From Myxococcaceae bacterium JPH2 (GTDB taxonomy: Bacteria > Myxococcota > Myxococcia > Myxococcales > Myxococcaceae): DNA of 64,000 nucleotides. Position 1 is the stretch's first letter, and every line of letters begins with the position of its first letter. The notes beneath the pieces are model-generated. The model worked only from the letters and a program-made list of their open reading frames with translations. It searched no databases and had not been told where the DNA came from. The stretch lies in NCBI GenBank assembly GCA_016458225.1, contig JAEMGR010000012.1, positions 62,001 to 126,000 of the forward strand, in the 5' to 3' direction. Position numbers and translations under genes: made by a program. Of this stretch, positions 1-64,000 are shown one piece after another.

Positions 1-3000
1 AGCGCGACGCCGAACTCCTCGCGCACGCGGGCGATGAGCTTCACGCCCACCAGCGAGTTGCCCCCCAGCTCGAAGAAGTTGTCGTGGACGCCCACCTGCG
101 CGAGCCCCAGCGTCGTCTCCCAGAGGCGGGCGATGTCCGCCTCCAGCGAGTCGCGCGGCGCCACGTAGGCGTTCTGGAGCGCCGGCCGAGGCGTCTTCTC
201 CTGGCCCAGCGTGGCCTCCTTCTGCACCACGGCCTCCGCCTTCGCGCTGTCCGCGGGCCGGGCCCACTTCTGCGCGCGCGCCTTCAGGCTGCTGGTGGAC
301 ACGGCGACCTGCGACACCGCGCCCAACTGGAGCAGGTGCTCGAACGCCTCCGCGCCCTCGGCGGGGGTAATCGCCAGCGAGCCGAACGGGTTGGAGGTCG
401 CGCCCTCCGCACCCGACTCGAAGCGCCACGCGTCCCAGCCCACGCTCATCCACGGCACCGGCGACTCGTGCGCCATGCGCGCCGCGAAGGCGTCCATGAA
501 CCGGGTGGCCGCCGCGTACGACGCCAGCCCCAGCCCGCCCAGCACCGCCGCGAGCGACGAGGACAAGAGGACGAAGTCGAGCGGACGGCCGCGCAGCACC
601 TCCTCCAGCGCGTACACGCCGAGCACGCGGCCCTGGAAGGTCGCGCGCACGTCCTCGGGGCGCGTGTCCGGGATGGCCCGGAACAGCGCCTGCCCCACGT
701 CACCGGCCGCGTGCACCACGCCGTGCAGCGCGCCGAAGCGAGCCACCGCCGCGTCCACCGCCGCCTGGAGCTGCGCCCGGTCGGACGCGTTGGCCGCGAC
801 CACCAGGACCTCGGCGCCGAGCGCCTCCAGCTCGCGCACCTGCTGGATGCGGCGGCTCACCGCGTCCGTCGCGCCGTGCGAGGCGAGGTGCGCGTCCCAC
901 GTGGCGCGCTCGGGCAGTGCCGTGCGGCTGGCGAGCACCAGCTTCGCGCCCACCTTGCGCGCCAGCACCTGCGCGTGCACGAAGCCCAGCGTGCCGAAGC
1001 CGCCGAGCAGCAGGTACACGCCGCCCGTGCGCAGCGGGAGCTGGGCGGGACGGGCCTGCTCGGCCGGGACGGGCTCGTACGTCTGCGCCCACCGCGCACC
1101 GCCTCGGTAGGCGAGCACGTTCTCCTGGCGAGACGGCGTCGCGCACTCGGACAGCAGTGCCTCCGCGAGCGCGCCCTCCTGCCAGCTCCCCGCCATGGGC
1201 ACGCTCACGTCCACGGCCTTGGCGGACAGGTGCGCATACTCCTGGGGAATCACGAGGCACGGGCCCAGCACCGTCGCCTGCTCGGGGCTGGGGCGCTCAT
1301 CGCCCAGCGCCTGCATGCGGTGCGTGACGGCCACGAGCGACACGGGCCGCGTGCCCGGCTGACGTCCCAGCGCCTGCGCGAGGAACAGCAGTCCGTGGAA
1401 GCCCTTGTCCAGCGCGGGCTCCAGCGCCGCGGCGCCGTGCTCCGGACCCGGCTGCGTGCTCCACAGGTGCAGCACGTGGTCTGGCGCGAGCCCCATCGCC
1501 GAGAGGTTGTCCAGCAGCACGCCGTGGCTCGCGGCGTCGGAGGCGTTCACGGTCCAGTGCCGCTCGGACACCTTCGCGGTGAGGATGCCGGGTGTGAGCG
1601 TGACGACGTCCTGCCCCGCATCCCCCAGCCGCTTCGCGAGCTGCGCGCCCAGGCCCGTGGCCTGGGTGTTCGGCAGGTACAGCCACCAGCACGCCTTCTT
1701 CGCGCTCCATGCGCCCGTGGGGGGCGGCAGGGTGCGCTGCCACGAGGGCAGGTAGAACCAACGGGCCACGGGCTGCTTCTGCTCGGCGGAGGCGCTCTCG
1801 GTGCGCGCGGAATCGCCCGAGTCCTTGCGCGGCTCCACCCAGTGACGCGTCCGCTCGAAGGGCGAGGTGGGCAGCGCCACGCGACGACGGCGCTCGCCGC
1901 CGAGGAAGCTGTCCCAGTTCGGCTCGATGCCCTCCATCCACAGCCGGCCCAGCGTGGCGAGCACGAACTCCACGTCCGCGTGCTGCTCCTTCGGGTGGCG
2001 CAGCGAGGACAGGATGGCGTGCTGCGCGCCCTTGGCGGGGTGCTGCCGCGCCAGAGTGGCCAGCGTGTTGCCGGGGCCCACCTCCAGCAGGATGGCGTCC
2101 GACTCCTTCATCAGCTCCGCCACGCCGTCCGCGAAGCGCACCGCGCCGCGCAGGTGCCGCGCCCAGTAGTCGGGGCTCGTGGCCTCCTCGGACGTCACCC
2201 AGGTACCGGTGACGTTGGACAGGTACGGCATCTGCGGCGCCTGCCGCGTCACCTTGCGCACCGCCTCGCGGAACGCATCGAGGATGGGGTCCATCATCGA
2301 TGAGTGGAACGCGTGCGAGGTGTGCAGCCGCGTGCTGTGCACGCCGCGCGCGGTGAGCTGCTCCACGAGCGCATCCACCGCGGCCGTGGGGCCCGCCACC
2401 ACGCAGGTGGAGGGGCTGTTGACGGCGGCCACGGACAGCCCGCCGGACAGGAGCGGCTTGACCTCCGCCTCCGTCATCGGCACCGCGAGCATGGCGCCCG
2501 TGGGCATGGACTGCATGAGCCGGCCGCGCGCGGCCACCAGCGCCAGCGCGTCATCCAGCGTGAACACGCCCGCCAGGCACGCGGCCACGTACTCGCCGAT
2601 GCTGTGGCCCACCATCGCGTGCGGCTTCACGCCCCACGACATCCACAGCTTCGCGAGCGCGTACTCCACGACGAAGAGCGCGGGCTGCGTGAGCGACGTC
2701 TGCTTGAGCCGCTCCGTGGCCGCCTCGCGCGCCTCCGGGGCGGGGTAGAGCACCGTGCGCAGGTCCAGACCCAGGTGCGCCTTGAGCTTCTGCGCGCACG
2801 CGTCCACCTCGTCACGGAAGGCGGGCTCCTGCTCGTAGAGCTGGCGGCCCATGTCCACGTACTGCGAGCCCTGCCCGCTGAACATGAACATCACCGGGCG
2901 CCCCTCGTTCTCCGAGGCGCCCGTGAAGACGCGGCCGGGCTCGCGCGAGGCCAGCGCCTCCACCAGCTCCGCGGTGCTGCGCGCCACCACCGCGCGGCGC

Positions 3001-4493
3001 TTGGAGAAGCGCTTGCGCCCCTGCTGCAGCGTGAACGCGACGTCCGCGAGCGGCACGTCCGGGTTCTCGCGCAGGTGCGCGACCAGCCGGTCCGTGGCGG
3101 CCTCCAGCGACTGCTCCGTGCGCGCCGACAGCAGCACGAGCTGTCCTCCGCGGCGCGGCGCGTCCGTGGCGGCCTGCGGCGGGGCCTCCTCCAGCACGGC
3201 GTGCGCGTTGGTGCCGCCCATGCCCAGCGAGGTGATGCCCGCGCGGCGCGGCGTCTCTCCCTTGGGGAAGTCGCGCAGCTGCGTGTTCACGAAGAAGGGG
3301 CTGTTGGGGAAGTCACACGCCGGGTTGGGCGTGTCGTAGTTGAGGCTGGGGGGGATCAGCTTGTGGTGTAGCGTGAGCGCCGCCTTGATGAAGCCCACCG
3401 CGCCGGCCGCCGAGTCCAGGTGGCCGATGTTGCTCTTCACCGAGCCGAGCGCACAGAAGCCCTTCTTGTCCGTGCCCGCGCGGAACGCCTGCGTGAGCGC
3501 CGTCACCTCGATGGGGTCGCCCACCACGGTCGCGGTGCCGTGCGCCTCCACGTAGCCGATGGACTCGGGCTCCACGCCGGCCACCGCCTGCGCGAGCGCA
3601 ATCACTTCGGCCTGCCCCTCGACGCTGGGGGCCATGTAGCTGACCTTGTGCGAGCCGTCGTTGTTGACCGCCGAGCCGCGCACCACCGCGTAGATGGTGT
3701 CGCCGTCCTTCAGCGCGTCCTCCAGCCGCTTGAGCACGACGACCGCCGCGCCGTGTCCCGCGACGAAGCCCGCCGCCTTCTCATCGAACGTGTGGCAGTG
3801 CCCGTCCGGCGCGGTGGTGCCACCCTCGTAGTACAGGTAGCCCGCCTTCTCGGGGAAGTGGATGGACACGCCGCCAGCTAGCGCCATGTCGCACTCGTAG
3901 GCGAGCAGGCTCTGGCAGGCGTAGTGGATGCACGTGAGCGACGTGGACGATGACGACTGCACCGTCACGGCGGGGCCCTTCAGATTCATCCGGTAGGCCA
4001 CCTCCGTGGTGAGGCTGTCCTTGTCGTTGCCGATGGACGCCTGGAGGCTCTCCACCGACGCGACGTGCGCCAGGTGCGAGTACAGGTTGGAGAGCAGGTA
4101 CGTGTTCATGCTCATGCCGCCGAACACGCCCACCCGGCCCGGCTGCCGGTCCGGGCTGTAGCCCGCGGTCTCCATCGCCTCCCACGCGCACTCCAGGAAG
4201 ACGCGGTGCTGCGGGTCCATCAGCGCCGCCTCGCGCGGGTTCATGCCGAAGAACGCCGCGTCGAACATGTCGGTGTCGCCGAGCACGCCGCGCGCCTTCA
4301 CGTAGTTGGGCGCGCGCACCATCGCCGGGTCCACGCCTTCCGCGATGAGCTCCTCGTCCGTGAAGAAGGTGATGGTCTCCACCCCTCCGCACAGGTTCTT
4401 CCAGAACTCAGAGATGGTCTTCGCGCCGGGAAGGCGGCCACCCAGACCTACGACGGCGATGCCGTCCACCTCGGGAAGCGTGTCATTGGTCAT
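1..4493 (-). CDS. Type I polyketide synthase module KS-AT-KR-PCP, 3' end beyond the window
   Basis: The reading frame opens at an ATG with a GGGAT element about 10 nt upstream and stays open for 1,497 codons to the left edge, so the protein is incomplete. KS covers about residues 10-430, with EAHGTAT and NIGHLDSAAG supplying the two catalytic His. The nucleophile region reads QSSSSTSL, so Ser182 stands where TACSTS normally has Cys. AT follows, with GHSIGEY (Ser near 631) and HAFH, the malonyl-CoA signature. KR has the NADPH motif GGFGTLG near 1164 and SSS/SYAAAT near 1320; the tetrad Lys is Arg and the Asn is Thr. The module ends in a carrier domain, FFELGGNSL, with the Ppant Ser near 1478. 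It lies 76 bp downstream of the FAAL-NRPS gene on the same strand, so the two are probably one operon and one assembly line. With Ser in the KS, decarboxylative loading or a non-condensing role is possible. The product is unknown. Confidence 0.95.
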   Translation of the reverse strand, partial: MTNDTLPEVDGIAVVGLGGRLPGAKTISEFWKNLCGGVETITFFTDEELIAEGVDPAMVRAPNYVKARGVLGDTDMFDAAFFGMNPREAALMDPQHRVFLECAWEAMETAGYSPDRQPGRVGVFGGMSMNTYLLSNLYSHLAHVASVESLQASIGNDKDSLTTEVAYRMNLKGPAVTVQSSSSTSLTCIHYACQSLLAYECDMALAGGVSIHFPEKAGYLYYEGGTTAPDGHCHTFDEKAAGFVAGHGAAVVVLKRLEDALKDGDTIYAVVRGSAVNNDGSHKVSYMAPSVEGQAEVIALAQAVAGVEPESIGYVEAHGTATVVGDPIEVTALTQAFRAGTDKKGFCALGSVKSNIGHLDSAAGAVGFIKAALTLHHKLIPPSLNYDTPNPACDFPNSPFFVNTQLRDFPKGETPRRAGITSLGMGGTNAHAVLEEAPPQAATDAPRRGGQLVLLSARTEQSLEAATDRLVAHLRENPDVPLADVAFTLQQGRKRFSKRRAVVARSTAELVEALASREPGRVFTGASENEGRPVMFMFSGQGSQYVDMGRQLYEQEPAFRDEVDACAQKLKAHLGLDLRTVLYPAPEAREAATERLKQTSLTQPALFVVEYALAKLWMSWGVKPHAMVGHSIGEYVAACLAGVFTLDDALALVAARGRLMQSMPTGAMLAVPMTEAEVKPLLSGGLSVAAVNSPSTCVVAGPTAAVDALVEQLTARGVHSTRLHTSHAFHSSMMDPILDAFREAVRKVTRQAPQMPYLSNVTGTWVTSEEATSPDYWARHLRGAVRFADGVAELMKESDAILLEVGPGNTLATLARQHPAKGAQHAILSSLRHPKEQHADVEFVLATLGRLWMEGIEPNWDSFLGGERRRRVALPTSPFERTRHWVEPRKDSGDSARTESASAEQKQPVARWFYLPSWQRTLPPPTGAWSAKKACWWLYLPNTQATGLGAQLAKRLGDAGQDVVTLTPGILTAKVSERHWTVNASDAASHGVLLDNLSAMGLAPDHVLHLWSTQPGPEHGAAALEPALDKGFHGLLFLAQALGRQPGTRPVSLVAVTHRMQALGDERPSPEQATVLGPCLVIPQEYAHLSAKAVDVSVPMAGSWQEGALAEALLSECATPSRQENVLAYRGGARWAQTYEPVPAEQARPAQLPLRTGGVYLLLGGFGTLGFVHAQVLARKVGAKLVLASRTALPERATWDAHLASHGATDAVSRRIQQVRELEALGAEVLVVAANASDRAQLQAAVDAAVARFGALHGVVHAAGDVGQALFRAIPDTRPEDVRATFQGRVLGVYALEEVLRGRPLDFVLLSSSLAAVLGGLGLASYAAATRFMDAFAARMAHESPVPWMSVGWDAWRFESGAEGATSNPFGSLAITPAEGAEAFEHLLQLGAVSQVAVSTSSLKARAQKWARPADSAKAEAVVQKEATLGQEKTPRPALQNAYVAPRDSLEADIARLWETTLGLAQVGVHDNFFELGGNSLVGVKLIARVREEFGVA

Positions 4494-4569
4494 GTGCAAA
4501 ATCCCGTGTCATCAAAACGTATGAACCTGTGCCGCCTTGCGTGTGTAGACCAGGGGTCCCACGCGAGGC

Positions 4570-7500
4570 CTACTTGCCGCGACCGCGGGCCTGCTGCCGG
4601 CGGGCTTGTGCAGCCCGACGTCGCTCCGCCTCGTCCTTGAGCTTCTGCGCGGCGGCGCCGCTGTCCTCGTCTTTGCGGGACAGGTGCTGGGCGAGCGCGC
4701 TGACCGTGGTGAACTTGAACATGTCCACCAAGGCCAGGTTGGCGCCCAGTTCCTCGCGCAGGCGACGGTGCGCCTGAGCGATGAGCATGGAGTTGCCTCC
4801 CAGCTCGAAGAAGTTGTCGTGCAGCCCCACGCGCTCCACCTTCAGCACGGACTGCCAGATGGTGGCGACGCTGCGCTCCACCGCGCTCTGCGGCGGGGCG
4901 TAGGCGGCGGCCGTGGCCAGCTTGGCGCCCTCGGGCGCGGGCAGGGCCTTCGCGTCCACCTTCCCGTGCGGGGTGAGCGGCAGCGACGCGAGCGGCACAT
5001 ACGCGGACGGCAGCATGTACGGCGGCAGCGCCTCGGAGAGGAAGGCGTGCAGGTCCGTGTGCGTGGGCGCGGGCTCTCCGAGCACCACGTAGGCCACGAG
5101 CCGCTTGTCGCCCGGCGAGTCCTCGCGGGCCATGAGGAACGCCTCGCGCACGGCCGGGTGGCGGCGCACGGCGGCGGCCACTTCACCCAGCTCGATGCGG
5201 AAGCCGCGGATCTTCACCTGGTCGTCCGCGCGAGACAGGAACTCGAGCACGCCCTCGGTGCTCCAGCGCGCCATGTCGCCCGTGCGGTAGAGCCTGGACC
5301 CGGGCTGGAAGGGATTGGCCACGAAGCGCTCGGACGTCAGCTCCGGACGGCGCCAGTAGCCGCGCGCCAGTCCCAATCCGCCCACGTACAGCTCGCCCGG
5401 CGCGCCCACCGGCAAGAGGTTGCGCTCGCCATCCAGCACGTAGACGTCCGTGTTGATGATGGGGCGGCCAATCGGCACCCACGTGTGCCCCTGGAGGTCC
5501 TCGACCTTCAGGTGGTGGTACGTGGTGCAGACCGTGGTCTCGGTGAGGCCGTAGCCGTTGACCACCGGCGTGGTGCCCAGGAGCTTCTCCACGTCGCCGG
5601 CCACCAGCGCCTCGCCACCGCTCAGCACGAGCTTGAGGGGCGGCAGCTCGTCCTTGCGCGCGTTGAGGCCCGCGATGACCGCGGGCACCGTGCTGACGAT
5701 GCTCACGGTGTGCCGCGAGATGAGGCCGAAGAGCTTCTCCTGGTCGAGGATCTCATCCTCGGTGGGCAGCACCAGCGCGCCGCCCACGCACAGCAGCGGG
5801 AGGATTTCGCCCACGAAGCTGGCCGAGGACACGGACGTGAGGGGCAGCATCCGGTCGCCCGCGTCCGGGTGGTACGACTCGAGGAACGAGCGCACCAGGT
5901 TCGCCAGACCGCCGTGCTCCAGCATCACGCCCTTGGGCTGACCCGTGGATCCGGACGTGTACACGAGGCACGCGAGGTCCCCGGCCTTGGCCACCGCGGG
6001 CGCGGGCAGCGAGGTGCTCGCCGCGGCGCTCCAGTCGATGTCCTGATCCACGTTCACCAGCCGCGTCGCCGCGCCCGAGGGCAGCACGCGCCGCAGCGAC
6101 GAGTGGGTGAGCAGCAGGGCGGCCTGGGCATCCTCGAGGATGAAGGCCAGTCGCTCCGCGGGGTAGGCCGGATCGATGGGCGCGTACGCCGCGCCCGCGG
6201 ACAGCACGCCCAGCACCGACACGAGCGTCTCCACCGAGCGCTCCAGGCACAGGCCCACCACGTCGCCCGGCTTCACGCCGTGCTCGCGCAGCCAGACGGC
6301 CAGGTGGCCCGCGCGCTGGCTCAGCTCGCGGTAGCTCAGGCTCGCGTCCTGGAAGAAGACCGCGATGTTCTCCGGCGTGCGCGCGACCTGCGCGGCGAAC
6401 AGCGCGGGCAGCATGTCCGCGTCCGTCAGCGGCACGCGCGGGCCCCGCCATGTCTCCAGGAGCTGCTGCTGCTCGGCCTTCGTCAGCACGGGCAGGGCCG
6501 CGAGCGACTGGCTCGGATGCGCGACGATGCCGGTCAGCAGCGTGCGCAGGTGGCCCGCCATGCGCTCCACGGTGGCCGCGTCGAACAGGTCGGTGTTGAA
6601 CTCGAAGGACGCCACCAGCTCGCCGTCCGCCTCGCCCATGGTGAGCGTGAGGTCGAACTGCGCATCCTGGTGCTCCAGCACCAGCGACTCGATGGGCAGC
6701 CCCGCTACCTGGGCCCGAGCGCCGGGGATGTCCAGGGAGAAGGGCGTGAGGCCGCGCTCATCCAGCTTGGAGGCGCGCTGGTAGACGAACATCACCTGGA
6801 ACAGCGGCGAGCGGCTCTGGTCGCGCACCGGCTGGATGCGATCCACCAGTGTGCTGAAGGGGTAGTCCTGGTGCTCCAGCGCCCCGAGCATCGTCGTGCG
6901 CGTCTGGGCCAGGTAGTCCGTGAAGGAGAGCGTGGGCGAGGGCCGCGTGCGCACCACGAGCGGGTTGACGAAGTAGCCCGTCACCTGCGCCAGCTCCGCG
7001 CGTCCACGGCCCGCGCTCACCACGCCGAGCGTGAAGTCCTGCTGGCCCGTGTAGCGGTGCAGGAGCGCCTGGAAGGACGCCTGGAGCACCATGTTGGGCG
7101 TGGCGCCCTGCTCACGCGCGAGTGCCTTCACGGCCTCGGTGAGCTTCGCGTCCAGCCGCGTGGCGAACACCTGCCCGTGGTACGTCTGCACGGGCGGGCG
7201 CGGGCGATCCGTGGGCAGCTCCAGCACCGGCAGCGGGCCGGAGAGCTGCTCGCGCCAGTACTTCTCCAGCGCCGCGCCGCGAGCACCCGCGAGCATCTCC
7301 GCCTGCCACCGCGCGTAGTCCGCGTAGCTGCGAGACGGCGCCGCCAGCGCGGGCTGCTTGCCCAGGCGCAGCGCGGGGTAGAGCGCGTCCAACTCCTCGG
7401 CCATCACCGCCAGCGACCAGAAGTCCGTGACGATGTGGTGCAGGGCGATGAGCAGCGCGTGGTCATCCGCCGCGCGGGTGAAGAGGCGCACGCGCAGGAG

Positions 7501-10020
7501 CGGGCCCTTCTCCAGGTCGAACGGGCGGCGAGCCTCGGCGGACAGGTGCTCCAGCACCTGCGCCTCGCTCCAGCCCGCCGCGTCCGTGGTCGCGAAGTCG
7601 AGCGGGAGCTGCGGGTGCACGCGCTGCACGGGGCCCGTGGCGCCCATGGCGAACGTGGTGCGCAGGGCGGGGTGCCGCGCGACGATGGACTCGAACGCGC
7701 CGCGCAGCGCCGTGGCATCCAAGGCCCCGCGCACGCGCACCGCGACGGGCACGTGGTAGGCCGCGCTCTCGGGCGCGAGCTGCTGGAGGAACCAGAGGGA
7801 CTGCTGGCCGCCAGACAGCGGAGCGTCACCGCTCTGCTGCGCGGCCGCCACCGGGCCCGAGGCGCGGGACGACGCGGGCGCGGACAGGAGTGCCTCCACG
7901 ACCTCGGCCAGCTTCGCGAGCGGAACGCCCTGGAGGATGTCCGACAGGGGCACGTCCACGCCCAGGCTCGCGTCCAGGCCGCTCTTGAAGTCCACCGCCA
8001 TGAGGGAGTCGACCCCGTAGGCGTGGAGGGGCTTGGACGGATCCACCTGCGACGTGGGCAGGCGCAGCACCTGCGCGGCCTGCTCCTGGAGGAACACGGT
8101 CAGCATCGCGCGGCGCGCGGTGGGGTCCTGCACCGCGGCCAGCATCTTCTGGATGAAGCTGGGCTCACGCGCGGGCTGCGGCGCGGCCTCGGCCTGGTGC
8201 GTCTGCGCGGTGGCCGCGGCGGGGGCCGTGGGCGCGGTGCTGGTGAGGATGCTCTGGTGCAGCGCCTCCAGCGTGCCGGCGACGAACTCGGCGCGCGCGG
8301 CGAAGCGCTGGATCTTGCCGCTGGACGTCTTGGGGATGGCTCCGGCGCCCAGGATGACGACGCCGTAGAGCTGCAGCTCGTGCTGATCCGCCACGTTCTG
8401 CCGGATGGACTGCGCGAGCGCGTCCAGGTCCAGGCCGCCCGACTCGACGGCGCGGCGGTCGACCTCGGTCACCGCGACGAGGCGCTCCTCGTCTCCCAGC
8501 TCCACGGAGAACGCCGCGGTGCAACCCGGGCGGATGGCCTGGTGGGTGAGCTCCACCGTCCGCTCGATGTCCTGCGGGTAGTGGTTGCGGCCTCGGATGA
8601 TGATGAGGTCCTTGAGGCGGCCGGTGACGAACAGCTCGCCGTCCGAGAGGAAGCCCAGGTCGCCGGTGCGCAGGAACTCGGTGGGGTCCTCCGTGCCCGC
8701 GAGCTTCCCGTGGAAGGTGGCCGCGGACTGCTCGGGGCGGTTCCAGTAGCCCTGAGCCACGCTGGGGCCGGACACCCAGATTTCACCCACCGCGCCCGGA
8801 GCGCACGGCGCGCCGGTCTCCGGGCTCGCGATGACGATGCGCTGATCCGGCAGGTTGCGGCCCGAGCCCACCTGCGTCTGCGCGCCCGGCGCCCCCGGCG
8901 TCAGGTACTCCACGCGGTTCTGCTTGAGCGCGGCGCCGTTCACGGTGCGCTGGGTGGGCAGCTCGTCCTTGTGGCCACCCGAGGCGATGAGCGTGCCCTC
9001 GGCGAGGCCGTAGCACGGGTAGATGGCCTCGGACTTGAAGCCCGAGGGACCGAAGGCCTCCGCGAAGCGCGTGAGCGTGTCCGGGTGGATGGGCTCGGCG
9101 CCGTTGAAGGCGAGGTTCCACCGGCTCAGGTCCAGCGCGGCGCGCTCCTCGGGCGTGGACTTGCGCACGCACAGGTCGAACGCGAAGTTGGGTCCGCCGC
9201 TCGTGGTGGCGCGGTAGCGCGAGATGGCGTTGAGCCAGCGCATGGGCCGCTTGAGGAAGTCCACCGGCGAGAACAGCACCACCGGGAAGCCGCCATACAG
9301 CGGCTGGAGGATGCCACCGATGAGCCCCATGTCGTGGTACGGCGGCAGCCAGATGACGCCCTGGCTCTCTTTCGAGTGCCCGAAGCACTGGTAGATCAGC
9401 TTCGAGTTGTGCAGCAGGTTGGAGTGCGTGAGCACCACGCCCTTGGGCGAGGACGTGGAGCCGGACGTGTACTGGAGGAACACGCGCGTGCCGGCGTCCA
9501 CGGTGGGCTCGCGCCAGCCCTCGGCGACTTCCGCGTCCAGCGTGTCCGTGGCCATCCAGTGCAGCGAGCGCAGCTCCGGGGCCTGCTCGAACAGCATCTC
9601 GGCCATGCCGTAGATGAAGTCCGTGGTGAGCGCGACGGTGGCCTGCGCGTCCTGGCAGATGGCCAGGAGGCGCGGCATCGTGCGGCCCAGGCGCATGGGG
9701 TCCGGCGGATAGATGGGCACCGCGATGACGCCCGCGTAGAGGCAGCCGAAGAAGCCCGCGATGTAGTCGAGCCCCGGCGGATACAGCAGCAGCGCCCGCT
9801 GTCCTTGCGCCCCGCGCGCCTGGAGCGCCGCCGCGATGGCGCGCGCCTTGCGATCCAGCTCCGCGTAGGTGAGGTGCGCTTCCTCGCTGTCGCCATCGAC
9901 GAGGAACGTGAAGCCGCGCAGGTCCGGCTGGAGCCGGGCACGCGTGCGCAGCAACTCCACGAGCGTGGAGCACGAGACGTCGGTTGCCGACGTGAAAGCG
10001 GAAATCGGGCCAGAGGACAT
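4570..10020 (-). CDS. Hybrid FAAL-ACP-C-A-PCP nonribosomal peptide synthetase (lipo-initiation module)
   Basis: This 1,816-residue enzyme should activate a fatty acid, load it on its own carrier and condense it with an amino-type substrate. Residues about 25-600 form a fatty acyl-AMP ligase: YTSGSTSSPKG, then WLPPYHDMGLIGG and the FAAL-type stretch around SGGPNFAFDLC, ending with the Lys motif TSSGKIQR. An ACP follows with GVDSLMA (Ser near 672). The condensation domain spans about 740-1170 with HHIVTDFWS near 861. The adenylation domain runs about 1190-1690, with YTSGSTGQPKG, NGYGLTETT, YRTGD, RGFRIELGE and the Lys in PHGKVDAK. The last domain is a PCP, FFELGGNSM (Ser near 1742). In the A4 region SSASFVGEI replaces the usual FDxSxxE, so the Asp that binds the alpha-amino group appears to be Ala and the substrate cannot be read off. 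The ATG start has AGGAG about 10 nt upstream. The C-terminal tail is rich in Arg, Lys and Gln. Confidence 0.96.
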   Translation of the reverse strand: MSSGPISAFTSATDVSCSTLVELLRTRARLQPDLRGFTFLVDGDSEEAHLTYAELDRKARAIAAALQARGAQGQRALLLYPPGLDYIAGFFGCLYAGVIAVPIYPPDPMRLGRTMPRLLAICQDAQATVALTTDFIYGMAEMLFEQAPELRSLHWMATDTLDAEVAEGWREPTVDAGTRVFLQYTSGSTSSPKGVVLTHSNLLHNSKLIYQCFGHSKESQGVIWLPPYHDMGLIGGILQPLYGGFPVVLFSPVDFLKRPMRWLNAISRYRATTSGGPNFAFDLCVRKSTPEERAALDLSRWNLAFNGAEPIHPDTLTRFAEAFGPSGFKSEAIYPCYGLAEGTLIASGGHKDELPTQRTVNGAALKQNRVEYLTPGAPGAQTQVGSGRNLPDQRIVIASPETGAPCAPGAVGEIWVSGPSVAQGYWNRPEQSAATFHGKLAGTEDPTEFLRTGDLGFLSDGELFVTGRLKDLIIIRGRNHYPQDIERTVELTHQAIRPGCTAAFSVELGDEERLVAVTEVDRRAVESGGLDLDALAQSIRQNVADQHELQLYGVVILGAGAIPKTSSGKIQRFAARAEFVAGTLEALHQSILTSTAPTAPAAATAQTHQAEAAPQPAREPSFIQKMLAAVQDPTARRAMLTVFLQEQAAQVLRLPTSQVDPSKPLHAYGVDSLMAVDFKSGLDASLGVDVPLSDILQGVPLAKLAEVVEALLSAPASSRASGPVAAAQQSGDAPLSGGQQSLWFLQQLAPESAAYHVPVAVRVRGALDATALRGAFESIVARHPALRTTFAMGATGPVQRVHPQLPLDFATTDAAGWSEAQVLEHLSAEARRPFDLEKGPLLRVRLFTRAADDHALLIALHHIVTDFWSLAVMAEELDALYPALRLGKQPALAAPSRSYADYARWQAEMLAGARGAALEKYWREQLSGPLPVLELPTDRPRPPVQTYHGQVFATRLDAKLTEAVKALAREQGATPNMVLQASFQALLHRYTGQQDFTLGVVSAGRGRAELAQVTGYFVNPLVVRTRPSPTLSFTDYLAQTRTTMLGALEHQDYPFSTLVDRIQPVRDQSRSPLFQVMFVYQRASKLDERGLTPFSLDIPGARAQVAGLPIESLVLEHQDAQFDLTLTMGEADGELVASFEFNTDLFDAATVERMAGHLRTLLTGIVAHPSQSLAALPVLTKAEQQQLLETWRGPRVPLTDADMLPALFAAQVARTPENIAVFFQDASLSYRELSQRAGHLAVWLREHGVKPGDVVGLCLERSVETLVSVLGVLSAGAAYAPIDPAYPAERLAFILEDAQAALLLTHSSLRRVLPSGAATRLVNVDQDIDWSAAASTSLPAPAVAKAGDLACLVYTSGSTGQPKGVMLEHGGLANLVRSFLESYHPDAGDRMLPLTSVSSASFVGEILPLLCVGGALVLPTEDEILDQEKLFGLISRHTVSIVSTVPAVIAGLNARKDELPPLKLVLSGGEALVAGDVEKLLGTTPVVNGYGLTETTVCTTYHHLKVEDLQGHTWVPIGRPIINTDVYVLDGERNLLPVGAPGELYVGGLGLARGYWRRPELTSERFVANPFQPGSRLYRTGDMARWSTEGVLEFLSRADDQVKIRGFRIELGEVAAAVRRHPAVREAFLMAREDSPGDKRLVAYVVLGEPAPTHTDLHAFLSEALPPYMLPSAYVPLASLPLTPHGKVDAKALPAPEGAKLATAAAYAPPQSAVERSVATIWQSVLKVERVGLHDNFFELGGNSMLIAQAHRRLREELGANLALVDMFKFTTVSALAQHLSRKDEDSGAAAQKLKDEAERRRAAQARRQQARGRGK

Positions 10021-10181
10021 GAGGCCTACTCCTGGGCAGCGGCGGTGGGGCGCCGTTTCACGCTCCGGCGGGAACCGGGGGGCGGGCGGGGCGCGGATTC
10101 AACGCAGGGGTGAACGTTCCTGAAAAGGGCGAAATAGCATTCCAGCCCGGTCTGACAGGGCCTCAGTAGGGAGGCCGCGCC

Positions 10182-10209
10182 ATACACCGACTGTGAATCG
10201 GCCGTGTAT
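10182..10209. promoter_or_regulatory. Imperfect dyad, possible operator upstream of the NRPS-PKS operon
   Basis: ATACACCGA at 10182-10190 faces TCGGCCGTGTAT at 10198-10209. The arms pair as ATACA and CCGA with a 3-nt bulge on the right side. The site is 160-190 bp upstream of the FAAL-NRPS start codon, a plausible place for a regulator to bind. No regulator gene is visible nearby, so this is a weak inference from symmetry and position. Confidence 0.3.
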
Positions 10210-10656
10210 CGCGCATGTCTTGCTCCGGTGAATCTTTGGAGCTGCGCCGAGGCGCGCGGTGGAGCAGGGCCCCGAGGGGCTCGCTAAGTGGGCGGGTGAT
10301 TCCAGGCTGGGATGTCATCGCGGATAGGAGGCCTCACGCAGTGCGGCGCACCGATCTTCTCCCGCGAAACTGGAAACATGCAAACACCCCAATAGGTCAG
10401 AAGCATGAGCGCACCCGACAAGGAAGCCGTTCCTGACTTTCTAAGAAACGTGGCACAGCTTCTCTCTCCACGGGAACACGCGCGGGGTGTGAGTTCTCGG
10501 GTGCGCCCTACCTCAAAGGGTGGCCTCGCCAGCGATGTTGATTCCGCCAATAAATAATCAGGAAATTCTTGTTTGGAATGGAGTGCGACTTAATCCAGAC
10601 GACGCGCCGCGCGTACGGGTCGGCGAGCGAGCGCGAGGGCTCGTCGCCGCCCGTGA

Positions 10657-10698
10657 GATCCACGAGCGGATCAGGCGTGGAGGGTGTGCTCGTGGATC
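10657..10698 (-). terminator. Hairpin downstream of the lipoprotein gene
   Basis: A perfect 10-bp inverted repeat, GATCCACGAG (10657-10666) and CTCGTGGATC (10689-10698), encloses a 22-nt loop. It starts 12 nt after the lipoprotein stop codon on the minus strand. No U-run follows, so it may act as a Rho-assisted or RNA-stabilising 3' structure. Confidence 0.55.
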
Positions 10699-10710
10699 AG
10701 CCCCGAGGCA

Positions 10711-12240
10711 TCAGGGGAGGAGGCAGGTGCGGGTGACTTCGAGGGTGTGCCCCTTCTCGTCACTGCGCATGTAGAAGGCCGCTTGTCTCCGTGCTCCTAC
10801 GTCCTCGAGCAGCACCCATTGCGCGTAAGGGACGAGGGGAATGGGCTCGGCCTGGGGCGTCTGTTGAACGGCGGCGTAGCCTTCGCTCTGGGTCCAGAGC
10901 CAGCCGTGGTACTTCACTGGGCTGGGACTCGGCGGAAGGCCCTGCTTGGCGAGCCACGCGACCTGGAGCCCCTGCGGACTGGCTCGGGCACCTGTCCAGA
11001 AGACCGTCGAGTTCGGGCCGCTGAGTGTCTCCGCCCAGAGTTCCGGTCGCCCTCCCGCGAAGGGATTCTTCAAGACAGTCAGTTGCCGCGCGGTCGTTGA
11101 GTAGTCCCGCATGACGAGTGCAATCGAGTCGTGGGGATCTCCTCCTCCCGCACCCAGTTCGACGGCCTTGAGATTCGGAAACTCGCTCGCGACGAGAACT
11201 CGCTCTGGATCAATCGGGACAAGCTCTCGGTCAAAGCGGCGCACGTGAACCGTGGTGGGGGAGCCGGGCGGAATCGGCTCGAGGAGGGTCTCCTCCATCA
11301 CGACCAAGAACTCGCCGTTGCGCAGCCCCAACAACGCGGATGGATACAGACCGCTCGTCGCGGAGCTGAACAAGAGCGTCGGGCCCGTGTGGGTTTGTCC
11401 AGTTACATCCTGGACGAGGCCGTAGATGTTCGAGACATGTTCCGGGGAAATCTCCCTCCAGGTGGTGAGCAGTGCGGTGCCATCGGTCGAACTCGTGGCG
11501 CGCGCTGAATAGGGCGCGACGTTGCGTGCGAAGACGGCTTGTTCCTCCTGGTCCGTCCGCGACGCACCGGTCTCAGTGAGCGGCCGCAGAAACGCTTTCG
11601 TTGTCCCGGGCCGCGGCCATGATGAATCGTCGTACCGCGCGTAGAACAGCGCTGGCCCTTGATTGGTGCGCACCAACTGGCTGGTCACGGAGTCTCGCCA
11701 GGGGGCGGGATCATCCGTGGCGAGAGGAATCTCCGAGACGCCCATCAACTTCCCTTGTCGATCCACATGCAGCACGCGGACGACATGCGGCGTGTCGAAC
11801 ACCGCCACGAGGATGCCGTCGGCCACCGCGAGGCTGCTGGCCATGCCGCTGTGCAGTTCGCCATTCAGTCGCGTGACGGTGCGGGTGACCGACGGATCCG
11901 CGACGCCATCACAGTCGTTGTCGAGGTCGTCGCAGCGGGTCTCGACCTCTTCGTAGCCCGGGCCATAGGACAGGGCCGTGCAGACGCTCTCATAGACGCC
12001 GTCGACCATGGCCCGCTGCGCCCCACCGCAGACGCCGCGCGTCTTCTCGCACGGCGCGGGCCCCGCGTCCGGAGTCCCCGCGTCGTCGATTCCACTGTCC
12101 GGTGTGTTCGCGTCGTCGATCGGGGCTTCCGTGCCCGCGTCCACCTCCGAGCCGTTCTTTTCACCCGAGCAGCCAGCCAGGCACAGGAGTGCTCCGACCA
12201 TCCCGGCGAGAAGCCGATTCCCACCCACGCGCATCCTCAT
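10711..12240 (-). CDS. Secreted lipoprotein with MopE-type metal-binding motif
   Basis: The 509-residue protein begins MRMRVGGNRLLAGMVG and has a lipobox LAGC about 25 residues in, so it should be exported and lipidated. The ATG at 12240 is chosen because GGGAG lies about 8 nt upstream; longer open frames reach 12471 but lack a ribosome-binding site and would bury the signal peptide. After the Cys comes a low-complexity linker of Asp, Ala, Pro and Thr (repeats like DDANTPDSG), then a CDDLDNDCDG motif typical of the MopE/'putative metal-binding motif' proteins of deltaproteobacteria. The remaining 350 residues look like a beta-rich domain with no family I can name. In MopE-like proteins the Cys/Asp motif is linked to metal binding; that role here is inferred. 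It is transcribed toward the NRPS gene but is separated from it by 690 bp and a hairpin. Confidence 0.85.
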   Translation of the reverse strand: MRMRVGGNRLLAGMVGALLCLAGCSGEKNGSEVDAGTEAPIDDANTPDSGIDDAGTPDAGPAPCEKTRGVCGGAQRAMVDGVYESVCTALSYGPGYEEVETRCDDLDNDCDGVADPSVTRTVTRLNGELHSGMASSLAVADGILVAVFDTPHVVRVLHVDRQGKLMGVSEIPLATDDPAPWRDSVTSQLVRTNQGPALFYARYDDSSWPRPGTTKAFLRPLTETGASRTDQEEQAVFARNVAPYSARATSSTDGTALLTTWREISPEHVSNIYGLVQDVTGQTHTGPTLLFSSATSGLYPSALLGLRNGEFLVVMEETLLEPIPPGSPTTVHVRRFDRELVPIDPERVLVASEFPNLKAVELGAGGGDPHDSIALVMRDYSTTARQLTVLKNPFAGGRPELWAETLSGPNSTVFWTGARASPQGLQVAWLAKQGLPPSPSPVKYHGWLWTQSEGYAAVQQTPQAEPIPLVPYAQWVLLEDVGARRQAAFYMRSDEKGHTLEVTRTCLLP

Positions 12241-12442
12241 TCCAATCTCCCTCACGCCCCGGCCCCATCGCCTGCCTGCACCATAACCGAGCATCCGCCC
12301 TCCTCGATGACAGTCGCGGCGGGCGAGAGGACGACCCCCACGACGCCCTGTCGTCGAGGGAGCAGGGGATGGGCCCCCGTTGCGGGAATACCGGCGCGCC
12401 TCACCTTTGCGCGAGCACGCACCCGTCACACCGGAGGATGTC

Positions 12443-12874
12443 ATGGCGCACTCGGACGTCGACACGCTCAACTCCTTCCTTCGCGGAGAACTCTCCGCCG
12501 TCGAGACCTACCGGCATGCCCTCGGGCACGTGAAGGCGGACCTGGCTCGCACGGAGCTGGATGGCTGCCTCCACGACCACGAGCACCGCGTGGAGATGTT
12601 GCGTGAGCGCATCACCCGACTGGGCGGCTCCCCGGCCGAGGGCTCCGGCATGTGGGGCACCTTCGCGGAGTTGGTGCAGCAGGGCGCGGACATGCTGGGC
12701 GAGAAGTCCGCCATCCAAGCCCTGGAGCACGACGAGGACCACGGCCTCGCGGACTATCAGCGCGACGTGGACAAGCTGCACGGCGAGGCGCGTCGCTTCG
12801 TGAAGATGGAGCTGTTGCCCGCGCAGAAGCGCACGCACGAGCGCCTGAGCAAGCTCAAGCGCACCCTGCACTGA
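12443..12874 (+). CDS. DUF2383/ferritin-like four-helix protein
   Basis: The 143-residue protein is almost entirely helical and carries acidic/His pairs spaced as in ferritin-like bundles: RGELSAVETYRHAL near the N-terminus, CLHDHEHRVEML, and LEHDEDHGLADYQ. This fits the DUF2383 (PA2169-like) family, whose members are small ferritin-like proteins often linked to stress. The start is the ATG with CCGGAGG six nt upstream; an earlier in-frame ATG at 12380 has none. It is divergent from the lipoprotein gene, with about 200 bp between them for both promoters. Metal binding is inferred from the Glu/His pattern and the biological role is unknown. Confidence 0.8.
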   Translation: MAHSDVDTLNSFLRGELSAVETYRHALGHVKADLARTELDGCLHDHEHRVEMLRERITRLGGSPAEGSGMWGTFAELVQQGADMLGEKSAIQALEHDEDHGLADYQRDVDKLHGEARRFVKMELLPAQKRTHERLSKLKRTLH

Positions 12875-13075
12875 CGCGCGTCGTGTTTCGGACGAGGCCT
12901 CGCCCGGAGGCGGCACTCGAGACCGGGGCAATGCGCCGTCGCTGGACGCACGGGGGCGCTTGCCCCCGCCCTCCGTGGCACGTCGCACACCCTACGTCAC
13001 CGGGCCTGGAGGTTCGGGTCCCGCCTGCGATATGGGCTGGCCCGTCCTATGGGAGGAGAGGCCGGGAGACGAGGC

Positions 13076-13882
13076 ATGCCGTTCGAGAGCGCCGACGACG
13101 CGCGCGCGGAGCCTCCTGCCCGCGAGTCCTCCCCGGATGCTTCGCGGGGGCTGACCTCGTCGGAGGCCGCCTCCCCCTTGCTCGCGGATGGCAGCCACGT
13201 GGCCGGCGCGCTCGCGGTCAGCGTCGAGGCCCTCTTCCGCGCCTCGGAGCGGGCCCTGCAGTGGGCCTGGCGCGTGCTGCAGCTCGCGCGCGCGAACACC
13301 GAGCCCACCCTGCCTGGCGCGCGTGACATCCCCGCCGAGGCGCGCGCCAGCGTGCTCGAGTTCCTGGATCACATCCCGCCCCATGTGCGGCGCGGCGTGG
13401 TGGAGCTGCTGGGCTTCTGCAACCTCTGGCAGGCCGTCTGCGCGCGGCTCTCCCGCGTGCCGGTGCGCGCGGGAGACGAGGCCTCCTGGCGTCAGCTCGG
13501 CGAGGACGTTCAGCTGCTTCAGCGCGCCGCTCAGGCCCGCCTGGGCACGGCGTTCGCGCTGGAGCAGGGCCTGCTCATGCACCTGGGCCGGTTGCGCGAG
13601 CTGTGTCGCGCCGAGGGCCCCGCGTCCGCGGAGCTGCGCGCGAGCATCGAGTCCTTCACGCGCGGGGTCGCCGAGGTCATGGCCTCGTCCAGCGCGGTGC
13701 GCCGCGCCTGGGAGTCCACCGCGGAGGATCTGTCCGAGTCCGCGTCGTGGCTGGGCGCGGGCGACCCGGGCTTCATCGCGTGGTTGGCCGAGCACCTCAT
13801 GACGCTCGAGCCCGCGTGGCGTCAGGCCCACGCCTCCGCGCGCTGGCTCCAGGAAGTGGGCGGGCTGGCCGGCCACCCTTGA
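13076..13882 (+). CDS. Hypothetical helical protein
   Basis: The protein has 268 residues, no signal peptide and no membrane segment. The first 45 residues are polar and probably disordered (many Glu, Asp, Pro, Ser). The rest is predicted helix, rich in Ala, Leu, Arg and Glu, with phrases such as VLEFLDHIPPHVRRGVVEL and TRGVAEVMASSS. The ATG at 13076 is preferred because GGGAGACGAGGC precedes it; the in-frame ATG at 13049 has no comparable site. The opposite strand also has a long open frame (13876-12992), but its Arg/His/Gln-rich composition marks it as a shadow. It is convergent with the Cys-rich gene, 16 bp apart. I do not recognise a family. Confidence 0.7.
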   Translation: MPFESADDARAEPPARESSPDASRGLTSSEAASPLLADGSHVAGALAVSVEALFRASERALQWAWRVLQLARANTEPTLPGARDIPAEARASVLEFLDHIPPHVRRGVVELLGFCNLWQAVCARLSRVPVRAGDEASWRQLGEDVQLLQRAAQARLGTAFALEQGLLMHLGRLRELCRAEGPASAELRASIESFTRGVAEVMASSSAVRRAWESTAEDLSESASWLGAGDPGFIAWLAEHLMTLEPAWRQAHASARWLQEVGGLAGHP

Positions 13883-13898
13883 GGCCGGCCCGGCCGCG

Positions 13899-14993
13899 CT
13901 ACGGCTCCACGAGGATGCGGTGCCGGTACAGCTCCAGCAGCACGTCCTCCAGCAGGTCCGCCTGCTTCAGCGTGCGCAGCCGCTCTCGGACGACGTCCAC
14001 GGGGTCGGTGCCGGTGAACTCCACGAGCAGCGCGTAGGCCTCACCTGGCAGCGCCACCGCGTCGAACTCGCTGTACGCGCCCAGGGCCACGCTGCCATCG
14101 GGCAGCCACTTCACGGTGGCCTCGGGGCTGAAGCGCAGCACGCGAGGCAGGCGGGGCGCGTTGGCCGAGTGCTGCAGCTTCTCCAACACGCGCAGCTCGA
14201 TGGTGCCATCCAGCCCCAGCATCTGCGTCAGGCCCTCGGGCGGCAGCGCGCTCACCACGTCGTAGCAAGCCCGATAGAAGTCGCGCTCCCGGCCCGCGTG
14301 CGCGCGCCACAGCTCCGAGTACGCTCGCTCGGGAGGCGCGGCGTCATCCAGGTCCTCCACGGACAAGGGCAGGGTGGCGTTCTCCGACTTGTCCTTGCCC
14401 GTCTCGATGTACTCCGGCATCAGCTGGAGCAGCGCGTAGCGCGCGAGCTGGATCTCCGTCAGCGACAGGTACGTCTTCAATGACATCCAGAAGCGGCGCC
14501 CGTCCGCGCCCGCCACGTACTTGCAGAAATACGTGGAGCAGACCGCTTCGCGATACGCCCAGATGGTGCAACCGCCGCTGTCCTCGGCGTAGTACGGGCA
14601 GCGCAGCGAGCGCGCGCGACCGAAGAACTGGTTGCCGTTCTTGTAGAGGTAGTTGAACTTGGCCGGCGGCTTCACCCACTGCGGCGTGATGCCAATGCGG
14701 CTGTCGATCTTCTCCTCGATGCGCCGGCGCCCCTCCGCCATGGCCGGCGAGTCATCCGACAAGAGCGCGCCCACCAGGTAGTTGGGCAGCCGCGGGTAGT
14801 ACGTGCAGCACTTGGTGTCTGGCCGGAACAGCCGGTCCACGCCATCCACCGCGCCCACCGTGCCCGTCGCGCCCTGCTTGCTCATGGCGCAGTTGGCGCA
14901 GGTGGCCTTCACCTCGACGGGCACCTGCCCCTGGAAGAAGGCGGGGAACAGGTTCTGGTAGAGGGCGGGGAGGCTGTCGAGGATTCGAGGCAT
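13899..14993 (-). CDS. Cysteine-rich conserved hypothetical protein
   Basis: The 364-residue protein has cysteines grouped as in a metal or Fe-S protein: ATCANC near residue 32, TKCCTYYP near 61, RCPYY and GGCTIW near 132-142, and AVCSTYFCKY near 150. The C-terminal half has no cysteine cluster and looks like a separate mixed alpha/beta domain. The arrangement resembles YkgJ-type cysteine-cluster proteins, but that is only a resemblance. No signal peptide is seen, so it is probably cytoplasmic. It starts 29 nt after the stop codon of the DUF2378 gene on the same strand, which suggests one operon. The ATG is preceded by a pyrimidine-rich stretch, not a good Shine-Dalgarno site, so translational coupling is possible. 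Confidence 0.8.
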   Translation of the reverse strand: MPRILDSLPALYQNLFPAFFQGQVPVEVKATCANCAMSKQGATGTVGAVDGVDRLFRPDTKCCTYYPRLPNYLVGALLSDDSPAMAEGRRRIEEKIDSRIGITPQWVKPPAKFNYLYKNGNQFFGRARSLRCPYYAEDSGGCTIWAYREAVCSTYFCKYVAGADGRRFWMSLKTYLSLTEIQLARYALLQLMPEYIETGKDKSENATLPLSVEDLDDAAPPERAYSELWRAHAGRERDFYRACYDVVSALPPEGLTQMLGLDGTIELRVLEKLQHSANAPRLPRVLRFSPEATVKWLPDGSVALGAYSEFDAVALPGEAYALLVEFTGTDPVDVVRERLRTLKQADLLEDVLLELYRHRILVEP

Positions 14994-15022
14994 GGGAGGG
15001 TGTCTCGTGGGCTACAGGACCG

Positions 15023-15583
15023 TCAGGAAGACGGGTGGGTCCATTGCAGGTGATACGTGCACGCATCGGGTCCGTGGCGCGTGCGAGCCAGCGTCAGTCC
15101 CTTCACCCCGATGCGCACGAGCCCTTCCTCCAGCACGCCCTCCACGAAGCCCTCGGTCGCCTCGGGCTCGTTGAACCAGAGGTCCGCCGACGAGGCGCCC
15201 AGCACCGTCAGGCGCGTCTCCGTGAAGTTGTTGCCGCTGCGGAAGTTGTGCGTCATGCGCTCCAGCGAGCGCATGGGGCCCACCACGCGCGCGAGCGTGA
15301 GCACCGCCGCGCCCACGAGCGTCTGGGCGTAACCTTCAATCCATCGCCTGGCCAGTTGGCGCCGCGCGACGTCCGTGGGCACTCCCGGGTAGAGCGCCTG
15401 GGAGACCTCGTCCAGACACTTCACCCAGACGGGGTGGGGGTAGGCCGCGAGCAGCGGCGCCTCCACGTCCATGCCGAACTCGCGCAGTCGCCGGCGCAGG
15501 TCCGGCGACAGGTCGCGGGCGAGCGTCTTGCGATACAGGCTGTCCACGGTGTTGCCGAAGATGACGCGCTCGTCGCTGCCCAT
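15023..15583 (-). CDS. DUF2378 (TIGR02265) family protein
   Basis: The 186-residue protein follows the pattern of the myxobacterial DUF2378 family: an N-terminal FGNTVDSLYRKTL, a PLLAAYPHPVW motif, YPGVP, then a RWIEGYAQTLVG helix and the FRSGNNFTETRL signature, ending in a TYHLQW strand. Its length matches the family (about 180). The ATG at 15583 is chosen because family members begin just before FxxTVxxL and because GGGGG lies about 10 nt upstream; an in-frame ATG at 15679 would add a Cys-containing extension. Members are numerous in myxobacterial genomes and their function is unknown to me. It is the first gene of a probable pair with the Cys-rich gene and is divergent from the epimerase gene. 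Confidence 0.85.
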   Translation of the reverse strand: MGSDERVIFGNTVDSLYRKTLARDLSPDLRRRLREFGMDVEAPLLAAYPHPVWVKCLDEVSQALYPGVPTDVARRQLARRWIEGYAQTLVGAAVLTLARVVGPMRSLERMTHNFRSGNNFTETRLTVLGASSADLWFNEPEATEGFVEGVLEEGLVRIGVKGLTLARTRHGPDACTYHLQWTHPSS

Positions 15584-15767
15584 TCCGTCGTGCCCCCAGG
15601 GGTACCGGACGACCCGTGCGCATTCTTCGCAGAGCCGTGGAGAAGAGGCCAGCCCTTCGCGCGTGCAAGGGTTGTCCATTGCCCGGCGGGACCGGGAATA
15701 GGATGGCCCGCCAGGGATTGGAAGTGGACTCCCCCCGAGTGCCCCGTTCCCGCGGAGCTTCACGAAC

Positions 15768-16946
15768 ATGACGACGTCTCGCAGGCGGTTCCTGCAGTAT
15801 TCGCTGGCGGGGTCTTCCCTGCTGGCCCTGCCCGGGCTCGCCCTGGCCGGCCCGAACCCGACCAAGAAGCGCCCTGGCAAGCGAATCCTCATCCTCGGTG
15901 GTACGGGCTTCCTGGGCCCGGCCATCGTCACGGCGGCGCAGGCGCGCGGCCACACGCTGACGCTGTTCAACCGAGGCAAGACGCGGCCCGAGCTGTTCCC
16001 CAACGTGGAGAAGCTGCACGGGGATCGCGATCCGAACAAGGACGAGGGACTCAAGTCGCTCGCCGGTCGCAGCTGGGACGCGGTGGTGGATACCTCGGGT
16101 TACTACCCGCGCTTGGTGCGCGCCTCCGCGGAGCTGCTCGCCCCGAACGTGAAGCGGTACGTCTTCATCTCCAGCACCTCGGCGTACGCGAACGACAAGA
16201 CGCCCGGCGAGGATGAGAGCGCGCCCACCGCGACGCTCGCCGACCCCACCGTGGAGACGATGGGCAAGGAGTTCGAGTTCTACGGCGGCCTCAAGCGCGC
16301 CTGTGAAGAGGTCGTGGAGAAGGCGTTCGCCGCTCGGGCGACCATCGTCCGGCCCGGCTACATCGTGGGCCCGGAGGACCGCACGGACCGCTTCACCTAC
16401 TGGCCGGTGCGCTTCGCGCGGGGCGGCGAGATGCTCGCCCCCGGTGCGCCCTCGGATCCGTTCCAGGTCATCGACGTTCGCGACCTGGCCGAGTGGCTGG
16501 TGCACCTCATCGAGAACGACACCTCCGGCGCGTACAACGCCGTGGGCCCAGGGATGGCCTGGACCATGGGCGGGATGATCGACACGTGTCGCACGGTGAC
16601 GGGCAAGGACACGAAGGTCACCTGGGTGCCGGCGGACTTCCTGGAGAAGAACGGCGAGAAGGGCGACGGCAGTCTGCCCATCTGGATGACGCCGTCGGGC
16701 GCCACGGCGGGCGCGCACCTGCGCAAGAGCGACAAGGCCGTGAAGGCGGGCCTGAAGTTCCGCCCCGTGACGGACACCATCCGAGACACGCTGGCGTGGT
16801 TCAACGCGCAGCCGCAGGAGCGCCGCGACAAGTTCCGCGCGGGCCTGACGCCGGAGCGTGAGAAGGAGTTGCTCGGACTCTGGGCTCAGGCCTCGAAGGG
16901 CGGCGACACGAAGCCGCAGCCCGCCGCGTCCGGCAAGGGCGGGTAG
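15768..16946 (+). CDS. Tat-exported NAD-dependent epimerase/dehydratase-like protein
   Basis: The 392-residue protein opens with a twin-arginine signal, TTSRRRFLQYSLAG, then ALPGLALAG as a likely cleavage region, so it should be folded with its cofactor before export. An extended SDR fold follows: the NAD(P)-binding motif GGTGFLG near residue 46, DTSGYY, and the YGGLK (YxxxK) catalytic pair near 182. RPGYIVGPEDRTDRF and DVRDLAEWLVHLIE are typical of epimerases and isoflavone-reductase-like members. The start ATG has GGAG 10 nt upstream. A Tat signal on an SDR recalls exported oxidoreductases that need a bound nucleotide. The substrate is unknown. It ends at a strong hairpin shared with the protease gene opposite. 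Confidence 0.9.
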   Translation: MTTSRRRFLQYSLAGSSLLALPGLALAGPNPTKKRPGKRILILGGTGFLGPAIVTAAQARGHTLTLFNRGKTRPELFPNVEKLHGDRDPNKDEGLKSLAGRSWDAVVDTSGYYPRLVRASAELLAPNVKRYVFISSTSAYANDKTPGEDESAPTATLADPTVETMGKEFEFYGGLKRACEEVVEKAFAARATIVRPGYIVGPEDRTDRFTYWPVRFARGGEMLAPGAPSDPFQVIDVRDLAEWLVHLIENDTSGAYNAVGPGMAWTMGGMIDTCRTVTGKDTKVTWVPADFLEKNGEKGDGSLPIWMTPSGATAGAHLRKSDKAVKAGLKFRPVTDTIRDTLAWFNAQPQERRDKFRAGLTPEREKELLGLWAQASKGGDTKPQPAASGKGG

Positions 16947-16955
16947 TCCCGCGGC

Positions 16956-17007
16956 ACGGGCTTCCGCGGCGGAGGCAAGGTCGAGCCCTCCGCCGCGAAG
17001 TGCCCGT
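16956..17007. terminator. Bidirectional terminator between epimerase and M4 protease genes
   Basis: A long hairpin pairs ACGGGC and TTCCGCGGCGGAGG (16956-16975) with CCTCCGCCGCGAA and GTGCCCGT (16987-17007). The core of 10-11 bp is uninterrupted and the outer stem has small bulges. It lies between two convergent genes and its right edge touches the protease stop codon. Confidence 0.75.
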
Positions 17008-18878
17008 CAGTACGAGCCCGTCAACGACACACCCGAGTACGCGCTGTAGCCGTTGATCATCACCCAGTACGTTCCCGCGGCGGCATGGGCCGCGATGTTG
17101 CACGACTCGGTGCTGGTGTTCGTGTAGGGCCGGCAGTCGTAGGTCGTCAGGTTGGGAGCGGTGCCGAAGCGCACGTAGAGGTCCGGGTCACCCGTGCCGC
17201 CGCCCATGACGAAGGAGGCGGGCCGCCCCGCGGGGACATCCAGGCAGAAGTACTTCTGCGTATTCGCCGCGCCGGTGATGTTGGTGACGGTGATGCCGTT
17301 GGCCAGCTTCGCGCAGGTGATGGGGGCCGGCACGCCCACGGCCTCCCAGGCATGCGTCACCGAGTCCTGGATGGCGGTGCTGTAGCCCAGGTCTATCGCC
17401 GCCTGGCGGGTATATGCCTTTGCATTCAGCATGTTGGTGTTGGACGTGAAGTAGTTCTGGAGCGCGCGGTAGAAGATGCGGCCCGCGGCCTGCGCGCCGA
17501 TGGCGGCCACGTTCACCGTTGTCTTGCCATGCGGATGCGTGCCGCCCGTGACGAGCAGCTTGAACGCGAGGTTGATGATGCCCGAGCCCGCGTTGTAGTT
17601 GGGCGAGCTGCTCCCGTAGAGGTCCGGGTAGTAGTCCTTCGACACGCCATCCAGCGACGGGTCATCCATGTACCGCAGGGCATCTCCCGCGACGCCCGGC
17701 GTCCACACGTCCTCGTCGATCTTCCAGACGTCGGGCGTGAGCGACCAGAGGCCCGTGGCCCAGCTCTCACACACCGCCGAGTAGATGTCCGAGTACGACT
17801 CGCTCAGCGACAGGCTCTCGCCGCTGTAGGTCAAGTCGCTGGTGATGGAGTGCGTGAACTCGTGCACCACCGTGTCGGGGTCCGAGCACATGGGCCCGCA
17901 GGTGACGCCGTCGCCATCCGAGCACGTGATGGTGCCGTTGGTGTCGGCGTAGGCGTAGCACGCGGTCGTCGTCCCATGGACGTTGAGCCGCAGCTTCCCA
18001 CCCGCCCCGTTGGCCGAGTCGCGGCCGTAGTTGAAATAGAAGCAGTCATAGAAGAGGCCCAGGTTGTCGAAGGCCTTGTCGATGACCGGATCTCCGATGG
18101 GCGGCACCACCGGCGTGTCCGTGCGACACGTCCCCTTCGTCACGCCGCTCACCGAGCACACGCTGCGGTCCTTGATGCCGTGGATGTCCGAGACACGCTG
18201 TACCTCCGCGCCGTCCTTCGCGCTCACATAGACGCGGTCATGCACGGGCATCTCGTCGCCGTCGCCGCGCACCTCCACCTCGTACGCCAGCGTCAGCGGG
18301 CCATCCTCGGAGGGGCGCACATAGACGAGCCGTGGCTCGCCCTCCACGGTGGCTTCTCCCATCGTGTTCTTCAGCGCCGTGTCGCGCGCCGCGCTCGCGT
18401 CCAGCCGAGGCTCCGCCGACACGTCCTCGCTGTCGTCGCGCGCGTCACCGTTCACGGCGTACACGCGGCCTTGCGCGTCCAGGTGGACGATGAGCTCCTG
18501 GCTCACCACCGGCAGGCCGTGTTTCGTCTGCGCGTAGCGCACGTGGGTGCGCCCCTCGTCGTCCTGGTTGATTCGCTGAACGAGCAGATCTTTCGGATCC
18601 AGGCGGAACGCGGGCGCCACACGCGCCAGGGTGGGGCTCAGCAGTCCGTGCGCCTGCCACACGGTGGCTCCGGGCAGCGGCCGCCCCGCGTCCCCCATCA
18701 GCCCTCGCAACATGAACGGCACGCCGTCCTTGTGTGTGCCCACCACTTCGACACCGGGGAGCGCGGCGAGCGCCACTCCCACGTCTCGGGAACCCTTCGC
18801 GTCGGCGGGGACTTCGGCGCCACACGCCAGAAGGGAGCACGACAAAGATGCGGCGAGCCACCGGGTGCTGCGCTTCAT
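17007..18878 (-). CDS. M4 (thermolysin-like) metalloprotease lipoprotein with C-terminal PPC domain
   Basis: The 623-residue precursor has a lipobox-type signal, SLSCSLLACG, then FTP/PepSY-like propeptide sequence to about residue 220. The catalytic domain has the zinc motif HEFTH (H339, E340, H343) and the third ligand in SESYSD (E360). The segment that normally carries the transition-state His of thermolysin (VHxNSGI) reads YNAGSGIIN here, so that His appears to be Asn. Residues about 530-620 form a bacterial pre-peptidase C-terminal (PPC) domain, ending GVSLTGSY. Several Cys pairs (CSVSGVTKGTC, CSDGDGVTCGPMC) suggest disulfides. It is a likely secreted or surface protease, as is common in predatory myxobacteria. 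It is divergent from purL with 193 bp between the start codons. Confidence 0.93.
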   Translation of the reverse strand: MKRSTRWLAASLSCSLLACGAEVPADAKGSRDVGVALAALPGVEVVGTHKDGVPFMLRGLMGDAGRPLPGATVWQAHGLLSPTLARVAPAFRLDPKDLLVQRINQDDEGRTHVRYAQTKHGLPVVSQELIVHLDAQGRVYAVNGDARDDSEDVSAEPRLDASAARDTALKNTMGEATVEGEPRLVYVRPSEDGPLTLAYEVEVRGDGDEMPVHDRVYVSAKDGAEVQRVSDIHGIKDRSVCSVSGVTKGTCRTDTPVVPPIGDPVIDKAFDNLGLFYDCFYFNYGRDSANGAGGKLRLNVHGTTTACYAYADTNGTITCSDGDGVTCGPMCSDPDTVVHEFTHSITSDLTYSGESLSLSESYSDIYSAVCESWATGLWSLTPDVWKIDEDVWTPGVAGDALRYMDDPSLDGVSKDYYPDLYGSSSPNYNAGSGIINLAFKLLVTGGTHPHGKTTVNVAAIGAQAAGRIFYRALQNYFTSNTNMLNAKAYTRQAAIDLGYSTAIQDSVTHAWEAVGVPAPITCAKLANGITVTNITGAANTQKYFCLDVPAGRPASFVMGGGTGDPDLYVRFGTAPNLTTYDCRPYTNTSTESCNIAAHAAAGTYWVMINGYSAYSGVSLTGSY

Positions 18879-19071
18879 GGTCTTCCCCCAATAGTCGTGA
18901 ATACGGCGATCGCGCAGTAAACCACGAATAGCTTGGCGCCATGAGGCGTGCTTCTCCCACCCGGCTTGTCGAGCAATCGGGCGGGCTCAATCTCCGCGCT
19001 TTGGGGGCGGGCGCGCGGTGATAAGGACGCGTCGGCTGTTACCAGAGCCTTTCCCCATTCCCAGGTTCCAC

Positions 19072-22000
19072 ATGCTCACCCTGCGTGGGGCTCCCGCCCT
19101 CTCTGATTTCCGGCTCGCCAAACTTCTTTCCCACTGCCGTGAGCGCGTTCCCGCGGTGGCTTCCGTCTACGCGGAGTTCGTTCACTTCGCCGACACCTCG
19201 GCCCCTCTCTCCGAGACCGAGCAGACGCAGCTTCATCGCTTGCTCGAGTACGGCCCGCGCAGCGTCCCGGGCGAGCGCTCGGGCAGCTTGCTGTTGGTGA
19301 TTCCCCGTCCCGGCACGGTGTCTCCCTGGTCGTCCAAGGGCACGGACATCGCGCACAACTGCGGGCTGGGTGCGAAGGTGCGGCGCATGGAGCGCGGCAC
19401 GGCCTTCTACGTCGCGGGCCCGCAGGGGCGCGCGCTGGAGGAGGCGGAGCTGGAGGCGCTGACCTCGGTGCTGCATGACCGCATGACGCAGGCGGTGGTG
19501 CGGCGGATGGAGGACGCGGCCATCCTCTTCTCCACGCATGCGCCTCGGCCGCTCACGCGGGTGGACGTGCTCGGTGGGGGCCGCGCCGCGCTCGTGGCCG
19601 CGAACCGCGAGCTGGGGTTGGCGCTGGCGGACGATGAGATTGAGTACCTGGTGGCGCGCTTCGGCGAACTCAAGCGCAACCCCACGGACGTCGAGCTGAT
19701 GATGTTCGCGCAGGCGAACAGCGAGCACTGCCGCCACAAGATCTTCAACGCATCGTGGACCATCGACGGCAAGGCGATGGAGCGCTCGCTCTTCCAGGCC
19801 ATCAAGAACACGCACGCGGCCCACCCGGGTGGCGTGCTGTCCGCGTACAAGGACAACGCGGCCGTCATCGAGGGCTTCGAGGCGGAGCGCTTCTTCCCGG
19901 ATGGGCAGAGCGGCGAGTGGCGCTCGAAGCGCGAGCCGGCTCACATCATGATGAAGGTGGAGACGCACAACCACCCGACGGCCATCTCGCCCTATCCCGG
20001 CGCGGCCACCGGCGCGGGCGGCGAGATTCGCGACGAGGGCGCCACGGGGCGCGGCGCGAAGCCCAAGGCGGGCCTCACGGGCTTCTCCGTCAGCCACCTG
20101 CGCATCCCCGGGATGCCCCAGCCGTGGGAGCTGCCTTACGGCAAGCCCGAGCGCATCGTGTCCGCGCTCGACATCATGCTGGAGGGCCCCATTGGCGGCG
20201 CGGCGTTCAACAACGAGTTCGGCCGTCCCAACCTCGCGGGCTACTTCCGCAGCTTCGAGCAGCAGGTGTCCACGCCCGAGGGCGTGGAGGTGCGCGGCTA
20301 CCACAAGCCCATCATGCTCGCGGGCGGTCTGGGCAACATCCGCGCGGAGCACGTGAAGAAGGGGACGCTCCAGCCGGGCGACCTGCTCATCGTGCTGGGC
20401 GGGCCGGCCATGCTCATCGGCCTGGGCGGCGGCGCGGCCTCGTCCATGGCGCAGGGCGCGAGCGCGGCGGACCTCGACTTCGCCTCGGTGCAGCGTGACA
20501 ACGCGGAGATGCAGCGCCGGTGTCAGGAGGTCATCGACCGGTGCTGGGCGCTCGGCGACGAGAACCCGCTGCGCTCCATCCATGACGTGGGCGCGGGCGG
20601 CCTCTCCAACGCGGTGCCGGAGCTGGCGCACGACAACGACCTGGGCGGACGCCTGGAGCTGCGCGCGATCCCCAACGCCGAGCCGGGCATGTCTCCGGTG
20701 GAGATCTGGTGCAACGAGGCGCAGGAGCGCTACGTGCTCGCGGTGGCGCCGGCGGACCTGCCCCGGTTCCGGGCGCTGTGCGAGCGCGAGCGCGCGCTGT
20801 TCGCCGTCCTGGGCGAGGCCACCGCCGAGCAGGTGCTGAAGCTGGCGGATCAGCAGTTGGGCGACGCGCCCATCGACCTGCCCATGGATGTGTTGTTCGG
20901 CAAGGCGCCGCGCATGCACCGGGACGCGGTGTCGCGTCCGCTGACGCACCCGCCGCTGAAGCTGGAGGCCTCGTGGGCGGACATGGTGGGCCGCGTGCTG
21001 GCGCACCCGACGGTGGCGGACAAGGGCTTCCTCATCACCATCGGTGACCGCACGGTCTCGGGCCTCGTCTCGCGCGACCAGATGGTGGGGCCGTGGCAGG
21101 TGCCCGTGGCCGACTGCGCGGTGACGCTGTCCACCGTACTGTCCACCACCGGTGAGGCGATGTCGATGGGCGAGCGCACGCCGCTGGCGCTCGTGGATGC
21201 GGCGGCCTCGGCGCGCATGGCGGTGGGCGAGGCGCTCACCAACATCGCCGCGGCGCGCATCGAGGCGCTGTCGGACGTGAAGCTGTCCGCCAACTGGATG
21301 GCGGCCGCGGGCAGCCCGGGCGAGGACGCGGGCCTCTACGCGGCCGTGCACGCGGTGGGCATGGAGCTGTGCCCGGCGCTCGGTTTGGCCATCCCCGTGG
21401 GCAAGGACTCGATGTCCATGCGCACGCAGTGGGAGGAGAATGGCGCGCGCAAGTCGGTGACGTCGCCCGTGTCGCTCATCATCTCCGCGTTCGCGCCGGT
21501 GCTGGACGTGCGCCAGTCGCTCACGCCGCAGCTCGTGGACGTGGACACGGACTCGCGCCTGCTCTTCATCGACGTAGCGGGTGGGAAGCAGCGCCTGGGC
21601 GGCTCGGTCCTGGCGCAGTGCTACGGGCAGGTGGGCCCCCAGGGGCCGGACGTGGACGACCCGGCGCGCCTCAAGGGCTTCTTCGAGGCGGTGCAGGACC
21701 TCAACGCCGAGGGCCGGCTGCTGGCCTACCACGACCGCTCCGACGGCGGCCTCTGGGCCACGCTGTGCGAGATGGCCTTCGCGGGCCACTGCGGCGTGGA
21801 CGTGGACGTGGCGGCGCTGGGCTCGGACGCGGTGGCGGCCCTCTTCAACGAGGAGCTGGGCGCGGTGGTGCAGGTGCGCGCCGCCGACGTGGCCCGCGTG
21901 CGCGAGGTGCTGGGCCAGTACGGCCTGGGTGCGCACTGCCACGAGCTGGGACGCCCCACGCCGGGGCTCCAGGTGCGGGTGCGCCAGGGCGAGCGCGCGC

Positions 22001-22971
22001 TGTTCTCCGAGGACACGCTGGCGCTGCGGCGCACGTGGTCGCGCGTCAGCTACGAGATGCAGAAGCTGCGCGACAACCCCGTCTGCGCCGAGCAGGAGTA
22101 CGCGGCGAAGTGCGACGCGAAGGACCCGGGCCTGTCTCCGGTCCTCACGTTCGATCCGAACGAGAACGTGGCGGCGCCCTTCATCGCGAAGGGGGCTCGG
22201 CCGCGCGTGGCGGTGCTGCGCGAGCAGGGCGTCAACAGCCAGCAGGAGATGGCGGCGGCCTTCACCCGCGCGGGCTTCCTCGCGGTGGACGTGCACATGA
22301 GCGACCTGCTCACCGGGCGCGTGTCGCTGAAGGACTTCTCGGGCGTGCTGGCGTGCGGCGGCTTCAGCTACGGCGACGTGCTGGGCGCGGGCGGCGGCTG
22401 GGCGAAGTCCATCCTGTTCAACCCGCGCGCGCGCGATGAGTTCGCCGCGTTCTTCGCGCGGCCGGACAGCTTCGGCCTGGGCGCGTGCAACGGCTGCCAG
22501 ATGATGGCGCAGCTGCGGGACCTCATCCCGGGCGCGGACCACTGGCCGCGCTTCGTGCGCAACGCGTCCGAGCAGTTCGAGGCGCGCCTGGGCACGGTCG
22601 AGATTGCTCCGACGCCGTCGCTCTTCTACCGAGGCATGGAGGGCAGCCGCATGCTCATCGTGGTGTCCCACGGCGAGGGGCGCGCGGAGTTCTCCAGCGA
22701 CGCGGAGGCCGCGCGCGTCAACGGCCTGGGGTTCGTCACCACGCGGTACGTGGACAACCACGGCCGACTGGCGAGCACCTACCCGGCGAACCCCAATGGA
22801 TCGCCGCACGGCATCGCCGGCCTCACCACGCGGGACGGGCGCTTCAGCATCACCATGCCGCATCCGGAGCGCGTGCACCGCACCGCGCAGCACTCGTGGC
22901 ACCCGCGCGGCTGGGCTGAGGAAGGCCCGTGGATGCGGATGTTCCGCAACGCGCGGGCGTGGCTGGGCTGA
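19072..22971 (+). CDS. purL: Phosphoribosylformylglycinamidine synthase (large single-chain PurL)
   Basis: This 1,299-residue enzyme catalyses the fourth step of purine synthesis, turning FGAR, ATP and glutamine into FGAM in the cytoplasm. It is the gammaproteobacterial-type single chain. The N-terminus [19 protein letters not shown] matches E. coli PurL and fixes the start at 19072, not at an upstream GTG at 19018. The two AIRS-like synthase halves contain [24 protein letters not shown] and GKDSMSM. The C-terminal glutamine amidotransferase has the nucleophile in GACNGCQMM (Cys1139) and the His-Glu pair in [10 protein letters not shown] clean terminator hairpin follows 14 nt after the stop. 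Confidence 0.98.
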
Positions 22972-22985
22972 GCTGTCGACATCGG

Positions 22986-23011
22986 GACCGTCGCGGGTTG
23001 CCGCGACGGTC
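22986..23011. terminator. Bidirectional terminator between purL and msrB
   Basis: A perfect 11-bp stem pairs GACCGTCGCGG (22986-22996) with CCGCGACGGTC (23001-23011) over a 4-nt GTTG loop. It sits between the convergent stop codons of purL and msrB. Confidence 0.8.
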
Positions 23012-23026
23012 GTCCGAGGCGCGAGG

Positions 23027-23449
23027 CTACGCCTTCACCAGCTCGAGGGGCTGGCCCTCGGCCACGTGCTTCATGGCCACGGAGTTCATGCAGTAGCGCA
23101 GCCCGGTGGGCGGCGGGCCGTCCGGGAAGACGTGGCCCAGGTGCCCGTCGCAGCGGGCGCACCTCACCTCGGTGCGCACCATGCCGTGGGACACGTCGCG
23201 AATCTCGGTGACGGAGTCCGGGCTCAGCGTCTGGGTGAACGACGGCCAGCCCGTGCCGGACTCGAACTTCGTCCCTGCCTTGAACAGCGGGTTGCCGCAG
23301 CCGGCGCACACGTAGGTGCCGGGGTCCTTCGTGCCGAGGAAGCAGCCCGTGCCGGGATACTCGGTCCCGTGCCGGCGGAGCACGTCGTACTCCTCGGGGG
23401 TGAGGCGCTTGCGCCACTCGGCGTCGGTGAGGATGAGCTTGTCCACCAT
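23027..23449 (-). CDS. msrB: Peptide-methionine (R)-S-oxide reductase
   Basis: The 140-residue protein reduces methionine-R-sulfoxide in proteins back to methionine. It has the full MsrB fold: [33 protein letters not shown] and [10 protein letters not shown]. The structural zinc site is CAGC with CARC. The catalytic Cys is in [11 protein letters not shown] near the C-terminus, and the Cys in PGTGCF could be the resolving partner. There is no signal peptide, so it is cytoplasmic. It is convergent with purL and divergent from the CBS gene. Confidence 0.97.
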
Positions 23450-23660
23450 GGGTCGTGTTCTCCTCGTCGGGTCTCCTGCCCGTGGCAGGTTGGATGCGCG
23501 TCACTCTATTCGGTCGCGCCGGGCGGCGTGCGAGCACGCGTGCGCCCACTCGCGCGGGTGACGTGGGCGCGGACTGGCGAGGGTGCGCGGCGCGGCGGCC
23601 GCGGAGGCTCCAGCGTTGATGCGAAGGTCCATCCACCCATGGACGCGAGGGAGCTTCGCC

Positions 23661-24077
23661 ATGCGCATTCGTGACCTGATGACCAAGAGCCTGGAGACCA
23701 TCGGACCGGACGAGCCCCTGCGCCAGGCCGCCGAGCGCATGCGCGTCCACAGCATCGGCGCGCTCCCCGTCATGGAAGGGGGCCAGCTCGTGGGGATGCT
23801 CACGGACCGGGACATCACCGTGCGCTCCACCGCCATGGGCAAGGACCCGAACGCCACGCGCGTGCGCGAGGCCATGACGTCCGCTGTCATCACCTGCGGG
23901 CCGGATGATCCCTTGAGCGAAGCCGAGCGCCTCATGGAGGACTGGATGGTCCGCCGCCTCATCGTGGTGGACGCGGATCGCCATCCGCTGGGCCTCATCA
24001 GCCTGGATGACCTGGCCACCGTGCCGAGCGAGCGGATGGTCGAGGCGAGGGAAGAGGCGCAGCGCTCCCCGTTGTGA
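23661..24077 (+). CDS. Tandem CBS-domain protein
   Basis: The 138-residue protein consists of two CBS motifs and little else. The first spans RIRDLMTKSLETIGPDEPL to LVGMLTDRDI and the second VREAMTSAVITCGPDDPL to PLGLISLDDLA. Stand-alone CBS pairs bind adenine nucleotides and act as energy or redox sensors. The ATG at 23661 has GAGGGAG about 9 nt upstream; an earlier in-frame start at 23583 does not. It is not obviously in an operon. Its ligand and partner are unknown. Confidence 0.9.
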   Translation: MRIRDLMTKSLETIGPDEPLRQAAERMRVHSIGALPVMEGGQLVGMLTDRDITVRSTAMGKDPNATRVREAMTSAVITCGPDDPLSEAERLMEDWMVRRLIVVDADRHPLGLISLDDLATVPSERMVEAREEAQRSPL

Positions 24078-24111
24078 AGCAAGGCGCCCCCCACGCGAGG
24101 GCGTCGGGGCA

Positions 24112-24155
24112 CCTCCGGAGTGGAAGCGCGGCGTGGCGCCGTTCCACCCCGGAGG
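24112..24155. terminator. Bidirectional terminator between CBS and ThrRS-like genes
   Basis: CCTCCGG and GTGGAA (24112-24125) pair with TTCCAC and CCGGAGG (24142-24155), giving 13 bp with a single mismatch opposite A24119. The loop itself can form a small GGCG/CGCC stem. It separates two convergent genes. Confidence 0.75.
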
Positions 24156-24164
24156 CGCGGGGGC

Positions 24165-25367
24165 TCAGGCGGCTCGGCGTGGCTGGCAGTCCGCGGCCAG
24201 TCGGGCCACGGCGTCATCCCATGACAGGTCTTGCTGCGAGCCGTCGCGGAGGCGCAGGCGCACGTTGTTCGCCTCCGCCTCGCGCGCGCCCACCACCGCG
24301 ATGTAGGGCAGGCCGGCCTGGTGCGCGTCGAGGATCTTCCGCGACAGGGATTCCCCTCGCACGTCGGCGCTGGCGCGACACCCTGCCTCGCGCAGGCGCT
24401 CCGCGAGCTTCTCCGCGTAGTGCACGGCCTTCTCTCCCACGGAGGCCACCACCACCTGCTCCGGCGCGAGCCAGGCGGGGAGGGCCCCCGCGTGGTGCTC
24501 CAGCAGGATGGCGATGAAGCGCTCCACGCTGCCGAACAGCGCGCGGTGAAGCATCACCGGGTGGCGCCGCGCGCCCGACGCGTCCGTGTAGCGCAGGTCG
24601 AAGCGCTCGGGCAGCACGAGGTCGAGTTGGATCGTCCCGCACTGCCAATCGCGGCCCAGTCTGTCCTTCAGGATGAACTCGAGCTTGGGGCCGTAGAACG
24701 CGCCCTCGCCCGGTTGCATCCGACAATCCAGGCCCGCGGCGCGCGCGGCGGACAGGAGCCAGGACTCGGCCTGATCCCACACCGCGTCACTTCCGGCGCG
24801 GGACGGCGGGCGCCCCGAGAAGGCCACCTCCACGTGCTCGAAGCCGAAGCTCGCGTAGAACGCATGCAGCGCGCGCACGAACGCGATGACCTCTCGCTCC
24901 ACCTGCTCCTCGGAGCAGAAGATGTGGCCATCGTCCTGCGTGAACTGCCGCAGGCGGAACAGGCCATGCAACGCGCCGCTCGGCTCACTGCGGTGCACGA
25001 GCCCGAACTCGCCGAGCCGCAGGGGCAGGTCCCGGTAGCTGGGGGACATGCGCTGCACGAGTTCGATGTGGCCGGGGCAGCTCACGGGCTTCACGGCGAG
25101 CTGCCGCTCACCATCCCCCAGCACGAACATGTTCTGGCGGAAGTTGTCCCAGTGGCCGCTGCGCTCCCACAGCTCCTGGGACAGGATTTGCGGCGTGCGG
25201 ACTTCCTGGTAGCCCTCGCGCCGCATGCGCTGGCGGACCTGGTCCTCCAGCAGCTGGTACAGCCTGAAGCCGCGCGGGTGCCAGAACACCATGCCGGGCG
25301 CCTCCTCCTGCAGGTGGAAGAGGTCCAGGCGCTGGCCAATCGCGCGGTGATCGTGTTCGTCGAGCAT
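24165..25367 (-). CDS. Threonyl-tRNA synthetase paralogue lacking TGS and editing domains
   Basis: The 400-residue protein is only the catalytic core and anticodon-binding domain of ThrRS. It begins MLDEHDHRAIGQRLDLFHLQ, exactly where the class II core of full-length ThrRS (about 640 residues) starts, so the N1 (TGS) and N2 (editing) domains are absent. Motif 2 (HRSEPSGALHG...FTQDDGHIF) and motif 3 (MLHRALFGSVERF) are intact, and the three zinc ligands are present: Cys in PVSCPGH, His in DDGHIF and His in MLHRA. The C-terminus has the anticodon fold (ASVGEKAVHYAEKL, ADVRGESLSRKI, VVGAREAE). The start has GGAG 10 nt upstream; a longer in-frame start at 25412 would add non-family residues and read through the leader region. 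It should charge tRNA-Thr but cannot clear Ser-tRNA-Thr itself. A Thr-rich leader and terminator precede it (25428-25562). Confidence 0.94.
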   Translation of the reverse strand: MLDEHDHRAIGQRLDLFHLQEEAPGMVFWHPRGFRLYQLLEDQVRQRMRREGYQEVRTPQILSQELWERSGHWDNFRQNMFVLGDGERQLAVKPVSCPGHIELVQRMSPSYRDLPLRLGEFGLVHRSEPSGALHGLFRLRQFTQDDGHIFCSEEQVEREVIAFVRALHAFYASFGFEHVEVAFSGRPPSRAGSDAVWDQAESWLLSAARAAGLDCRMQPGEGAFYGPKLEFILKDRLGRDWQCGTIQLDLVLPERFDLRYTDASGARRHPVMLHRALFGSVERFIAILLEHHAGALPAWLAPEQVVVASVGEKAVHYAEKLAERLREAGCRASADVRGESLSRKILDAHQAGLPYIAVVGAREAEANNVRLRLRDGSQQDLSWDDAVARLAADCQPRRAA

Positions 25368-25427
25368 GACTGCGTGTCTCCGTGTCGGAAGGGAAGTTGC
25401 CGGTCCGGACACGGGGCGCTGAGTCTT

Positions 25428-25472
25428 CGCACGGTCGCCCCGGCCGGAATCGGCGGGGCAGGGACCGTGCGC
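25428..25472 (-). terminator. Attenuator terminator hairpin upstream of the ThrRS paralogue
   Basis: On the minus strand GCGCACGGTC (25472-25463, segment 3) pairs over 9 bp with GACCGTGCG (25436-25428, segment 4). The stem continues inward as GCCCCG/CGGGGC and CCG/CGG around a 4-nt loop, with one 3-nt and one 1-nt bulge, about 18 bp in all. It lies between the leader-peptide stop and the synthetase start. No long U-run follows. Confidence 0.8.
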
Positions 25473-25500
25473 TCGTCAGTCCATCGACACGCGCACGGTC
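25463..25500 (-). promoter_or_regulatory. Antiterminator pairing for the Thr attenuator
   Basis: GACCGTGCGC in the end of the leader peptide (25500-25491, segment 2) is perfectly complementary over 10 bp to GCGCACGGTC (25472-25463, segment 3). Segment 3 is the same strand used by the terminator, so the two structures exclude each other. A ribosome stalled on the Thr codons (25544-25518) would leave segment 2 free to form the antiterminator; one that reaches the stop at 25476 would cover segment 2. Just before segment 2 a UUCG-capped hairpin (CCGC-UUCG-GCGG, flanked by CCAC/GTGG) also lies within the Thr codons. Confidence 0.75.
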
Positions 25501-25562
25501 GCCACCTCCGCCGAAGCGGTAGTGGTGCTCGTAGTCGCGGTCGTGAAGCTGACGCAGCTCAT
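25476..25562 (-). CDS. Threonine-rich leader peptide (28 aa) of a ThrRS attenuator
   Basis: A short frame starts at ATG 25562 and stops at TGA 25478-25476. Its 28 residues include eight threonines, seven of them at positions 7-15 in the run TTATTSTTT. That density is far above chance and sits directly upstream of a threonyl-tRNA synthetase gene, followed by competing hairpins. The peptide itself has no expected function; its translation would sense charged tRNA-Thr. No good Shine-Dalgarno site is seen before the ATG, which is the main doubt. Confidence 0.75.
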   Translation of the reverse strand: MSCVSFTTATTSTTTASAEVATVRVSMD

Positions 25563-25656
25563 GCGGACATGAATGTTCTGGGCCGCGCGAAAAGTCAAGG
25601 CGACCCGCAATGCGCGTGAGGTGGGTGATGAACACCTCACGGCGCGAGACAACCGC

Positions 25657-27504
25657 TCACGTCATCAGCGCGAGCAGGCCGTAGAGACCCACGAAGAGGA
25701 AGTACAACGACTCGCCCGCGATGAGTCCGCCGCCGACCAGCGAGGTGGTGCTCATGTCCTCGGGCAGGGCCTGCTCGCCGGGCTTCGGCGGAGACGCGAA
25801 GCGCTTGGTTCCGACGTTCCACAGCGAGGCGAGCGTGCCGCCCGCGGCGAACCAGAGGGAGACCGGCAGCGCGATGAAGGCGCCGAACGAGGACGCGTAG
25901 GGACTGGCCAGCACCACCGAGTCCAGCGTCCATCTCACCGCGGGGCCGGCGGAGTGCTCCTTGAGGAAGCGCTGGATGCCCGCGTTGCGGCGCACCAACT
26001 TGCGCAGCACCTCGAGGCCGAAGCCCAACGCCAGCCCGAAGAGCAGGGCCTTGATCTTATGGTCGGACAGCGAGCCCAGGTCGCGGATGGCGCCCACCAG
26101 CTTGTACGTCATGGCCGAGCCCCACTGGCCCGTCTTCACGCCCGGGTTGTCGAGCTGGTTGATGGCGAGCACGGGGTAGGCCCCCATGAAGACGCGCGCC
26201 AGGCCCACGCACAGGATGGCGCCCATGGTGATGCCGAGCACCTGATAGCGGAACTGCACGACGCGGTTGGTGCCCAGGCGCCAGCCCGTGGAGCGATCCT
26301 GCTGCATGTCACAGCCCACGGCGGTGGAGATGAGCAGGATGGTGGAGGACATCAGGCCCACCAGCGGATCCTTCAGGCCGAGCATGGACATCAGCAGCAC
26401 CGACATGACGAAGGCGCTGGAGATGGGGTTGTTGTCGCTGATGCCGTAGGCGATGCCGTTGATGAGCACGAAGAGCAGCGCCAGCACGAGGCCGAACACG
26501 ATGAAGCCCACCGGCTGGTGCAGCACCTGCGTGGCCACCGCCACCACGGCCACGCCCCAGAACAGCACCCACGCGAGCAGGCGCGGGACGTTCACCTTCT
26601 TCCACGCGGGCTCGTCGCCCTCGGCCACCGGCGCGGCGCCGCGGATGCGCGCCACGGCCTGCACCGCGAGGAGGGAGAGGTCCACGATGGCCGCGCCGCA
26701 GATCATCGCCAGGCCGATGAGGAAGCCAATCTTGCGGAAGGGGTCCTGAGGACCGAGCCAGCCAATCTCACGCAGGTAGGGCGTCAAGGCATAGCCGGCC
26801 ACGCCCATGACCGCGACGGGCACGGCGACGGTGCTGCCCACCACCATGCCCGCGCCCACGGTGGAGGCGCTGAGGCCCAGGCTCCCCAGCGAGGCCACCT
26901 TCTCCGTCGACCACGCGACCATCGCGCCCATGCCGGCGCCGCCGCCCAGCTTGGCGATGGAGGCCTTGAGCAGGCGCTTGTCCGTCAGCGCGCGCAGGAT
27001 GTTGGCGACCGCGTAGCCGGACGGATAGTCGAGCTGGAGCCGGTCCACGAGCAGCGGCGTGTAGAGCATGCCCACGCCCACGCCGAACATGCCCACGCAG
27101 CCCACGAAGAGCATGAGCTGCCACGCGGGCGGCATGGGCATGCCCAGCCACACCATGGCCTGCACGAGCACGGACATGGCGCACAGCGAGGCCACCGAGG
27201 CGGCCATCGTCTGCATGTAGTTGGCGCCGTGCTTGCCCTCCGCGCCGTAGCCGTAGGTGACGGCGCTGCCGAGGATGCCGGCCAGCACCTGCCCGCCCAC
27301 GAAGAAGCCCAGGCTGAAGTTCATGTACGAGGCGGCCACGCCGCCCAACGGGCCGAGGATGAAGATGGCCACCGTGCTCAAGAGCAGGTGGTACTTCCAG
27401 GTGCCCACCGCGGGCAGGAAGCTGAAGCGGGGCGCTTCAGCGCCGGGCGCGGCGGACGGAGACTCGGCGGAATTCGAGGGGAGGGGCTGGGCGGGTTGTG
27501 CCAT
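25657..27504 (-). CDS. OPT-family oligopeptide/metal-chelate transporter
   Basis: The 615-residue protein is a polytopic membrane transporter with about 14-16 hydrophobic segments after a 30-residue polar N-terminus. Features typical of the OPT family are YPSGYAVANILRAL with the upstream TPLLVDRLQLDYPSG, the ISDNNPIS segment, DMQQDRSTGWRLG and the C-terminal GGGLIAGESL(YFLFVG). OPT carriers move oligopeptides or siderophore-like metal chelates into the cytoplasm using the proton gradient. Peptide uptake would suit a proteolytic myxobacterium. The ATG has no purine-rich site upstream. It lies upstream of the Thr leader on the same strand, about 95 bp away, but the attenuator layout suggests separate control. 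Confidence 0.93.
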   Translation of the reverse strand: MAQPAQPLPSNSAESPSAAPGAEAPRFSFLPAVGTWKYHLLLSTVAIFILGPLGGVAASYMNFSLGFFVGGQVLAGILGSAVTYGYGAEGKHGANYMQTMAASVASLCAMSVLVQAMVWLGMPMPPAWQLMLFVGCVGMFGVGVGMLYTPLLVDRLQLDYPSGYAVANILRALTDKRLLKASIAKLGGGAGMGAMVAWSTEKVASLGSLGLSASTVGAGMVVGSTVAVPVAVMGVAGYALTPYLREIGWLGPQDPFRKIGFLIGLAMICGAAIVDLSLLAVQAVARIRGAAPVAEGDEPAWKKVNVPRLLAWVLFWGVAVVAVATQVLHQPVGFIVFGLVLALLFVLINGIAYGISDNNPISSAFVMSVLLMSMLGLKDPLVGLMSSTILLISTAVGCDMQQDRSTGWRLGTNRVVQFRYQVLGITMGAILCVGLARVFMGAYPVLAINQLDNPGVKTGQWGSAMTYKLVGAIRDLGSLSDHKIKALLFGLALGFGLEVLRKLVRRNAGIQRFLKEHSAGPAVRWTLDSVVLASPYASSFGAFIALPVSLWFAAGGTLASLWNVGTKRFASPPKPGEQALPEDMSTTSLVGGGLIAGESLYFLFVGLYGLLALMT

Positions 27505-27704
27505 TCGGGCGCGAAGGGTAGCGGCCTTTCACCTGCGGTCACAACCTGACTGGTGAGGCGAGCCTGCCCGGCCCCATGGCGAGGAGGGTCCCCGCTCGTC
27601 GCGCGGCGCGGCATGCCTGAGGGGATTCATGCTGCGCCCAGGCGTCAGTCGGGCTTGGCCCACCTTGGTTCGGAGAGCCGCGGGCGACCCGGAGGCCCTG
27701 GGGA

Positions 27705-28721
27705 TCAGGTGCGGAAGTCACGCAGCCGCGGGGCGGCGGCTCGGACCTCGTAGAGCCGATAGGCGTAGAGCGCGGCGAGGAGCACGAGGCACGCGACCGC
27801 CACGCCGACGTGTCGATCGATGAGCGTGCCCACGCTCCAGCCGTGCTGATCCACGAGCTTGCTCGGATCGCTCAGGCCGACGCCCTCGATGTCTCCGAAG
27901 GGGATGCGGTCCACGTCCTTTCGTGCGCCCCACCACGTGTGGAGGCTGTCCATGAACGCAATCGCTCCCATCACGAGGAAGCCCCAGCGCAGGCCGCGCT
28001 CGCGCAGCGCGGTGCCTCGGCGTGCATAGAACAGGGACATCAGCGCGGTCCCCAGCACCAGACAGCCTGCGTCCCCACCGAAGGTGATGAGCGCGCGCGC
28101 CTGCTGCGCGCTGGTTCCGAGCGTCGCGACTGCTTGGAGCAGGAGCAGCGCCGCCGCGCCGAACATCCACGACCTTCGGCCCGTCTTCCAGCCACGCCAG
28201 CCGAGCGCGCCGAACATCCCCGCGAACATCAGGCTCAACACGGGCGAGCGTGTCTCCGCCGTGTACGTGACCCACAGCGAGGGCATCGCGCTGAAGCCGC
28301 AGAACCACGCTGTCACCGCGTGCCCGAACTCGTGCACGTGCATGGAGAGGAAGATGCGCGCGAGGCCGCGAAAGCCTGTGCCCATCACGACGTAGGCGAG
28401 TCCCATCGTCACGGGGAGGACCCAGAAGCGCTGGTGCCATTCCAGGCGAGCCAGGGCGAGTTCCGCCTCGTCGGGGCTCGGTGCGTCGGTGGGTTCGGGA
28501 GGCCGGAGTTCAGCGAGCAGCGGGGTGAACGTGGGAGTCTGCGGCAGGGACTCCCGCACCTCTTGCAAGGCGCGCTGTCGGTCCTCGGCCTCGCGCGCCG
28601 TGGCGGCCTGGCGAGCCCGTGCGTCCGCCTTGGCGTAGATGACGCCGCAGCGTGGGCACTCGGGGCTCTCGGCGCGAGCGGCTCCACAACGTGGGCAGGT
28701 CAGGACGGGGGCGGGCGTCAC
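27705..28721 (-). CDS. Zinc-ribbon membrane protein with M50-like HExxH motif
   Basis: The protein starts with a double-CxxC zinc ribbon (TCPRCGAARAESPECPRCG), then a charged, Ala/Arg-rich linker and about six to seven hydrophobic segments. HVHEFGHAVTAWF is an HExxH motif within a membrane helix region, as in site-2-protease-like M50 enzymes; the downstream Asp ligand is less clear, so activity is uncertain. I place the start at a GTG (28721) just before the zinc ribbon, with AGG upstream; an ATG at 28784 would add 21 residues of basic, non-conserved sequence. It is divergent from the methyltransferase-like gene. A role in intramembrane proteolysis is inference from the motif only. Confidence 0.75.
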   Translation of the reverse strand: MTPAPVLTCPRCGAARAESPECPRCGVIYAKADARARQAATAREAEDRQRALQEVRESLPQTPTFTPLLAELRPPEPTDAPSPDEAELALARLEWHQRFWVLPVTMGLAYVVMGTGFRGLARIFLSMHVHEFGHAVTAWFCGFSAMPSLWVTYTAETRSPVLSLMFAGMFGALGWRGWKTGRRSWMFGAAALLLLQAVATLGTSAQQARALITFGGDAGCLVLGTALMSLFYARRGTALRERGLRWGFLVMGAIAFMDSLHTWWGARKDVDRIPFGDIEGVGLSDPSKLVDQHGWSVGTLIDRHVGVAVACLVLLAALYAYRLYEVRAAAPRLRDFRT

Positions 28722-29074
28722 GCGAGCCAGCCTATCGCGAGGCGTGGGCCGGACGCTCCGAGGGGGCGTGACTTCGAGGCGCATGCACGGCGCGCAATGC
28801 TCCGTCGGTGGGCGTGGGAGCGCGTCATGGCGGGATGCTCGCAAAGGGCGAACCGGATGCGTGGATGGGCTGGAGACGCTGCATCGTCGCGACGTGCATG
28901 GCATTGACTGCCAGGCGCAAAGGGCCGGCCCGTTGCAATGATTGAGGTCGGCACCGAGGTGTCGCGGTGCGGGCGCGCGTCATTCCGTGCTGCGCGAGAG
29001 GTCGGCGGGGCCTGGGGGCGTTTCGTGCTGTCGCGACTTGACGCTCGCTCGGGGCTCGCCCATGACCCGGAATC
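28722..29074. other. 353-bp divergent intergenic region
   Basis: No gene is convincing here. It must carry promoters for the M50-like gene (minus) and the methyltransferase-like gene (plus). It holds two perfect 10-bp palindromes, CGTCGCGACG at 28885-28894 and GGGCCGGCCC at 28922-28931, and a TTGACG box near 29038 that could be a -35 element, without a clear -10. Confidence 0.5.
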
Positions 29075-29887
29075 ATGACGGGCCTCGACACTCCCACGCG
29101 CGGTCGGACCGCGCCGGGGCGCCTCCGCGCGCTCGACGACTACTTGTGTCATGCCGAGTCCACGCTGCTCTCTCGTCACGAGGGGCCCTGGGCCCGCGCG
29201 GCCTTCGTGGACGTGGGCTTTGGAGAGCACCCCTGGACGACGCTGGAGAGCGCCGCCGCGTTCCGCGCCCTGAACCCGGACCTGCCTGTCATTGGCGTGG
29301 AGCTGGACGAGGCTCGGGCCCAGGCCGCGGCCTCCGCGCACTCGGACGCGCTCACCCACTTTCGCCAGGGCGGCTTCGCGCTGCCGCTGGGACCGGATGA
29401 ACCCACCCGCCTGGTCCGAGCCATGAACCTGCTGCGCCAGGGCGCTCCCGAGCGCGTCCCCGAGGCGCATCAGCGGCTCGCTCAGGCGCTGCTGCCCACG
29501 GGGCTCGTCGTGGAGGGCAGCAGTGACACCCCCGGCGCGGTGCTCGTCGCACACCTCTTGCGGCGCGGCGAGGGCAGTGGGGACCTCACACGCGAGGCCC
29601 TCTTGTTCCACACGGACTTCTCGCGCGGCTTCGCACCATGGTTGTTCCGCGACTGGCTGCCCCGTGACCTGCGCCGCCGCGTCCGGCCCGGCGAGCCCCT
29701 GCACGCCTTCTTCAGTGAATGGGAGGCCGCTTGGACCCAGGCCCGCGCCGAGGGACACACCGCGCCGCTCGAGGCGTTCCGCGAATCCGTCGTGGGGCTG
29801 GCCTCGCGCGTCCCAGGCGTCACGACGGACCCCTGGCTGCTCTCGCGTGGCTACCTGCGGTGGGCACCCTCCGAGGGCGTCCCCTGA
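29075..29887 (+). CDS. SAM-dependent methyltransferase-like protein
   Basis: The 270-residue protein has a motif resembling the SAM-binding loop, AAFVDVGFGEHPWTT, followed by IGVELDEARAQ where class I methyltransferases have the acidic residue that holds the ribose. Later RAMNLLRQ and GLVVEGSSDTPG fit the rest of a Rossmann core. The catalytic residues and substrate cannot be told. No signal peptide is present. The ATG start has a weak CGGA upstream. It stands alone, 122 bp before the ATP-grasp gene on the same strand. Confidence 0.7.
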   Translation: MTGLDTPTRGRTAPGRLRALDDYLCHAESTLLSRHEGPWARAAFVDVGFGEHPWTTLESAAAFRALNPDLPVIGVELDEARAQAAASAHSDALTHFRQGGFALPLGPDEPTRLVRAMNLLRQGAPERVPEAHQRLAQALLPTGLVVEGSSDTPGAVLVAHLLRRGEGSGDLTREALLFHTDFSRGFAPWLFRDWLPRDLRRRVRPGEPLHAFFSEWEAAWTQARAEGHTAPLEAFRESVVGLASRVPGVTTDPWLLSRGYLRWAPSEGVP

Positions 29888-30009
29888 CGCGAGGCGTCCC
29901 ACCTCGTGGGGCAGGCTTCGCATGGGGCTGGCTTTTTCCGACCCGCGGGCATTCCTAGAGGGAAGGGCGAACCGCTATCCTTCGAAGACTTCCCCTCACG
30001 ACGGCCTCC

Positions 30010-31497
30010 ATGAAACGGCACCTGCTGACGCTTCTCACCGCCAGCCTGATGGCGAGCACCGCGCTGGCGAGCACCCCGGTCGTAGATCCGGGCGCGGTTC
30101 GTCACCATCGCCCCCACCGCAGGTCGCCGCTGCGTCCACGCCGCGAAGAGCGGGACGCCGCCTCGCTCGAAGTCTCCCGCGAGGACGAGGCCTCGACCGA
30201 GCCCGCGGCGGTGGCACGCATCCACGGGAAGCCTCCCGTGCTGCTGTTCTCCGCCGGCTTCTACGGCACGCTCGCGGCGGCTCGCTGCTTCGGGCGCCAC
30301 GGCGTGGACGTGACGGTGGCGGACCCCGGCCGGCTGGGCCCGGCGAGCTGGTCGCGCTTCGTGGGCCGGCGCGTCCAATGCCCGCGCGAGTCAGACCCCG
30401 AGGCCTTCCTCGCGTGGCTCATCGACTTCGGCCGCCGCGAGCCCGTCAAGCACGTGCTCTATCCCACGAGTGACGAGCTGGCCTGGCTCATCTCCGCGCA
30501 CCGCGAGAAGCTGGAGGGACTCTTCCACCTCTACGACCCGGGCGTGGATGCGGTGTACGGCCTGCTCAACAAGCGGCGCCTCTACGAAGAGGGCACCGCG
30601 GTGGGGCTCCACCTGCCGCGCACCTGGTTCCCCGAGTCCACGGCGGACCTGGAGCACGTGCGCCGCCACGCGCGCTTCCCGGTGCTCCTCAAGCCCACCA
30701 CGCAGATCCTCCACGCCACGCACCGCAAGGGCCAGCCCGTCGCGACGCCCGAGGCGCTGGAGCGCGAGTACCGCGACTTCGCGCGCGACACCTACGCGCC
30801 CATGCTGGTGAACTTCGACCCCGCCGTGGTGCGGCCCATGGTGCAGGAGTTCCACCCCGAGGCCGCCGAGGGCATCTACAGCCTGTCCGGCTTCGTGGAT
30901 GAATCCGGCGACCTGTTCGAGCTGCGCGGCGCCATGAAGGTGCTCCAGCGTCCACGCCGGCTGGGCGTGGGCGTGTGCTTCGAGTCCGCCGAGGTGAAGC
31001 CCGAGCTGGCCGAAGGGCTCGCGCGGCTGTGCAAGCGCGTGGGCTACCACGGCGTCTTCGAGGTGGAGTTCATCCAGACGAAGGATGACTTCCTGCTCAT
31101 CGACTTCAACCCGCGCTACTACGGGCAGATGGGCTTCGACATCGCCCGTGGCCTGCCGCTGCCGATGCTCGCGTACCACTCGGCGCTGGGGGACCGTGTG
31201 TCCTTGCGCCGCGAGGTGGAGGCGGCCCGCGCGGCGGGGCAGGACGCGAGCGGTGAGGTGTTCTGCAACCGGATTGCATTGGAGATGCTGTTGAGCCTCC
31301 AGCGCTTGTCCGGCGCGCTGCCAGCGGACGAGGCTCGGCAGTGGCGGCGCTGGTTCGAGGACAACCGCGCCCTGGCGGTGGATCCGCTCATCGACCCGGA
31401 TGACCTCATGCCCGCCGCCGTGGAGCTGGCCCAGATTGTCTATGGCTCCGCGCGCCATCCGCGCGCCTTCCTGCGGATGATGGTGCTCAACCGCTGA
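30010..31497 (+). CDS. ATP-grasp carboxylate-amine ligase-like protein with N-terminal signal-like segment
   Basis: The 495-residue protein holds an ATP-grasp fold from about residue 75: VLLFSAGFYGTLAAARCFG as pre-ATP-grasp domain, VLYPTSDE, LNKRRLYEEG, PVLLKPTTQ, then VEVEFIQTKDDFLLIDFNPRYYGQ with the Mg-binding Glu and Asn. The layout is like D-aspartate-ligase/CarB-type enzymes, which join a carboxylate to an amine through an acyl phosphate. Unusually, the first 20 residues, MKRHLLTLLTASLMASTALA, look like a cleavable Sec signal with an ALA site, then a basic 50-residue linker. ATP-grasp enzymes work in the cytoplasm, so either export is real or the true start is internal (for example a GTG near residue 70). 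It is convergent with the PLP-decarboxylase pair. Confidence 0.85.
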   Translation: MKRHLLTLLTASLMASTALASTPVVDPGAVRHHRPHRRSPLRPRREERDAASLEVSREDEASTEPAAVARIHGKPPVLLFSAGFYGTLAAARCFGRHGVDVTVADPGRLGPASWSRFVGRRVQCPRESDPEAFLAWLIDFGRREPVKHVLYPTSDELAWLISAHREKLEGLFHLYDPGVDAVYGLLNKRRLYEEGTAVGLHLPRTWFPESTADLEHVRRHARFPVLLKPTTQILHATHRKGQPVATPEALEREYRDFARDTYAPMLVNFDPAVVRPMVQEFHPEAAEGIYSLSGFVDESGDLFELRGAMKVLQRPRRLGVGVCFESAEVKPELAEGLARLCKRVGYHGVFEVEFIQTKDDFLLIDFNPRYYGQMGFDIARGLPLPMLAYHSALGDRVSLRREVEAARAAGQDASGEVFCNRIALEMLLSLQRLSGALPADEARQWRRWFEDNRALAVDPLIDPDDLMPAAVELAQIVYGSARHPRAFLRMMVLNR

Positions 31498-31506
31498 GCG
31501 CTCGGC

Positions 31507-31677
31507 TCAGTCCTGTCGCAGCGTCAGGTCCAGATGCTGCGACACGGCCCGGGCCAGGAGCAGGGCCTCGTCGCGGTCGCGGCTGCCCGCGAGTTCTGGC
31601 TCCAGCCACCATCGACTGCCACCGCATCGCATGTGGCTTCCGACCAAGCGTCGGGAGCCGGCGCGAAGAGCGTCCAC
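31507..31677 (-). CDS. Possible 56-aa small protein downstream of the PLP decarboxylase
   Basis: A short frame opens at a GTG six nt after the decarboxylase stop codon and runs 56 residues. Its C-terminal half, DRDEALLLARAVSQHLDLTL, reads like an amphipathic helix of a real protein, with mixed charge, unlike the Arg/Pro-rich shadow frames around it. The middle has RCGGSRWWLEPEL. There is no separate ribosome-binding site, so it would need translational coupling. No family recognised. Confidence 0.45.
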   Translation of the reverse strand: MDALRAGSRRLVGSHMRCGGSRWWLEPELAGSRDRDEALLLARAVSQHLDLTLRQD

Positions 31678-31683
31678 TCGGCG

Positions 31684-33135
31684 TCAGGACGCTGCGCGAA
31701 ACGGGGCAGGAGGGGTCGTCGCGTCGAAGGTGACCAAGTCCTCGAACGTCTCCGCGCGGCGCAGCAGTCGCTCCTCGCCGTTGTCCAACGCGACGATGGC
31801 CGGCTGCGGGAAGGAGAAGGACGTGGCGAAGGGGACGCAGTACGCGCCCGCGTCCATGATGGCCAGCGTGTCCCCCACGCGCAGCTCGGGCAGGCGCACC
31901 GCGTTGTAGAGCGTGTCGCCCGGGGTGCAGATGGGACCCACCACCGTGTACGGCCGCGCCGCCAGCTCCGCCTCGGGGCGATCCACGTGCAGGAGCTGGT
32001 GGTACTCGTTGCGCACGCACTCGGCATGGTTGATGCCCATGTCCATCACCGCCCAGGTGCGCTCCGGGCCGGCCTTGAGCGTGTGCACGCGGCCCAGCAG
32101 CAACTGGGTGTCGCCCGTCATCGCGCGGCCGGGCTCCAGGAAGATGCGCGGGCGGGCCCGGCCTCGGCGCTCGAAGTGCGACTCCACCTGCTCCACCACG
32201 CGCGCCACATAGCGCTCGATGGAGAGCGCGGCGGCCGGATCCGGCGCGGGCAGGTCCCGCTGGAACGTCTGGTTCAGGCGCCAGGCGCGCGGATCCACGT
32301 GCTCCACCGTGGGCGTGCACAGGCTGCCGCCCAGGTCGAGCACCTCCAGATTCAACCCCAGCTCACGGTGGAGCGTGTCCGTGAAGTCGAGCACCGCGCC
32401 GACGAAGCCCTCCAGCTCGGCCTCGGTGCGCAGCGTGGCGCCCCGGTGCGCGTGCAGGCCCACCACGTCCAGGGTGCCCAGCTCGCGCGCCTTGCGGAAC
32501 GCCGCCAGCGCCGCGCCGCCCGCGATGGGCGTGCCGAACTGCGCCGTCCAGCCGTGGCCCGTGGAGACGCGCACCGCCACGCGAGGGCGCCGCTTCAGCT
32601 CGGCGGCGTGGCGCGCGAAGACGTCCAGCTCCTCCACGTGATTGGCGGCGAGGAGGCCGATGCCCCGCTCGATGGCCTCGCGGATGGAGGCGTCCGACTT
32701 GACGGGGCCGTTGTAGACGATGCGCTCGGGTGGCACGCCCAGCTGGAGCGCGAGCCACATCTCGTACGCGGAGATGACCTCGGCGCCCACGCCGCGCTCG
32801 TGCATGAACGACAGCACGCCGGGCACGGGGTTGGTCTTGTACGAGTAATACACTTCGCAGCCCCCGGCGCGTCCCGGCGGCACCGCGAGGAACCGCTCCA
32901 GGTTGCGGCGCAGCGCGGCCAGGTGCACCACGTGCAGCGGCGAGCCCCAGCGCTGGGTCAGCTCCGCGAGCGACACGCCCTCCAGGCACAGGCCCCGGCC
33001 GGGGACGAACTCCAGCCCCCACAGCGAGGCGGGCAGCGCGGTGCGCGAGGGCGCGAGGGCCCGGCGCACCACGGGACGAAGCGTTTCCTTCAGCCGCTGA
33101 CGGGCGGCCCCGACGAGTCGATGGCGCAGGCTCAC
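31684..33135 (-). CDS. Fold-type III PLP-dependent amino-acid decarboxylase
   Basis: The 483-residue enzyme belongs to the alanine-racemase-fold decarboxylases (DapDC/ODC/ADC, BtrK-like). The PLP Lys is in VYYSYKTNP near residue 98, phosphate is bound by the loop around EPGRAM, and the cross-subunit Cys motif is CTPGDTL near the C-terminus, followed by DAGAYC. The expected HIGS loop reads HAHRGAT and the Gly-rich loop GGSLCTP, so it is a divergent member and the substrate cannot be fixed as DAP, Orn or Arg. The N-terminus has about 35 extra basic residues. It follows the GT2 gene by 16 bp on the same strand, so they are probably co-transcribed, and it faces the ATP-grasp gene. Confidence 0.9.
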   Translation of the reverse strand: MSLRHRLVGAARQRLKETLRPVVRRALAPSRTALPASLWGLEFVPGRGLCLEGVSLAELTQRWGSPLHVVHLAALRRNLERFLAVPPGRAGGCEVYYSYKTNPVPGVLSFMHERGVGAEVISAYEMWLALQLGVPPERIVYNGPVKSDASIREAIERGIGLLAANHVEELDVFARHAAELKRRPRVAVRVSTGHGWTAQFGTPIAGGAALAAFRKARELGTLDVVGLHAHRGATLRTEAELEGFVGAVLDFTDTLHRELGLNLEVLDLGGSLCTPTVEHVDPRAWRLNQTFQRDLPAPDPAAALSIERYVARVVEQVESHFERRGRARPRIFLEPGRAMTGDTQLLLGRVHTLKAGPERTWAVMDMGINHAECVRNEYHQLLHVDRPEAELAARPYTVVGPICTPGDTLYNAVRLPELRVGDTLAIMDAGAYCVPFATSFSFPQPAIVALDNGEERLLRRAETFEDLVTFDATTPPAPFRAAS

Positions 33136-33151
33136 GCGGGCGTTCTCTCTC

Positions 33152-33994
33152 TCACGAGGCGCGCGGCAGCCGCAGCGGCAGGCGGCGGGCCACGTCGAAG
33201 GGCAGGGCGCGCAGGGCGAGCTGCAGCGCGCGGTACTCCAGCTCGCCGTGGGCGCGCCGGTATTTGGAGTGGATGATGGCGTTGGACTCCATCACCAGCG
33301 TGCCGTCCTTGCCCAGGTTGTGCATGAGCGAGGGCTTGCCCACGCGGTAGTGCAGGATGGGGCGGTTCACGTAGACGTGGCCGTGGTGGCGGATGCCGCG
33401 CAGGTAGAAGTCCACGTCCTCGTAGACGGGGATGTTGGGGTCGAACCCACCCAGCTTCGCGAAGTGCTCGCGGCGCACCATGCAGGCCGAGTTCACCATC
33501 AGCGTCCCGCGGAACAGGATGTGCGCCACCGTCCACGCGCTGTTGGGCGTGCTGGCCCCGACCTTCGCGGCCCACTCGAAGTAGGTGCGCTTGTCCTGGA
33601 GCCAGTCGGCGTCCTCGCTGAAGGGCACCACCCAGCCCACCGCCACGCCCGCGTCCGGCCGCGCATCCAGCGCGCTCACCATCGCGTGCAGCGCGCCGTC
33701 CGCCAGCATGTCGTCGTCATCGAGGAAGTGCAGGTAGCGCCCCTGCGCCAGCGTGGCCCCGTGGTTGCGCACCAGGGCCGGCTTGCCGCGCGAAGGGACC
33801 TCCTGCTTGAGGTAGCGCACGCGCGCGTCGCCCATGGCTTCCACGGCCTCGCGCGCCGTGCCCTCGGCGGTGTCGTCCAGAACGATGACCTCGACGCGCA
33901 CGCCCTCCTGGCGCAGCGCCGACCGGATGGCCTCGACCACTTCCTTCTCGCGGCGGTGTGTGGGCATCACCACCGAGACGTCAATCTGGGACAT
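33152..33994 (-). CDS. Family 2 glycosyltransferase
   Basis: The 280-residue protein is a GT-A-fold inverting glycosyltransferase. It has the nucleotide-sugar-binding start IDVSVVMPTHRRE, VIVLDD, and FLDDDDML as the DxD metal site near residue 85, then GGFDPNIPVYEDVDFYLR with the acidic acceptor motif. No membrane segment is seen, so it should act at the cytoplasmic face. The ATG at 33994 is chosen because AAGG lies 7 nt upstream and because MSQIDVSVV is the family start; an in-frame start at 34051 is longer. It heads the pair with the PLP decarboxylase. The sugar and acceptor are unknown. Confidence 0.93.
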   Translation of the reverse strand: MSQIDVSVVMPTHRREKEVVEAIRSALRQEGVRVEVIVLDDTAEGTAREAVEAMGDARVRYLKQEVPSRGKPALVRNHGATLAQGRYLHFLDDDDMLADGALHAMVSALDARPDAGVAVGWVVPFSEDADWLQDKRTYFEWAAKVGASTPNSAWTVAHILFRGTLMVNSACMVRREHFAKLGGFDPNIPVYEDVDFYLRGIRHHGHVYVNRPILHYRVGKPSLMHNLGKDGTLVMESNAIIHSKYRRAHGELEYRALQLALRALPFDVARRLPLRLPRAS

Positions 33995-34198
33995 GTCAGC
34001 CTTATAGCGGCCGGGCCCCACGACCGAAAGGCGGGTGGCCCTCCGCGTCATGTTTGGCTTTCACCGGAACCGCGACGCCGCTGGCGCGCTTCACTCGCTC
34101 GCAATGCGAGGGCCGCCACCGCAGTTGAATCACTGGCGCGGGCCTGCGCGTGTCGAGAACACGCGCGGCCGTCACGCCACCACGCAACGACTCATGCC

Positions 34199-34432
34199 TC
34201 AGAAGCTCGCGACCCCGAACTCCAGTGGGTCAAACGCCTCGGGCGGGTTGATATCGACCTCGATTCGCGCCGCGACCGCGAAGAGCGAGCGCGCGTCGAG
34301 GGCCGCATCGTTGGCCGGGCGCGGGCGACGGGACGCGCGGAAGGCCTCACGCGCCCGAGTGTTTTCGCGGGGTTCCCAGAGGCGGTTGGGGCCGGAGGGT
34401 GCCTGCCAGGACTGCATGCTGTCACGGGCCAT
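34199..34432 (-). CDS. Small hypothetical protein (77 aa)
   Basis: The frame starts at an ATG with a good GAGGG site 7 nt upstream. The C-terminal half, ARSLFAVAARIEVDINPPEAFDPLEF, has normal protein composition with hydrophobic and acidic residues. The N-terminal half is polar and rich in Arg. It lies in the spacer upstream of the GT2 gene on the same strand and is divergent from bpt. I know no family for it. Confidence 0.55.
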   Translation of the reverse strand: MARDSMQSWQAPSGPNRLWEPRENTRAREAFRASRRPRPANDAALDARSLFAVAARIEVDINPPEAFDPLEFGVASF

Positions 34433-34562
34433 GTTCGTTCCCTCGCCGGTGCGGCGTGTTGCCGTGAATCTGTGCAGGCTTTGTGCCAGTCAAAACCAAG
34501 GGGGCGGACACGCGCTTCGGGCGCGATGGCGCCCGCGCGTCGCGCCGGGTAGAGGACTGCGC

Positions 34563-35330
34563 ATGGCCCTCCTGCTGGCACATGACGTCGAGCCTCCTCG
34601 CCCGTGCAGCTATCTGGCGGATCAGGAAGCCTCGCTGGAGAACCTGGTGATGCGCGACGTGACGCCCGAGGAGTACGAGCACCTGCTCGTGCGGGGGTGG
34701 CGCCGCTTCGGGCCGCTGTACTTCCGGCCCGCGTGCGTCACCTGTGAGGCGTGCGTGTCGCTGCGCATCCCCGTGGAGTCATTCCAGCCCAATCGCAGTC
34801 AACGCCGCGCGCGGGCCGCGTGCGCCCACCTGCGGGTGGAGGTGGGTCCGCCGCGCGTGGACGCGGAGCGGCTGGCGCTCTATCAGCGCTGGCACGCCGA
34901 GCGAGAGGCTTCGCGCGAGTGGGAGCCGTCGGCGCTCACCGCGCGCGACTACTCGCTGCAGTTCGCCTTCCCGCACCCGTCCGCGCGCGAGGTGGCCTGG
35001 TACGACGACAGCGGCGCGGAGGGGCCTCGGCTGGTGGGGCTGGGGCTGTGCGACGAGACGCCTCGCGCCTGGAGCGCCGTCTACTTCTTCTTCGACCCCG
35101 AGCTGTCGCGCCTGTCTTTGGGCAAGGCGAACGTGGTCTTCCAGGTCGAGCTGGCGCGGGCCCGGGGCATCCCCCACGTGTACCTGGGCTACCGCGTGCT
35201 GGCGTGCGCGTCGCTGCGCTACAAGGCCACGTTCCGTCCGCACGAGCTGCTGGAGAGCCGGCCCGCGTTCAACGCCAGCCCCACGTGGCGCGTGGCGCGG
35301 CCCGAGGAGGGGACCGCGCCGGAGTCGTGA
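34563..35330 (+). CDS. bpt: Bpt/ATE1-type aminoacyl-tRNA-protein transferase
   Basis: The 255-residue enzyme moves an amino acid (Leu in characterised bacterial Bpt) from its tRNA to N-terminal Asp or Glu of proteins, marking them for ClpS/ClpAP degradation. It has the ATE1-like N-terminal part (CSYLADQEASLENLVMRDVTP..., with RRFGPLYFRPACVTCEACVSLRIPV) and C-terminal part (YFFFDPELSRLSLGKANVVFQVELAR, HVYLGYRV, LRYKATFRPHELL). The first ATE1 Cys pair is here CSYL, and CVTCEAC supplies further cysteines. The start at 34563 has AGAGGA upstream; the frame is open far upstream to 34035 but without family sequence. It is convergent with the hydrolase gene, 4 bp apart. Confidence 0.9.
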   Translation: MALLLAHDVEPPRPCSYLADQEASLENLVMRDVTPEEYEHLLVRGWRRFGPLYFRPACVTCEACVSLRIPVESFQPNRSQRRARAACAHLRVEVGPPRVDAERLALYQRWHAEREASREWEPSALTARDYSLQFAFPHPSAREVAWYDDSGAEGPRLVGLGLCDETPRAWSAVYFFFDPELSRLSLGKANVVFQVELARARGIPHVYLGYRVLACASLRYKATFRPHELLESRPAFNASPTWRVARPEEGTAPES

Positions 35331-35334
35331 GCCG

Positions 35335-36225
35335 TCAGCGCAGCAGCGCGGCGTCGAAGAACTCGCGCAGGTGCTTTTCGTACTCGGCCGGCGCCTTCAC
35401 GGCGTACTCGCCGTGGCGCGCGCCGGGGACGACCCAGTAGGACTTGGGCTCGCACGCCGCCTGGAAGATGGAGTCCTGGAGGAAGGCGGGCGCGTAGGGG
35501 TCCACGTCGCCGTTGATGAGCAGCAGCGGCCGGCCGCCGAGCTGACACAGGTGCGAGACGGCATCCACCGCGTCCACGTCCACGCCGGCCCAGCGCATGG
35601 TCCACAGCACGGGCTGGGTGCTGAGCGGACCCCAGCGTCCGTAGCTGTAGTGCGCGTCCGCCGTGAGCGAGGGGTACGAGCCCGAGGCCGCGACCGCGCG
35701 CAGCCGAGGATCCGCCTCGGCCCCGAGCATGGCCACCGTGCCGCCCATGGAGAAGCCCAGGACGCCCAGCCGAGTCGCCTCCACGTCCGGCCGCTTCGCG
35801 AGGAAGTCGACCGCGGCACTCAAATCCAAGCGCTCGCGGTCACCCCACGTCACCAGCGCGTCCGCGCTCTCGCCGTGCCCGCGGAAGTCCAAGAGCAGCA
35901 CGCCGTAGCCCGCGCGAGCCAGGGCTCGGGCCTCGAAGAGCATCTGCTCGCGGTTCTCGCCAAAGCCATGCAGCAGCACCACGGCGGCCCGGTTGCGCGC
36001 GCGTTGATACCAGCCGCGCAACGCCACGCCGTCCGAGGCCCGCAGCGTCACGTCCTCCAGCGACGCGAGGTCCGCGTCCGGCGCGGGCTTGCTCACCGCC
36101 TTGCGAGCCGGGTGCATCAGCGACTGGGCCAGCCGCACGTTGCGATAGGGAATGGCGACGCCCGCGGCCAGCAACAAGAGGGCCAGCGCGGTGAGGACGA
36201 GTCGAAAGGAAGTCGAGTTCTTCAA
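35335..36225 (-). CDS. Membrane-anchored alpha/beta hydrolase
   Basis: The protein has one N-terminal hydrophobic segment (LVLTALALLLLAAGVAIP) and then an alpha/beta-hydrolase domain. The oxyanion loop is LLHGFGENREQ, the nucleophile elbow GFSMGG, and the acid/base pair lies in LINGDVDPYAP and GARHGEYAV. This layout matches the BAAT/dienelactone-like serine hydrolases with an outward-facing domain. No ATG precedes the membrane segment; I place the start at a TTG (36225) with AGG 12 nt upstream, which makes it 296 residues, but the start is uncertain. The substrate is unknown. It is divergent from the acyltransferase gene. Confidence 0.85.
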   Translation of the reverse strand: MKNSTSFRLVLTALALLLLAAGVAIPYRNVRLAQSLMHPARKAVSKPAPDADLASLEDVTLRASDGVALRGWYQRARNRAAVVLLHGFGENREQMLFEARALARAGYGVLLLDFRGHGESADALVTWGDRERLDLSAAVDFLAKRPDVEATRLGVLGFSMGGTVAMLGAEADPRLRAVAASGSYPSLTADAHYSYGRWGPLSTQPVLWTMRWAGVDVDAVDAVSHLCQLGGRPLLLINGDVDPYAPAFLQDSIFQAACEPKSYWVVPGARHGEYAVKAPAEYEKHLREFFDAALLR

Positions 36226-36429
36226 GGTGGGCGTGGCCTGGACGATATACCCACCTCGCGATTGGACGGGCTTTGAGCGCTCAGCTCGTTCAGGAGGGAG
36301 GGCGGGGTAATCGAGACCCTGGGCTGCCTTGGCACGCTGGGGGTGATCCGCTAGCTTGCCCCGCGGTCCTGGGGGGCGCACAACCCGAAGTGCTCTTGCC
36401 GGACGCGACTCGGAGCTGTGGTGGCCCTG

Positions 36430-37593
36430 ATGCAACTGCGTGTGGACAAGGTCGAAACGGTGGAAGGGCTGCACGCGCTGCGCTCGGATTGGCAGCGGCT
36501 GGCGCAAGCCCATGGGGGCGGAGTCCCCTTCACCACCTGGGAGTGGAACGCCACCTGGTGGGCCCACTTCCGCGAGCGCCGCGTGAGCGTGCGCGACGGC
36601 CTCTTCGTCCTCGCGGTGCGAGACGCCTCGGGCGCCCTGGTGGCGGTGGCGCCGCTGATGCGCACCGAGCGCCCCGGCATGGGCCCTTTGCGCGCCCGGG
36701 TGCTCCAGTTCTTCGGCGCGGATCCCAACGTCACCGAGCTGCGGGGACTCGTGCGCGACCCCGCCCGTGAGCGCGACATCTACGCGGCCCTGGCTGGCTA
36801 CCTGCGCGAGCACGCGGATGATTGGGATTGGATGATGTGGAGCGGGCTGCGCATGGACGGGGACGGGGCGCGCGAGCTGGCCGCGCTGGCGCCGCTGTCC
36901 GCCACGCGCGAGGTCCCCATGTTCACCCTGCCGTTGGAGGGGAACTGGGAGGCCTTCAAGTCCACCCGCTCGCGAAACATCAAGGAGTCGCTGCGCAAGT
37001 GCTACAACTCGCTCAAGCGTGACGGGCACGCGTTCACCTTCGACGTGGCGCGCGAGCGCAACGAGGTGGCGCACGCGCTGGACACCTTGCTGCGTCTGCA
37101 CCACGCGCGCTCCACGGCCACGGACACGGTGCAGCACCGGGATGTGTTCGACTCGGTGCAGGCCAGCGGGTTCTTGAAGGAGCTGTGCGATCGGCTCTCC
37201 ACGCAGGACCGCGTGCGCGTGTTCCAGTTGCGCATCGCGGGTGAGGTGGTGGCCGCGCGGGTGGGCTTCGTGCTGGGCTCGACGCTCTATCTCTACTACT
37301 CGGGCTATGACCCGCGCTGGGGCGACTACAGCGTGATGACCACCACGGTGGCCGAGTCGCTCAAGTACGCCTTCGCGGAGGGCTTCCAGGTCGCCAATCT
37401 GTCCACCGGCCGCGATGTGTCCAAGACGCGGTGGAGCCCGGACGAGACTGTCTACCACGAGGCGCTGCAACTCTCGCCGGCGCGCCGAGGACAGATGGCC
37501 TTCGCGACGTATCGACGCGTGCGCGAGATGCTGGACGACGAGCGGGTCCAGGGGTGGGCCCGTCGGTTCCTCGCGCGGCGCGCGGGGACTTGA
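36430..37593 (+). CDS. FemAB/BioF2-like (CelD-type) GNAT acyltransferase
   Basis: The 387-residue protein fits the double-GNAT 'BioF2-like acetyltransferase' family found beside polysaccharide genes. Typical parts are PFTTWEWNATWWAHF, LVAVAPLM, FKSTRSRNIKESLRKCYN and the second half VFQLRIAGEVVAARVGF, LYLYYSGYDPRW and GFQVANLSTGRDVSKTRW. Members are thought to acylate sugars or lipids of exported polymers. The ATG at 36430 is chosen over one four codons earlier because MQLRVDKVETV starts the first strand. The GT4 glycosyltransferase gene begins 26 nt after its stop, so the two are probably one operon. The substrate is unknown. Confidence 0.85.
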   Translation: MQLRVDKVETVEGLHALRSDWQRLAQAHGGGVPFTTWEWNATWWAHFRERRVSVRDGLFVLAVRDASGALVAVAPLMRTERPGMGPLRARVLQFFGADPNVTELRGLVRDPARERDIYAALAGYLREHADDWDWMMWSGLRMDGDGARELAALAPLSATREVPMFTLPLEGNWEAFKSTRSRNIKESLRKCYNSLKRDGHAFTFDVARERNEVAHALDTLLRLHHARSTATDTVQHRDVFDSVQASGFLKELCDRLSTQDRVRVFQLRIAGEVVAARVGFVLGSTLYLYYSGYDPRWGDYSVMTTTVAESLKYAFAEGFQVANLSTGRDVSKTRWSPDETVYHEALQLSPARRGQMAFATYRRVREMLDDERVQGWARRFLARRAGT

Positions 37594-37619
37594 GCCGAGA
37601 CTCCGGGAGCGCTCAACGG

Positions 37620-38765
37620 ATGTTGCGACAGCCTGCGCTCAGAGCGGCCGGCAAGCGCCGCATCCTCTTCACCCTGGTGTACCTGGGGCCCGGTGGCATC
37701 GAGCGCTCGGTATGCAACGTGCTCGCCGGGCTCGACCGCGCCCAGTTCGACACCGCGCTCTTCTTCCACCACGGCCCTCCACCCGAGGGCCACCGCGACC
37801 GCATCCCGCAGGACACCCAGGTGTCCTGGGCCACCGAGGGGGCCTACCGCCGGCTCAACCTCCCGCGCTACCTCTGGCGGCTCCTGCGGGAGGCGCGCAA
37901 GGCGGACGTCATCGTCGCCGCGCAGGAGGGCCGCGCCACGCTGCTGGCTCGGCTGGCGGGGTGGCTCTTGCGCAAGCCCGTGGTGGGGATGATCCACTTC
38001 GACTGGGGCGCGTTTCATCGCGAGCAGCGCAAGCGCCAGCTCTGGGGCCTGCGCGTGCTCTACCCGGGCATGTCCCGCATCGTGTCGTGCGGGCATGACT
38101 CGGCCCGGTCCTTCTCGACTTTGGTGCACGTGGACCCGCGCCGCCTCCAGGTCATCCCCAACTTCGTCCACGGGGAGCGGATCCGCGCCGCGGGCGAGGC
38201 ACCGCTTCCGGACTGGGCCGTCCCCATCTTCCAGAAGCCCGTGGTCATCGCCGTGGGGCGGCTGGAGCACCAGAAGGCGTTCGACGTGCTCGTGCGCAGC
38301 CACGCGCTCGTGCGCAAGGCGGGGGTGGACCATCACCTGCTCATCCTCGGGGTGGGGGCGCTGGGGGAGGCGCTCAAGGCCCTGGTGAGGGCGTTGGGCG
38401 TGGAGGACTCGGTCTTCATGCCGGGCTTCGCGCCCAACCCTCACGCGCTCATGCGCCACGCCACCGTCTTCGCCCTGTCCTCGCGCTTCGAGGGCCTGCC
38501 CATGGTCCTCCTGGAGGCCCTGGCGCTGGGCTGCCCCATCGTCAGCACGGACTGCCCCTCCGGCCCGGCCGAGGCGCTGGATGGGGGGCGGGCGGGGCTG
38601 CTCGTCCCGGTGGACGCGCCCCAGGCCCTGGCGGACGCGCTGATGAAGGTGGTGTCGGACCCGACGCTCCAAGCGGAGCTGGCCTCCCGGGCGCGCCAGC
38701 GGGCCGAGGAGCTTTCCGCCGAGCGGGCCCTCAAGACCTGGGATTCCCTGCTGGCCTCCGTGTGA
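37620..38765 (+). CDS. Family 4 glycosyltransferase
   Basis: The 381-residue protein is a GT-B-fold retaining glycosyltransferase. The N-terminal domain starts [21 protein letters not shown], the acceptor-side signature with GGIER. The donor domain has [18 protein letters not shown] and the E-x7-E motif in [20 protein letters not shown], then PSGPAEAL. The frame is open further upstream to 37431, inside the preceding gene; the ATG at 37620 has GGGAG 11 nt upstream and follows the stop of the acyltransferase gene closely. It probably extends a surface polysaccharide or glycolipid; sugar unknown. Confidence 0.93.
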
Positions 38766-38875
38766 ACTCCCAGGCACCCGGGTGGAATGGGGCGGGGGCG
38801 CGACGTGGGACGGACGACGCGGAATGTCAGGAATCCCTTGCGGGGTTGAAGAGGGTTCAACAGGATTCGCCCATC

Positions 38876-40564
<1,689 letters not shown>

Positions 40565-40574
40565 CCCTCGCCGG

Positions 40575-40600
40575 GCCCGGGGCGCGCGAGTGCCCCGGGC
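40575..40600. terminator. Bidirectional terminator between glnS and a GNAT gene
   Basis: A perfect 9-bp stem pairs GCCCGGGGC (40575-40583) with GCCCCGGGC (40592-40600) over an 8-nt loop. It lies between the convergent stops of glnS and the acetyltransferase. Confidence 0.75.
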
Positions 40601-41092
40601 TCACTTGCTCGGTGCCGAAGTCTCGCGCGTCATCTCCACCATGGTGGGGCGCCAGCCGAGCCGCGCGAACACCTTCTGCGCGGCCTCGTTCTTCGCGGCG
40701 GTGGACAGCACGATGCGCGGCGCGCCCAGTGCCGTGAGCTGCTTCACCATCTCCTCCACGAGCAGCCTGCCGGTCCCGGTGCCTCGCGCCTGTTCCTCGA
40801 CCCAGAGGTCGTGCAGGGCGCCGTGGCGGTCCAGCAGCATGTTCCAGTCCACGCCCTCGACGCGGCCGTAGCAGTAGCCCACCACCGCGCCGCCCAGCTC
40901 GGCCACGAGCACCACGGCCTCCTGGGGACGCTGGGCTTCCTTGCCCAACCACCAGCGATAGCCGGACTCCACGTCGTCGGGGAGCATGAAGCGCTGCGAG
41001 TCGAAGTCGTGGTGCTGGCGCGCGAGCGACGCGCCCATGCGGCCCAGGGCGGGCGCGTCGGAGGGGGTCGCGGGACGCACGATGACGGGCAT
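40601..41092 (-). CDS. GNAT-family acetyltransferase
   Basis: The 163-residue protein has a single GNAT domain. The acetyl-CoA pyrophosphate loop is QARGTGTGRLLVEEM (a Q/RxxGxG/A motif), preceded by ALHDLWVEE and followed by VLSTAAKNEAAQKVFARLGWRP, the usual beta5-alpha4 end. It begins MPVIVRPATPSDAP, a common GNAT start, with AAAGGA six nt upstream. The substrate cannot be predicted. The DUF3592 gene lies 137 bp upstream on the same strand. Confidence 0.92.
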   Translation of the reverse strand: MPVIVRPATPSDAPALGRMGASLARQHHDFDSQRFMLPDDVESGYRWWLGKEAQRPQEAVVLVAELGGAVVGYCYGRVEGVDWNMLLDRHGALHDLWVEEQARGTGTGRLLVEEMVKQLTALGAPRIVLSTAAKNEAAQKVFARLGWRPTMVEMTRETSAPSK

Positions 41093-41182
41093 GTGGGGTC
41101 CTTTCAGGTTCCTCGCGACGCTGCCACGGAACCCCACGGGGACCCCACTGTCTTGTGCCTTCGCCGTCCTCGCCGAGACAGT

Positions 41183-41228
41183 CGTCGGTGTGCCTGCGCG
41201 AGGGCGCAGCCGTCGGAGTGCCTGCGCG
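41183..41228. repeat. Two 18-bp direct repeats between GNAT and DUF3592 genes
   Basis: CGTCGGTGTGCCTGCGCG at 41183-41200 is repeated with one mismatch (A for T at position 7) at 41211-41228. The period is 28 nt. The second copy ends just before the DUF3592 stop codon. The first copy is 90 bp upstream of the GNAT start, so the pair could be a binding site or a local duplication. Confidence 0.6.
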
Positions 41229-41229
41229 G

Positions 41230-41736
41230 TTAGCGCGCGGCGCCGGCTCGGGCGGGCTGCTGCGTGCGCTTCTTCTCCTTGCGGCTCGCTCGCGCCATGT
41301 CGAGCAGGCCCGCCGCGGCCACCACCGCGAGCGCGGCGCCGCCCAGCGTCACCACGTAGTTGGCCACGCCCGCGCTGCCGCACTCGACGCAGGACACGGT
41401 CGGATCCGAGGGCTGATAGTGCAGGGTGAGCTTCGCGCCCGAGGGGTAGTGCCGGGTGTAGTACTGCGCATCGGCCAGCACGCCTGAGTCATTGCCACCG
41501 AAGGACAGGGTGTCCGAGGTGAACACCTCGGAGCCCACCGCGTAGCGGTAGCGCACCTCGGGGTGGAAGCTCACGGAGCGCTTGCTGCGCAGCGTCTCCA
41601 CGGTGGAACTCGTCACGGTGCCCTCCACGGTGGGCCAGCCCGGGCTCACCTGGGACCGGTACACCATGCGGCCGCCCGAGAAGGCCAACCCGGCTCCGAA
41701 CACCAGCAGCATCAGCCCCATCAGCCACTTCATCAT
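41230..41736 (-). CDS. DUF3592 membrane protein
   Basis: The 168-residue protein has an N-terminal membrane segment (MMKWLMGLMLLVFGAGLAFSGG) and a second one near residues 125-145, with a beta-rich soluble part between them. GWPTVEGTVTSS, HPEVRYRYAVGSEVF and YPSGAKLTLHYQPSDPTVS are the standard DUF3592 features. Family function is unknown. The first of two adjacent ATG codons has AAGGA about 10 nt upstream; the longer frame to 41850 has no such site. The C-terminal tail is basic and ends in Ala/Arg. It is divergent from cysQ, with tandem dyads in the spacer. Confidence 0.88.
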   Translation of the reverse strand: MMKWLMGLMLLVFGAGLAFSGGRMVYRSQVSPGWPTVEGTVTSSTVETLRSKRSVSFHPEVRYRYAVGSEVFTSDTLSFGGNDSGVLADAQYYTRHYPSGAKLTLHYQPSDPTVSCVECGSAGVANYVVTLGGAALAVVAAAGLLDMARASRKEKKRTQQPARAGAAR

Positions 41737-41856
41737 CGTCGGCAGTCCTTGTTGCTCCCAGGTGCCCGGACCCAGGAGACGTATCCCGCAGGTTGTGCAG
41801 GCGTCGGGCCACCTGGGCCTCACTCGGGGGGGCGGGCGCGCGGGGCGCAAAGGGCC

Positions 41857-41890
41857 GGGGCAATGTGCCCCGAATGGGGCAATGTGCCCC
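41857..41890. promoter_or_regulatory. Tandem 15-bp dyads, probable operator between DUF3592 and cysQ
   Basis: GGGGCAATGTGCCCC occurs twice without a mismatch, at 41857-41871 and 41876-41890, separated by GAAT. Each copy is itself an inverted repeat, GGGGCA/TGCCCC around ATG. The centres are 19 bp apart, nearly two helical turns. They lie 58 bp before the cysQ start codon and 120 bp before the DUF3592 start codon, where a dimeric regulator could control either or both. An alternative is two small RNA hairpins in a leader. Confidence 0.7.
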
Positions 41891-41948
41891 AGCTTGTGAG
41901 CGCCTGGGTTCCCCCTGACAGGGGAGCAGGGCAGACTGCCGGGCCTCC

Positions 41949-42782
41949 ATGTCCATCCTCGATCGTGAACTCGAAATCGCCCGGCGCATCGCTCGCCAGG
42001 CGGGAGACATCCTCCAGCAGGTCTACGCCACGGACTTCTCCGTGCAGGCCAAGGAGGGCGGCGCCGGCCCCGTCACCGTGGCGGATGAGCGCGCCAACGC
42101 CTTCATCGTGGGCGAGCTGCGCAAGGCCTTCCCGGGGGACGGGGTGGTCGCGGAGGAGTCCGAGGACGCCTCTGACGCGAAGCGCTTCGATCGGTGCTGG
42201 TACGTGGATCCGCTCGATGGCACCCAGGAGTTCGTCAAGCGCAACGGCGAGTTCGCCATCCACATCGGGCTGGCGGTGGCGGGCAAGGCCGCGGTGGGCG
42301 TGGTGTACCGGCCCGTGGGCGACACGCTCTTCGCGGGCGTGGTGGGGCAGCAGGGCTTCGTGGAGGACGCGGGCGGACGTCGCGCGCTGCGCGTCTCGGA
42401 CGTGGCCGAGCCCTCGGAGCTGCGGCTCGTGGTGTCGCGCTCGCACCGCTCGGCGCTGACGGATCAGGTCGTCCAGCGGCTGGGCATCACGCGGGAGAAG
42501 GAGTCCGGCTCGGTGGGACTCAAGTGCGGCCTGCTCGCCGAGGCGCACGCGGACCTCTACATCCACGTGAGCGGCAAGAGCTACCGCTGGGACAACTGCG
42601 CGCCGGAGGCGGTGCTCCGCTCGGCGGGCGGCATCCTCACGGACCTGGGCGGCGTGGCGTATCGCTATGACGGCTCGGAGCTGCAGAACCACCGGGGGCT
42701 CCTGGCGTGCAACGCCGCGGCCTTCCCGCGCGTGCAGCCCGTGGTGGAGCAGTTCGCGCGTGAGGCGGGCATCCTGAAGTAG
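41949..42782 (+). CDS. cysQ: CysQ-type 3'(2'),5'-bisphosphate nucleotidase
   Basis: The 277-residue protein is a member of the inositol-monophosphatase superfamily. Metal ligands lie in VVAEESED (Glu pair), VDPLDGTQEFVKRNGEF (the DPxDGT motif) and YRWDNCAPEAVLRSAGG (the WDxxxP/A motif). Overall order matches CysQ, which removes the 3'-phosphate of PAP and PAPS, freeing sulfate assimilation from product inhibition. An archaeal-type or inositol phosphatase activity cannot be excluded. No clear Shine-Dalgarno site is visible before the ATG. It is convergent with mug (4-bp gap). Confidence 0.85.
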   Translation: MSILDRELEIARRIARQAGDILQQVYATDFSVQAKEGGAGPVTVADERANAFIVGELRKAFPGDGVVAEESEDASDAKRFDRCWYVDPLDGTQEFVKRNGEFAIHIGLAVAGKAAVGVVYRPVGDTLFAGVVGQQGFVEDAGGRRALRVSDVAEPSELRLVVSRSHRSALTDQVVQRLGITREKESGSVGLKCGLLAEAHADLYIHVSGKSYRWDNCAPEAVLRSAGGILTDLGGVAYRYDGSELQNHRGLLACNAAAFPRVQPVVEQFAREAGILK

Positions 42783-42786
42783 GGCG

Positions 42787-43341
42787 TCAGGGCGACATCG
42801 CGGCCTGGTGCAACTCGGCGTAGAGGCGCGCCAGGTCCGCGAGTTGGTAGTTCGCGTTGAGCCCGCTCGGGTTGGGCAGGGCCCACAGGCGCGTGGCGCC
42901 CAGCGTCTCCGGCTGGAGTCCGAACTTCGCCTTGGGCCGGTTGAACGCGGCGCGGTAGGCCCCCAGTCCCAGCACCGCGAGGAAGGTCGGCCGGTGGCGG
43001 CGCACCTTGCGCTCCAGCGCGCGACCGCCCTCGAGCAGCTCCTCGGGGGCGAGCTGATCCGCGGACGCGGTGGCGCGGTCGACCACGTTGGTGATGCCGC
43101 AGCCCCACTCCAGCAGCAGGTCCTGCTCGGAGGGGTCGAGGCGGCGCGGCGTGAAGCCCGAGGCGTGCAGCGTGGGCCAGAAGCGATTGCCGGGCCGCGC
43201 GAAGTGGAAGCCCACCACCACGGAGTAGAGGCTGGGGTTGATGCCGCAGAAGAGCACGCGCAGCCCCGGCGCGATGAGGTCCGGCATGGTGCTGCCGGTG
43301 GCGGCGAGCAGTTCGTCCTTCGTGGGGCCGCGAGGAGGCAT
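42787..43341 (-). CDS. mug: G/U mismatch-specific uracil-DNA glycosylase
   Basis: The 184-residue protein is a family 2 uracil-DNA glycosylase that removes U or ethenocytosine opposite G. The key motifs are LRVLFCGINPSLYS (GINPS, with the Asn that replaces the Asp of other UDGs) and LPNPSGLNANY, the DNA-wedge loop NPSGLN. GFHFARPGNRFWPTL is the pyrimidine-reading segment. The start at 43341 (MPPRGPTKDEL) follows the E. coli family start; a longer frame to 43476 overlaps the pfkB promoter. It is divergent from pfkB. Confidence 0.93.
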   Translation of the reverse strand: MPPRGPTKDELLAATGSTMPDLIAPGLRVLFCGINPSLYSVVVGFHFARPGNRFWPTLHASGFTPRRLDPSEQDLLLEWGCGITNVVDRATASADQLAPEELLEGGRALERKVRRHRPTFLAVLGLGAYRAAFNRPKAKFGLQPETLGATRLWALPNPSGLNANYQLADLARLYAELHQAAMSP

Positions 43342-43455
43342 GGGCGCGTGTCCGGGGGATGACACCCGAAGCCTATCCCTTCGCGTGCGGGACAGGCTCG
43401 GTACGCGCGGCTGGTCGAGAGGGCCACGGTGGGGCAGGCTGGGCCGCGCCCGCTC

Positions 43456-43481
43456 GGGCCCACTTCTGGGGCCCACTTCTG
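43456..43481. repeat. 13-bp tandem duplication upstream of pfkB
   Basis: GGGCCCACTTCTG occurs twice head to tail (43456-43468 and 43469-43481), followed by a further GGG. It lies 25 bp before the pfkB start and just before its GGAGG ribosome-binding site (43492-43496). It is either a replication-slippage duplication or part of a leader structure. Confidence 0.7.
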
Positions 43482-43505
43482 GGGCTCTCTTGGAGGACGT
43501 GCGAG

Positions 43506-44468
43506 ATGGCGCACATCGTGACGCTGACCTTGAACCCCGCGGTCGACCTGGCGACGGAGGTGCCGGAGGTCACGCCCGAGCACAAGCTGCGCTGCGGTCC
43601 GGTGCGGTACGACCCAGGTGGCGGCGGCATCAACGTGGCGCGCGTGGTGCGCGAGCTGGGCGGCGAGTCCATCGCCCTCTACACGCGGGGCGGTCCCACC
43701 GGGCAGCTCCTGGAGCACCTGCTGGAGGAGCATGGCCTGACGCGCCGCTCCATTCCCATCGCGGCGTACACGCGCGAGAGCTTCACCGTGGCGGAGGCCG
43801 GCAGCTCGCGCGAGTTCCGCTTCATCCTTCCGGGGCCCACCCTCACCGAGCGCGAGTGGAGCGCGTGCCTGGACGCGGTGGCCCAGGTGGGCGTGGGCGC
43901 GTCGTTCATCATCGCCAGCGGCAGCTTGATGCCCGGCGTGCCGGTGGACTTCTACGCGCGCGTGGCGCGGCTGGCGAAGAAGCTGGGCGCCAAGGCGGTG
44001 GTGGACACCGCGGGCGACCCGCTGCGCGCGGCGCTGGAAGAGGGCGTCCACCTGGCCAAGCCCAACCGGCGCGAGCTGAGGGATTTGACGGGCGAGACCT
44101 CGGAGGACCTCGTCACGCAGGCGGCCTCCGCGCGCGAGCTGGTGGCGAAGGGCAAGGCCGAGCTGCTGGTGGTGTCGCTGGGCGCGGATGGGGCCATGCT
44201 CACCACGCGCACCGCGCAGCTCCACGCGAAGCCGCCTCCGGTGGAACCGCGCAGCTCGGTGGGCGCGGGCGACAGCTTCCTGGCGGGGATGACGTTGGCG
44301 CTGTCTCGCGGACTTCCGCCGGAGGAGGCGCTGCGCTGGGGCATCGCGTCGGGCACCGCGGCGCTCTTGTCCGCGGGCACCGACCTCTGCCACCGGGCGG
44401 ACTTCGATCGGCTGCTGCCTCGGGTGCAGCCAGGGCCGGTGTCGCCGGGTTCGGGCGTCCCGGCGTAG
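43506..44468 (+). CDS. pfkB: PfkB-type 6-phosphofructokinase
   Basis: The 320-residue ribokinase-fold kinase aligns through its whole length with E. coli PfkB: IVTLTLNPAVDLATEVPEV, EHKLRCGPVRYDPGGGGINVAR, ASGSLMPGV, LAKPNRRELRDL and the anion-hole/catalytic Asp motif SVGAGDSFLAGM. It phosphorylates fructose-6-phosphate; tagatose-6-phosphate or fructose-1-phosphate kinase activity cannot be ruled out from sequence. The ATG has GGAGG nine nt upstream, one of the best sites in the window. A hairpin with a short T-run follows the gene. Confidence 0.9.
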   Translation: MAHIVTLTLNPAVDLATEVPEVTPEHKLRCGPVRYDPGGGGINVARVVRELGGESIALYTRGGPTGQLLEHLLEEHGLTRRSIPIAAYTRESFTVAEAGSSREFRFILPGPTLTEREWSACLDAVAQVGVGASFIIASGSLMPGVPVDFYARVARLAKKLGAKAVVDTAGDPLRAALEEGVHLAKPNRRELRDLTGETSEDLVTQAASARELVAKGKAELLVVSLGADGAMLTTRTAQLHAKPPPVEPRSSVGAGDSFLAGMTLALSRGLPPEEALRWGIASGTAALLSAGTDLCHRADFDRLLPRVQPGPVSPGSGVPA

Positions 44469-44478
44469 CAGGCGAGGA

Positions 44479-44500
44479 GGGGAGCGCGGGCTCCCCCTTT
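44479..44500 (+). terminator. Intrinsic terminator of pfkB
   Basis: GGGGAGC (44479-44485) pairs with GCTCCCC (44490-44496) over a GCGG loop and is followed by CTTT. It begins 11 nt after the pfkB stop codon. Confidence 0.65.
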
Positions 44501-44541
44501 CTCCGCGACAAGCGGGCGGTGGGCCGGGCAGAGTCGCGCGC

Positions 44542-45798
44542 GTGTCCGTTCCCTCTCCGTCCGCGCCCTCCGCGTCCCGGCTGGGCCCCTGGCATTGGCT
44601 CGCGTTCGCCGTGAGCGTGCTGCCCCTGGTGGCCTATGCGTTCTCCACCCGCCCCGGGGACTTCCCGCTGTACTTCCGGACGGCCCACGCGTTCCTGGAG
44701 GGCGCGGTCCCCAACCGCGACTTCCGCTTCGAGTATCCGCCCTATGCGTTGCTCTGGTTCGTGCCCGCCGCGTGGCTGGGCGGTGACCTGAGTGGCTTCA
44801 TCCTCGCGTTCGGCTTGCAGCTCACGCTCTTCGACGCGTTCATCAAGTGGCTGCTGTTGTCCGAGGGCGTGCGGCGCTGGGGAACCTCGGCGCGGGCGTG
44901 GTTGCCGCTCGGCGCGTATACGGTGGTGAGCTGGATCCAGAGCGTCCACTACCTCAAGCGCTATGACCTCATCCCCGCCGCGCTGACGCTGGGCGCGCTG
45001 GTGGCGTTGATGCGCAAGCGCGACGCGTGGGCGGGCGTGGCGCTCTCGGTGGGCATCGTGACGAAGCTGTATCCGGTGGTCCTCGTGCCGTTCGCACTGG
45101 TGCTGTGCTGGCGGCGCGGGACGGTGAAGTCACTGGTGGGCGGGCTTGTCGCGGGTGTGCTGCCGCTGGTGCCGCTGAGCGCCGTGTGGCCGTGGTGGAA
45201 CTTCGCGGCGTTCCATGTCGAGCGCGGGCTGCAGGTGGAGGCCCTGAGCGCGGGGCTCCTGTGGGCGGTGCACCTATGGGGCCGCGCGCAGGTGGAGTGG
45301 GTGCACGCGCCCGCCTCCTTCGAGCTGCATGGCGAGGCCGCCGAGGCCGTGAAGGCCGTGACGCGCTACGCGTGGGTGGTGGGCTCGTTGGCCGCCGCGG
45401 CGGTGAGCGTGCGCACGGTGTGGCGCGTGACGCCTCGGCGCATGGAGGACCTGGCCCGGCTGGCGCTGGTGCCGCTCTCCGCCTTCGTCATCCTCAACCC
45501 GGTGCTGAGCCCGCAGTACCTCATCTGGCTCACGGGGGCCGCCGCGCTCGCGCTGCTCTCCGGTCCGGTGACGCCGCCCGCGGTGCTGCTCGTCGCCGCG
45601 GCCATCACCCGAGGTTTGTGGGCCGGCAGCACCTACGGCATCGGCCTGGAGTGGCCCCACACGGTGCTCCTGCTCGTGCGCAACTTCATGCTGCTGGGCA
45701 CGGCGGTGGCGTGGACGTGGGAGGTGTGGCGCGCGGCGGGGCAGGGCGTCTCGGCCGAGGTCGGCGTCAGCGGGGAACCTGCGCTCCCCCCTTCATGA
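44542..45798 (+). CDS. GT87 (DUF2029) polyprenol-phosphate mannosyltransferase-like membrane protein
   Basis: The 418-residue protein has about 10-11 membrane segments and starts with a GTG codon. It fits the GT-C-type GT87/DUF2029 family: the first luminal loop has [36 protein letters not shown], with the catalytic-type Asp and the EYPP motif, and later [36 protein letters not shown] and [12 protein letters not shown]. Family members transfer mannose or another sugar from polyprenol phosphate on the periplasmic side. Its last 32 nt overlap the convergent amidohydrolase gene. Substrate unknown. Confidence 0.88.
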
Positions 45799-47044
45799 CG
45801 AGGCGCACCCGGCGCAGCGCGGTGATGTCCTGGGTGGGGTCTCCCTCCACCGCGACGAGGTCCGCGAGCAGGCCCGGCTTCACCTGACCCACGCGGTCCT
45901 CCCAGTGCAGCATCCGAGCGTTGACGGAGGTCGCGGACTGGAGCGCCTGCGCGGGCGTCATGCCGGACTCGACCATCATCTCCAGCTCGCGCGCATTGGT
46001 GCCGTGGGCGAAGACGCCGGAGTCGCCACCCGCGCAGATGGGCACGCCCGCGGCGAGCGCGGCGCGGAAGCTGTCGCGCTTCTTCTGGAGGGGCGCGGGC
46101 TCTGGCTCCACGCCTCGCTTCCATCCTCGGTAGAGCTGCATCGCCTCGGTGGCGGCGAGCGTGGGGCACAGGAACACGCCCCGCTGGGCCATCAGCTTCC
46201 ACACCTCCGGCGTGCCGTCATCGCCGTGCTCGATGCTCTCCGCGCCCGCGAGCACCGCGCGGCGGATGCCTTCCGCCGTGCCCGCGTGTACCGCCACCGG
46301 GCGTCCGCTCGAGCGCGCCGTGTCCACGATGAGGCGCATCTCCTCCAGCGAGAAGGTGGGGCGGGCCTCGCCGTTGGGACCCCAGCGGTAGTCGCCGTAG
46401 ACCTTGATCCAATCCGCGCCCATCCCCGCTTGCTTGCGCACCACGCGCACGAGGGCGTCCACGCCGTCGGCCTCGTCGGCGCCCTGGGGCACGTGCCACT
46501 CGGGCGAGAAGCCCTTGGGGCCGTAGCTGCCGGTGGCGACGATGGCCCGCGTGGTGACGACCATGCGAGGCCCCGGGATGATGCCTTGCGCGATGGCCTG
46601 CTTGAGGCCCACGTCGGATTCGCCGGCGCCCTCGGTCCCCAGGTCCCGCGTCGTCGTGAAGCCCGCTTGGAGCGCCGCGCGCGCGTGCTGGGTGGCCCGC
46701 GCCACGCGCAGCGCCGTGGGCTCCTTGAGCACCTGATCATCCCACGAGGCCTCGTTGTACGGATGGAGGAACAGGTGCGAGTGGCCCTCGATGAGACCCG
46801 GGAGCAGCGTGGTGTTCGGCAGTGAGAGCACCTCCGCGCCTGCGGGCACCGTGAGACTCTCGGGCGGTCCCGCCGCGACGATGCGCTCGCCCGTCACCAG
46901 CACGGCCCAGCCCGCGTGGGGCTTCGCGTCGACGCCGTCGAACACCCGGGCGGGGCGCAGCAGGTACGAGCGAGCGGCAGGCTGGGCCTGGACGAGCGGC
47001 GTCGCGAGCACGGCCACGAAGGCAAGGAGGAGGGAGGCGCGCAT
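45767..47044 (-). CDS. Exported metal-dependent amidohydrolase
   Basis: The 425-residue protein has a Sec signal, [20 protein letters not shown], and an amidohydrolase-superfamily barrel. The metal ligands are visible in order: [10 protein letters not shown] (HxH), the barrel Lys region [16 protein letters not shown] (His), ESIEHGDD (His) and CAGGDSGVF (Asp). Family relatives include imidazolonepropionase-like and prolidase-like (Xaa-Pro) enzymes, many with an exported form. The ATG at 47044 is chosen for the signal peptide; upstream lies a pyrimidine tract with no Shine-Dalgarno site. Its 3' end overlaps the GT87 gene by 32 nt. Substrate unknown, perhaps a dipeptide or cyclic amide. Confidence 0.92.
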
Positions 47045-47175
47045 GGGAGAGTGGGGGAGGAGGGAGGCGCGATGATGGCGCGCGACCACACGGGCGGACA
47101 AGGTCGCCTCGTGGCTCCGTTCAGTGCGGCTCATGTGCGGGCGGCGAAGCGGCTCGCTCGGAGTTAGAGCAGGCC

Positions 47176-47484
47176 ATGCCCCAGCCTCCGAAAATCAGCG
47201 CGCTGCTGCCGGTCGAGGTCGAGTTCCAGAAGGAGCGGGCCTCGGGGCTGCGGCGCACGGGCGAGAAGGTGGAGAAGGCCCTGGAGGCGCTGGCTCAGGC
47301 GGAGCAGGCGCTGCGAGCCTCGACGGGCGCCGCGCGGGAGTCGAGTCTTGTTCGCTACCGCGAGCGCTACCAGGAGGCCGAGCGTCAGCGCTGGAACCTC
47401 ATGGTGCAGCGCGAGGCGGTGGGCATGCGCAGCCACCGCGATCTCGATGTCGTCTACCCCATGCCACCGAAGTGGCGGGGCTGA
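47176..47484 (+). CDS. Small hypothetical coiled-coil protein (102 aa)
   Basis: The protein is highly charged with a heptad-like helix at about residues 25-75 ([19 protein letters not shown] and [17 protein letters not shown]), then a short [15 protein letters not shown] tail. There is no signal peptide or Cys. The ATG follows AGCAGG with a 3-nt gap. Its composition contrasts with the shadow frames on the other strand. No family recognised; a structural or scaffold role is only a guess. Confidence 0.7.
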
Positions 47485-47491
47485 GCGCGCC

Positions 47492-47518
47492 CGCTCGGGC
47501 CCGAGGGCAAGCCGAGCG
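47492..47518. terminator. Hairpin between the small coiled-coil gene and DUF423
   Basis: CGCTCGG (47492-47498) pairs with CCGAGCG (47512-47518), followed by TT on the plus strand. It sits between two convergent genes, 10 nt before the DUF423 stop codon. Confidence 0.5.
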
Positions 47519-47527
47519 TTCAGCGCC

Positions 47528-47902
47528 TCACGCCGCGCTTCGCCAGGCCGCCACGGCGAACAGGGCCCAGCCCGCGAGGAACCCCAGGCCGCCCAGAGGG
47601 GTGATGGCGCCCAGGCCGCGCACGCCGGTGAGCGCGAGCGCGTAGAGGCTGCCGGAGAACAGCACGATTCCCACGAGCATCGCGCCCCCCGCGGCCGTCA
47701 ACAGGGGACTGGGCCGCGAGAGTCCGAGCAGCCCCACCGCGACGAGCGCGAGCGCGTGGTACATGTGGTAGCGGGCCCCTGTCTCGAAGATGACGAGCAG
47801 GTCCTGCGAGAGCCGGGCCTTGAGCGCATGCGCGCCGAAAGCGCCCGCCGCCACGGCCAGGAATGCGTTCACCGCCCCGAGGGCCATCCACCACCGCGTC
47901 AT
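47528..47902 (-). CDS. DUF423 (YgdD-like) membrane protein
   Basis: The 124-residue protein has four membrane helices and the DUF423 pattern: MALGAVNAFLAVAAGAFGAHALKARLS, then FETGARYHMYHALALVAVGLL, VLFSGSLYALALTGVR and ITPLGGLGFLAGWALF. The start at 47902 has GGAAGG six nt upstream; the frame is open to 48022 but the extra residues are polar and unlike the family. Function of the family is unknown. It is divergent from the SET-domain gene, with about 100 bp between them. Confidence 0.93.
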   Translation of the reverse strand: MTRWWMALGAVNAFLAVAAGAFGAHALKARLSQDLLVIFETGARYHMYHALALVAVGLLGLSRPSPLLTAAGGAMLVGIVLFSGSLYALALTGVRGLGAITPLGGLGFLAGWALFAVAAWRSAA

Positions 47903-48003
47903 CGATTGCCTTCCTTCGCGTGTCCGACTGCGGCACGCTACACCGCCACAGGTGGAGCGTCCTGGCCGATGTGCACTCCTCCCCAGGTTGCTCCCGTCCC
48001 CCG

Positions 48004-48666
48004 ATGACATCCCCCACGCCACGAACGACCGCTGACATTCCCTTCGAGCTTCGCCCGTCTCCCATCCAGGGACTCGGGGCCTTCGCCACGCGCCGCATCC
48101 GCAAGGGCGCGCGCATCATCGAGTACATCGGTGAGCGCATCACCCAGGATGAGGCGGACCGCCGCTACGACGACGAGTCCATGGAGCGCCACCACACGTT
48201 CCTCTTCAACCTCGACGCCAAGACGGTGCTGGACGCGGGGAACGTCTTCAACGAGTCGCGCTACATCAACCACTCGTGCGAGCCCAACTGCCAGGCGCTC
48301 ATCGACAAGAAGCGCATCTACGTCTTCGCGCTGCGCTCCTTGGAGCCGGGCGAGGAGCTGACGTACGACTACGCCTACGAGCGCGGCGAGGACATGGGCC
48401 CCGATGCGGAGGCCCTCTATGTCTGCCGCTGCGGCACGCCCTCGTGCCGAGGCACCATCCTGGCGCCGCCCGCGAAGGCACCGGCGCGCAAGAAGAAGCC
48501 CGCGACCCGCGCGAAGTCGAAGGTGCGGGGCAAGGACTCCGGCGCGAAGTCGAAGGCGCGTGGCCAGGACTCGCGCGTGAAGAAGACGCAGGCGAAGCGG
48601 TCGTCGTCGCCGGGGCGCAAGTCGTCCAAGAAGTCGGCGGGACGCGGGCGTCGCGTCAGCGGCTGA
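48004..48666 (+). CDS. SET-domain lysine methyltransferase with a histone-like basic tail
   Basis: The 220-residue protein has a complete SET domain at about residues 10-150: GLGAFATRRIRKGARIIEYIGE, then the pseudoknot motifs ESRYINHSCEPNC and GEELTYDYAYE, followed by a post-SET zinc motif CRCGTPSCRGTI. It should use SAM to methylate a protein lysine. The last 65 residues are a disordered Lys/Arg/Ala/Ser tail with repeats such as AKSKVRGKDSG and AKSKARGQDS, like histone H1 or other DNA-coating tails. The tail suggests DNA or RNA binding, or that it is its own substrate. The ATG start is at 48004; the open frame from 47863 lacks SET sequence. The next gene begins 26 nt downstream. Confidence 0.92.
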   Translation: MTSPTPRTTADIPFELRPSPIQGLGAFATRRIRKGARIIEYIGERITQDEADRRYDDESMERHHTFLFNLDAKTVLDAGNVFNESRYINHSCEPNCQALIDKKRIYVFALRSLEPGEELTYDYAYERGEDMGPDAEALYVCRCGTPSCRGTILAPPAKAPARKKKPATRAKSKVRGKDSGAKSKARGQDSRVKKTQAKRSSSPGRKSSKKSAGRGRRVSG

Positions 48667-48691
48667 AGTCCGCGCGGTGGGAGGAAGACCC

Positions 48692-49636
48692 GTGAAAGAC
48701 ATCCTGCGCTTCCTGCTCACCGAGCCTTGTGAGCCTCCCGCCCTCGACGGCGTGGAGGCCTGGTGGCAGCGCCATCGCGCGCTGCTGCCGCGCTTCCCGG
48801 ACGCGGCGGATCTGGCGTTGGCGGGAGGCTTCAGCGCGGATCGCCTCGGCTATGCGTTCGCGTCGGGCTACCACGCCGCGCATCGTTGCTTGTTCCCCCA
48901 ACTCCCCGCAGAGCGGCCCACCGCGCTCTGCGCCACCGAGCCGGGGGGCGCGCACCCCAGCGCCATCCAGACGCGGCTCGTCCCTGACGGCGAGGGCTGG
49001 CGATTGGAGGGTGAGAAGACCTTCGTCACGCTCGGGACGCGCGCGGAGCTGCTGCTCGTGGTGGCCACCGAGGGGCAGGATGCGCAAGGCCGCAACCGCC
49101 TGCGCCTGGTGGCGGTGGACGCGCAGTCTCCGGGGGTCCACGTCGAGGCACTGCCCGAGCTGCCCTTCGTGCCGGAGATTCCCCACGCGGAGCTGCGGCT
49201 CGCAAGCGTGCGCGTGTCCGCGTCGGACGTGCTGCCAGGAGACGGATATGCCCGCTACCTCAAGCCGTTCCGCACCGTGGAGGACTGCCACGTCCAGCTC
49301 GCGCTCGTGGGCTGGTTGAGCCAACTGGGGCGGCGCCACGGGTGGCCAGAGAGCTTGCGCGAGGAGTTGCTGGCCCTCGCGGTGATGCTGCGAGGAGTCT
49401 CCCACGCGGATCCCTCCGCGTCCGAGACCCACGTGGTTCTGGGCGGTGCGTTGGAGCAGGTGCGTCGCACGCTGACGAGCGCCGAGCCGGAGTGGGCGCG
49501 CGTGGATGCCGTCACGCGCGAGCGCTGGGAGAGGGATCGGCGGCTGCTCGACGTCGCCGGGAAGGTGCGCGCCAAGCGATTGTCCGCGGCGCGCCAGCGG
49601 CTCGCGGGCTCCGCGTCGTCGTCGTCGGAAGAATGA
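48692..49636 (+). CDS. Short acyl-CoA dehydrogenase-like protein
   Basis: The 314-residue protein resembles the N-terminal and middle parts of acyl-CoA dehydrogenases: DRLGYAFASGYHAAHRCLF, CATEPGGAHPSAIQTRLV and WRLEGEKTFVTLGTRAELLLVV, the beta-domain segment that contacts the flavin. The usual C-terminal helical bundle is shorter (family length about 380), and I cannot place the catalytic Glu. It may bind FAD with another role. The start is GTG at 48692 because GGGAGGAAG lies just upstream; an earlier GTG at 48677 includes that site in the coding sequence. It follows the SET gene by 26 nt, so an operon is likely. It ends at a strong hairpin. Confidence 0.75.
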   Translation: MKDILRFLLTEPCEPPALDGVEAWWQRHRALLPRFPDAADLALAGGFSADRLGYAFASGYHAAHRCLFPQLPAERPTALCATEPGGAHPSAIQTRLVPDGEGWRLEGEKTFVTLGTRAELLLVVATEGQDAQGRNRLRLVAVDAQSPGVHVEALPELPFVPEIPHAELRLASVRVSASDVLPGDGYARYLKPFRTVEDCHVQLALVGWLSQLGRRHGWPESLREELLALAVMLRGVSHADPSASETHVVLGGALEQVRRTLTSAEPEWARVDAVTRERWERDRRLLDVAGKVRAKRLSAARQRLAGSASSSSEE

Positions 49637-49641
49637 ACGAA

Positions 49642-49673
49642 GGGCCGCGCCTCCCAGGTGGAGGACGCGGCCC
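49642..49673. terminator. Bidirectional terminator after the acyl-CoA dehydrogenase-like gene
   Basis: GGGCCGCG and CCTCC (49642-49654) pair with GGAGG and CGCGGCCC (49660-49673), 13 bp with one bulged A and a 5-nt loop. It lies between the stop codons of two convergent genes. Confidence 0.8.
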
Positions 49674-49702
49674 TGGGGTGCGACGCGCGACGCGCGGAGG
49701 GA

Positions 49703-50413
49703 CTAGTAGCGACCGCCGCCGAGCGCGGAGACGAGCGCGGACAGGACGCGGTTCTCCACGCCCCACACGGCCTTGTTGACGCCCTTGATGCCAGCGCCGC
49801 GCAGGTAGTCCGTGAAGTCGTGCAGCGCGGTGGAGCGCTGCATGCGCTCCGTCTTGGCGGCGTAGAGGATGGGCGTGTTGGTCGCGCCCGTGAGGCCCAG
49901 GTCGGGACAGGCCTCGGAGAGCTCCTTGGGATCCACGCCCGTGGCGGCGGACAGCATGGCCACGGTGAACTTGTGCACGGGCAGCTCGCGCGCGTTCGGG
50001 ACCTTCTCCAGCACCTTGGCGCGGTCCTCGGGAGACGTGGCGAGCTGCTCCAGCTTCACCTGCGTCATCGCGAGCAGCTGCTCGTTGGTGATGTGCTTGT
50101 TGTCGAGGATGGCGCGGCTGAAGAGGCTCGTCGGCGTGTCACCCTTGATGGTGATGTTGGTGCCCTCCAGGCGCGTCAGCATCTGGTTGATGGCCTTGCC
50201 CACCTCGGTGTCCGGCCCACCACGCCATGCCCCCGCCGTGGGCTGAGCCGCGGCCGTCGCGCGCGCGGGCGTGGCGGACTCGAAGCTGCTCTCCTTCACG
50301 CGCGAGGCAGCGCTCGTCTGCGCGGCCGCCGCCGTCTGCGCGGAGGACTGCGGCGCGGCGGTGCGCACGGGGGAGGGCGGGATGAAGTTGGGGCGGGGAC
50401 GAATGGAGCTCAT
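49703..50413 (-). CDS. Hypothetical protein with MSSIRP-type N-terminus
   Basis: The 236-residue protein has a 60-residue low-complexity N-terminus rich in Ala, Pro, Ser and Thr, beginning MSSIRPRPNFIPPSP, then a helical domain (EVGKAINQMLTRLEGTNI, KHITNEQLLAMTQVKLEQLA, FTVAMLSAATGVDPKELSEACP). No signal peptide is seen. The N-terminus resembles that of the nearby M4 protease (MSIRRTDSPKSPTLRP), which also lacks a Sec signal. The frame ends GGGRY. I do not recognise a family, and its function is unknown. Confidence 0.75.
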   Translation of the reverse strand: MSSIRPRPNFIPPSPVRTAAPQSSAQTAAAAQTSAASRVKESSFESATPARATAAAQPTAGAWRGGPDTEVGKAINQMLTRLEGTNITIKGDTPTSLFSRAILDNKHITNEQLLAMTQVKLEQLATSPEDRAKVLEKVPNARELPVHKFTVAMLSAATGVDPKELSEACPDLGLTGATNTPILYAAKTERMQRSTALHDFTDYLRGAGIKGVNKAVWGVENRVLSALVSALGGGRY

Positions 50414-50532
50414 GCGGGGCGGCTCTCCGTACAGGGATTCCGGAATAAGACATTATCGTCAGGGAATGCGTGGAGTTGCGCCGGAGCGCAGCCGGAGCGT
50501 GCGTTCCCGTCCGTGCTGGGTATGGTGCGCGC

Positions 50533-51324
50533 ATGCCCCAGCCCTTTCCCTCCGAGTTCGCCGATCTCCTCACGCCCAAGGGGCGCCGCATCCTGGAGGG
50601 GAAGGACCGCGCCGTGTGCGGTGTGCTGCTCGACCCGGCTCGGCCCTTCGTGTCGCTCCAGGGCGTCATCGACGCGGGCAAGGCCACGCGATGCCGCGAT
50701 GCGTTGGACAAGGCGATGCGCGACACGTTGGTGCTGATGGAGGACCCCATCCCCGAGGACTCCATCCAGGGGATGGTGGAGAACTACGAGGAGCGGCTGC
50801 CCAAGACGGTGCGGGTGCGCACGGCGCTGATGGAGAACCGTCGCTCGCGCTCGTGGCGCGCGGCGGAGTCGGTGGGGCTCACGGCGATGATGCGCTCGGA
50901 CACCTACGCGGCCTTCGCGGCGGTGGTGAGCGGGCGGGCGCTGAGCCGACCCTGGGGCATCCAGGTGCTGTGCTACAGCCCGGGGGACTACAGCGGGCCG
51001 CACAATGATCATCACCCCGAGGAGCCCGAGGCCCGCGACGGCTACGTGGACATGCACCTCAGCCTCACGCTGCCCGGGGTGGATCATCAGTACCTCGTGT
51101 ATGCGCAGGACGGGCACTTCTCCGAGATGACCCCGGTGAGCACCGTGGGGGGCATCACGGTGTACCGGCTGCCCTTCTGGCACTACACCACGCCGCTGCT
51201 GGCGCGGCGGGGGAAGGAGGCGGACGCGCGGCGTTGGGTGCTGCTCGGCACCTTCCTGGATGCGGCCCCGGGGGCGCGCGCCTCCAAGGTGATCCACCCA
51301 GCGGGGGCCAGGACGCCCGCCTAG
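50533..51324 (+). CDS. Putative 2-oxoglutarate/Fe(II) oxygenase-like protein
   Basis: The 263-residue protein has an HxD-type site in YSPGDYSGPHNDHHPEEPEA, a strand pattern DMHLSLTLPG, then FWHYTTPL and RRWVLLGTFLD. These could be the HxD...H...R set of a double-stranded beta-helix oxygenase of the PKHD kind. The match is partial, so the family call is tentative. The first 120 residues are helical and unassigned. The ATG at 50533 has no clear ribosome-binding site; the open frame continues upstream to 50470. It stands between the MSSIRP gene (divergent) and the M18 gene (55 bp downstream). Confidence 0.6.
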   Translation: MPQPFPSEFADLLTPKGRRILEGKDRAVCGVLLDPARPFVSLQGVIDAGKATRCRDALDKAMRDTLVLMEDPIPEDSIQGMVENYEERLPKTVRVRTALMENRRSRSWRAAESVGLTAMMRSDTYAAFAAVVSGRALSRPWGIQVLCYSPGDYSGPHNDHHPEEPEARDGYVDMHLSLTLPGVDHQYLVYAQDGHFSEMTPVSTVGGITVYRLPFWHYTTPLLARRGKEADARRWVLLGTFLDAAPGARASKVIHPAGARTPA

Positions 51325-51378
51325 GGAGCGTCGGTTGGGAGTGGCGGAGGGGCCGGACGGGGTTAGCGTGGGACGCCC

Positions 51379-52689
51379 ATGAGCCCCACCGATACCGACG
51401 CCCTGGCCACCGACCTCCTGCAGTACATCGACGCCTCTCCCACGCCGTATCACGCCGTGCGCGAGACGGCGCGCCGCCTCACCGAGGCCGGCTACCGCCC
51501 GCTGGACGAGCGAGAGAGCTGGTCACTCAAGGCCGGCGACCGCTTCTTCGTCGTGCGCGGAGACACCAGCATCGCCGCCTTCCACGTGGGCTCGCGTCCG
51601 GTGGATCAGGTCGGCTTCCGGCTGGTGGGCGCGCACACGGACTCGCCCAACCTGCGGCTGAAGCCGAACGCGCAGGTGTCTCGCCACGGCTATCAGCAGC
51701 TCGGCGTGGAGATCTACGGCGGGGTCCTGCTGCACACGTGGACGGACCGAGACCTGTCGCTGGCCGGTCGCGTGGTCGTCCTGGAGAACGGCCGTCCGCG
51801 GCACCACCTGGTGGACTTCCGCCGCCCGCTGCTGCGCGTGCCCAACCTGGCCATCCACCTCAACCGCGGCGTCAACACGGACGGGCTCAAGCTCAACGCC
51901 CAGGATCACATGGTGCCGGTGCTCGGCCTGGAGCGCTCCGGTGAGGTCGAGCTGCGCGGACTGCTCACCGAGGAGCTGGCGCGAGCCGGCGTGAAGGTGA
52001 GCGGCGAAGACATCCTCGGCTATGACCTGTGCCTGTACGACGTGCAGCCCTCCACCCGCTCGGGCGCGCATGGCGAGTTCCTCCACGCGGCCCGCCTGGA
52101 CAACCTGGCGAGCTGCCACGCGAGCCTCTCCGCGCTCCTCGCCGACTCGGGCCCTCGCGAGGCCACGTGCGGCGTGGTGCTGTATGACCACGAGGAGTGC
52201 GGCAGCCGGAGCGCGCAGGGCGCGGCGTCTCCGTTCCTGAAGGACGTGCTGGAGCGCATCGTGCTCACGCACTCGGACGGGAAGGCGGACGCGCTGCTCC
52301 GGGCCATCCGGCACTCGTTCCTGGTGAGCGCGGACATGGCGCACGCGGTGCACCCCAACTACGCCTCGCTGCACGAGCCCAAGCACCATCCGCTCCTGGG
52401 CGGTGGGCCGGTCATCAAGTCCAACGTGAACCAGTCCTACGCGACCGACGGCGAGTCGTGGGCGCACTTCGCGGCGCTGTGCCGCGAGGCGGGCGTGAAG
52501 CCCCAGCACTTCGTCACGCGCACGGACCTGGGCTGTGGCAGCACCATCGGGCCCATCACCTCTGGACAGTTGGGCATCCGCACGGTGGACGTGGGCAACC
52601 CCATGCTGTCCATGCACTCCATCCGCGAGATGGCGGCGGCTTCGGACGTGCACGCGATGGTGTCCGTGCTGCGCCGCTTGTTCGCGTGA
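51379..52689 (+). CDS. M18-family aspartyl aminopeptidase
   Basis: The 436-residue cytoplasmic metallopeptidase removes N-terminal acidic residues from peptides. The two-zinc site of M18 is complete: VGAHTDSPNLRL (His and Asp), HAARLDNLAS (bridging Asp), LYDHEECGSRS (catalytic Glu pair), VSADMAHAVHPNY (Asp) and NPMLSMHSIREM (His). Length matches the family (about 430), and ASPTPYHAVRE is the usual start. No signal peptide. A bidirectional terminator with a T-run for the opposite strand follows. It would help the cell use peptides brought in by transporters such as the OPT protein. Confidence 0.96.
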   Translation: MSPTDTDALATDLLQYIDASPTPYHAVRETARRLTEAGYRPLDERESWSLKAGDRFFVVRGDTSIAAFHVGSRPVDQVGFRLVGAHTDSPNLRLKPNAQVSRHGYQQLGVEIYGGVLLHTWTDRDLSLAGRVVVLENGRPRHHLVDFRRPLLRVPNLAIHLNRGVNTDGLKLNAQDHMVPVLGLERSGEVELRGLLTEELARAGVKVSGEDILGYDLCLYDVQPSTRSGAHGEFLHAARLDNLASCHASLSALLADSGPREATCGVVLYDHEECGSRSAQGAASPFLKDVLERIVLTHSDGKADALLRAIRHSFLVSADMAHAVHPNYASLHEPKHHPLLGGGPVIKSNVNQSYATDGESWAHFAALCREAGVKPQHFVTRTDLGCGSTIGPITSGQLGIRTVDVGNPMLSMHSIREMAAASDVHAMVSVLRRLFA

Positions 52690-52705
52690 GTCGCTGAAAA
52701 ATGAC

Positions 52706-52740
52706 GAGGCGGGCACCGGCTGGTTGGCCGGGCCCGCCTC
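52706..52740 (-). terminator. Terminator between the M18 gene and the M4 protease gene
   Basis: GAGGCGGGC (52706-52714) pairs with GCCCGCCTC (52732-52740), with an inner CCGGC/GCCGG stem. On the minus strand the stem is followed within 3 nt by CATTTTT, a proper T-run, so it is a good intrinsic terminator for the M4 protease transcript. It can also stop the M18 transcript. Confidence 0.85.
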
Positions 52741-52760
52741 GGGGAACTACGACAGGAAGA

Positions 52761-54908
52761 CTAGTTCACGCCGACCGCGGTCCAGGCGTCCTTCACCTTC
52801 TGGACCTCGGTGGAGTTCGCGCCGTACAGGTCCGTGGCCGCCTTCACCGTGGCCTCGCGGGCCTGGGCGAACGTCGTCTTCGGGGTCATGTACGTGGTCA
52901 GCGCGCGGCCGAAGACCTTGAGGCCCTTCTCCATGCCGATGCCGTCCTTCACTTCCAGGCCGGACGTGCGGTTCTTGCCGCCCTCGACGAGCAGGTAGAA
53001 GGCGTTGTTGGCGATACCGCTGGAGCCGTGCACCTCCGTCTGCTTCGGGTAGTTCTTGTAGTTGTCGATCGAGTACCCGTCCTTGGTCGGGTCGTTCATG
53101 TAGCGCAGGCCGTCGTTCGGGTCGCCGTTGTTCGGCGTCCAGGCAGCCTCGCCCACCGTCCAGTTGGCCTTCACGCCCGGGTTCTTCTGCGCGGCGTACC
53201 ACTCCACGCCCGTGCCCATGATGTCGCTCATGGCCTCGTTCAGGCCACCGGACTCGCCGCTGTACACCAGGCCGGCGGTGCGCTCGGTCAGGCCGTGGGT
53301 GATCTCATGGCCCGCGATGTCGAGCGTGGTGAGCGGGCCGGCATCCTTGCCGTCGCCGTCGCCGTAGCTCATCTTCTCGCCGTCCCAGTACGCGTTCACG
53401 TAGTTGTTGCTCACGTGGACGTACGAGTTCAGCTTCTCACCCGCGCCGTCGATCGAGTCGCGGCCGAGGATGTTCTTGTAGAAGTCGTACGTCATCTCGG
53501 CGCCGTAGTGGGCGTCGACAGCGGCCTTGGCGCGCGTCGGGTCCGTGGTCTCGCCCCAGACGTTGTTGCCGTCGACGAACTTCGTCTGGCCGGACGCGCG
53601 CTCCTTGTTGCCGGCGTCGTACGTCGAGATGCCCTTGCCGCGGGTCGAGTCGTCGAGGCTGTAGGTGCCGTCCGCGTTCTTGGTGGTGCCCAGGTCGACC
53701 TTGCCGCTGTACATCGTGGTGTCGTCGGCCTTGCCCGTGCCGCCCGGCGTGCCCGGGTCCGTCGGGGTGGTGGGCTTCTTGCCCGTGGCCGTCAGGCTCC
53801 ACTTGTTGAGCGTGCCCGTGTCGCGCTTGGCCTTGTCCTCGACCGTCAGCGTCCACTCGCCCTTGGTCTTCTCACCCGTGAAGGCGGACAGGTCGAAGTC
53901 CTGCTTCACGTTGTCCGCGCTGCCACCCGAGCGGCTGAGCACCGTGGCCGTCTTGCCCGAGGGGCTGGTCAGCGTGATGTTCAGGTCGCCGCGGTAGGTG
54001 TGGTCGATGTCCAGCGACAGCTTGAGCTTGTCGATGGCGACGTCGTCCGTCAGGGTCACCTTGGAGGAGACCTTGCCCATGTCCGGGATGGCCGCCTTGG
54101 GGGCCGCCGAGCCCGTCACCTGCACCGGCGTGGTGGACGGGTCCGTGGCGCCGGCCGCCTTCGCCTTGGCCGAGCGCGAGAAGCCGTCGATCTGGTTGAA
54201 GCTCTCGAAGACCTTCCCGGTGTTCGCGTCCACCAGGTAGTTCATCTTGCGGGGGTCCTTCTGACCCTCGACCTGGGTGATCTCCACGCGGTAGGCGGAG
54301 TGATACTCACCGGCCTTGTCCTGGTAGATCACGCGCTCGGCGGCCGGCTGCTTGTCCGGCTTGGCGCCGAAGTCCTTGCGAGCGACCTCGATGGCCTGCT
54401 GCGGCGACAGCGCGGGCTTCTGGCTGCCCAGGCCGGCGGGGATGGGGTTCTGGTTGCCGGTGACGCTGGAGACCTTGCCGTCCTTGTCCAGGTGGGAGAT
54501 CAGCTGCTCGCCGAAGACCTTCACGCCCTCGTGCATGCGGTCCAGGCGGACGTGGGTCATGCCCAGCTCGTCGCGGTCCACGCTCTTGGGGGACAGCGTG
54601 GCGCCGGAGCGGTTGGCCATCAGCGTCTGCGCGGTCTGCGGCGGGGTCAGGTAGGCCAGCGAGGTCTGGATGGCCGACTGGGCCTCCTTGCTGTCCAGGG
54701 CGAGCCGGCCCACCTTGGGCTGCGCGGCCAGCGGCGTCAGGGTCTGCTCGGCGCGCGCCAGCTCCGACGGGCGCGTGGAAGCGCTGAACCCATCCTTGGT
54801 CACCATCGGCTTCGCCGCGGGCTTCGCGGTGTTGGTGGCCTTGGCGTCAGCGGCGGTGGTGGGGCGGAGGGTGGGCGACTTCGGGCTGTCGGTTCGGCGG
54901 ATGGACAT
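52761..54908 (-). CDS. M4 metalloprotease with P domain inserted before the catalytic domain
   Basis: The 715-residue protein begins MSIRRTDSPKSPTLRP and shows no Sec or Tat signal, although it is clearly an extracellular-type enzyme. Domains in order: an N-terminal low-complexity region, FTP/PepSY propeptide (to about 250), a proprotein-convertase P domain at about 275-375 (SSKVTLTDDVAIDKLKLSLD ... HTYRGDLNITLTSPSG ... GEWTLTVEDK), a Thr/Pro linker (KKPTTPTDPGTPGG), and the M4 catalytic domain. The zinc motif is HEITH (H534, E535, H538), with E558 in GLNEAMSD and the active-site His in TEVHGSSGIANN. P domains usually lie after the catalytic domain, so this order is unusual. The family end DAWTAVGV is intact. 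A strong terminator follows the gene. Confidence 0.95.
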   Translation of the reverse strand: MSIRRTDSPKSPTLRPTTAADAKATNTAKPAAKPMVTKDGFSASTRPSELARAEQTLTPLAAQPKVGRLALDSKEAQSAIQTSLAYLTPPQTAQTLMANRSGATLSPKSVDRDELGMTHVRLDRMHEGVKVFGEQLISHLDKDGKVSSVTGNQNPIPAGLGSQKPALSPQQAIEVARKDFGAKPDKQPAAERVIYQDKAGEYHSAYRVEITQVEGQKDPRKMNYLVDANTGKVFESFNQIDGFSRSAKAKAAGATDPSTTPVQVTGSAAPKAAIPDMGKVSSKVTLTDDVAIDKLKLSLDIDHTYRGDLNITLTSPSGKTATVLSRSGGSADNVKQDFDLSAFTGEKTKGEWTLTVEDKAKRDTGTLNKWSLTATGKKPTTPTDPGTPGGTGKADDTTMYSGKVDLGTTKNADGTYSLDDSTRGKGISTYDAGNKERASGQTKFVDGNNVWGETTDPTRAKAAVDAHYGAEMTYDFYKNILGRDSIDGAGEKLNSYVHVSNNYVNAYWDGEKMSYGDGDGKDAGPLTTLDIAGHEITHGLTERTAGLVYSGESGGLNEAMSDIMGTGVEWYAAQKNPGVKANWTVGEAAWTPNNGDPNDGLRYMNDPTKDGYSIDNYKNYPKQTEVHGSSGIANNAFYLLVEGGKNRTSGLEVKDGIGMEKGLKVFGRALTTYMTPKTTFAQAREATVKAATDLYGANSTEVQKVKDAWTAVGVN

Positions 54909-55208
54909 GGTGGGGCGCTCGCGACGGCAGGGTGAATGTAGAGTTATCGGGACAGCGGTCCGCGAGTTTCCACCGGATTGACAAAAGAATCAGGGGAGCC
55001 GTGCGATTCCAGTGAAGCTGTTGTGTGTTTGCGGCTTATTCTTGATTTAAGGGTGAATTGAGGCCCTGACGCGGGGGCTGAAACATGTATCAGCCCGGCG
55101 TGAGACAGGGTTTTTCACCCGCGCGATGGTCGGAAAGCACGGCGCGTCCGGGCGAATTTCGCAGAAATCCCGCGATAAATCGGGCCCGCGGTGGATCAGC
55201 CCGGGTCG
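54909..55208. other. 300-bp spacer holding the M4 protease promoter region
   Basis: No gene is seen. The stretch is unusually A/T-rich for this window at 55021-55060, which would suit a promoter for the M4 protease on the minus strand; I could not define the core elements. A hairpin at 55075-55096 lies downstream of the trypsin-like protease gene. Confidence 0.6.
55075..55096. terminator. Hairpin downstream of the trypsin-like protease gene
   Basis: GGGCTGA (55075-55081) pairs with TCAGCCC (55090-55096) over an 8-nt loop. It is 113 nt past the protease stop on the minus strand and has no T-run, so it is a modest candidate. Confidence 0.4.
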
Positions 55209-56216
55209 CTAGTTGAGGTACGTCTTGGGCGGGCGGCGCGCCGTGGGGGCGGTGGCGGCGGGCGGCGTGCGGTGCTGGATCCACCGTCCAATGACGTCCA
55301 GCAGGCCATCGAAGGTGTCGCGCAGCGCCCAGGCGCGATCATCGGCCTCGGTGAGCACCTCGCAGCGGCGGAGTCCTTCGCGCAGGGCGCCCTGGACGCC
55401 CGGGCAGTCCTGGCGCTCGTCGATGAGCTGCTCGGCGGTGCCGCAATAGAGGCGGTAGCAGCCGTCCACGTCGCCGCGGTTGTACGCGGGCGCGCCCATG
55501 TTGATGGTCTGCCCCAGGGTGGTGGCGACGGCCTCCACGGCGTCGGGCGGGCAGCCAGACAGCAGGCCCACGGGGTGGTGGGGCACCTGGCGGACCCGGC
55601 GCACGCGCTTGCGCGAGGTCTCCAAGGCGGACAGGGGCAGGCTGTCCTCGCCGAGCAGGAGGGGCGAGGCATAGCGCGCGGGAATCACCAACCCCAGCGC
55701 GCGCCCGTTCGCCACCGCCGCGGTGGCCACGCCCACCACGTCGCCGCGGGCGTCCAGGACAGGGCCTCCCGAGGTCTCCTCGGGGAGGGTGTGGGTCAAT
55801 TCCAGGAGCGTGAGCCAGTCACCGAGGACCTGGACGGCGCGGACCTCGAGCGTGCGGGCCTCGGGGGGCGCCCCGGCCACCGCGCACAGGATGACGAGCG
55901 GGTCCCCCTCGGCGGGCAGCGGGCCCTGGCCCAGCGCGAGCGCGGGCACCCGCAGGGCCGTGGGCAGGCGGAGCACGGCGAGGTCCCGGCGCTCATCCAC
56001 CGCGATGATCCGCGGGACCTCGTCGCGCGCACCATCTGGAAGGCAGGCCATGATGACGCGCGCGCCGGCCACCGCGTGCAGGCTGGTGATGAGGTGCCCG
56101 GACTGCGATGCGACGAAGCCGGTGGCGGGATGCCCATCCACATCCAACAGCACCACGGAGGCGCTCGCGCGCAGGAGCACCTCCCGAGCCAGGGTCTTGG
56201 ACGCGGCCTCGGGCAT
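55209..56216 (-). CDS. Trypsin-like (S1) serine protease
   Basis: The 335-residue protein has a chymotrypsin-fold domain with the catalytic triad in order: His47 in HLITSLHAVAG, Asp78 in DERRDLAVLRL and Ser149 in EETSGGPVLD. It resembles the protease domain of DegP-like enzymes but has no PDZ domain and no signal peptide, so a cytoplasmic site is implied. Residues 190-335 form a separate helical part with Cys in LLSGCPPDA, GCYRLYCGT and RQDCPGV, function unknown. The ATG at 56216 has GGGAGG five nt upstream; the frame extends to 56927 without that support. It is divergent from the UvrA-like gene, 171 bp apart. Confidence 0.85.
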   Translation of the reverse strand: MPEAASKTLAREVLLRASASVVLLDVDGHPATGFVASQSGHLITSLHAVAGARVIMACLPDGARDEVPRIIAVDERRDLAVLRLPTALRVPALALGQGPLPAEGDPLVILCAVAGAPPEARTLEVRAVQVLGDWLTLLELTHTLPEETSGGPVLDARGDVVGVATAAVANGRALGLVIPARYASPLLLGEDSLPLSALETSRKRVRRVRQVPHHPVGLLSGCPPDAVEAVATTLGQTINMGAPAYNRGDVDGCYRLYCGTAEQLIDERQDCPGVQGALREGLRRCEVLTEADDRAWALRDTFDGLLDVIGRWIQHRTPPAATAPTARRPPKTYLN

Positions 56217-56387
56217 GGGGGCCTCCCGTGACAGGACGGCGAGAAGGGCTCGGCAGCCGGAGCCCGAAGGGTTTGTAGCAGGGCCCGGAGTTGCCTGCTC
56301 CATCAGCGGGGGCCGCGGGCCCTCGAGTGCTTGCCATGACACTTGCCCTTGGCTCGGAAGTGTCGGCTCGTTAAACGTCCGCCCCGA

Positions 56388-59300
56388 ATGCACAAGACCC
56401 ACCTCGTCGGCGCTCGCACCCACAACCTCCAGGGGCTCTCGGTGGACCTCGCCGAGGGCGAGTTCGTCTGCATCACCGGCGTCTCGGGAGCCGGCAAGTC
56501 GAGCCTCGCGCTGGACACCCTCTATGCGGAGGGGCAGCGGCGGTTCGTGGAGAGCTTCAGCCCCTACGCGCGGCAGTTCCTGGAGCGCCTGGAGCGGCCG
56601 CCCATGGACGCGCTGGAGCCGGTGGCGGCGGGCGTCGCGGTGGATCGCCGCGCGCCGGTGAAGAGTTCGCGCTCCACGGTGGCCACGCTCGCGGACGTGG
56701 AGCCGTACCTGTCCGCCCTGTTCACGCGCGAGGCCATGCCCGTGTGTCCGGACTGCGGCGAGGTGGCCGTGCGCACCGATGCCCGCGTGGCCGCCACCGC
56801 CGCGCTGACCGCGCATCCGGATGTGCAGGCGGTGCTCACCTTCCCGCTGCGCATCCCCGACACCGCGGCGTTCCTCGACGCGCGCACCCGACTGCTCAAG
56901 GACGGCTATCACCGGCTCGTGGTGCAAGGCGAGGTGCGCGAGCTGGAGTCGCTGCGTCCGGCCGAGGCGACGGACGCGACGGGCGTGGCGCAGGTGGTGG
57001 TGGACCGCGTGAAGCTGTCGAGCGGCAACCTCTCACGCGTCACCCAGGCGCTGGAGGATGCGTGGGCTCGCGCTGACGGCGATGCGTGGCTCCTCGTTCC
57101 AGAGGTGCCCCCACGACGGCTGCGGCGGGGCCTGGTGTGTCCGCGCTGTGCTCGCGAGTTCGAGCCCGCGCGCCCCGGTCTCTTCAGCTACCAGAGCCCG
57201 GTGGGGGCGTGCGCGCCTTGCAAGGGATTCGGTCGCATCATCGGCATCGACTGGGCCAAGGTGATTCCCAACCCCGCGCTGAGCCTGTCTCAGGGGGCCA
57301 TCCGCCCGTGGACCGGCGCCTCCAGCGAGTGGGAGCGGACCATGCTCCAGCGCTGGTGCCACGCGCGCCACATCCCCTGGGACAAGCCCTGGGGCGAGCT
57401 GACGGCCGCGCAGCGCGAGTTGGTGTTGGAGGGCGAGGGCGACTACCGCGATGGCAAGGCCTACCCCGGCGTGCGCGCGTGGTTCCGCTGGATGGAGAGC
57501 CGCACGTACAAGATGCACGTGCGCGTGCTGCTGGCGCGCTACCGGGCCTATACGTTGTGCGAGAGCTGCCACGGCGGGCGTCTCAACGCGCAGGCGCGTG
57601 CCTGGCGCGTGGGTGGGATTGATCTCCCGGCGTGGCATGGATTGGAGCTGGCCGAGGCGCTGGCGCGGCTGGAGGCGCTGCGCACCACCACGGGGCAAGG
57701 CGAGCTGGCGCGACGCGAGCTGTCTGGGCGTCTTCGCTACTTGCAGCGCGTGGGCCTGGGCTACCTCACGTTGGACCGGCCCGCGCGCACGCTGTCCGGT
57801 GGCGAGGCGCAGCGCGTGTCGCTGACGGCGGCGCTGGGCACCTCGCTCACCGGCGCGCTCTTCGTGCTGGATGAGCCCACCGTGGGCCTGCACCCCGGAG
57901 ATGTGCCGCCGCTCACCGAGGCCATCACGGAGCTGGCGGACCGAGGCAACATCGCGCTCGTCCTCGAGCATGACCCGTGGGTCATCCGCTCCGCGCACCG
58001 GGTGTTGGAGCTGGGGCCGGGCGCGGGCCGGCAGGGCGGACGTCTGTGTTTCGACGGCCCTCCGGAGGCGCTGGCGAAGAAGAAGGACCTGCCCACCGGA
58101 CGGATGCTCGCGGAGTCGAGCGTGACGCCGCGCACGCCCCGCGAGCGCAAGGGCGAGCTGGTGGTGAAGGGCGCGCGCGAGCACAACCTGAAGGACGTGT
58201 CCGTGCGCGTGCCGCTGGGCGTGCTGTGCGCCATCACCGGGCCGAGCGGCTCGGGCAAGAGCACGCTGATGGACGAGATTGTCTATCGGCACCTGGCGCG
58301 CCGGCTGGGCGAGAAGGACGTGGAGGCCGCGGGCGCGGTGGCTGCCGTGGAAGGCGCCGAGGCGGTGAAGGCCATCACCTTCGTGGATCAGTCTCCGCTG
58401 GGGCGCACGTCGCGCGGCAACGCGGCCACGTACACCAAGGCCTGGGACCGGCTGCGCGAGCGCTTCGCCTCCGAGCCCGAGGCCGAGGTGCGAGGTCTCA
58501 CGGCGGCGCACTTCTCCTTCAACGTGGACAAGGGCCGCTGCGAGGCGTGCGCGGGCGAGGGCTACGAGACGGTGGAGATGCAGTTCCTCGCGGACGTCGC
58601 CCTGCTGTGCGCGACGTGCCGGGGCCGGCGCTTCAAGGAAGAGGTGCTCGCCGTTCGCCACCAGGGCTTCAGCGTCGCGCAGGTGCTGGAGATGACGGTG
58701 GACGAGGTGCTGAGGCACTTCGGTGACGACTCGGCGCTGCAGCGCACGCTGGGGCCCGCGCAGCGCCTGGGCCTGGGCTATCTGCCGCTGGGCCAGCCGC
58801 TGTCCACCCTGTCCGGTGGTGAGGCGCAGCGGCTGAAGCTGGCGCGCGCGCTCGCGAGTCCCGCGCAAGGAACGCTGTTCCTCATCGATGAGCCGAGCGC
58901 GGGCCTGCATGCCGAGGACGTGCGCCACGTGCTCGCCGCGCTCCACGCGCTGGTGGACAAGGGCGGCAGCGTCATCGTGGTGGACCATGACGTCGCGGTG
59001 ATGCGCGGCTCGGATTGGATCATCGACCTGGGGCCGGGAGGCGGACGCGACGGCGGACGGCTCGTGGCCGAGGGCACCCCCGCGGAGGTCGCCAAGGCGC
59101 GGGGCAGTGCCACCGCCGCCGCGCTTCGGGATGAGGGACGTCCCACTCCGCGCGGCGCGAAGGCTCGGCGTCCGGGCACGGAGGTCGCGGCCATCGAGGT
59201 GGAGCATGCGCGCGAGCACAACCTCAAGGATGTCTCGTGCCGGATCCCCCTGGGGAAGATGACCGTCGTCACGGGGCCGAGCGGCTCGGGCAAGAGTTCG

Positions 59301-61682
59301 CTCGCGTTCGACGTGGTGTTCGCCGAGGGACAGCGGCGCTTCCTGGAGACGCTCACGCCCTACGCGCGCCAGTTCCTCCCCACGCTGCCGCGCCCGGACG
59401 TCGAGCGGATCAGCAGCATCCCGCCCACCGTGGCGCTGGAGCAGCGCACCTCGCGCGCGGGCGGCACGAGCACCGTGGCCACCGTCACCGAGGTCGCGCA
59501 CTACCTGCGCCTGCTCTTCGCCAAGCTGGGCGCGCCGCACTGTCCAGTGGATGACACGCCCATCGGCGCCACCACGCCCGAGGCGCTGTATGCCCAGGTG
59601 TTGGCGATGAAGGGCGACGGCACGGTGCTCGCTCCGGCGGTGCGCTCGCGCAAGGGGACCTACCTGGATGTCTTCACCGCCGCCGCGCGGGCGGGCATCA
59701 CCACGGCCATCGTGGATGGGCAGCTCGCGTCCACGGATGATCCGCCGCGACTGGCCAAGACGCGCGAGCACGACATCGACCTGGTCATGTATGAGGGCCG
59801 GCTCTCGAAGCTGCCGCGCGAGCGGTTCGAGCAGACGCTCGTGTGGGGGCAGAGTGCCCTCAAGGTGCGCAACGCCCAGGGTGAGACGCTCCTGTCCAGC
59901 GAGCGCACGTGTCCGCGCTGCGGCACGGCGGTGCCGGAGTTGGATCCACGCTGGTTCTCCTTCAACACCAAGCAGGGGCGCTGTGAGGCGTGCGAAGGCA
60001 CGGGCGTCCAGGGTGGCCCCACGGCGGTGGCCGAAGGCGAGGTGGCGCCGTGCCGCGATTGCGGAGGCAGCCGGTTGGCCCCCGTGCCGCGTGGCGTGCG
60101 GTTGGAGGGCGCGCGCTACCACGAGGTGGTCCAGGCCTCCGTCGCCGCGATGCTCCCGCGCGTGCGTGCGTGGAAGTTCAAGGGCGACCGCGCCCTGATT
60201 GGTGAGCCGTCTCGACTGGAGCTGCTGCGTCGCTTGGAGTTCCTGGAGCGCGTGGGCCTGGGCTACCTGTCGTTGGATCGCAACGCGTCCACGCTCTCCG
60301 GTGGAGAGATGCAGCGGCTGCGCTTGTCCGCGCAGCTCGGCGCCGGTCTCACTGGCGCCATGTATGTGCTGGACGAGCCCACCATCGGCTTGCATCCGCG
60401 CGACACGCATCTCCTCCTCGCGAACCTGCGTGCGTTGGTGGACACCGGCTCCACGGTGCTGGTGGTGGAGCACGACGCGGACACCATCCGCGCCGCGGAT
60501 CACCTGCTCGACCTGGGGCCCACCGGGGGGCGAGGCGGTGGCCACATCCTGGCGGAGGGTGCACCGGAGGATGTGCTCGAGAGTGGCTCGCCGACCGCTC
60601 TGGCGCTGCGGGCCGCGCGCGTGCGTCCGCCCTCTGGACGCGGCGAGCCCACGCAGTGGCTGGAGCTCACCGGTGCGCGCGCCAACAACCTTCAGCGCGT
60701 GGACCTGCGGTTGCCCGTGGGTCGGCTCAACGTCGTCTCGGGTGTGTCGGGCTCCGGCAAGAGCACGTTGATCCGCCAGGTGCTGTATCCGGCGCTGCGC
60801 GAGAAGCTGGGGCTCGTCACCGGCAAGCCCGGTGCGTTCGATGCCCTGCGCGGTGCCGAGGCGGTGAAGCGGGTGTTGTCGGTGGATCAGTCACCCATCG
60901 GTCGCACGCCGCGCTCGGTGCCGGCCACGTTCCTGGGCCTCTGGGACGAGCTTCGTCGCGCCTTCGCCGCCACGCCCGAAGCGAAGATTCGTGGCTTCAC
61001 CGCCGCGCGCTTCTCCTTCAACACCGCGAGCGGCGGACGGTGCCCGGTGTGCGAGGGGCAGGGCGCCATCTCCCATGAGATGTCCTTCCTGCCGGACGTC
61101 GTCACGCCGTGCGAGGCCTGCGGCGGTGCGCGCTTCGACGCGGCCACGTTGGAGGTTCGCTACCACGGCCTCTCCGTGGGCGACGTGCTGCGGCTGTCCG
61201 CGGATGAGGCCAAGGATGTCTTCCATGCCATCCCGAAGGTGGCCGCGCCGCTGGCGTGTCTGTCTGACCTGGGCGTGGGGTATCTGCAGTTGGGGCAGGG
61301 CTCCAACACGCTCTCCGGCGGTGAGGCGCAGCGCTTGAAGCTGGCCGCCGAGCTGACCGCGAGCTCTCGCCACGAGCCCACGTTGTATGTGTTGGATGAG
61401 CCCACCACGGGCCTGCATGTGGGCGACGTGGAGAAGCTCATCACCTTCATGGGCCGGCTGGTGGACCGCGGCGACACGCTCGTCGTCATCGAGCACCACC
61501 CCTCCGTCATCGCCGCGGCGGACCACGTCGTCGAGCTGGGGCCGGAAGGCGGCGAGGCCGGGGGGCGCATCGTCGCCACGGGGACGCCGCGCGAGGTGGG
61601 GAAGCTCAAGACACCGACGGGGCGGGTGCTCAAGACGCTCTTCTCCGCGGAGTCGCCGCGCGCGCGCTCGGATGGTCGGTGA
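56388..61682 (+). CDS. Tandem-fused UvrA-like protein with four ABC ATPase domains
   Basis: The 1,764-residue protein is two UvrA copies joined head to tail. Walker A loops lie at residues about 31 (GVSGAGKSS), 618 (GPSGSGKST), 963 (GPSGSGKSS) and 1452 (GVSGSGKST). Each has its own signature LSGGEAQR or LSGGEMQR and a Walker B such as FVLDEPTVGLHP or YVLDEPTTGLHVGD. Zinc-finger-type CxxC pairs are present in both copies (CPRC...CAPC, CEAC...CATC, CPVC...CEAC), but the one near residue 1065 reads CPVDDTP and has lost its second Cys. UvrA normally acts as a dimer of about 940 residues in nucleotide excision repair, so this chain could supply a whole dimer. UvrB interaction is not assured. The ATG has no clear ribosome-binding site. 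The GPx gene follows 33 nt downstream. Confidence 0.93.
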   Translation: MHKTHLVGARTHNLQGLSVDLAEGEFVCITGVSGAGKSSLALDTLYAEGQRRFVESFSPYARQFLERLERPPMDALEPVAAGVAVDRRAPVKSSRSTVATLADVEPYLSALFTREAMPVCPDCGEVAVRTDARVAATAALTAHPDVQAVLTFPLRIPDTAAFLDARTRLLKDGYHRLVVQGEVRELESLRPAEATDATGVAQVVVDRVKLSSGNLSRVTQALEDAWARADGDAWLLVPEVPPRRLRRGLVCPRCAREFEPARPGLFSYQSPVGACAPCKGFGRIIGIDWAKVIPNPALSLSQGAIRPWTGASSEWERTMLQRWCHARHIPWDKPWGELTAAQRELVLEGEGDYRDGKAYPGVRAWFRWMESRTYKMHVRVLLARYRAYTLCESCHGGRLNAQARAWRVGGIDLPAWHGLELAEALARLEALRTTTGQGELARRELSGRLRYLQRVGLGYLTLDRPARTLSGGEAQRVSLTAALGTSLTGALFVLDEPTVGLHPGDVPPLTEAITELADRGNIALVLEHDPWVIRSAHRVLELGPGAGRQGGRLCFDGPPEALAKKKDLPTGRMLAESSVTPRTPRERKGELVVKGAREHNLKDVSVRVPLGVLCAITGPSGSGKSTLMDEIVYRHLARRLGEKDVEAAGAVAAVEGAEAVKAITFVDQSPLGRTSRGNAATYTKAWDRLRERFASEPEAEVRGLTAAHFSFNVDKGRCEACAGEGYETVEMQFLADVALLCATCRGRRFKEEVLAVRHQGFSVAQVLEMTVDEVLRHFGDDSALQRTLGPAQRLGLGYLPLGQPLSTLSGGEAQRLKLARALASPAQGTLFLIDEPSAGLHAEDVRHVLAALHALVDKGGSVIVVDHDVAVMRGSDWIIDLGPGGGRDGGRLVAEGTPAEVAKARGSATAAALRDEGRPTPRGAKARRPGTEVAAIEVEHAREHNLKDVSCRIPLGKMTVVTGPSGSGKSSLAFDVVFAEGQRRFLETLTPYARQFLPTLPRPDVERISSIPPTVALEQRTSRAGGTSTVATVTEVAHYLRLLFAKLGAPHCPVDDTPIGATTPEALYAQVLAMKGDGTVLAPAVRSRKGTYLDVFTAAARAGITTAIVDGQLASTDDPPRLAKTREHDIDLVMYEGRLSKLPRERFEQTLVWGQSALKVRNAQGETLLSSERTCPRCGTAVPELDPRWFSFNTKQGRCEACEGTGVQGGPTAVAEGEVAPCRDCGGSRLAPVPRGVRLEGARYHEVVQASVAAMLPRVRAWKFKGDRALIGEPSRLELLRRLEFLERVGLGYLSLDRNASTLSGGEMQRLRLSAQLGAGLTGAMYVLDEPTIGLHPRDTHLLLANLRALVDTGSTVLVVEHDADTIRAADHLLDLGPTGGRGGGHILAEGAPEDVLESGSPTALALRAARVRPPSGRGEPTQWLELTGARANNLQRVDLRLPVGRLNVVSGVSGSGKSTLIRQVLYPALREKLGLVTGKPGAFDALRGAEAVKRVLSVDQSPIGRTPRSVPATFLGLWDELRRAFAATPEAKIRGFTAARFSFNTASGGRCPVCEGQGAISHEMSFLPDVVTPCEACGGARFDAATLEVRYHGLSVGDVLRLSADEAKDVFHAIPKVAAPLACLSDLGVGYLQLGQGSNTLSGGEAQRLKLAAELTASSRHEPTLYVLDEPTTGLHVGDVEKLITFMGRLVDRGDTLVVIEHHPSVIAAADHVVELGPEGGEAGGRIVATGTPREVGKLKTPTGRVLKTLFSAESPRARSDGR

Positions 61683-61715
61683 AATGTGGCGGCGCATGCG
61701 GCATCCTGGGCCGCC

Positions 61716-62273
61716 ATGAAGACTCCCTTCCTCATCACTGTCGCCGCGGTGGCCGCGCTGTCCACGGCCGCCTCCGCGGGTGCCCCCGAGAAGAAAGTCA
61801 TGTCCTTCCACGAACTGTCCGCCAATCGACTGAACGGCACGCCCGAGAAGCTCTCCTCGTACCAGGGCAAGGTCGTCCTCGTCGTCAACACCGCGTCCGA
61901 GTGCGGCTACACGCCGCAGTACGCGGGCCTGGAGAAGCTCTACGAGAGCTACAAGGACAAGGGCGTCGTCATCCTCGGCTTCCCGTCCAATGACTTCGGA
62001 GGCCAGGAGCCGGGCTCGTCCGAGCAGATCGCCAAGTTCTGCGAGCTGCGCTTCAAGGTCACCTTCCCCATGTTCGAGAAGGTGAAGACGAAGGGCGACG
62101 GCCAGTCCCCCGTCTACGAGTTCCTCGCCCGCGACCACGGCGCGCCCAAGTGGAACTTCCACAAGTACGTGGTGGGCAAGGACGGCAAGGTGAAGGCGGC
62201 CTTCCCCAGCGCCATCACGCCGGACAGCGCCGAGCTGAAGGCCGCGCTCGACAGCGCGCTCGCCGCCAAGTAG
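61716..62273 (+). CDS. Exported glutathione peroxidase-family protein
   Basis: The 185-residue protein carries a Sec signal (MKTPFLITVAAVAALSTAASA) and a thioredoxin-fold peroxidase domain. The catalytic Cys is in NTASECGYTPQY, the Gln in FPSNDFGGQEPG and the Trp/Asn in PKWNFHKYVV, as in thioredoxin-dependent glutathione peroxidases. The second, resolving Cys would be the one in AKFCELRF. It should reduce hydroperoxides in the periplasm. The ATG at 61716 is chosen for the signal peptide. It may be co-transcribed with the UvrA-like gene, 33 bp away. Confidence 0.93.
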   Translation: MKTPFLITVAAVAALSTAASAGAPEKKVMSFHELSANRLNGTPEKLSSYQGKVVLVVNTASECGYTPQYAGLEKLYESYKDKGVVILGFPSNDFGGQEPGSSEQIAKFCELRFKVTFPMFEKVKTKGDGQSPVYEFLARDHGAPKWNFHKYVVGKDGKVKAAFPSAITPDSAELKAALDSALAAK

Positions 62274-62294
62274 CGCTCGAGGTCGCGCTGCAAG

Positions 62295-62337
62295 GCCTGA
62301 CTCGCCGCCGCGCCCCTGGGACGCGGCGGCGTCAGGC
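62295..62337. terminator. Bidirectional terminator between the GPx and beta-barrel genes
   Basis: GCCTGA and CGCCGCCGCG (62295-62312) pair with CGCGGCGGCG and TCAGGC (62322-62337), 16 bp with a 2-nt bulge and a 9-nt loop. It is among the strongest hairpins in the window and lies 6 nt before the next stop codon. Confidence 0.82.
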
Positions 62338-62343
62338 ATGTCG

Positions 62344-63066
62344 CTAGTAGCGAAGGCCGAACATGATGGGGATGTACTCACCGTTCGCGCGCTTCGTCGA
62401 GCCGTCCTGCGCGGTGAATTTCGGTCCGAAGATGTAGTGGTAGCGGCCCTCCACGTACAAACGCAGCGGCCCGTAGATGCGCAGCGTGACGCCCACGCCG
62501 CCATTGAGCCCGAAGTCCGTGGAGCTGCGCGAGCCGACCACTTGCGTGACGGCCACGGGCTCGGCTGAGCACACCAGGAGCCAGGGGTCGCAGAACGGGA
62601 CGAGCCCCACGCCGTCCACCCGGTTGAGCTGCACCTGGCGGTAGTAGATGCCCGGGCCGCCAATGGCATACACGCCCACGGGCCGCGCATGCATCACGTC
62701 CACCACCGCGTCGAGCGCGCCGTATTGCATGGTGTGGTCGCCGTCGAGGCCCGTGGTGTTGAGCACGTCGTTCTTCAAGCCGTAGGACGTGTAGACGTAT
62801 TCGACCTCCACGCCCAGGCGCGGCAGGAACTTGAAGCCCGCGCCGAGCTGGAAGCCGCCGCCCACCTGGAAGTGGTCCGCGGAGTCCGCGAGCGGGAAGG
62901 ACACGCCGCCGCCCACGTTGAACATGAATCGCTGCGTCGGGTACAGGTCCTCCTCCGTGAAGCCCGAGGTGGAGGACGCCGCGGTGGAGCCCTCGGAGGG
63001 AGAGGCCGCCAGGGCAGGTGCCGCGAGCGCCAAGAGACCGAGAGGCAGCAGGCGCGTGAGTCGCAT
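62344..63066 (-). CDS. Outer-membrane beta-barrel protein
   Basis: The 240-residue protein has a Sec signal (MRLTRLLPLGLLALAAPALA), then a short linker and strands of alternating residues: RFMFNVGGGVSFPLA, FQLGAGFKFLPRLGVEVEYVY, DFGLNGGVGVTLRIYGPLRLYVEGRYHYIFG, ending in the aromatic YIPIMFGLRY expected of a BamA-recognised barrel. It is like the OmpA-type/outer membrane beta-barrel domain of 8 strands. The ATG has AAGGAG seven nt upstream; a longer frame to 63324 lacks a signal peptide. Function unknown. Confidence 0.9.
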   Translation of the reverse strand: MRLTRLLPLGLLALAAPALAASPSEGSTAASSTSGFTEEDLYPTQRFMFNVGGGVSFPLADSADHFQVGGGFQLGAGFKFLPRLGVEVEYVYTSYGLKNDVLNTTGLDGDHTMQYGALDAVVDVMHARPVGVYAIGGPGIYYRQVQLNRVDGVGLVPFCDPWLLVCSAEPVAVTQVVGSRSSTDFGLNGGVGVTLRIYGPLRLYVEGRYHYIFGPKFTAQDGSTKRANGEYIPIMFGLRY

Positions 63067-63322
63067 GGGATGCTCCTTGGTTTGACGTGACGGACCCGCT
63101 CCCGCGGGCTCGATGAGGCACGCAGGGCGCTCGCCGCCCTTGCGCCGGGAAGGATGGGGGCCGCCCGCGAGGTCGCCCACCGCCCTCGGGGGAGTGCCGG
63201 ACGGGGAGGCGGGGCGTCGCGCGAACGGGCCGAGCCCCTGGCTTCGTTCACTGGCAGGCGTCTGCCTGCGCCCACGGGGATGCTCGGCGGGCCCTGGCCC
63301 GATGCGCAGCTTGCGCCCGCCC

Positions 63323-64000
63323 ATGGCGACTCATATCCGGAGCCCGCGCCTCGTGCTCGGTGTGGTGCTCGCGCTGGGGCTGGCGGCGTGCGCGTCCGTG
63401 CAGCCTCCTCGTTCCGAGCTGGCCGAGCGGGTGGGGCGCTCGGACCTGTCCGTGGGCGTGCTGCGCACGCGGGTGCGAGACCTGGCGCGCCGCTTCTCCG
63501 GGCTCATCGAGGCGATGGCGGATGGCCTCGCCGAACGCTCGGACTCACCCGAGGTGGCGCGGGCGATGCTCACGTTCAAGGCGAACGCGGTGCCCGCCAT
63601 GCAGGGCGCGCTGTTCCATGCGGATCCCGTGGCGGCCTTGGTGGATGCCTGGGCCTTGCTCGCGCAGTTGGAGGACGCGCTGCCTGCGTGGGCGGATCGC
63701 GCCCCGCCTGAACTCCTCGCCCAGGCCACGCGCTCGCTGAAGGACATGGAGGCGCAGGTCGAGGCCCAGTGGCGGGAGGTCACCGGCCGTTCGGATGTCT
63801 CGCCCGCGCGCGCGCATGTGCACGCGTGGGCCCAGGCACATCCGCTCACGGGGCCGCTCGTCACGCGCGAGTCCACCGCGTCGCTGCTCGCCGCCGTCGC
63901 GGACGTCTCCGGCGGAGGCCTACTCCAGAGCGCGGCCGGGCTCGTCGAGGACACGCAAGAGCTCACCGCGCGCGTGGACCTCTACGCCGCGAGCCTGCCG
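63323..64000 (+). CDS. Lipoprotein of unknown function, 3' end beyond the window
   Basis: The frame opens at ATG 63323 and stays open for 226 codons to the right edge. The N-terminus (MATHIRSPRLVLGVVLALGL) is a lipoprotein signal ending in a LAAC lipobox near residue 22. The mature part is helical, with acidic and basic residues mixed (LAERVGRSDLSVGVLRTRVR, MEAQVEAQWREVTGR). No family is recognisable from the part visible. It is divergent from the beta-barrel gene; the start lacks a strong ribosome-binding site. Confidence 0.8.
   Translation, partial: MATHIRSPRLVLGVVLALGLAACASVQPPRSELAERVGRSDLSVGVLRTRVRDLARRFSGLIEAMADGLAERSDSPEVARAMLTFKANAVPAMQGALFHADPVAALVDAWALLAQLEDALPAWADRAPPELLAQATRSLKDMEAQVEAQWREVTGRSDVSPARAHVHAWAQAHPLTGPLVTRESTASLLAAVADVSGGGLLQSAAGLVEDTQELTARVDLYAASLP

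Follow-up and report, generated by a model that had tools for sequence, protein, structure and literature searches.

A truncated ThrRS paralogue and its Thr-rich leader

The window, that is, the whole 64-kb stretch of DNA analyzed here, encodes on its minus strand a 400-aa threonyl-tRNA synthetase (ThrRS) paralogue, P0001 (thrS; 24165-25367), with a class II core and an anticodon-binding domain. Its only Pfam matches are PF00587 and PF03129, and it aligns to residues 241 to 616 of the 642-residue ThrRS chain 1qf6, as well as to stand-alone catalytic constructs, indicating that it has neither the TGS nor the editing domain of the N-terminal part. Residues C97, H148, and H274, which we take by homology to be the Zn ligands, are invariant in nine relatives. 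In addition, the source genome encodes a ThrRS of full length (about 680 aa). A CBS-domain gene on the plus strand (23583-24077) is convergent to the paralogue gene, and a similar CBS-domain gene also lies downstream of the paralogue at locus L009.

The element described here lies upstream on the same minus strand and begins with a leader ORF of 28 codons, MSCVSFTTATTSTTTASAEVATVRVSMD, whose ATG is at 25562 and whose stop codon ends at 25476. Its predicted sensor is the run TTATTSTTT (25518-25544), in which 7 of 9 residues are Thr, confirming the Thr-dense 28-codon frame reported in an earlier note on this DNA. Among ORFs of 45 codons or fewer, this leader ORF is the only one in the window to have 6 or more Thr in any 9 residues.

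Searches at the family, class, and phylum levels recovered orthologues of the truncated paralogue with about 54 to 96% identity, which form a monophyletic clade apart from the housekeeping enzymes (support, 99/95), the inner order of the long branches L035, L036, L098, L171, and L172 being unsure. Their 58 readable upstream regions come from Myxococcaceae of several genera, including Myxococcus qinghaiensis (L064) and Corallococcus carmarthensis (L087), from another Myxococcales family (L144), and from the class Polyangia; the loci from outside the class, within the same phylum, are L098 (Polyangiaceae), L171, and L172. A Thr-rich short ORF with 5 to 8 Thr in 9 residues lies upstream of the paralogue in all 58, compared with 2 of 76 upstream regions of full-length thrS, both short and weak, when the same detector was applied to these negative controls, taken from a paralogue-based contig scan that mostly gave full-length proteobacterial ThrRS. 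Across 25 representatives, the leader frame contains 191 Thr and the two other frames contain 13 and 8, and the Thr codons are a mixture of ACC, ACG, and ACT whose third positions vary while the Thr frame is kept. Where the Thr run differs in length, nearly all aligned leaders differ by whole codons. Together, the in-frame bias, the mixed codons, and the whole-codon indels point to selection on codons and not on a DNA repeat.

Two observations from this survey stand apart. Upstream of full-length thrS at L075 and L142 (Cupriavidus and Methylibium), short ORFs have 5 Thr in 9 residues (MNKTTRTTTAGQRQ and MTPRTTTTFDRVCPTAA), and these ORFs before proteobacterial thrS could be chance or another Thr leader. 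At L016 (G036:C1:6435918-6437117), the paralogue has one in-frame TAG and an intact leader; the TAG could be a sequencing error, a stop at the very end of the gene, or a sign of recent loss.

Promoter spacing and genomic distribution

The leader ORF is preceded by a -35 box, TTGACT (25593-25598, minus strand), and, at 17-bp spacing, by a -10-like box, CATTCA (25570-25575). The TTGAC box is conserved in relatives, most often 36 nt before the leader start codon (47 of 58 regions) and 35 to 39 nt before it in 54 of 58, and the alignment of 30 upstream regions places a -10-like box, CAYCTT in most relatives, about 17 bp after it. The pair in the window puts the predicted transcription start at the leader ATG. 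Transcription starting at the start codon would mean that the leader ORF is probably leaderless and needs no Shine-Dalgarno (SD) sequence. The poor ribosome-binding site, which the earlier note had listed as a weak point, would be explained by a leaderless ORF.

A pattern search for this promoter plus a Thr leader gives a single occurrence in the source genome, and the only recurrent matches in 193 Myxococcota genomes are those at the paralogue gene; the remaining matches are scattered, and a reversed control yields the same kind. Upstream of the housekeeping thrS (L039 and L040), that of the source genome included, a tRNA gene takes the place of a Thr leader. Since the pattern is confined to the paralogue and the housekeeping thrS lacks a Thr leader, the element belongs to the backup gene. 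At L039/L040, the tRNA gene follows a TTGACA box and directly precedes the full-length thrS, and co-transcription of the two genes is possible; read by eye, the anticodon of this tRNA is GAC (Val).

Competing helices in the leader RNA

Six segments can be recognized in the leader RNA, all on the minus strand: segment 1 is the Thr-codon region, and the others form the competing helices 2:3, 3:4, 4:5, and 5:6. Segment 2 (25488-25512) lies within the leader ORF and pairs with segment 3 (25452-25474), which is assigned from duplex energies, shuffles, and covariation and would have segment 2 as its partner in the stalled state and segment 4 in the unstalled state. Segment 4 (25429-25445), defined by shuffle tests on 3:4 and 4:5, pairs with 3 or 5. 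Segment 5 (25405-25418) pairs either with 4, leaving the SD of thrS free, or with 6 (25378-25388), hiding it; segment 6 holds this SD (GGAG, 25381-25378) and is supported by a double change and by its remaking in relatives. The duplex energies in the window are -38.7 (2:3), -29.3 (3:4), -22.1 (4:5), and -10.5 (5:6) kcal/mol. Both helices proposed earlier are present with altered dimensions: the 2:3 helix, given as 10 bp, is longer (GGCGGAGGUGGCGACCGUGCGC with GCGCACGGUCCCUGCCCCGCC), and the 3:4 hairpin, given as 18 bp, has about 16 bp. The -35/-10 pair, segments 5 and 6 (25418-25378, beyond the interval considered at that time), and the thrS start at 25367 had been overlooked. The folded region exceeds its dinucleotide shuffles in stability (z score, -4.0; 0 of 200 shuffles), which shows only that the inverted repeats are not due to chance, since the plus strand was folded.

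Among the representatives, the median shuffle p values are 0.014 for 2:3 (25 representatives), 0.008 for 3:4, 0.03 for 4:5, and 0.10 for 5:6, values that come from related sequences and hence are not independent, so that combined p values are not to be taken literally. The stretches of segment 5 that pair with 4 and with 6 overlap by at least 4 nt in 23 of 24 representatives. With few exceptions among the representatives, L098 being the clearest, the leader stop codon falls in the gap from segment 2 to segment 3 or on the border of segment 3. In 19 aligned Myxococcaceae, helices 3:4 and 5:6 together have 93.5% of cells paired versus 89.6% in shuffles (0/500), a covariation of 0.130 versus 0.062 (0/500), and 20 double-change cells (0/500), and slid controls reach at most 49% paired each. 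For 2:3 and 4:5, 89.1% of cells are paired, with 8 double-change cells (0/500) and a covariation equaled in 8 of 500 shuffles. Helix 4:5 is near-invariant within Myxococcaceae, so that its covariation support comes from a few distant loci.

Individual relatives illustrate how the downstream helices have been maintained. A double change in A2 turns pair 164/197 of helix 5:6 from U-A into A-U, and this helix is rebuilt from unrelated sequence, with differing loop lengths, in L098, L171, and L172. Beyond Myxococcaceae and into class Polyangia, both 4:5 and 5:6 are remade as CCGGACGGGGC:GCUCCGUCCGG and GCUUGCUCC:GGAGCAAGC in L172 and as GGACGGGGCC:GGCUCCGUCC and UCCUUGG:CCAAGGA in L098, and L144 has a remade helix of this set, GGUUGGGGC:GCUCCAGCC. 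Thr codons and stems in relatives, whose lack would have told against the attenuator in the earlier note, are thus both kept, with Thr-rich leaders in 58 of 58 loci and compensating changes accompanying 2:3 and 3:4. Sequence and comparison establish the conserved leader, the promoter spacing, and the four competing helices, and this conservation lifts the attenuator reading from a guess to a strong inference.

Modeled folding of stalled and unstalled leaders

We modeled folding, for nascent and full-length RNA, by allowing only the RNA downstream of the ribosome footprint to fold. In this model, a stalled ribosome gives the nascent window leader 21.9 pairs of 2:3 and 13.2 of 4:5, and a ribosome at the stop codon gives it 17.9 pairs of 3:4 and none of 4:5. 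Among the representatives, the nascent stalled state has 2:3 in 15 of 25 and 4:5 in 15 of 25, the 10 without 4:5 mostly being those in which 3:4 is already preferred, and a ribosome at the stop codon leads to 3:4 in 22 of 25. The untranslated window leader folds into 1:2, 3:4, and 5:6, an OFF state like that of classical attenuators.

At equilibrium, the full-length RNA of most representatives retains 5:6 even when stalled; a clear switch appears only in L011 and L015, and the window gives a partial one, about half and half. For almost all sequences, the partition-function probability that the whole SD is unpaired is close to zero whether the ribosome is stalled or not; it is uninformative as a measure and speaks in part against a pure equilibrium switch. 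Because 5:6 is favored again in the finished RNA, either the ON state would be set co-transcriptionally, before segment 6 emerges, or the model is incomplete. This dependence on co-transcriptional folding order is the main weakness of a model of translational attenuation.

Proposed mechanism and alternative explanations

We consider it probable that the element is a leader-peptide attenuator governing translation initiation of an editing-less backup ThrRS, and most likely the enzyme would be made only when Thr-loaded tRNA runs short. From the conserved features we infer ribosome stalling, a folding order, and an effect on thrS as follows. The mRNA would begin at or beside the leader start codon, where the ribosome would initiate without an SD. 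With ample Thr-tRNA, it would cross the Thr codons to the stop codon near the loop between segments 2 and 3 and mask segment 2, so that 3:4 and then 5:6 could form and hide the thrS SD (OFF). When Thr-tRNA is scarce, either because threonine is low or because the housekeeping ThrRS fails, the ribosome would stall on the Thr run, leaving segment 2 free to form 2:3 and releasing segment 4, which would pair with segment 5 once this is transcribed and leave the SD in segment 6 open (ON).

A Thr leader-peptide attenuator on the truncated ThrRS paralogue was the central proposal of the earlier note, and it is borne out by the Thr-rich leaders at all 58 loci and by the mutually exclusive helices; its proposed output, transcription termination, is not. 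In such a classical attenuator, 3:4 would terminate transcription unless 2:3 forms. The competition between 2:3 and 3:4 is genuine, and at L144 a U-run, GUUUCGCUUUU, follows hairpin 3:4. However, in 24 of 25 representatives no stretch of 8 nt behind 3:4 contains more than 4 T, L144 alone having 5, which makes an intrinsic terminator unlikely, and termination does not account for the conservation of 4:5 and 5:6 or for their overlap. Thus, the missing U-run, together with a conserved 4:5/5:6 pair that covers the thrS SD, is better fitted by control of translation initiation, and we regard classical termination as unlikely, even though a Rho-assisted or U-less terminator may serve as a variant of it. 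As the sole leader with a U-run, L144 might also use termination.

Autoregulation by ThrRS through a translational operator that mimics tRNA, the mode known from E. coli thrS, concerns an identical gene family and likewise involves a folded SD, yet it does not require the Thr-rich ORF that is present in 58 of 58 loci, and it fits poorly with a 5:6 helix remade from unrelated bases with differing loop lengths. Moreover, we recognized no anticodon-arm mimic when looking over the leader by eye, and an Rfam scan, which includes T-boxes and known leaders, gave no family above chance, its miRNA and sRNA matches all being at chance level and well short of the gathering scores; we hold this explanation to be very improbable. 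It is just as hard to credit that the ORF is merely a conserved small protein or repeat without regulatory role and the structure a chance product of GC richness. Strong folds do come easily in a GC-rich region, but the helices beat both shuffles and slid controls and carry double changes, the leader stop codon keeps its place relative to segments 2 and 3, and the element is found only before the paralogue gene.

If control of translation initiation operates as proposed, a wider and more doubtful picture can be drawn, in which a phylum-wide emergency circuit would respond to Thr-tRNA shortage through a leaderless Thr peptide and a six-segment cascade that turns on a non-proofreading ThrRS. Such a circuit, if it exists, would be used during starvation or antibiotic attack, when it would either keep translation going at the price of accuracy, with Ser entering at Thr codons, or stand in for a housekeeping ThrRS that is inhibited.

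Relation to known leader peptides and duplicated synthetases

In the E. coli thrABC attenuator (thrL), which responds to Thr and Ile, and in the his, trp, leu, and phe attenuators, a ribosome stalled in an ORF dense in cognate codons chooses between 2:3 and 3:4. The myxobacterial leader resembles them in its short ORF dense in codons of the regulated amino acid; however, they have a U-run terminator and an SD-led leader, whereas here the U-run is absent in 24 of 25, the target SD is masked, and the leader is apparently leaderless. Control of an aminoacyl-tRNA synthetase gene by a leader peptide through its own amino acid is known from E. coli pheM-pheST. Attenuators of Streptomyces trpS and leuS have been described as classical, i.e., acting by transcription termination (PMC1262725). 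All three link a leader peptide to the synthetase gene of the same amino acid, as here, but they concern other amino acids, act by termination, and control synthetases that are not stripped of an editing domain.

Leaderless leader peptides are found in the mycobacterial poly-Cys sORFs. Sinorhizobium trpL likewise encodes one (PMC7298713), and a title cited in PMC10272879 concerns a C. glutamicum ilvBNC leader without an RBS. These cases share an ORF at the mRNA 5' end or lacking an RBS and differ in amino acid and taxon; trpL and ilvBNC use transcription termination, unlike the proposed myxobacterial thrS leader. In translational attenuators of the ermC type, alternative helices hide or free the target SD, and the sensor is an antibiotic-stalled ribosome. 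The same kind of alternative helices is found in the translational T-boxes of actinobacterial ileS (PMC1262725). Masking of the SD is thus common to these systems and ours, but the T-box sensor is a tRNA-binding RNA and the ermC sensor a ribosome stalled by antibiotic, in contrast to the Thr-codon run here. A second ThrRS that works beside the first under stress has been described in Anabaena (T1/T2; PMC4787780), where the stress is zinc shortage, the editing domain of T2 is degenerated, and a leader peptide is not described, whereas the editing domain of the myxobacterial paralogue is absent.

The literature searched contains no mention of a thrS leader in myxobacteria, although a survey of attenuation at aminoacyl-tRNA synthetase operons (doi 10.1134/S0026893310010164) may list some such genes; both the combination of features and the target are, to our knowledge, new. 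If the proposed mechanism is true, it would be, as far as could be found, the first case of a threonyl-tRNA synthetase under a ribosome-stalling attenuator, and it would unite a leaderless leader ORF with amino-acid sensing and with SD masking in place of termination, three features that seldom occur together. It would also offer a testable reason why many myxobacteria have a second, editing-less ThrRS, namely, as a backup for Thr-tRNA shortage only, and its deep conservation in Myxococcota suits the element as a model. Beyond this clade, L037 and L038 (genus g5 of the same family) carry an independently placed and far more diverged truncated ThrRS with a small Thr-containing ORF upstream (MASRCATTTCTTPHLGPRTAA and MGSLFATTTCTTPRTGPCTAA), and this control may have arisen a second time there.
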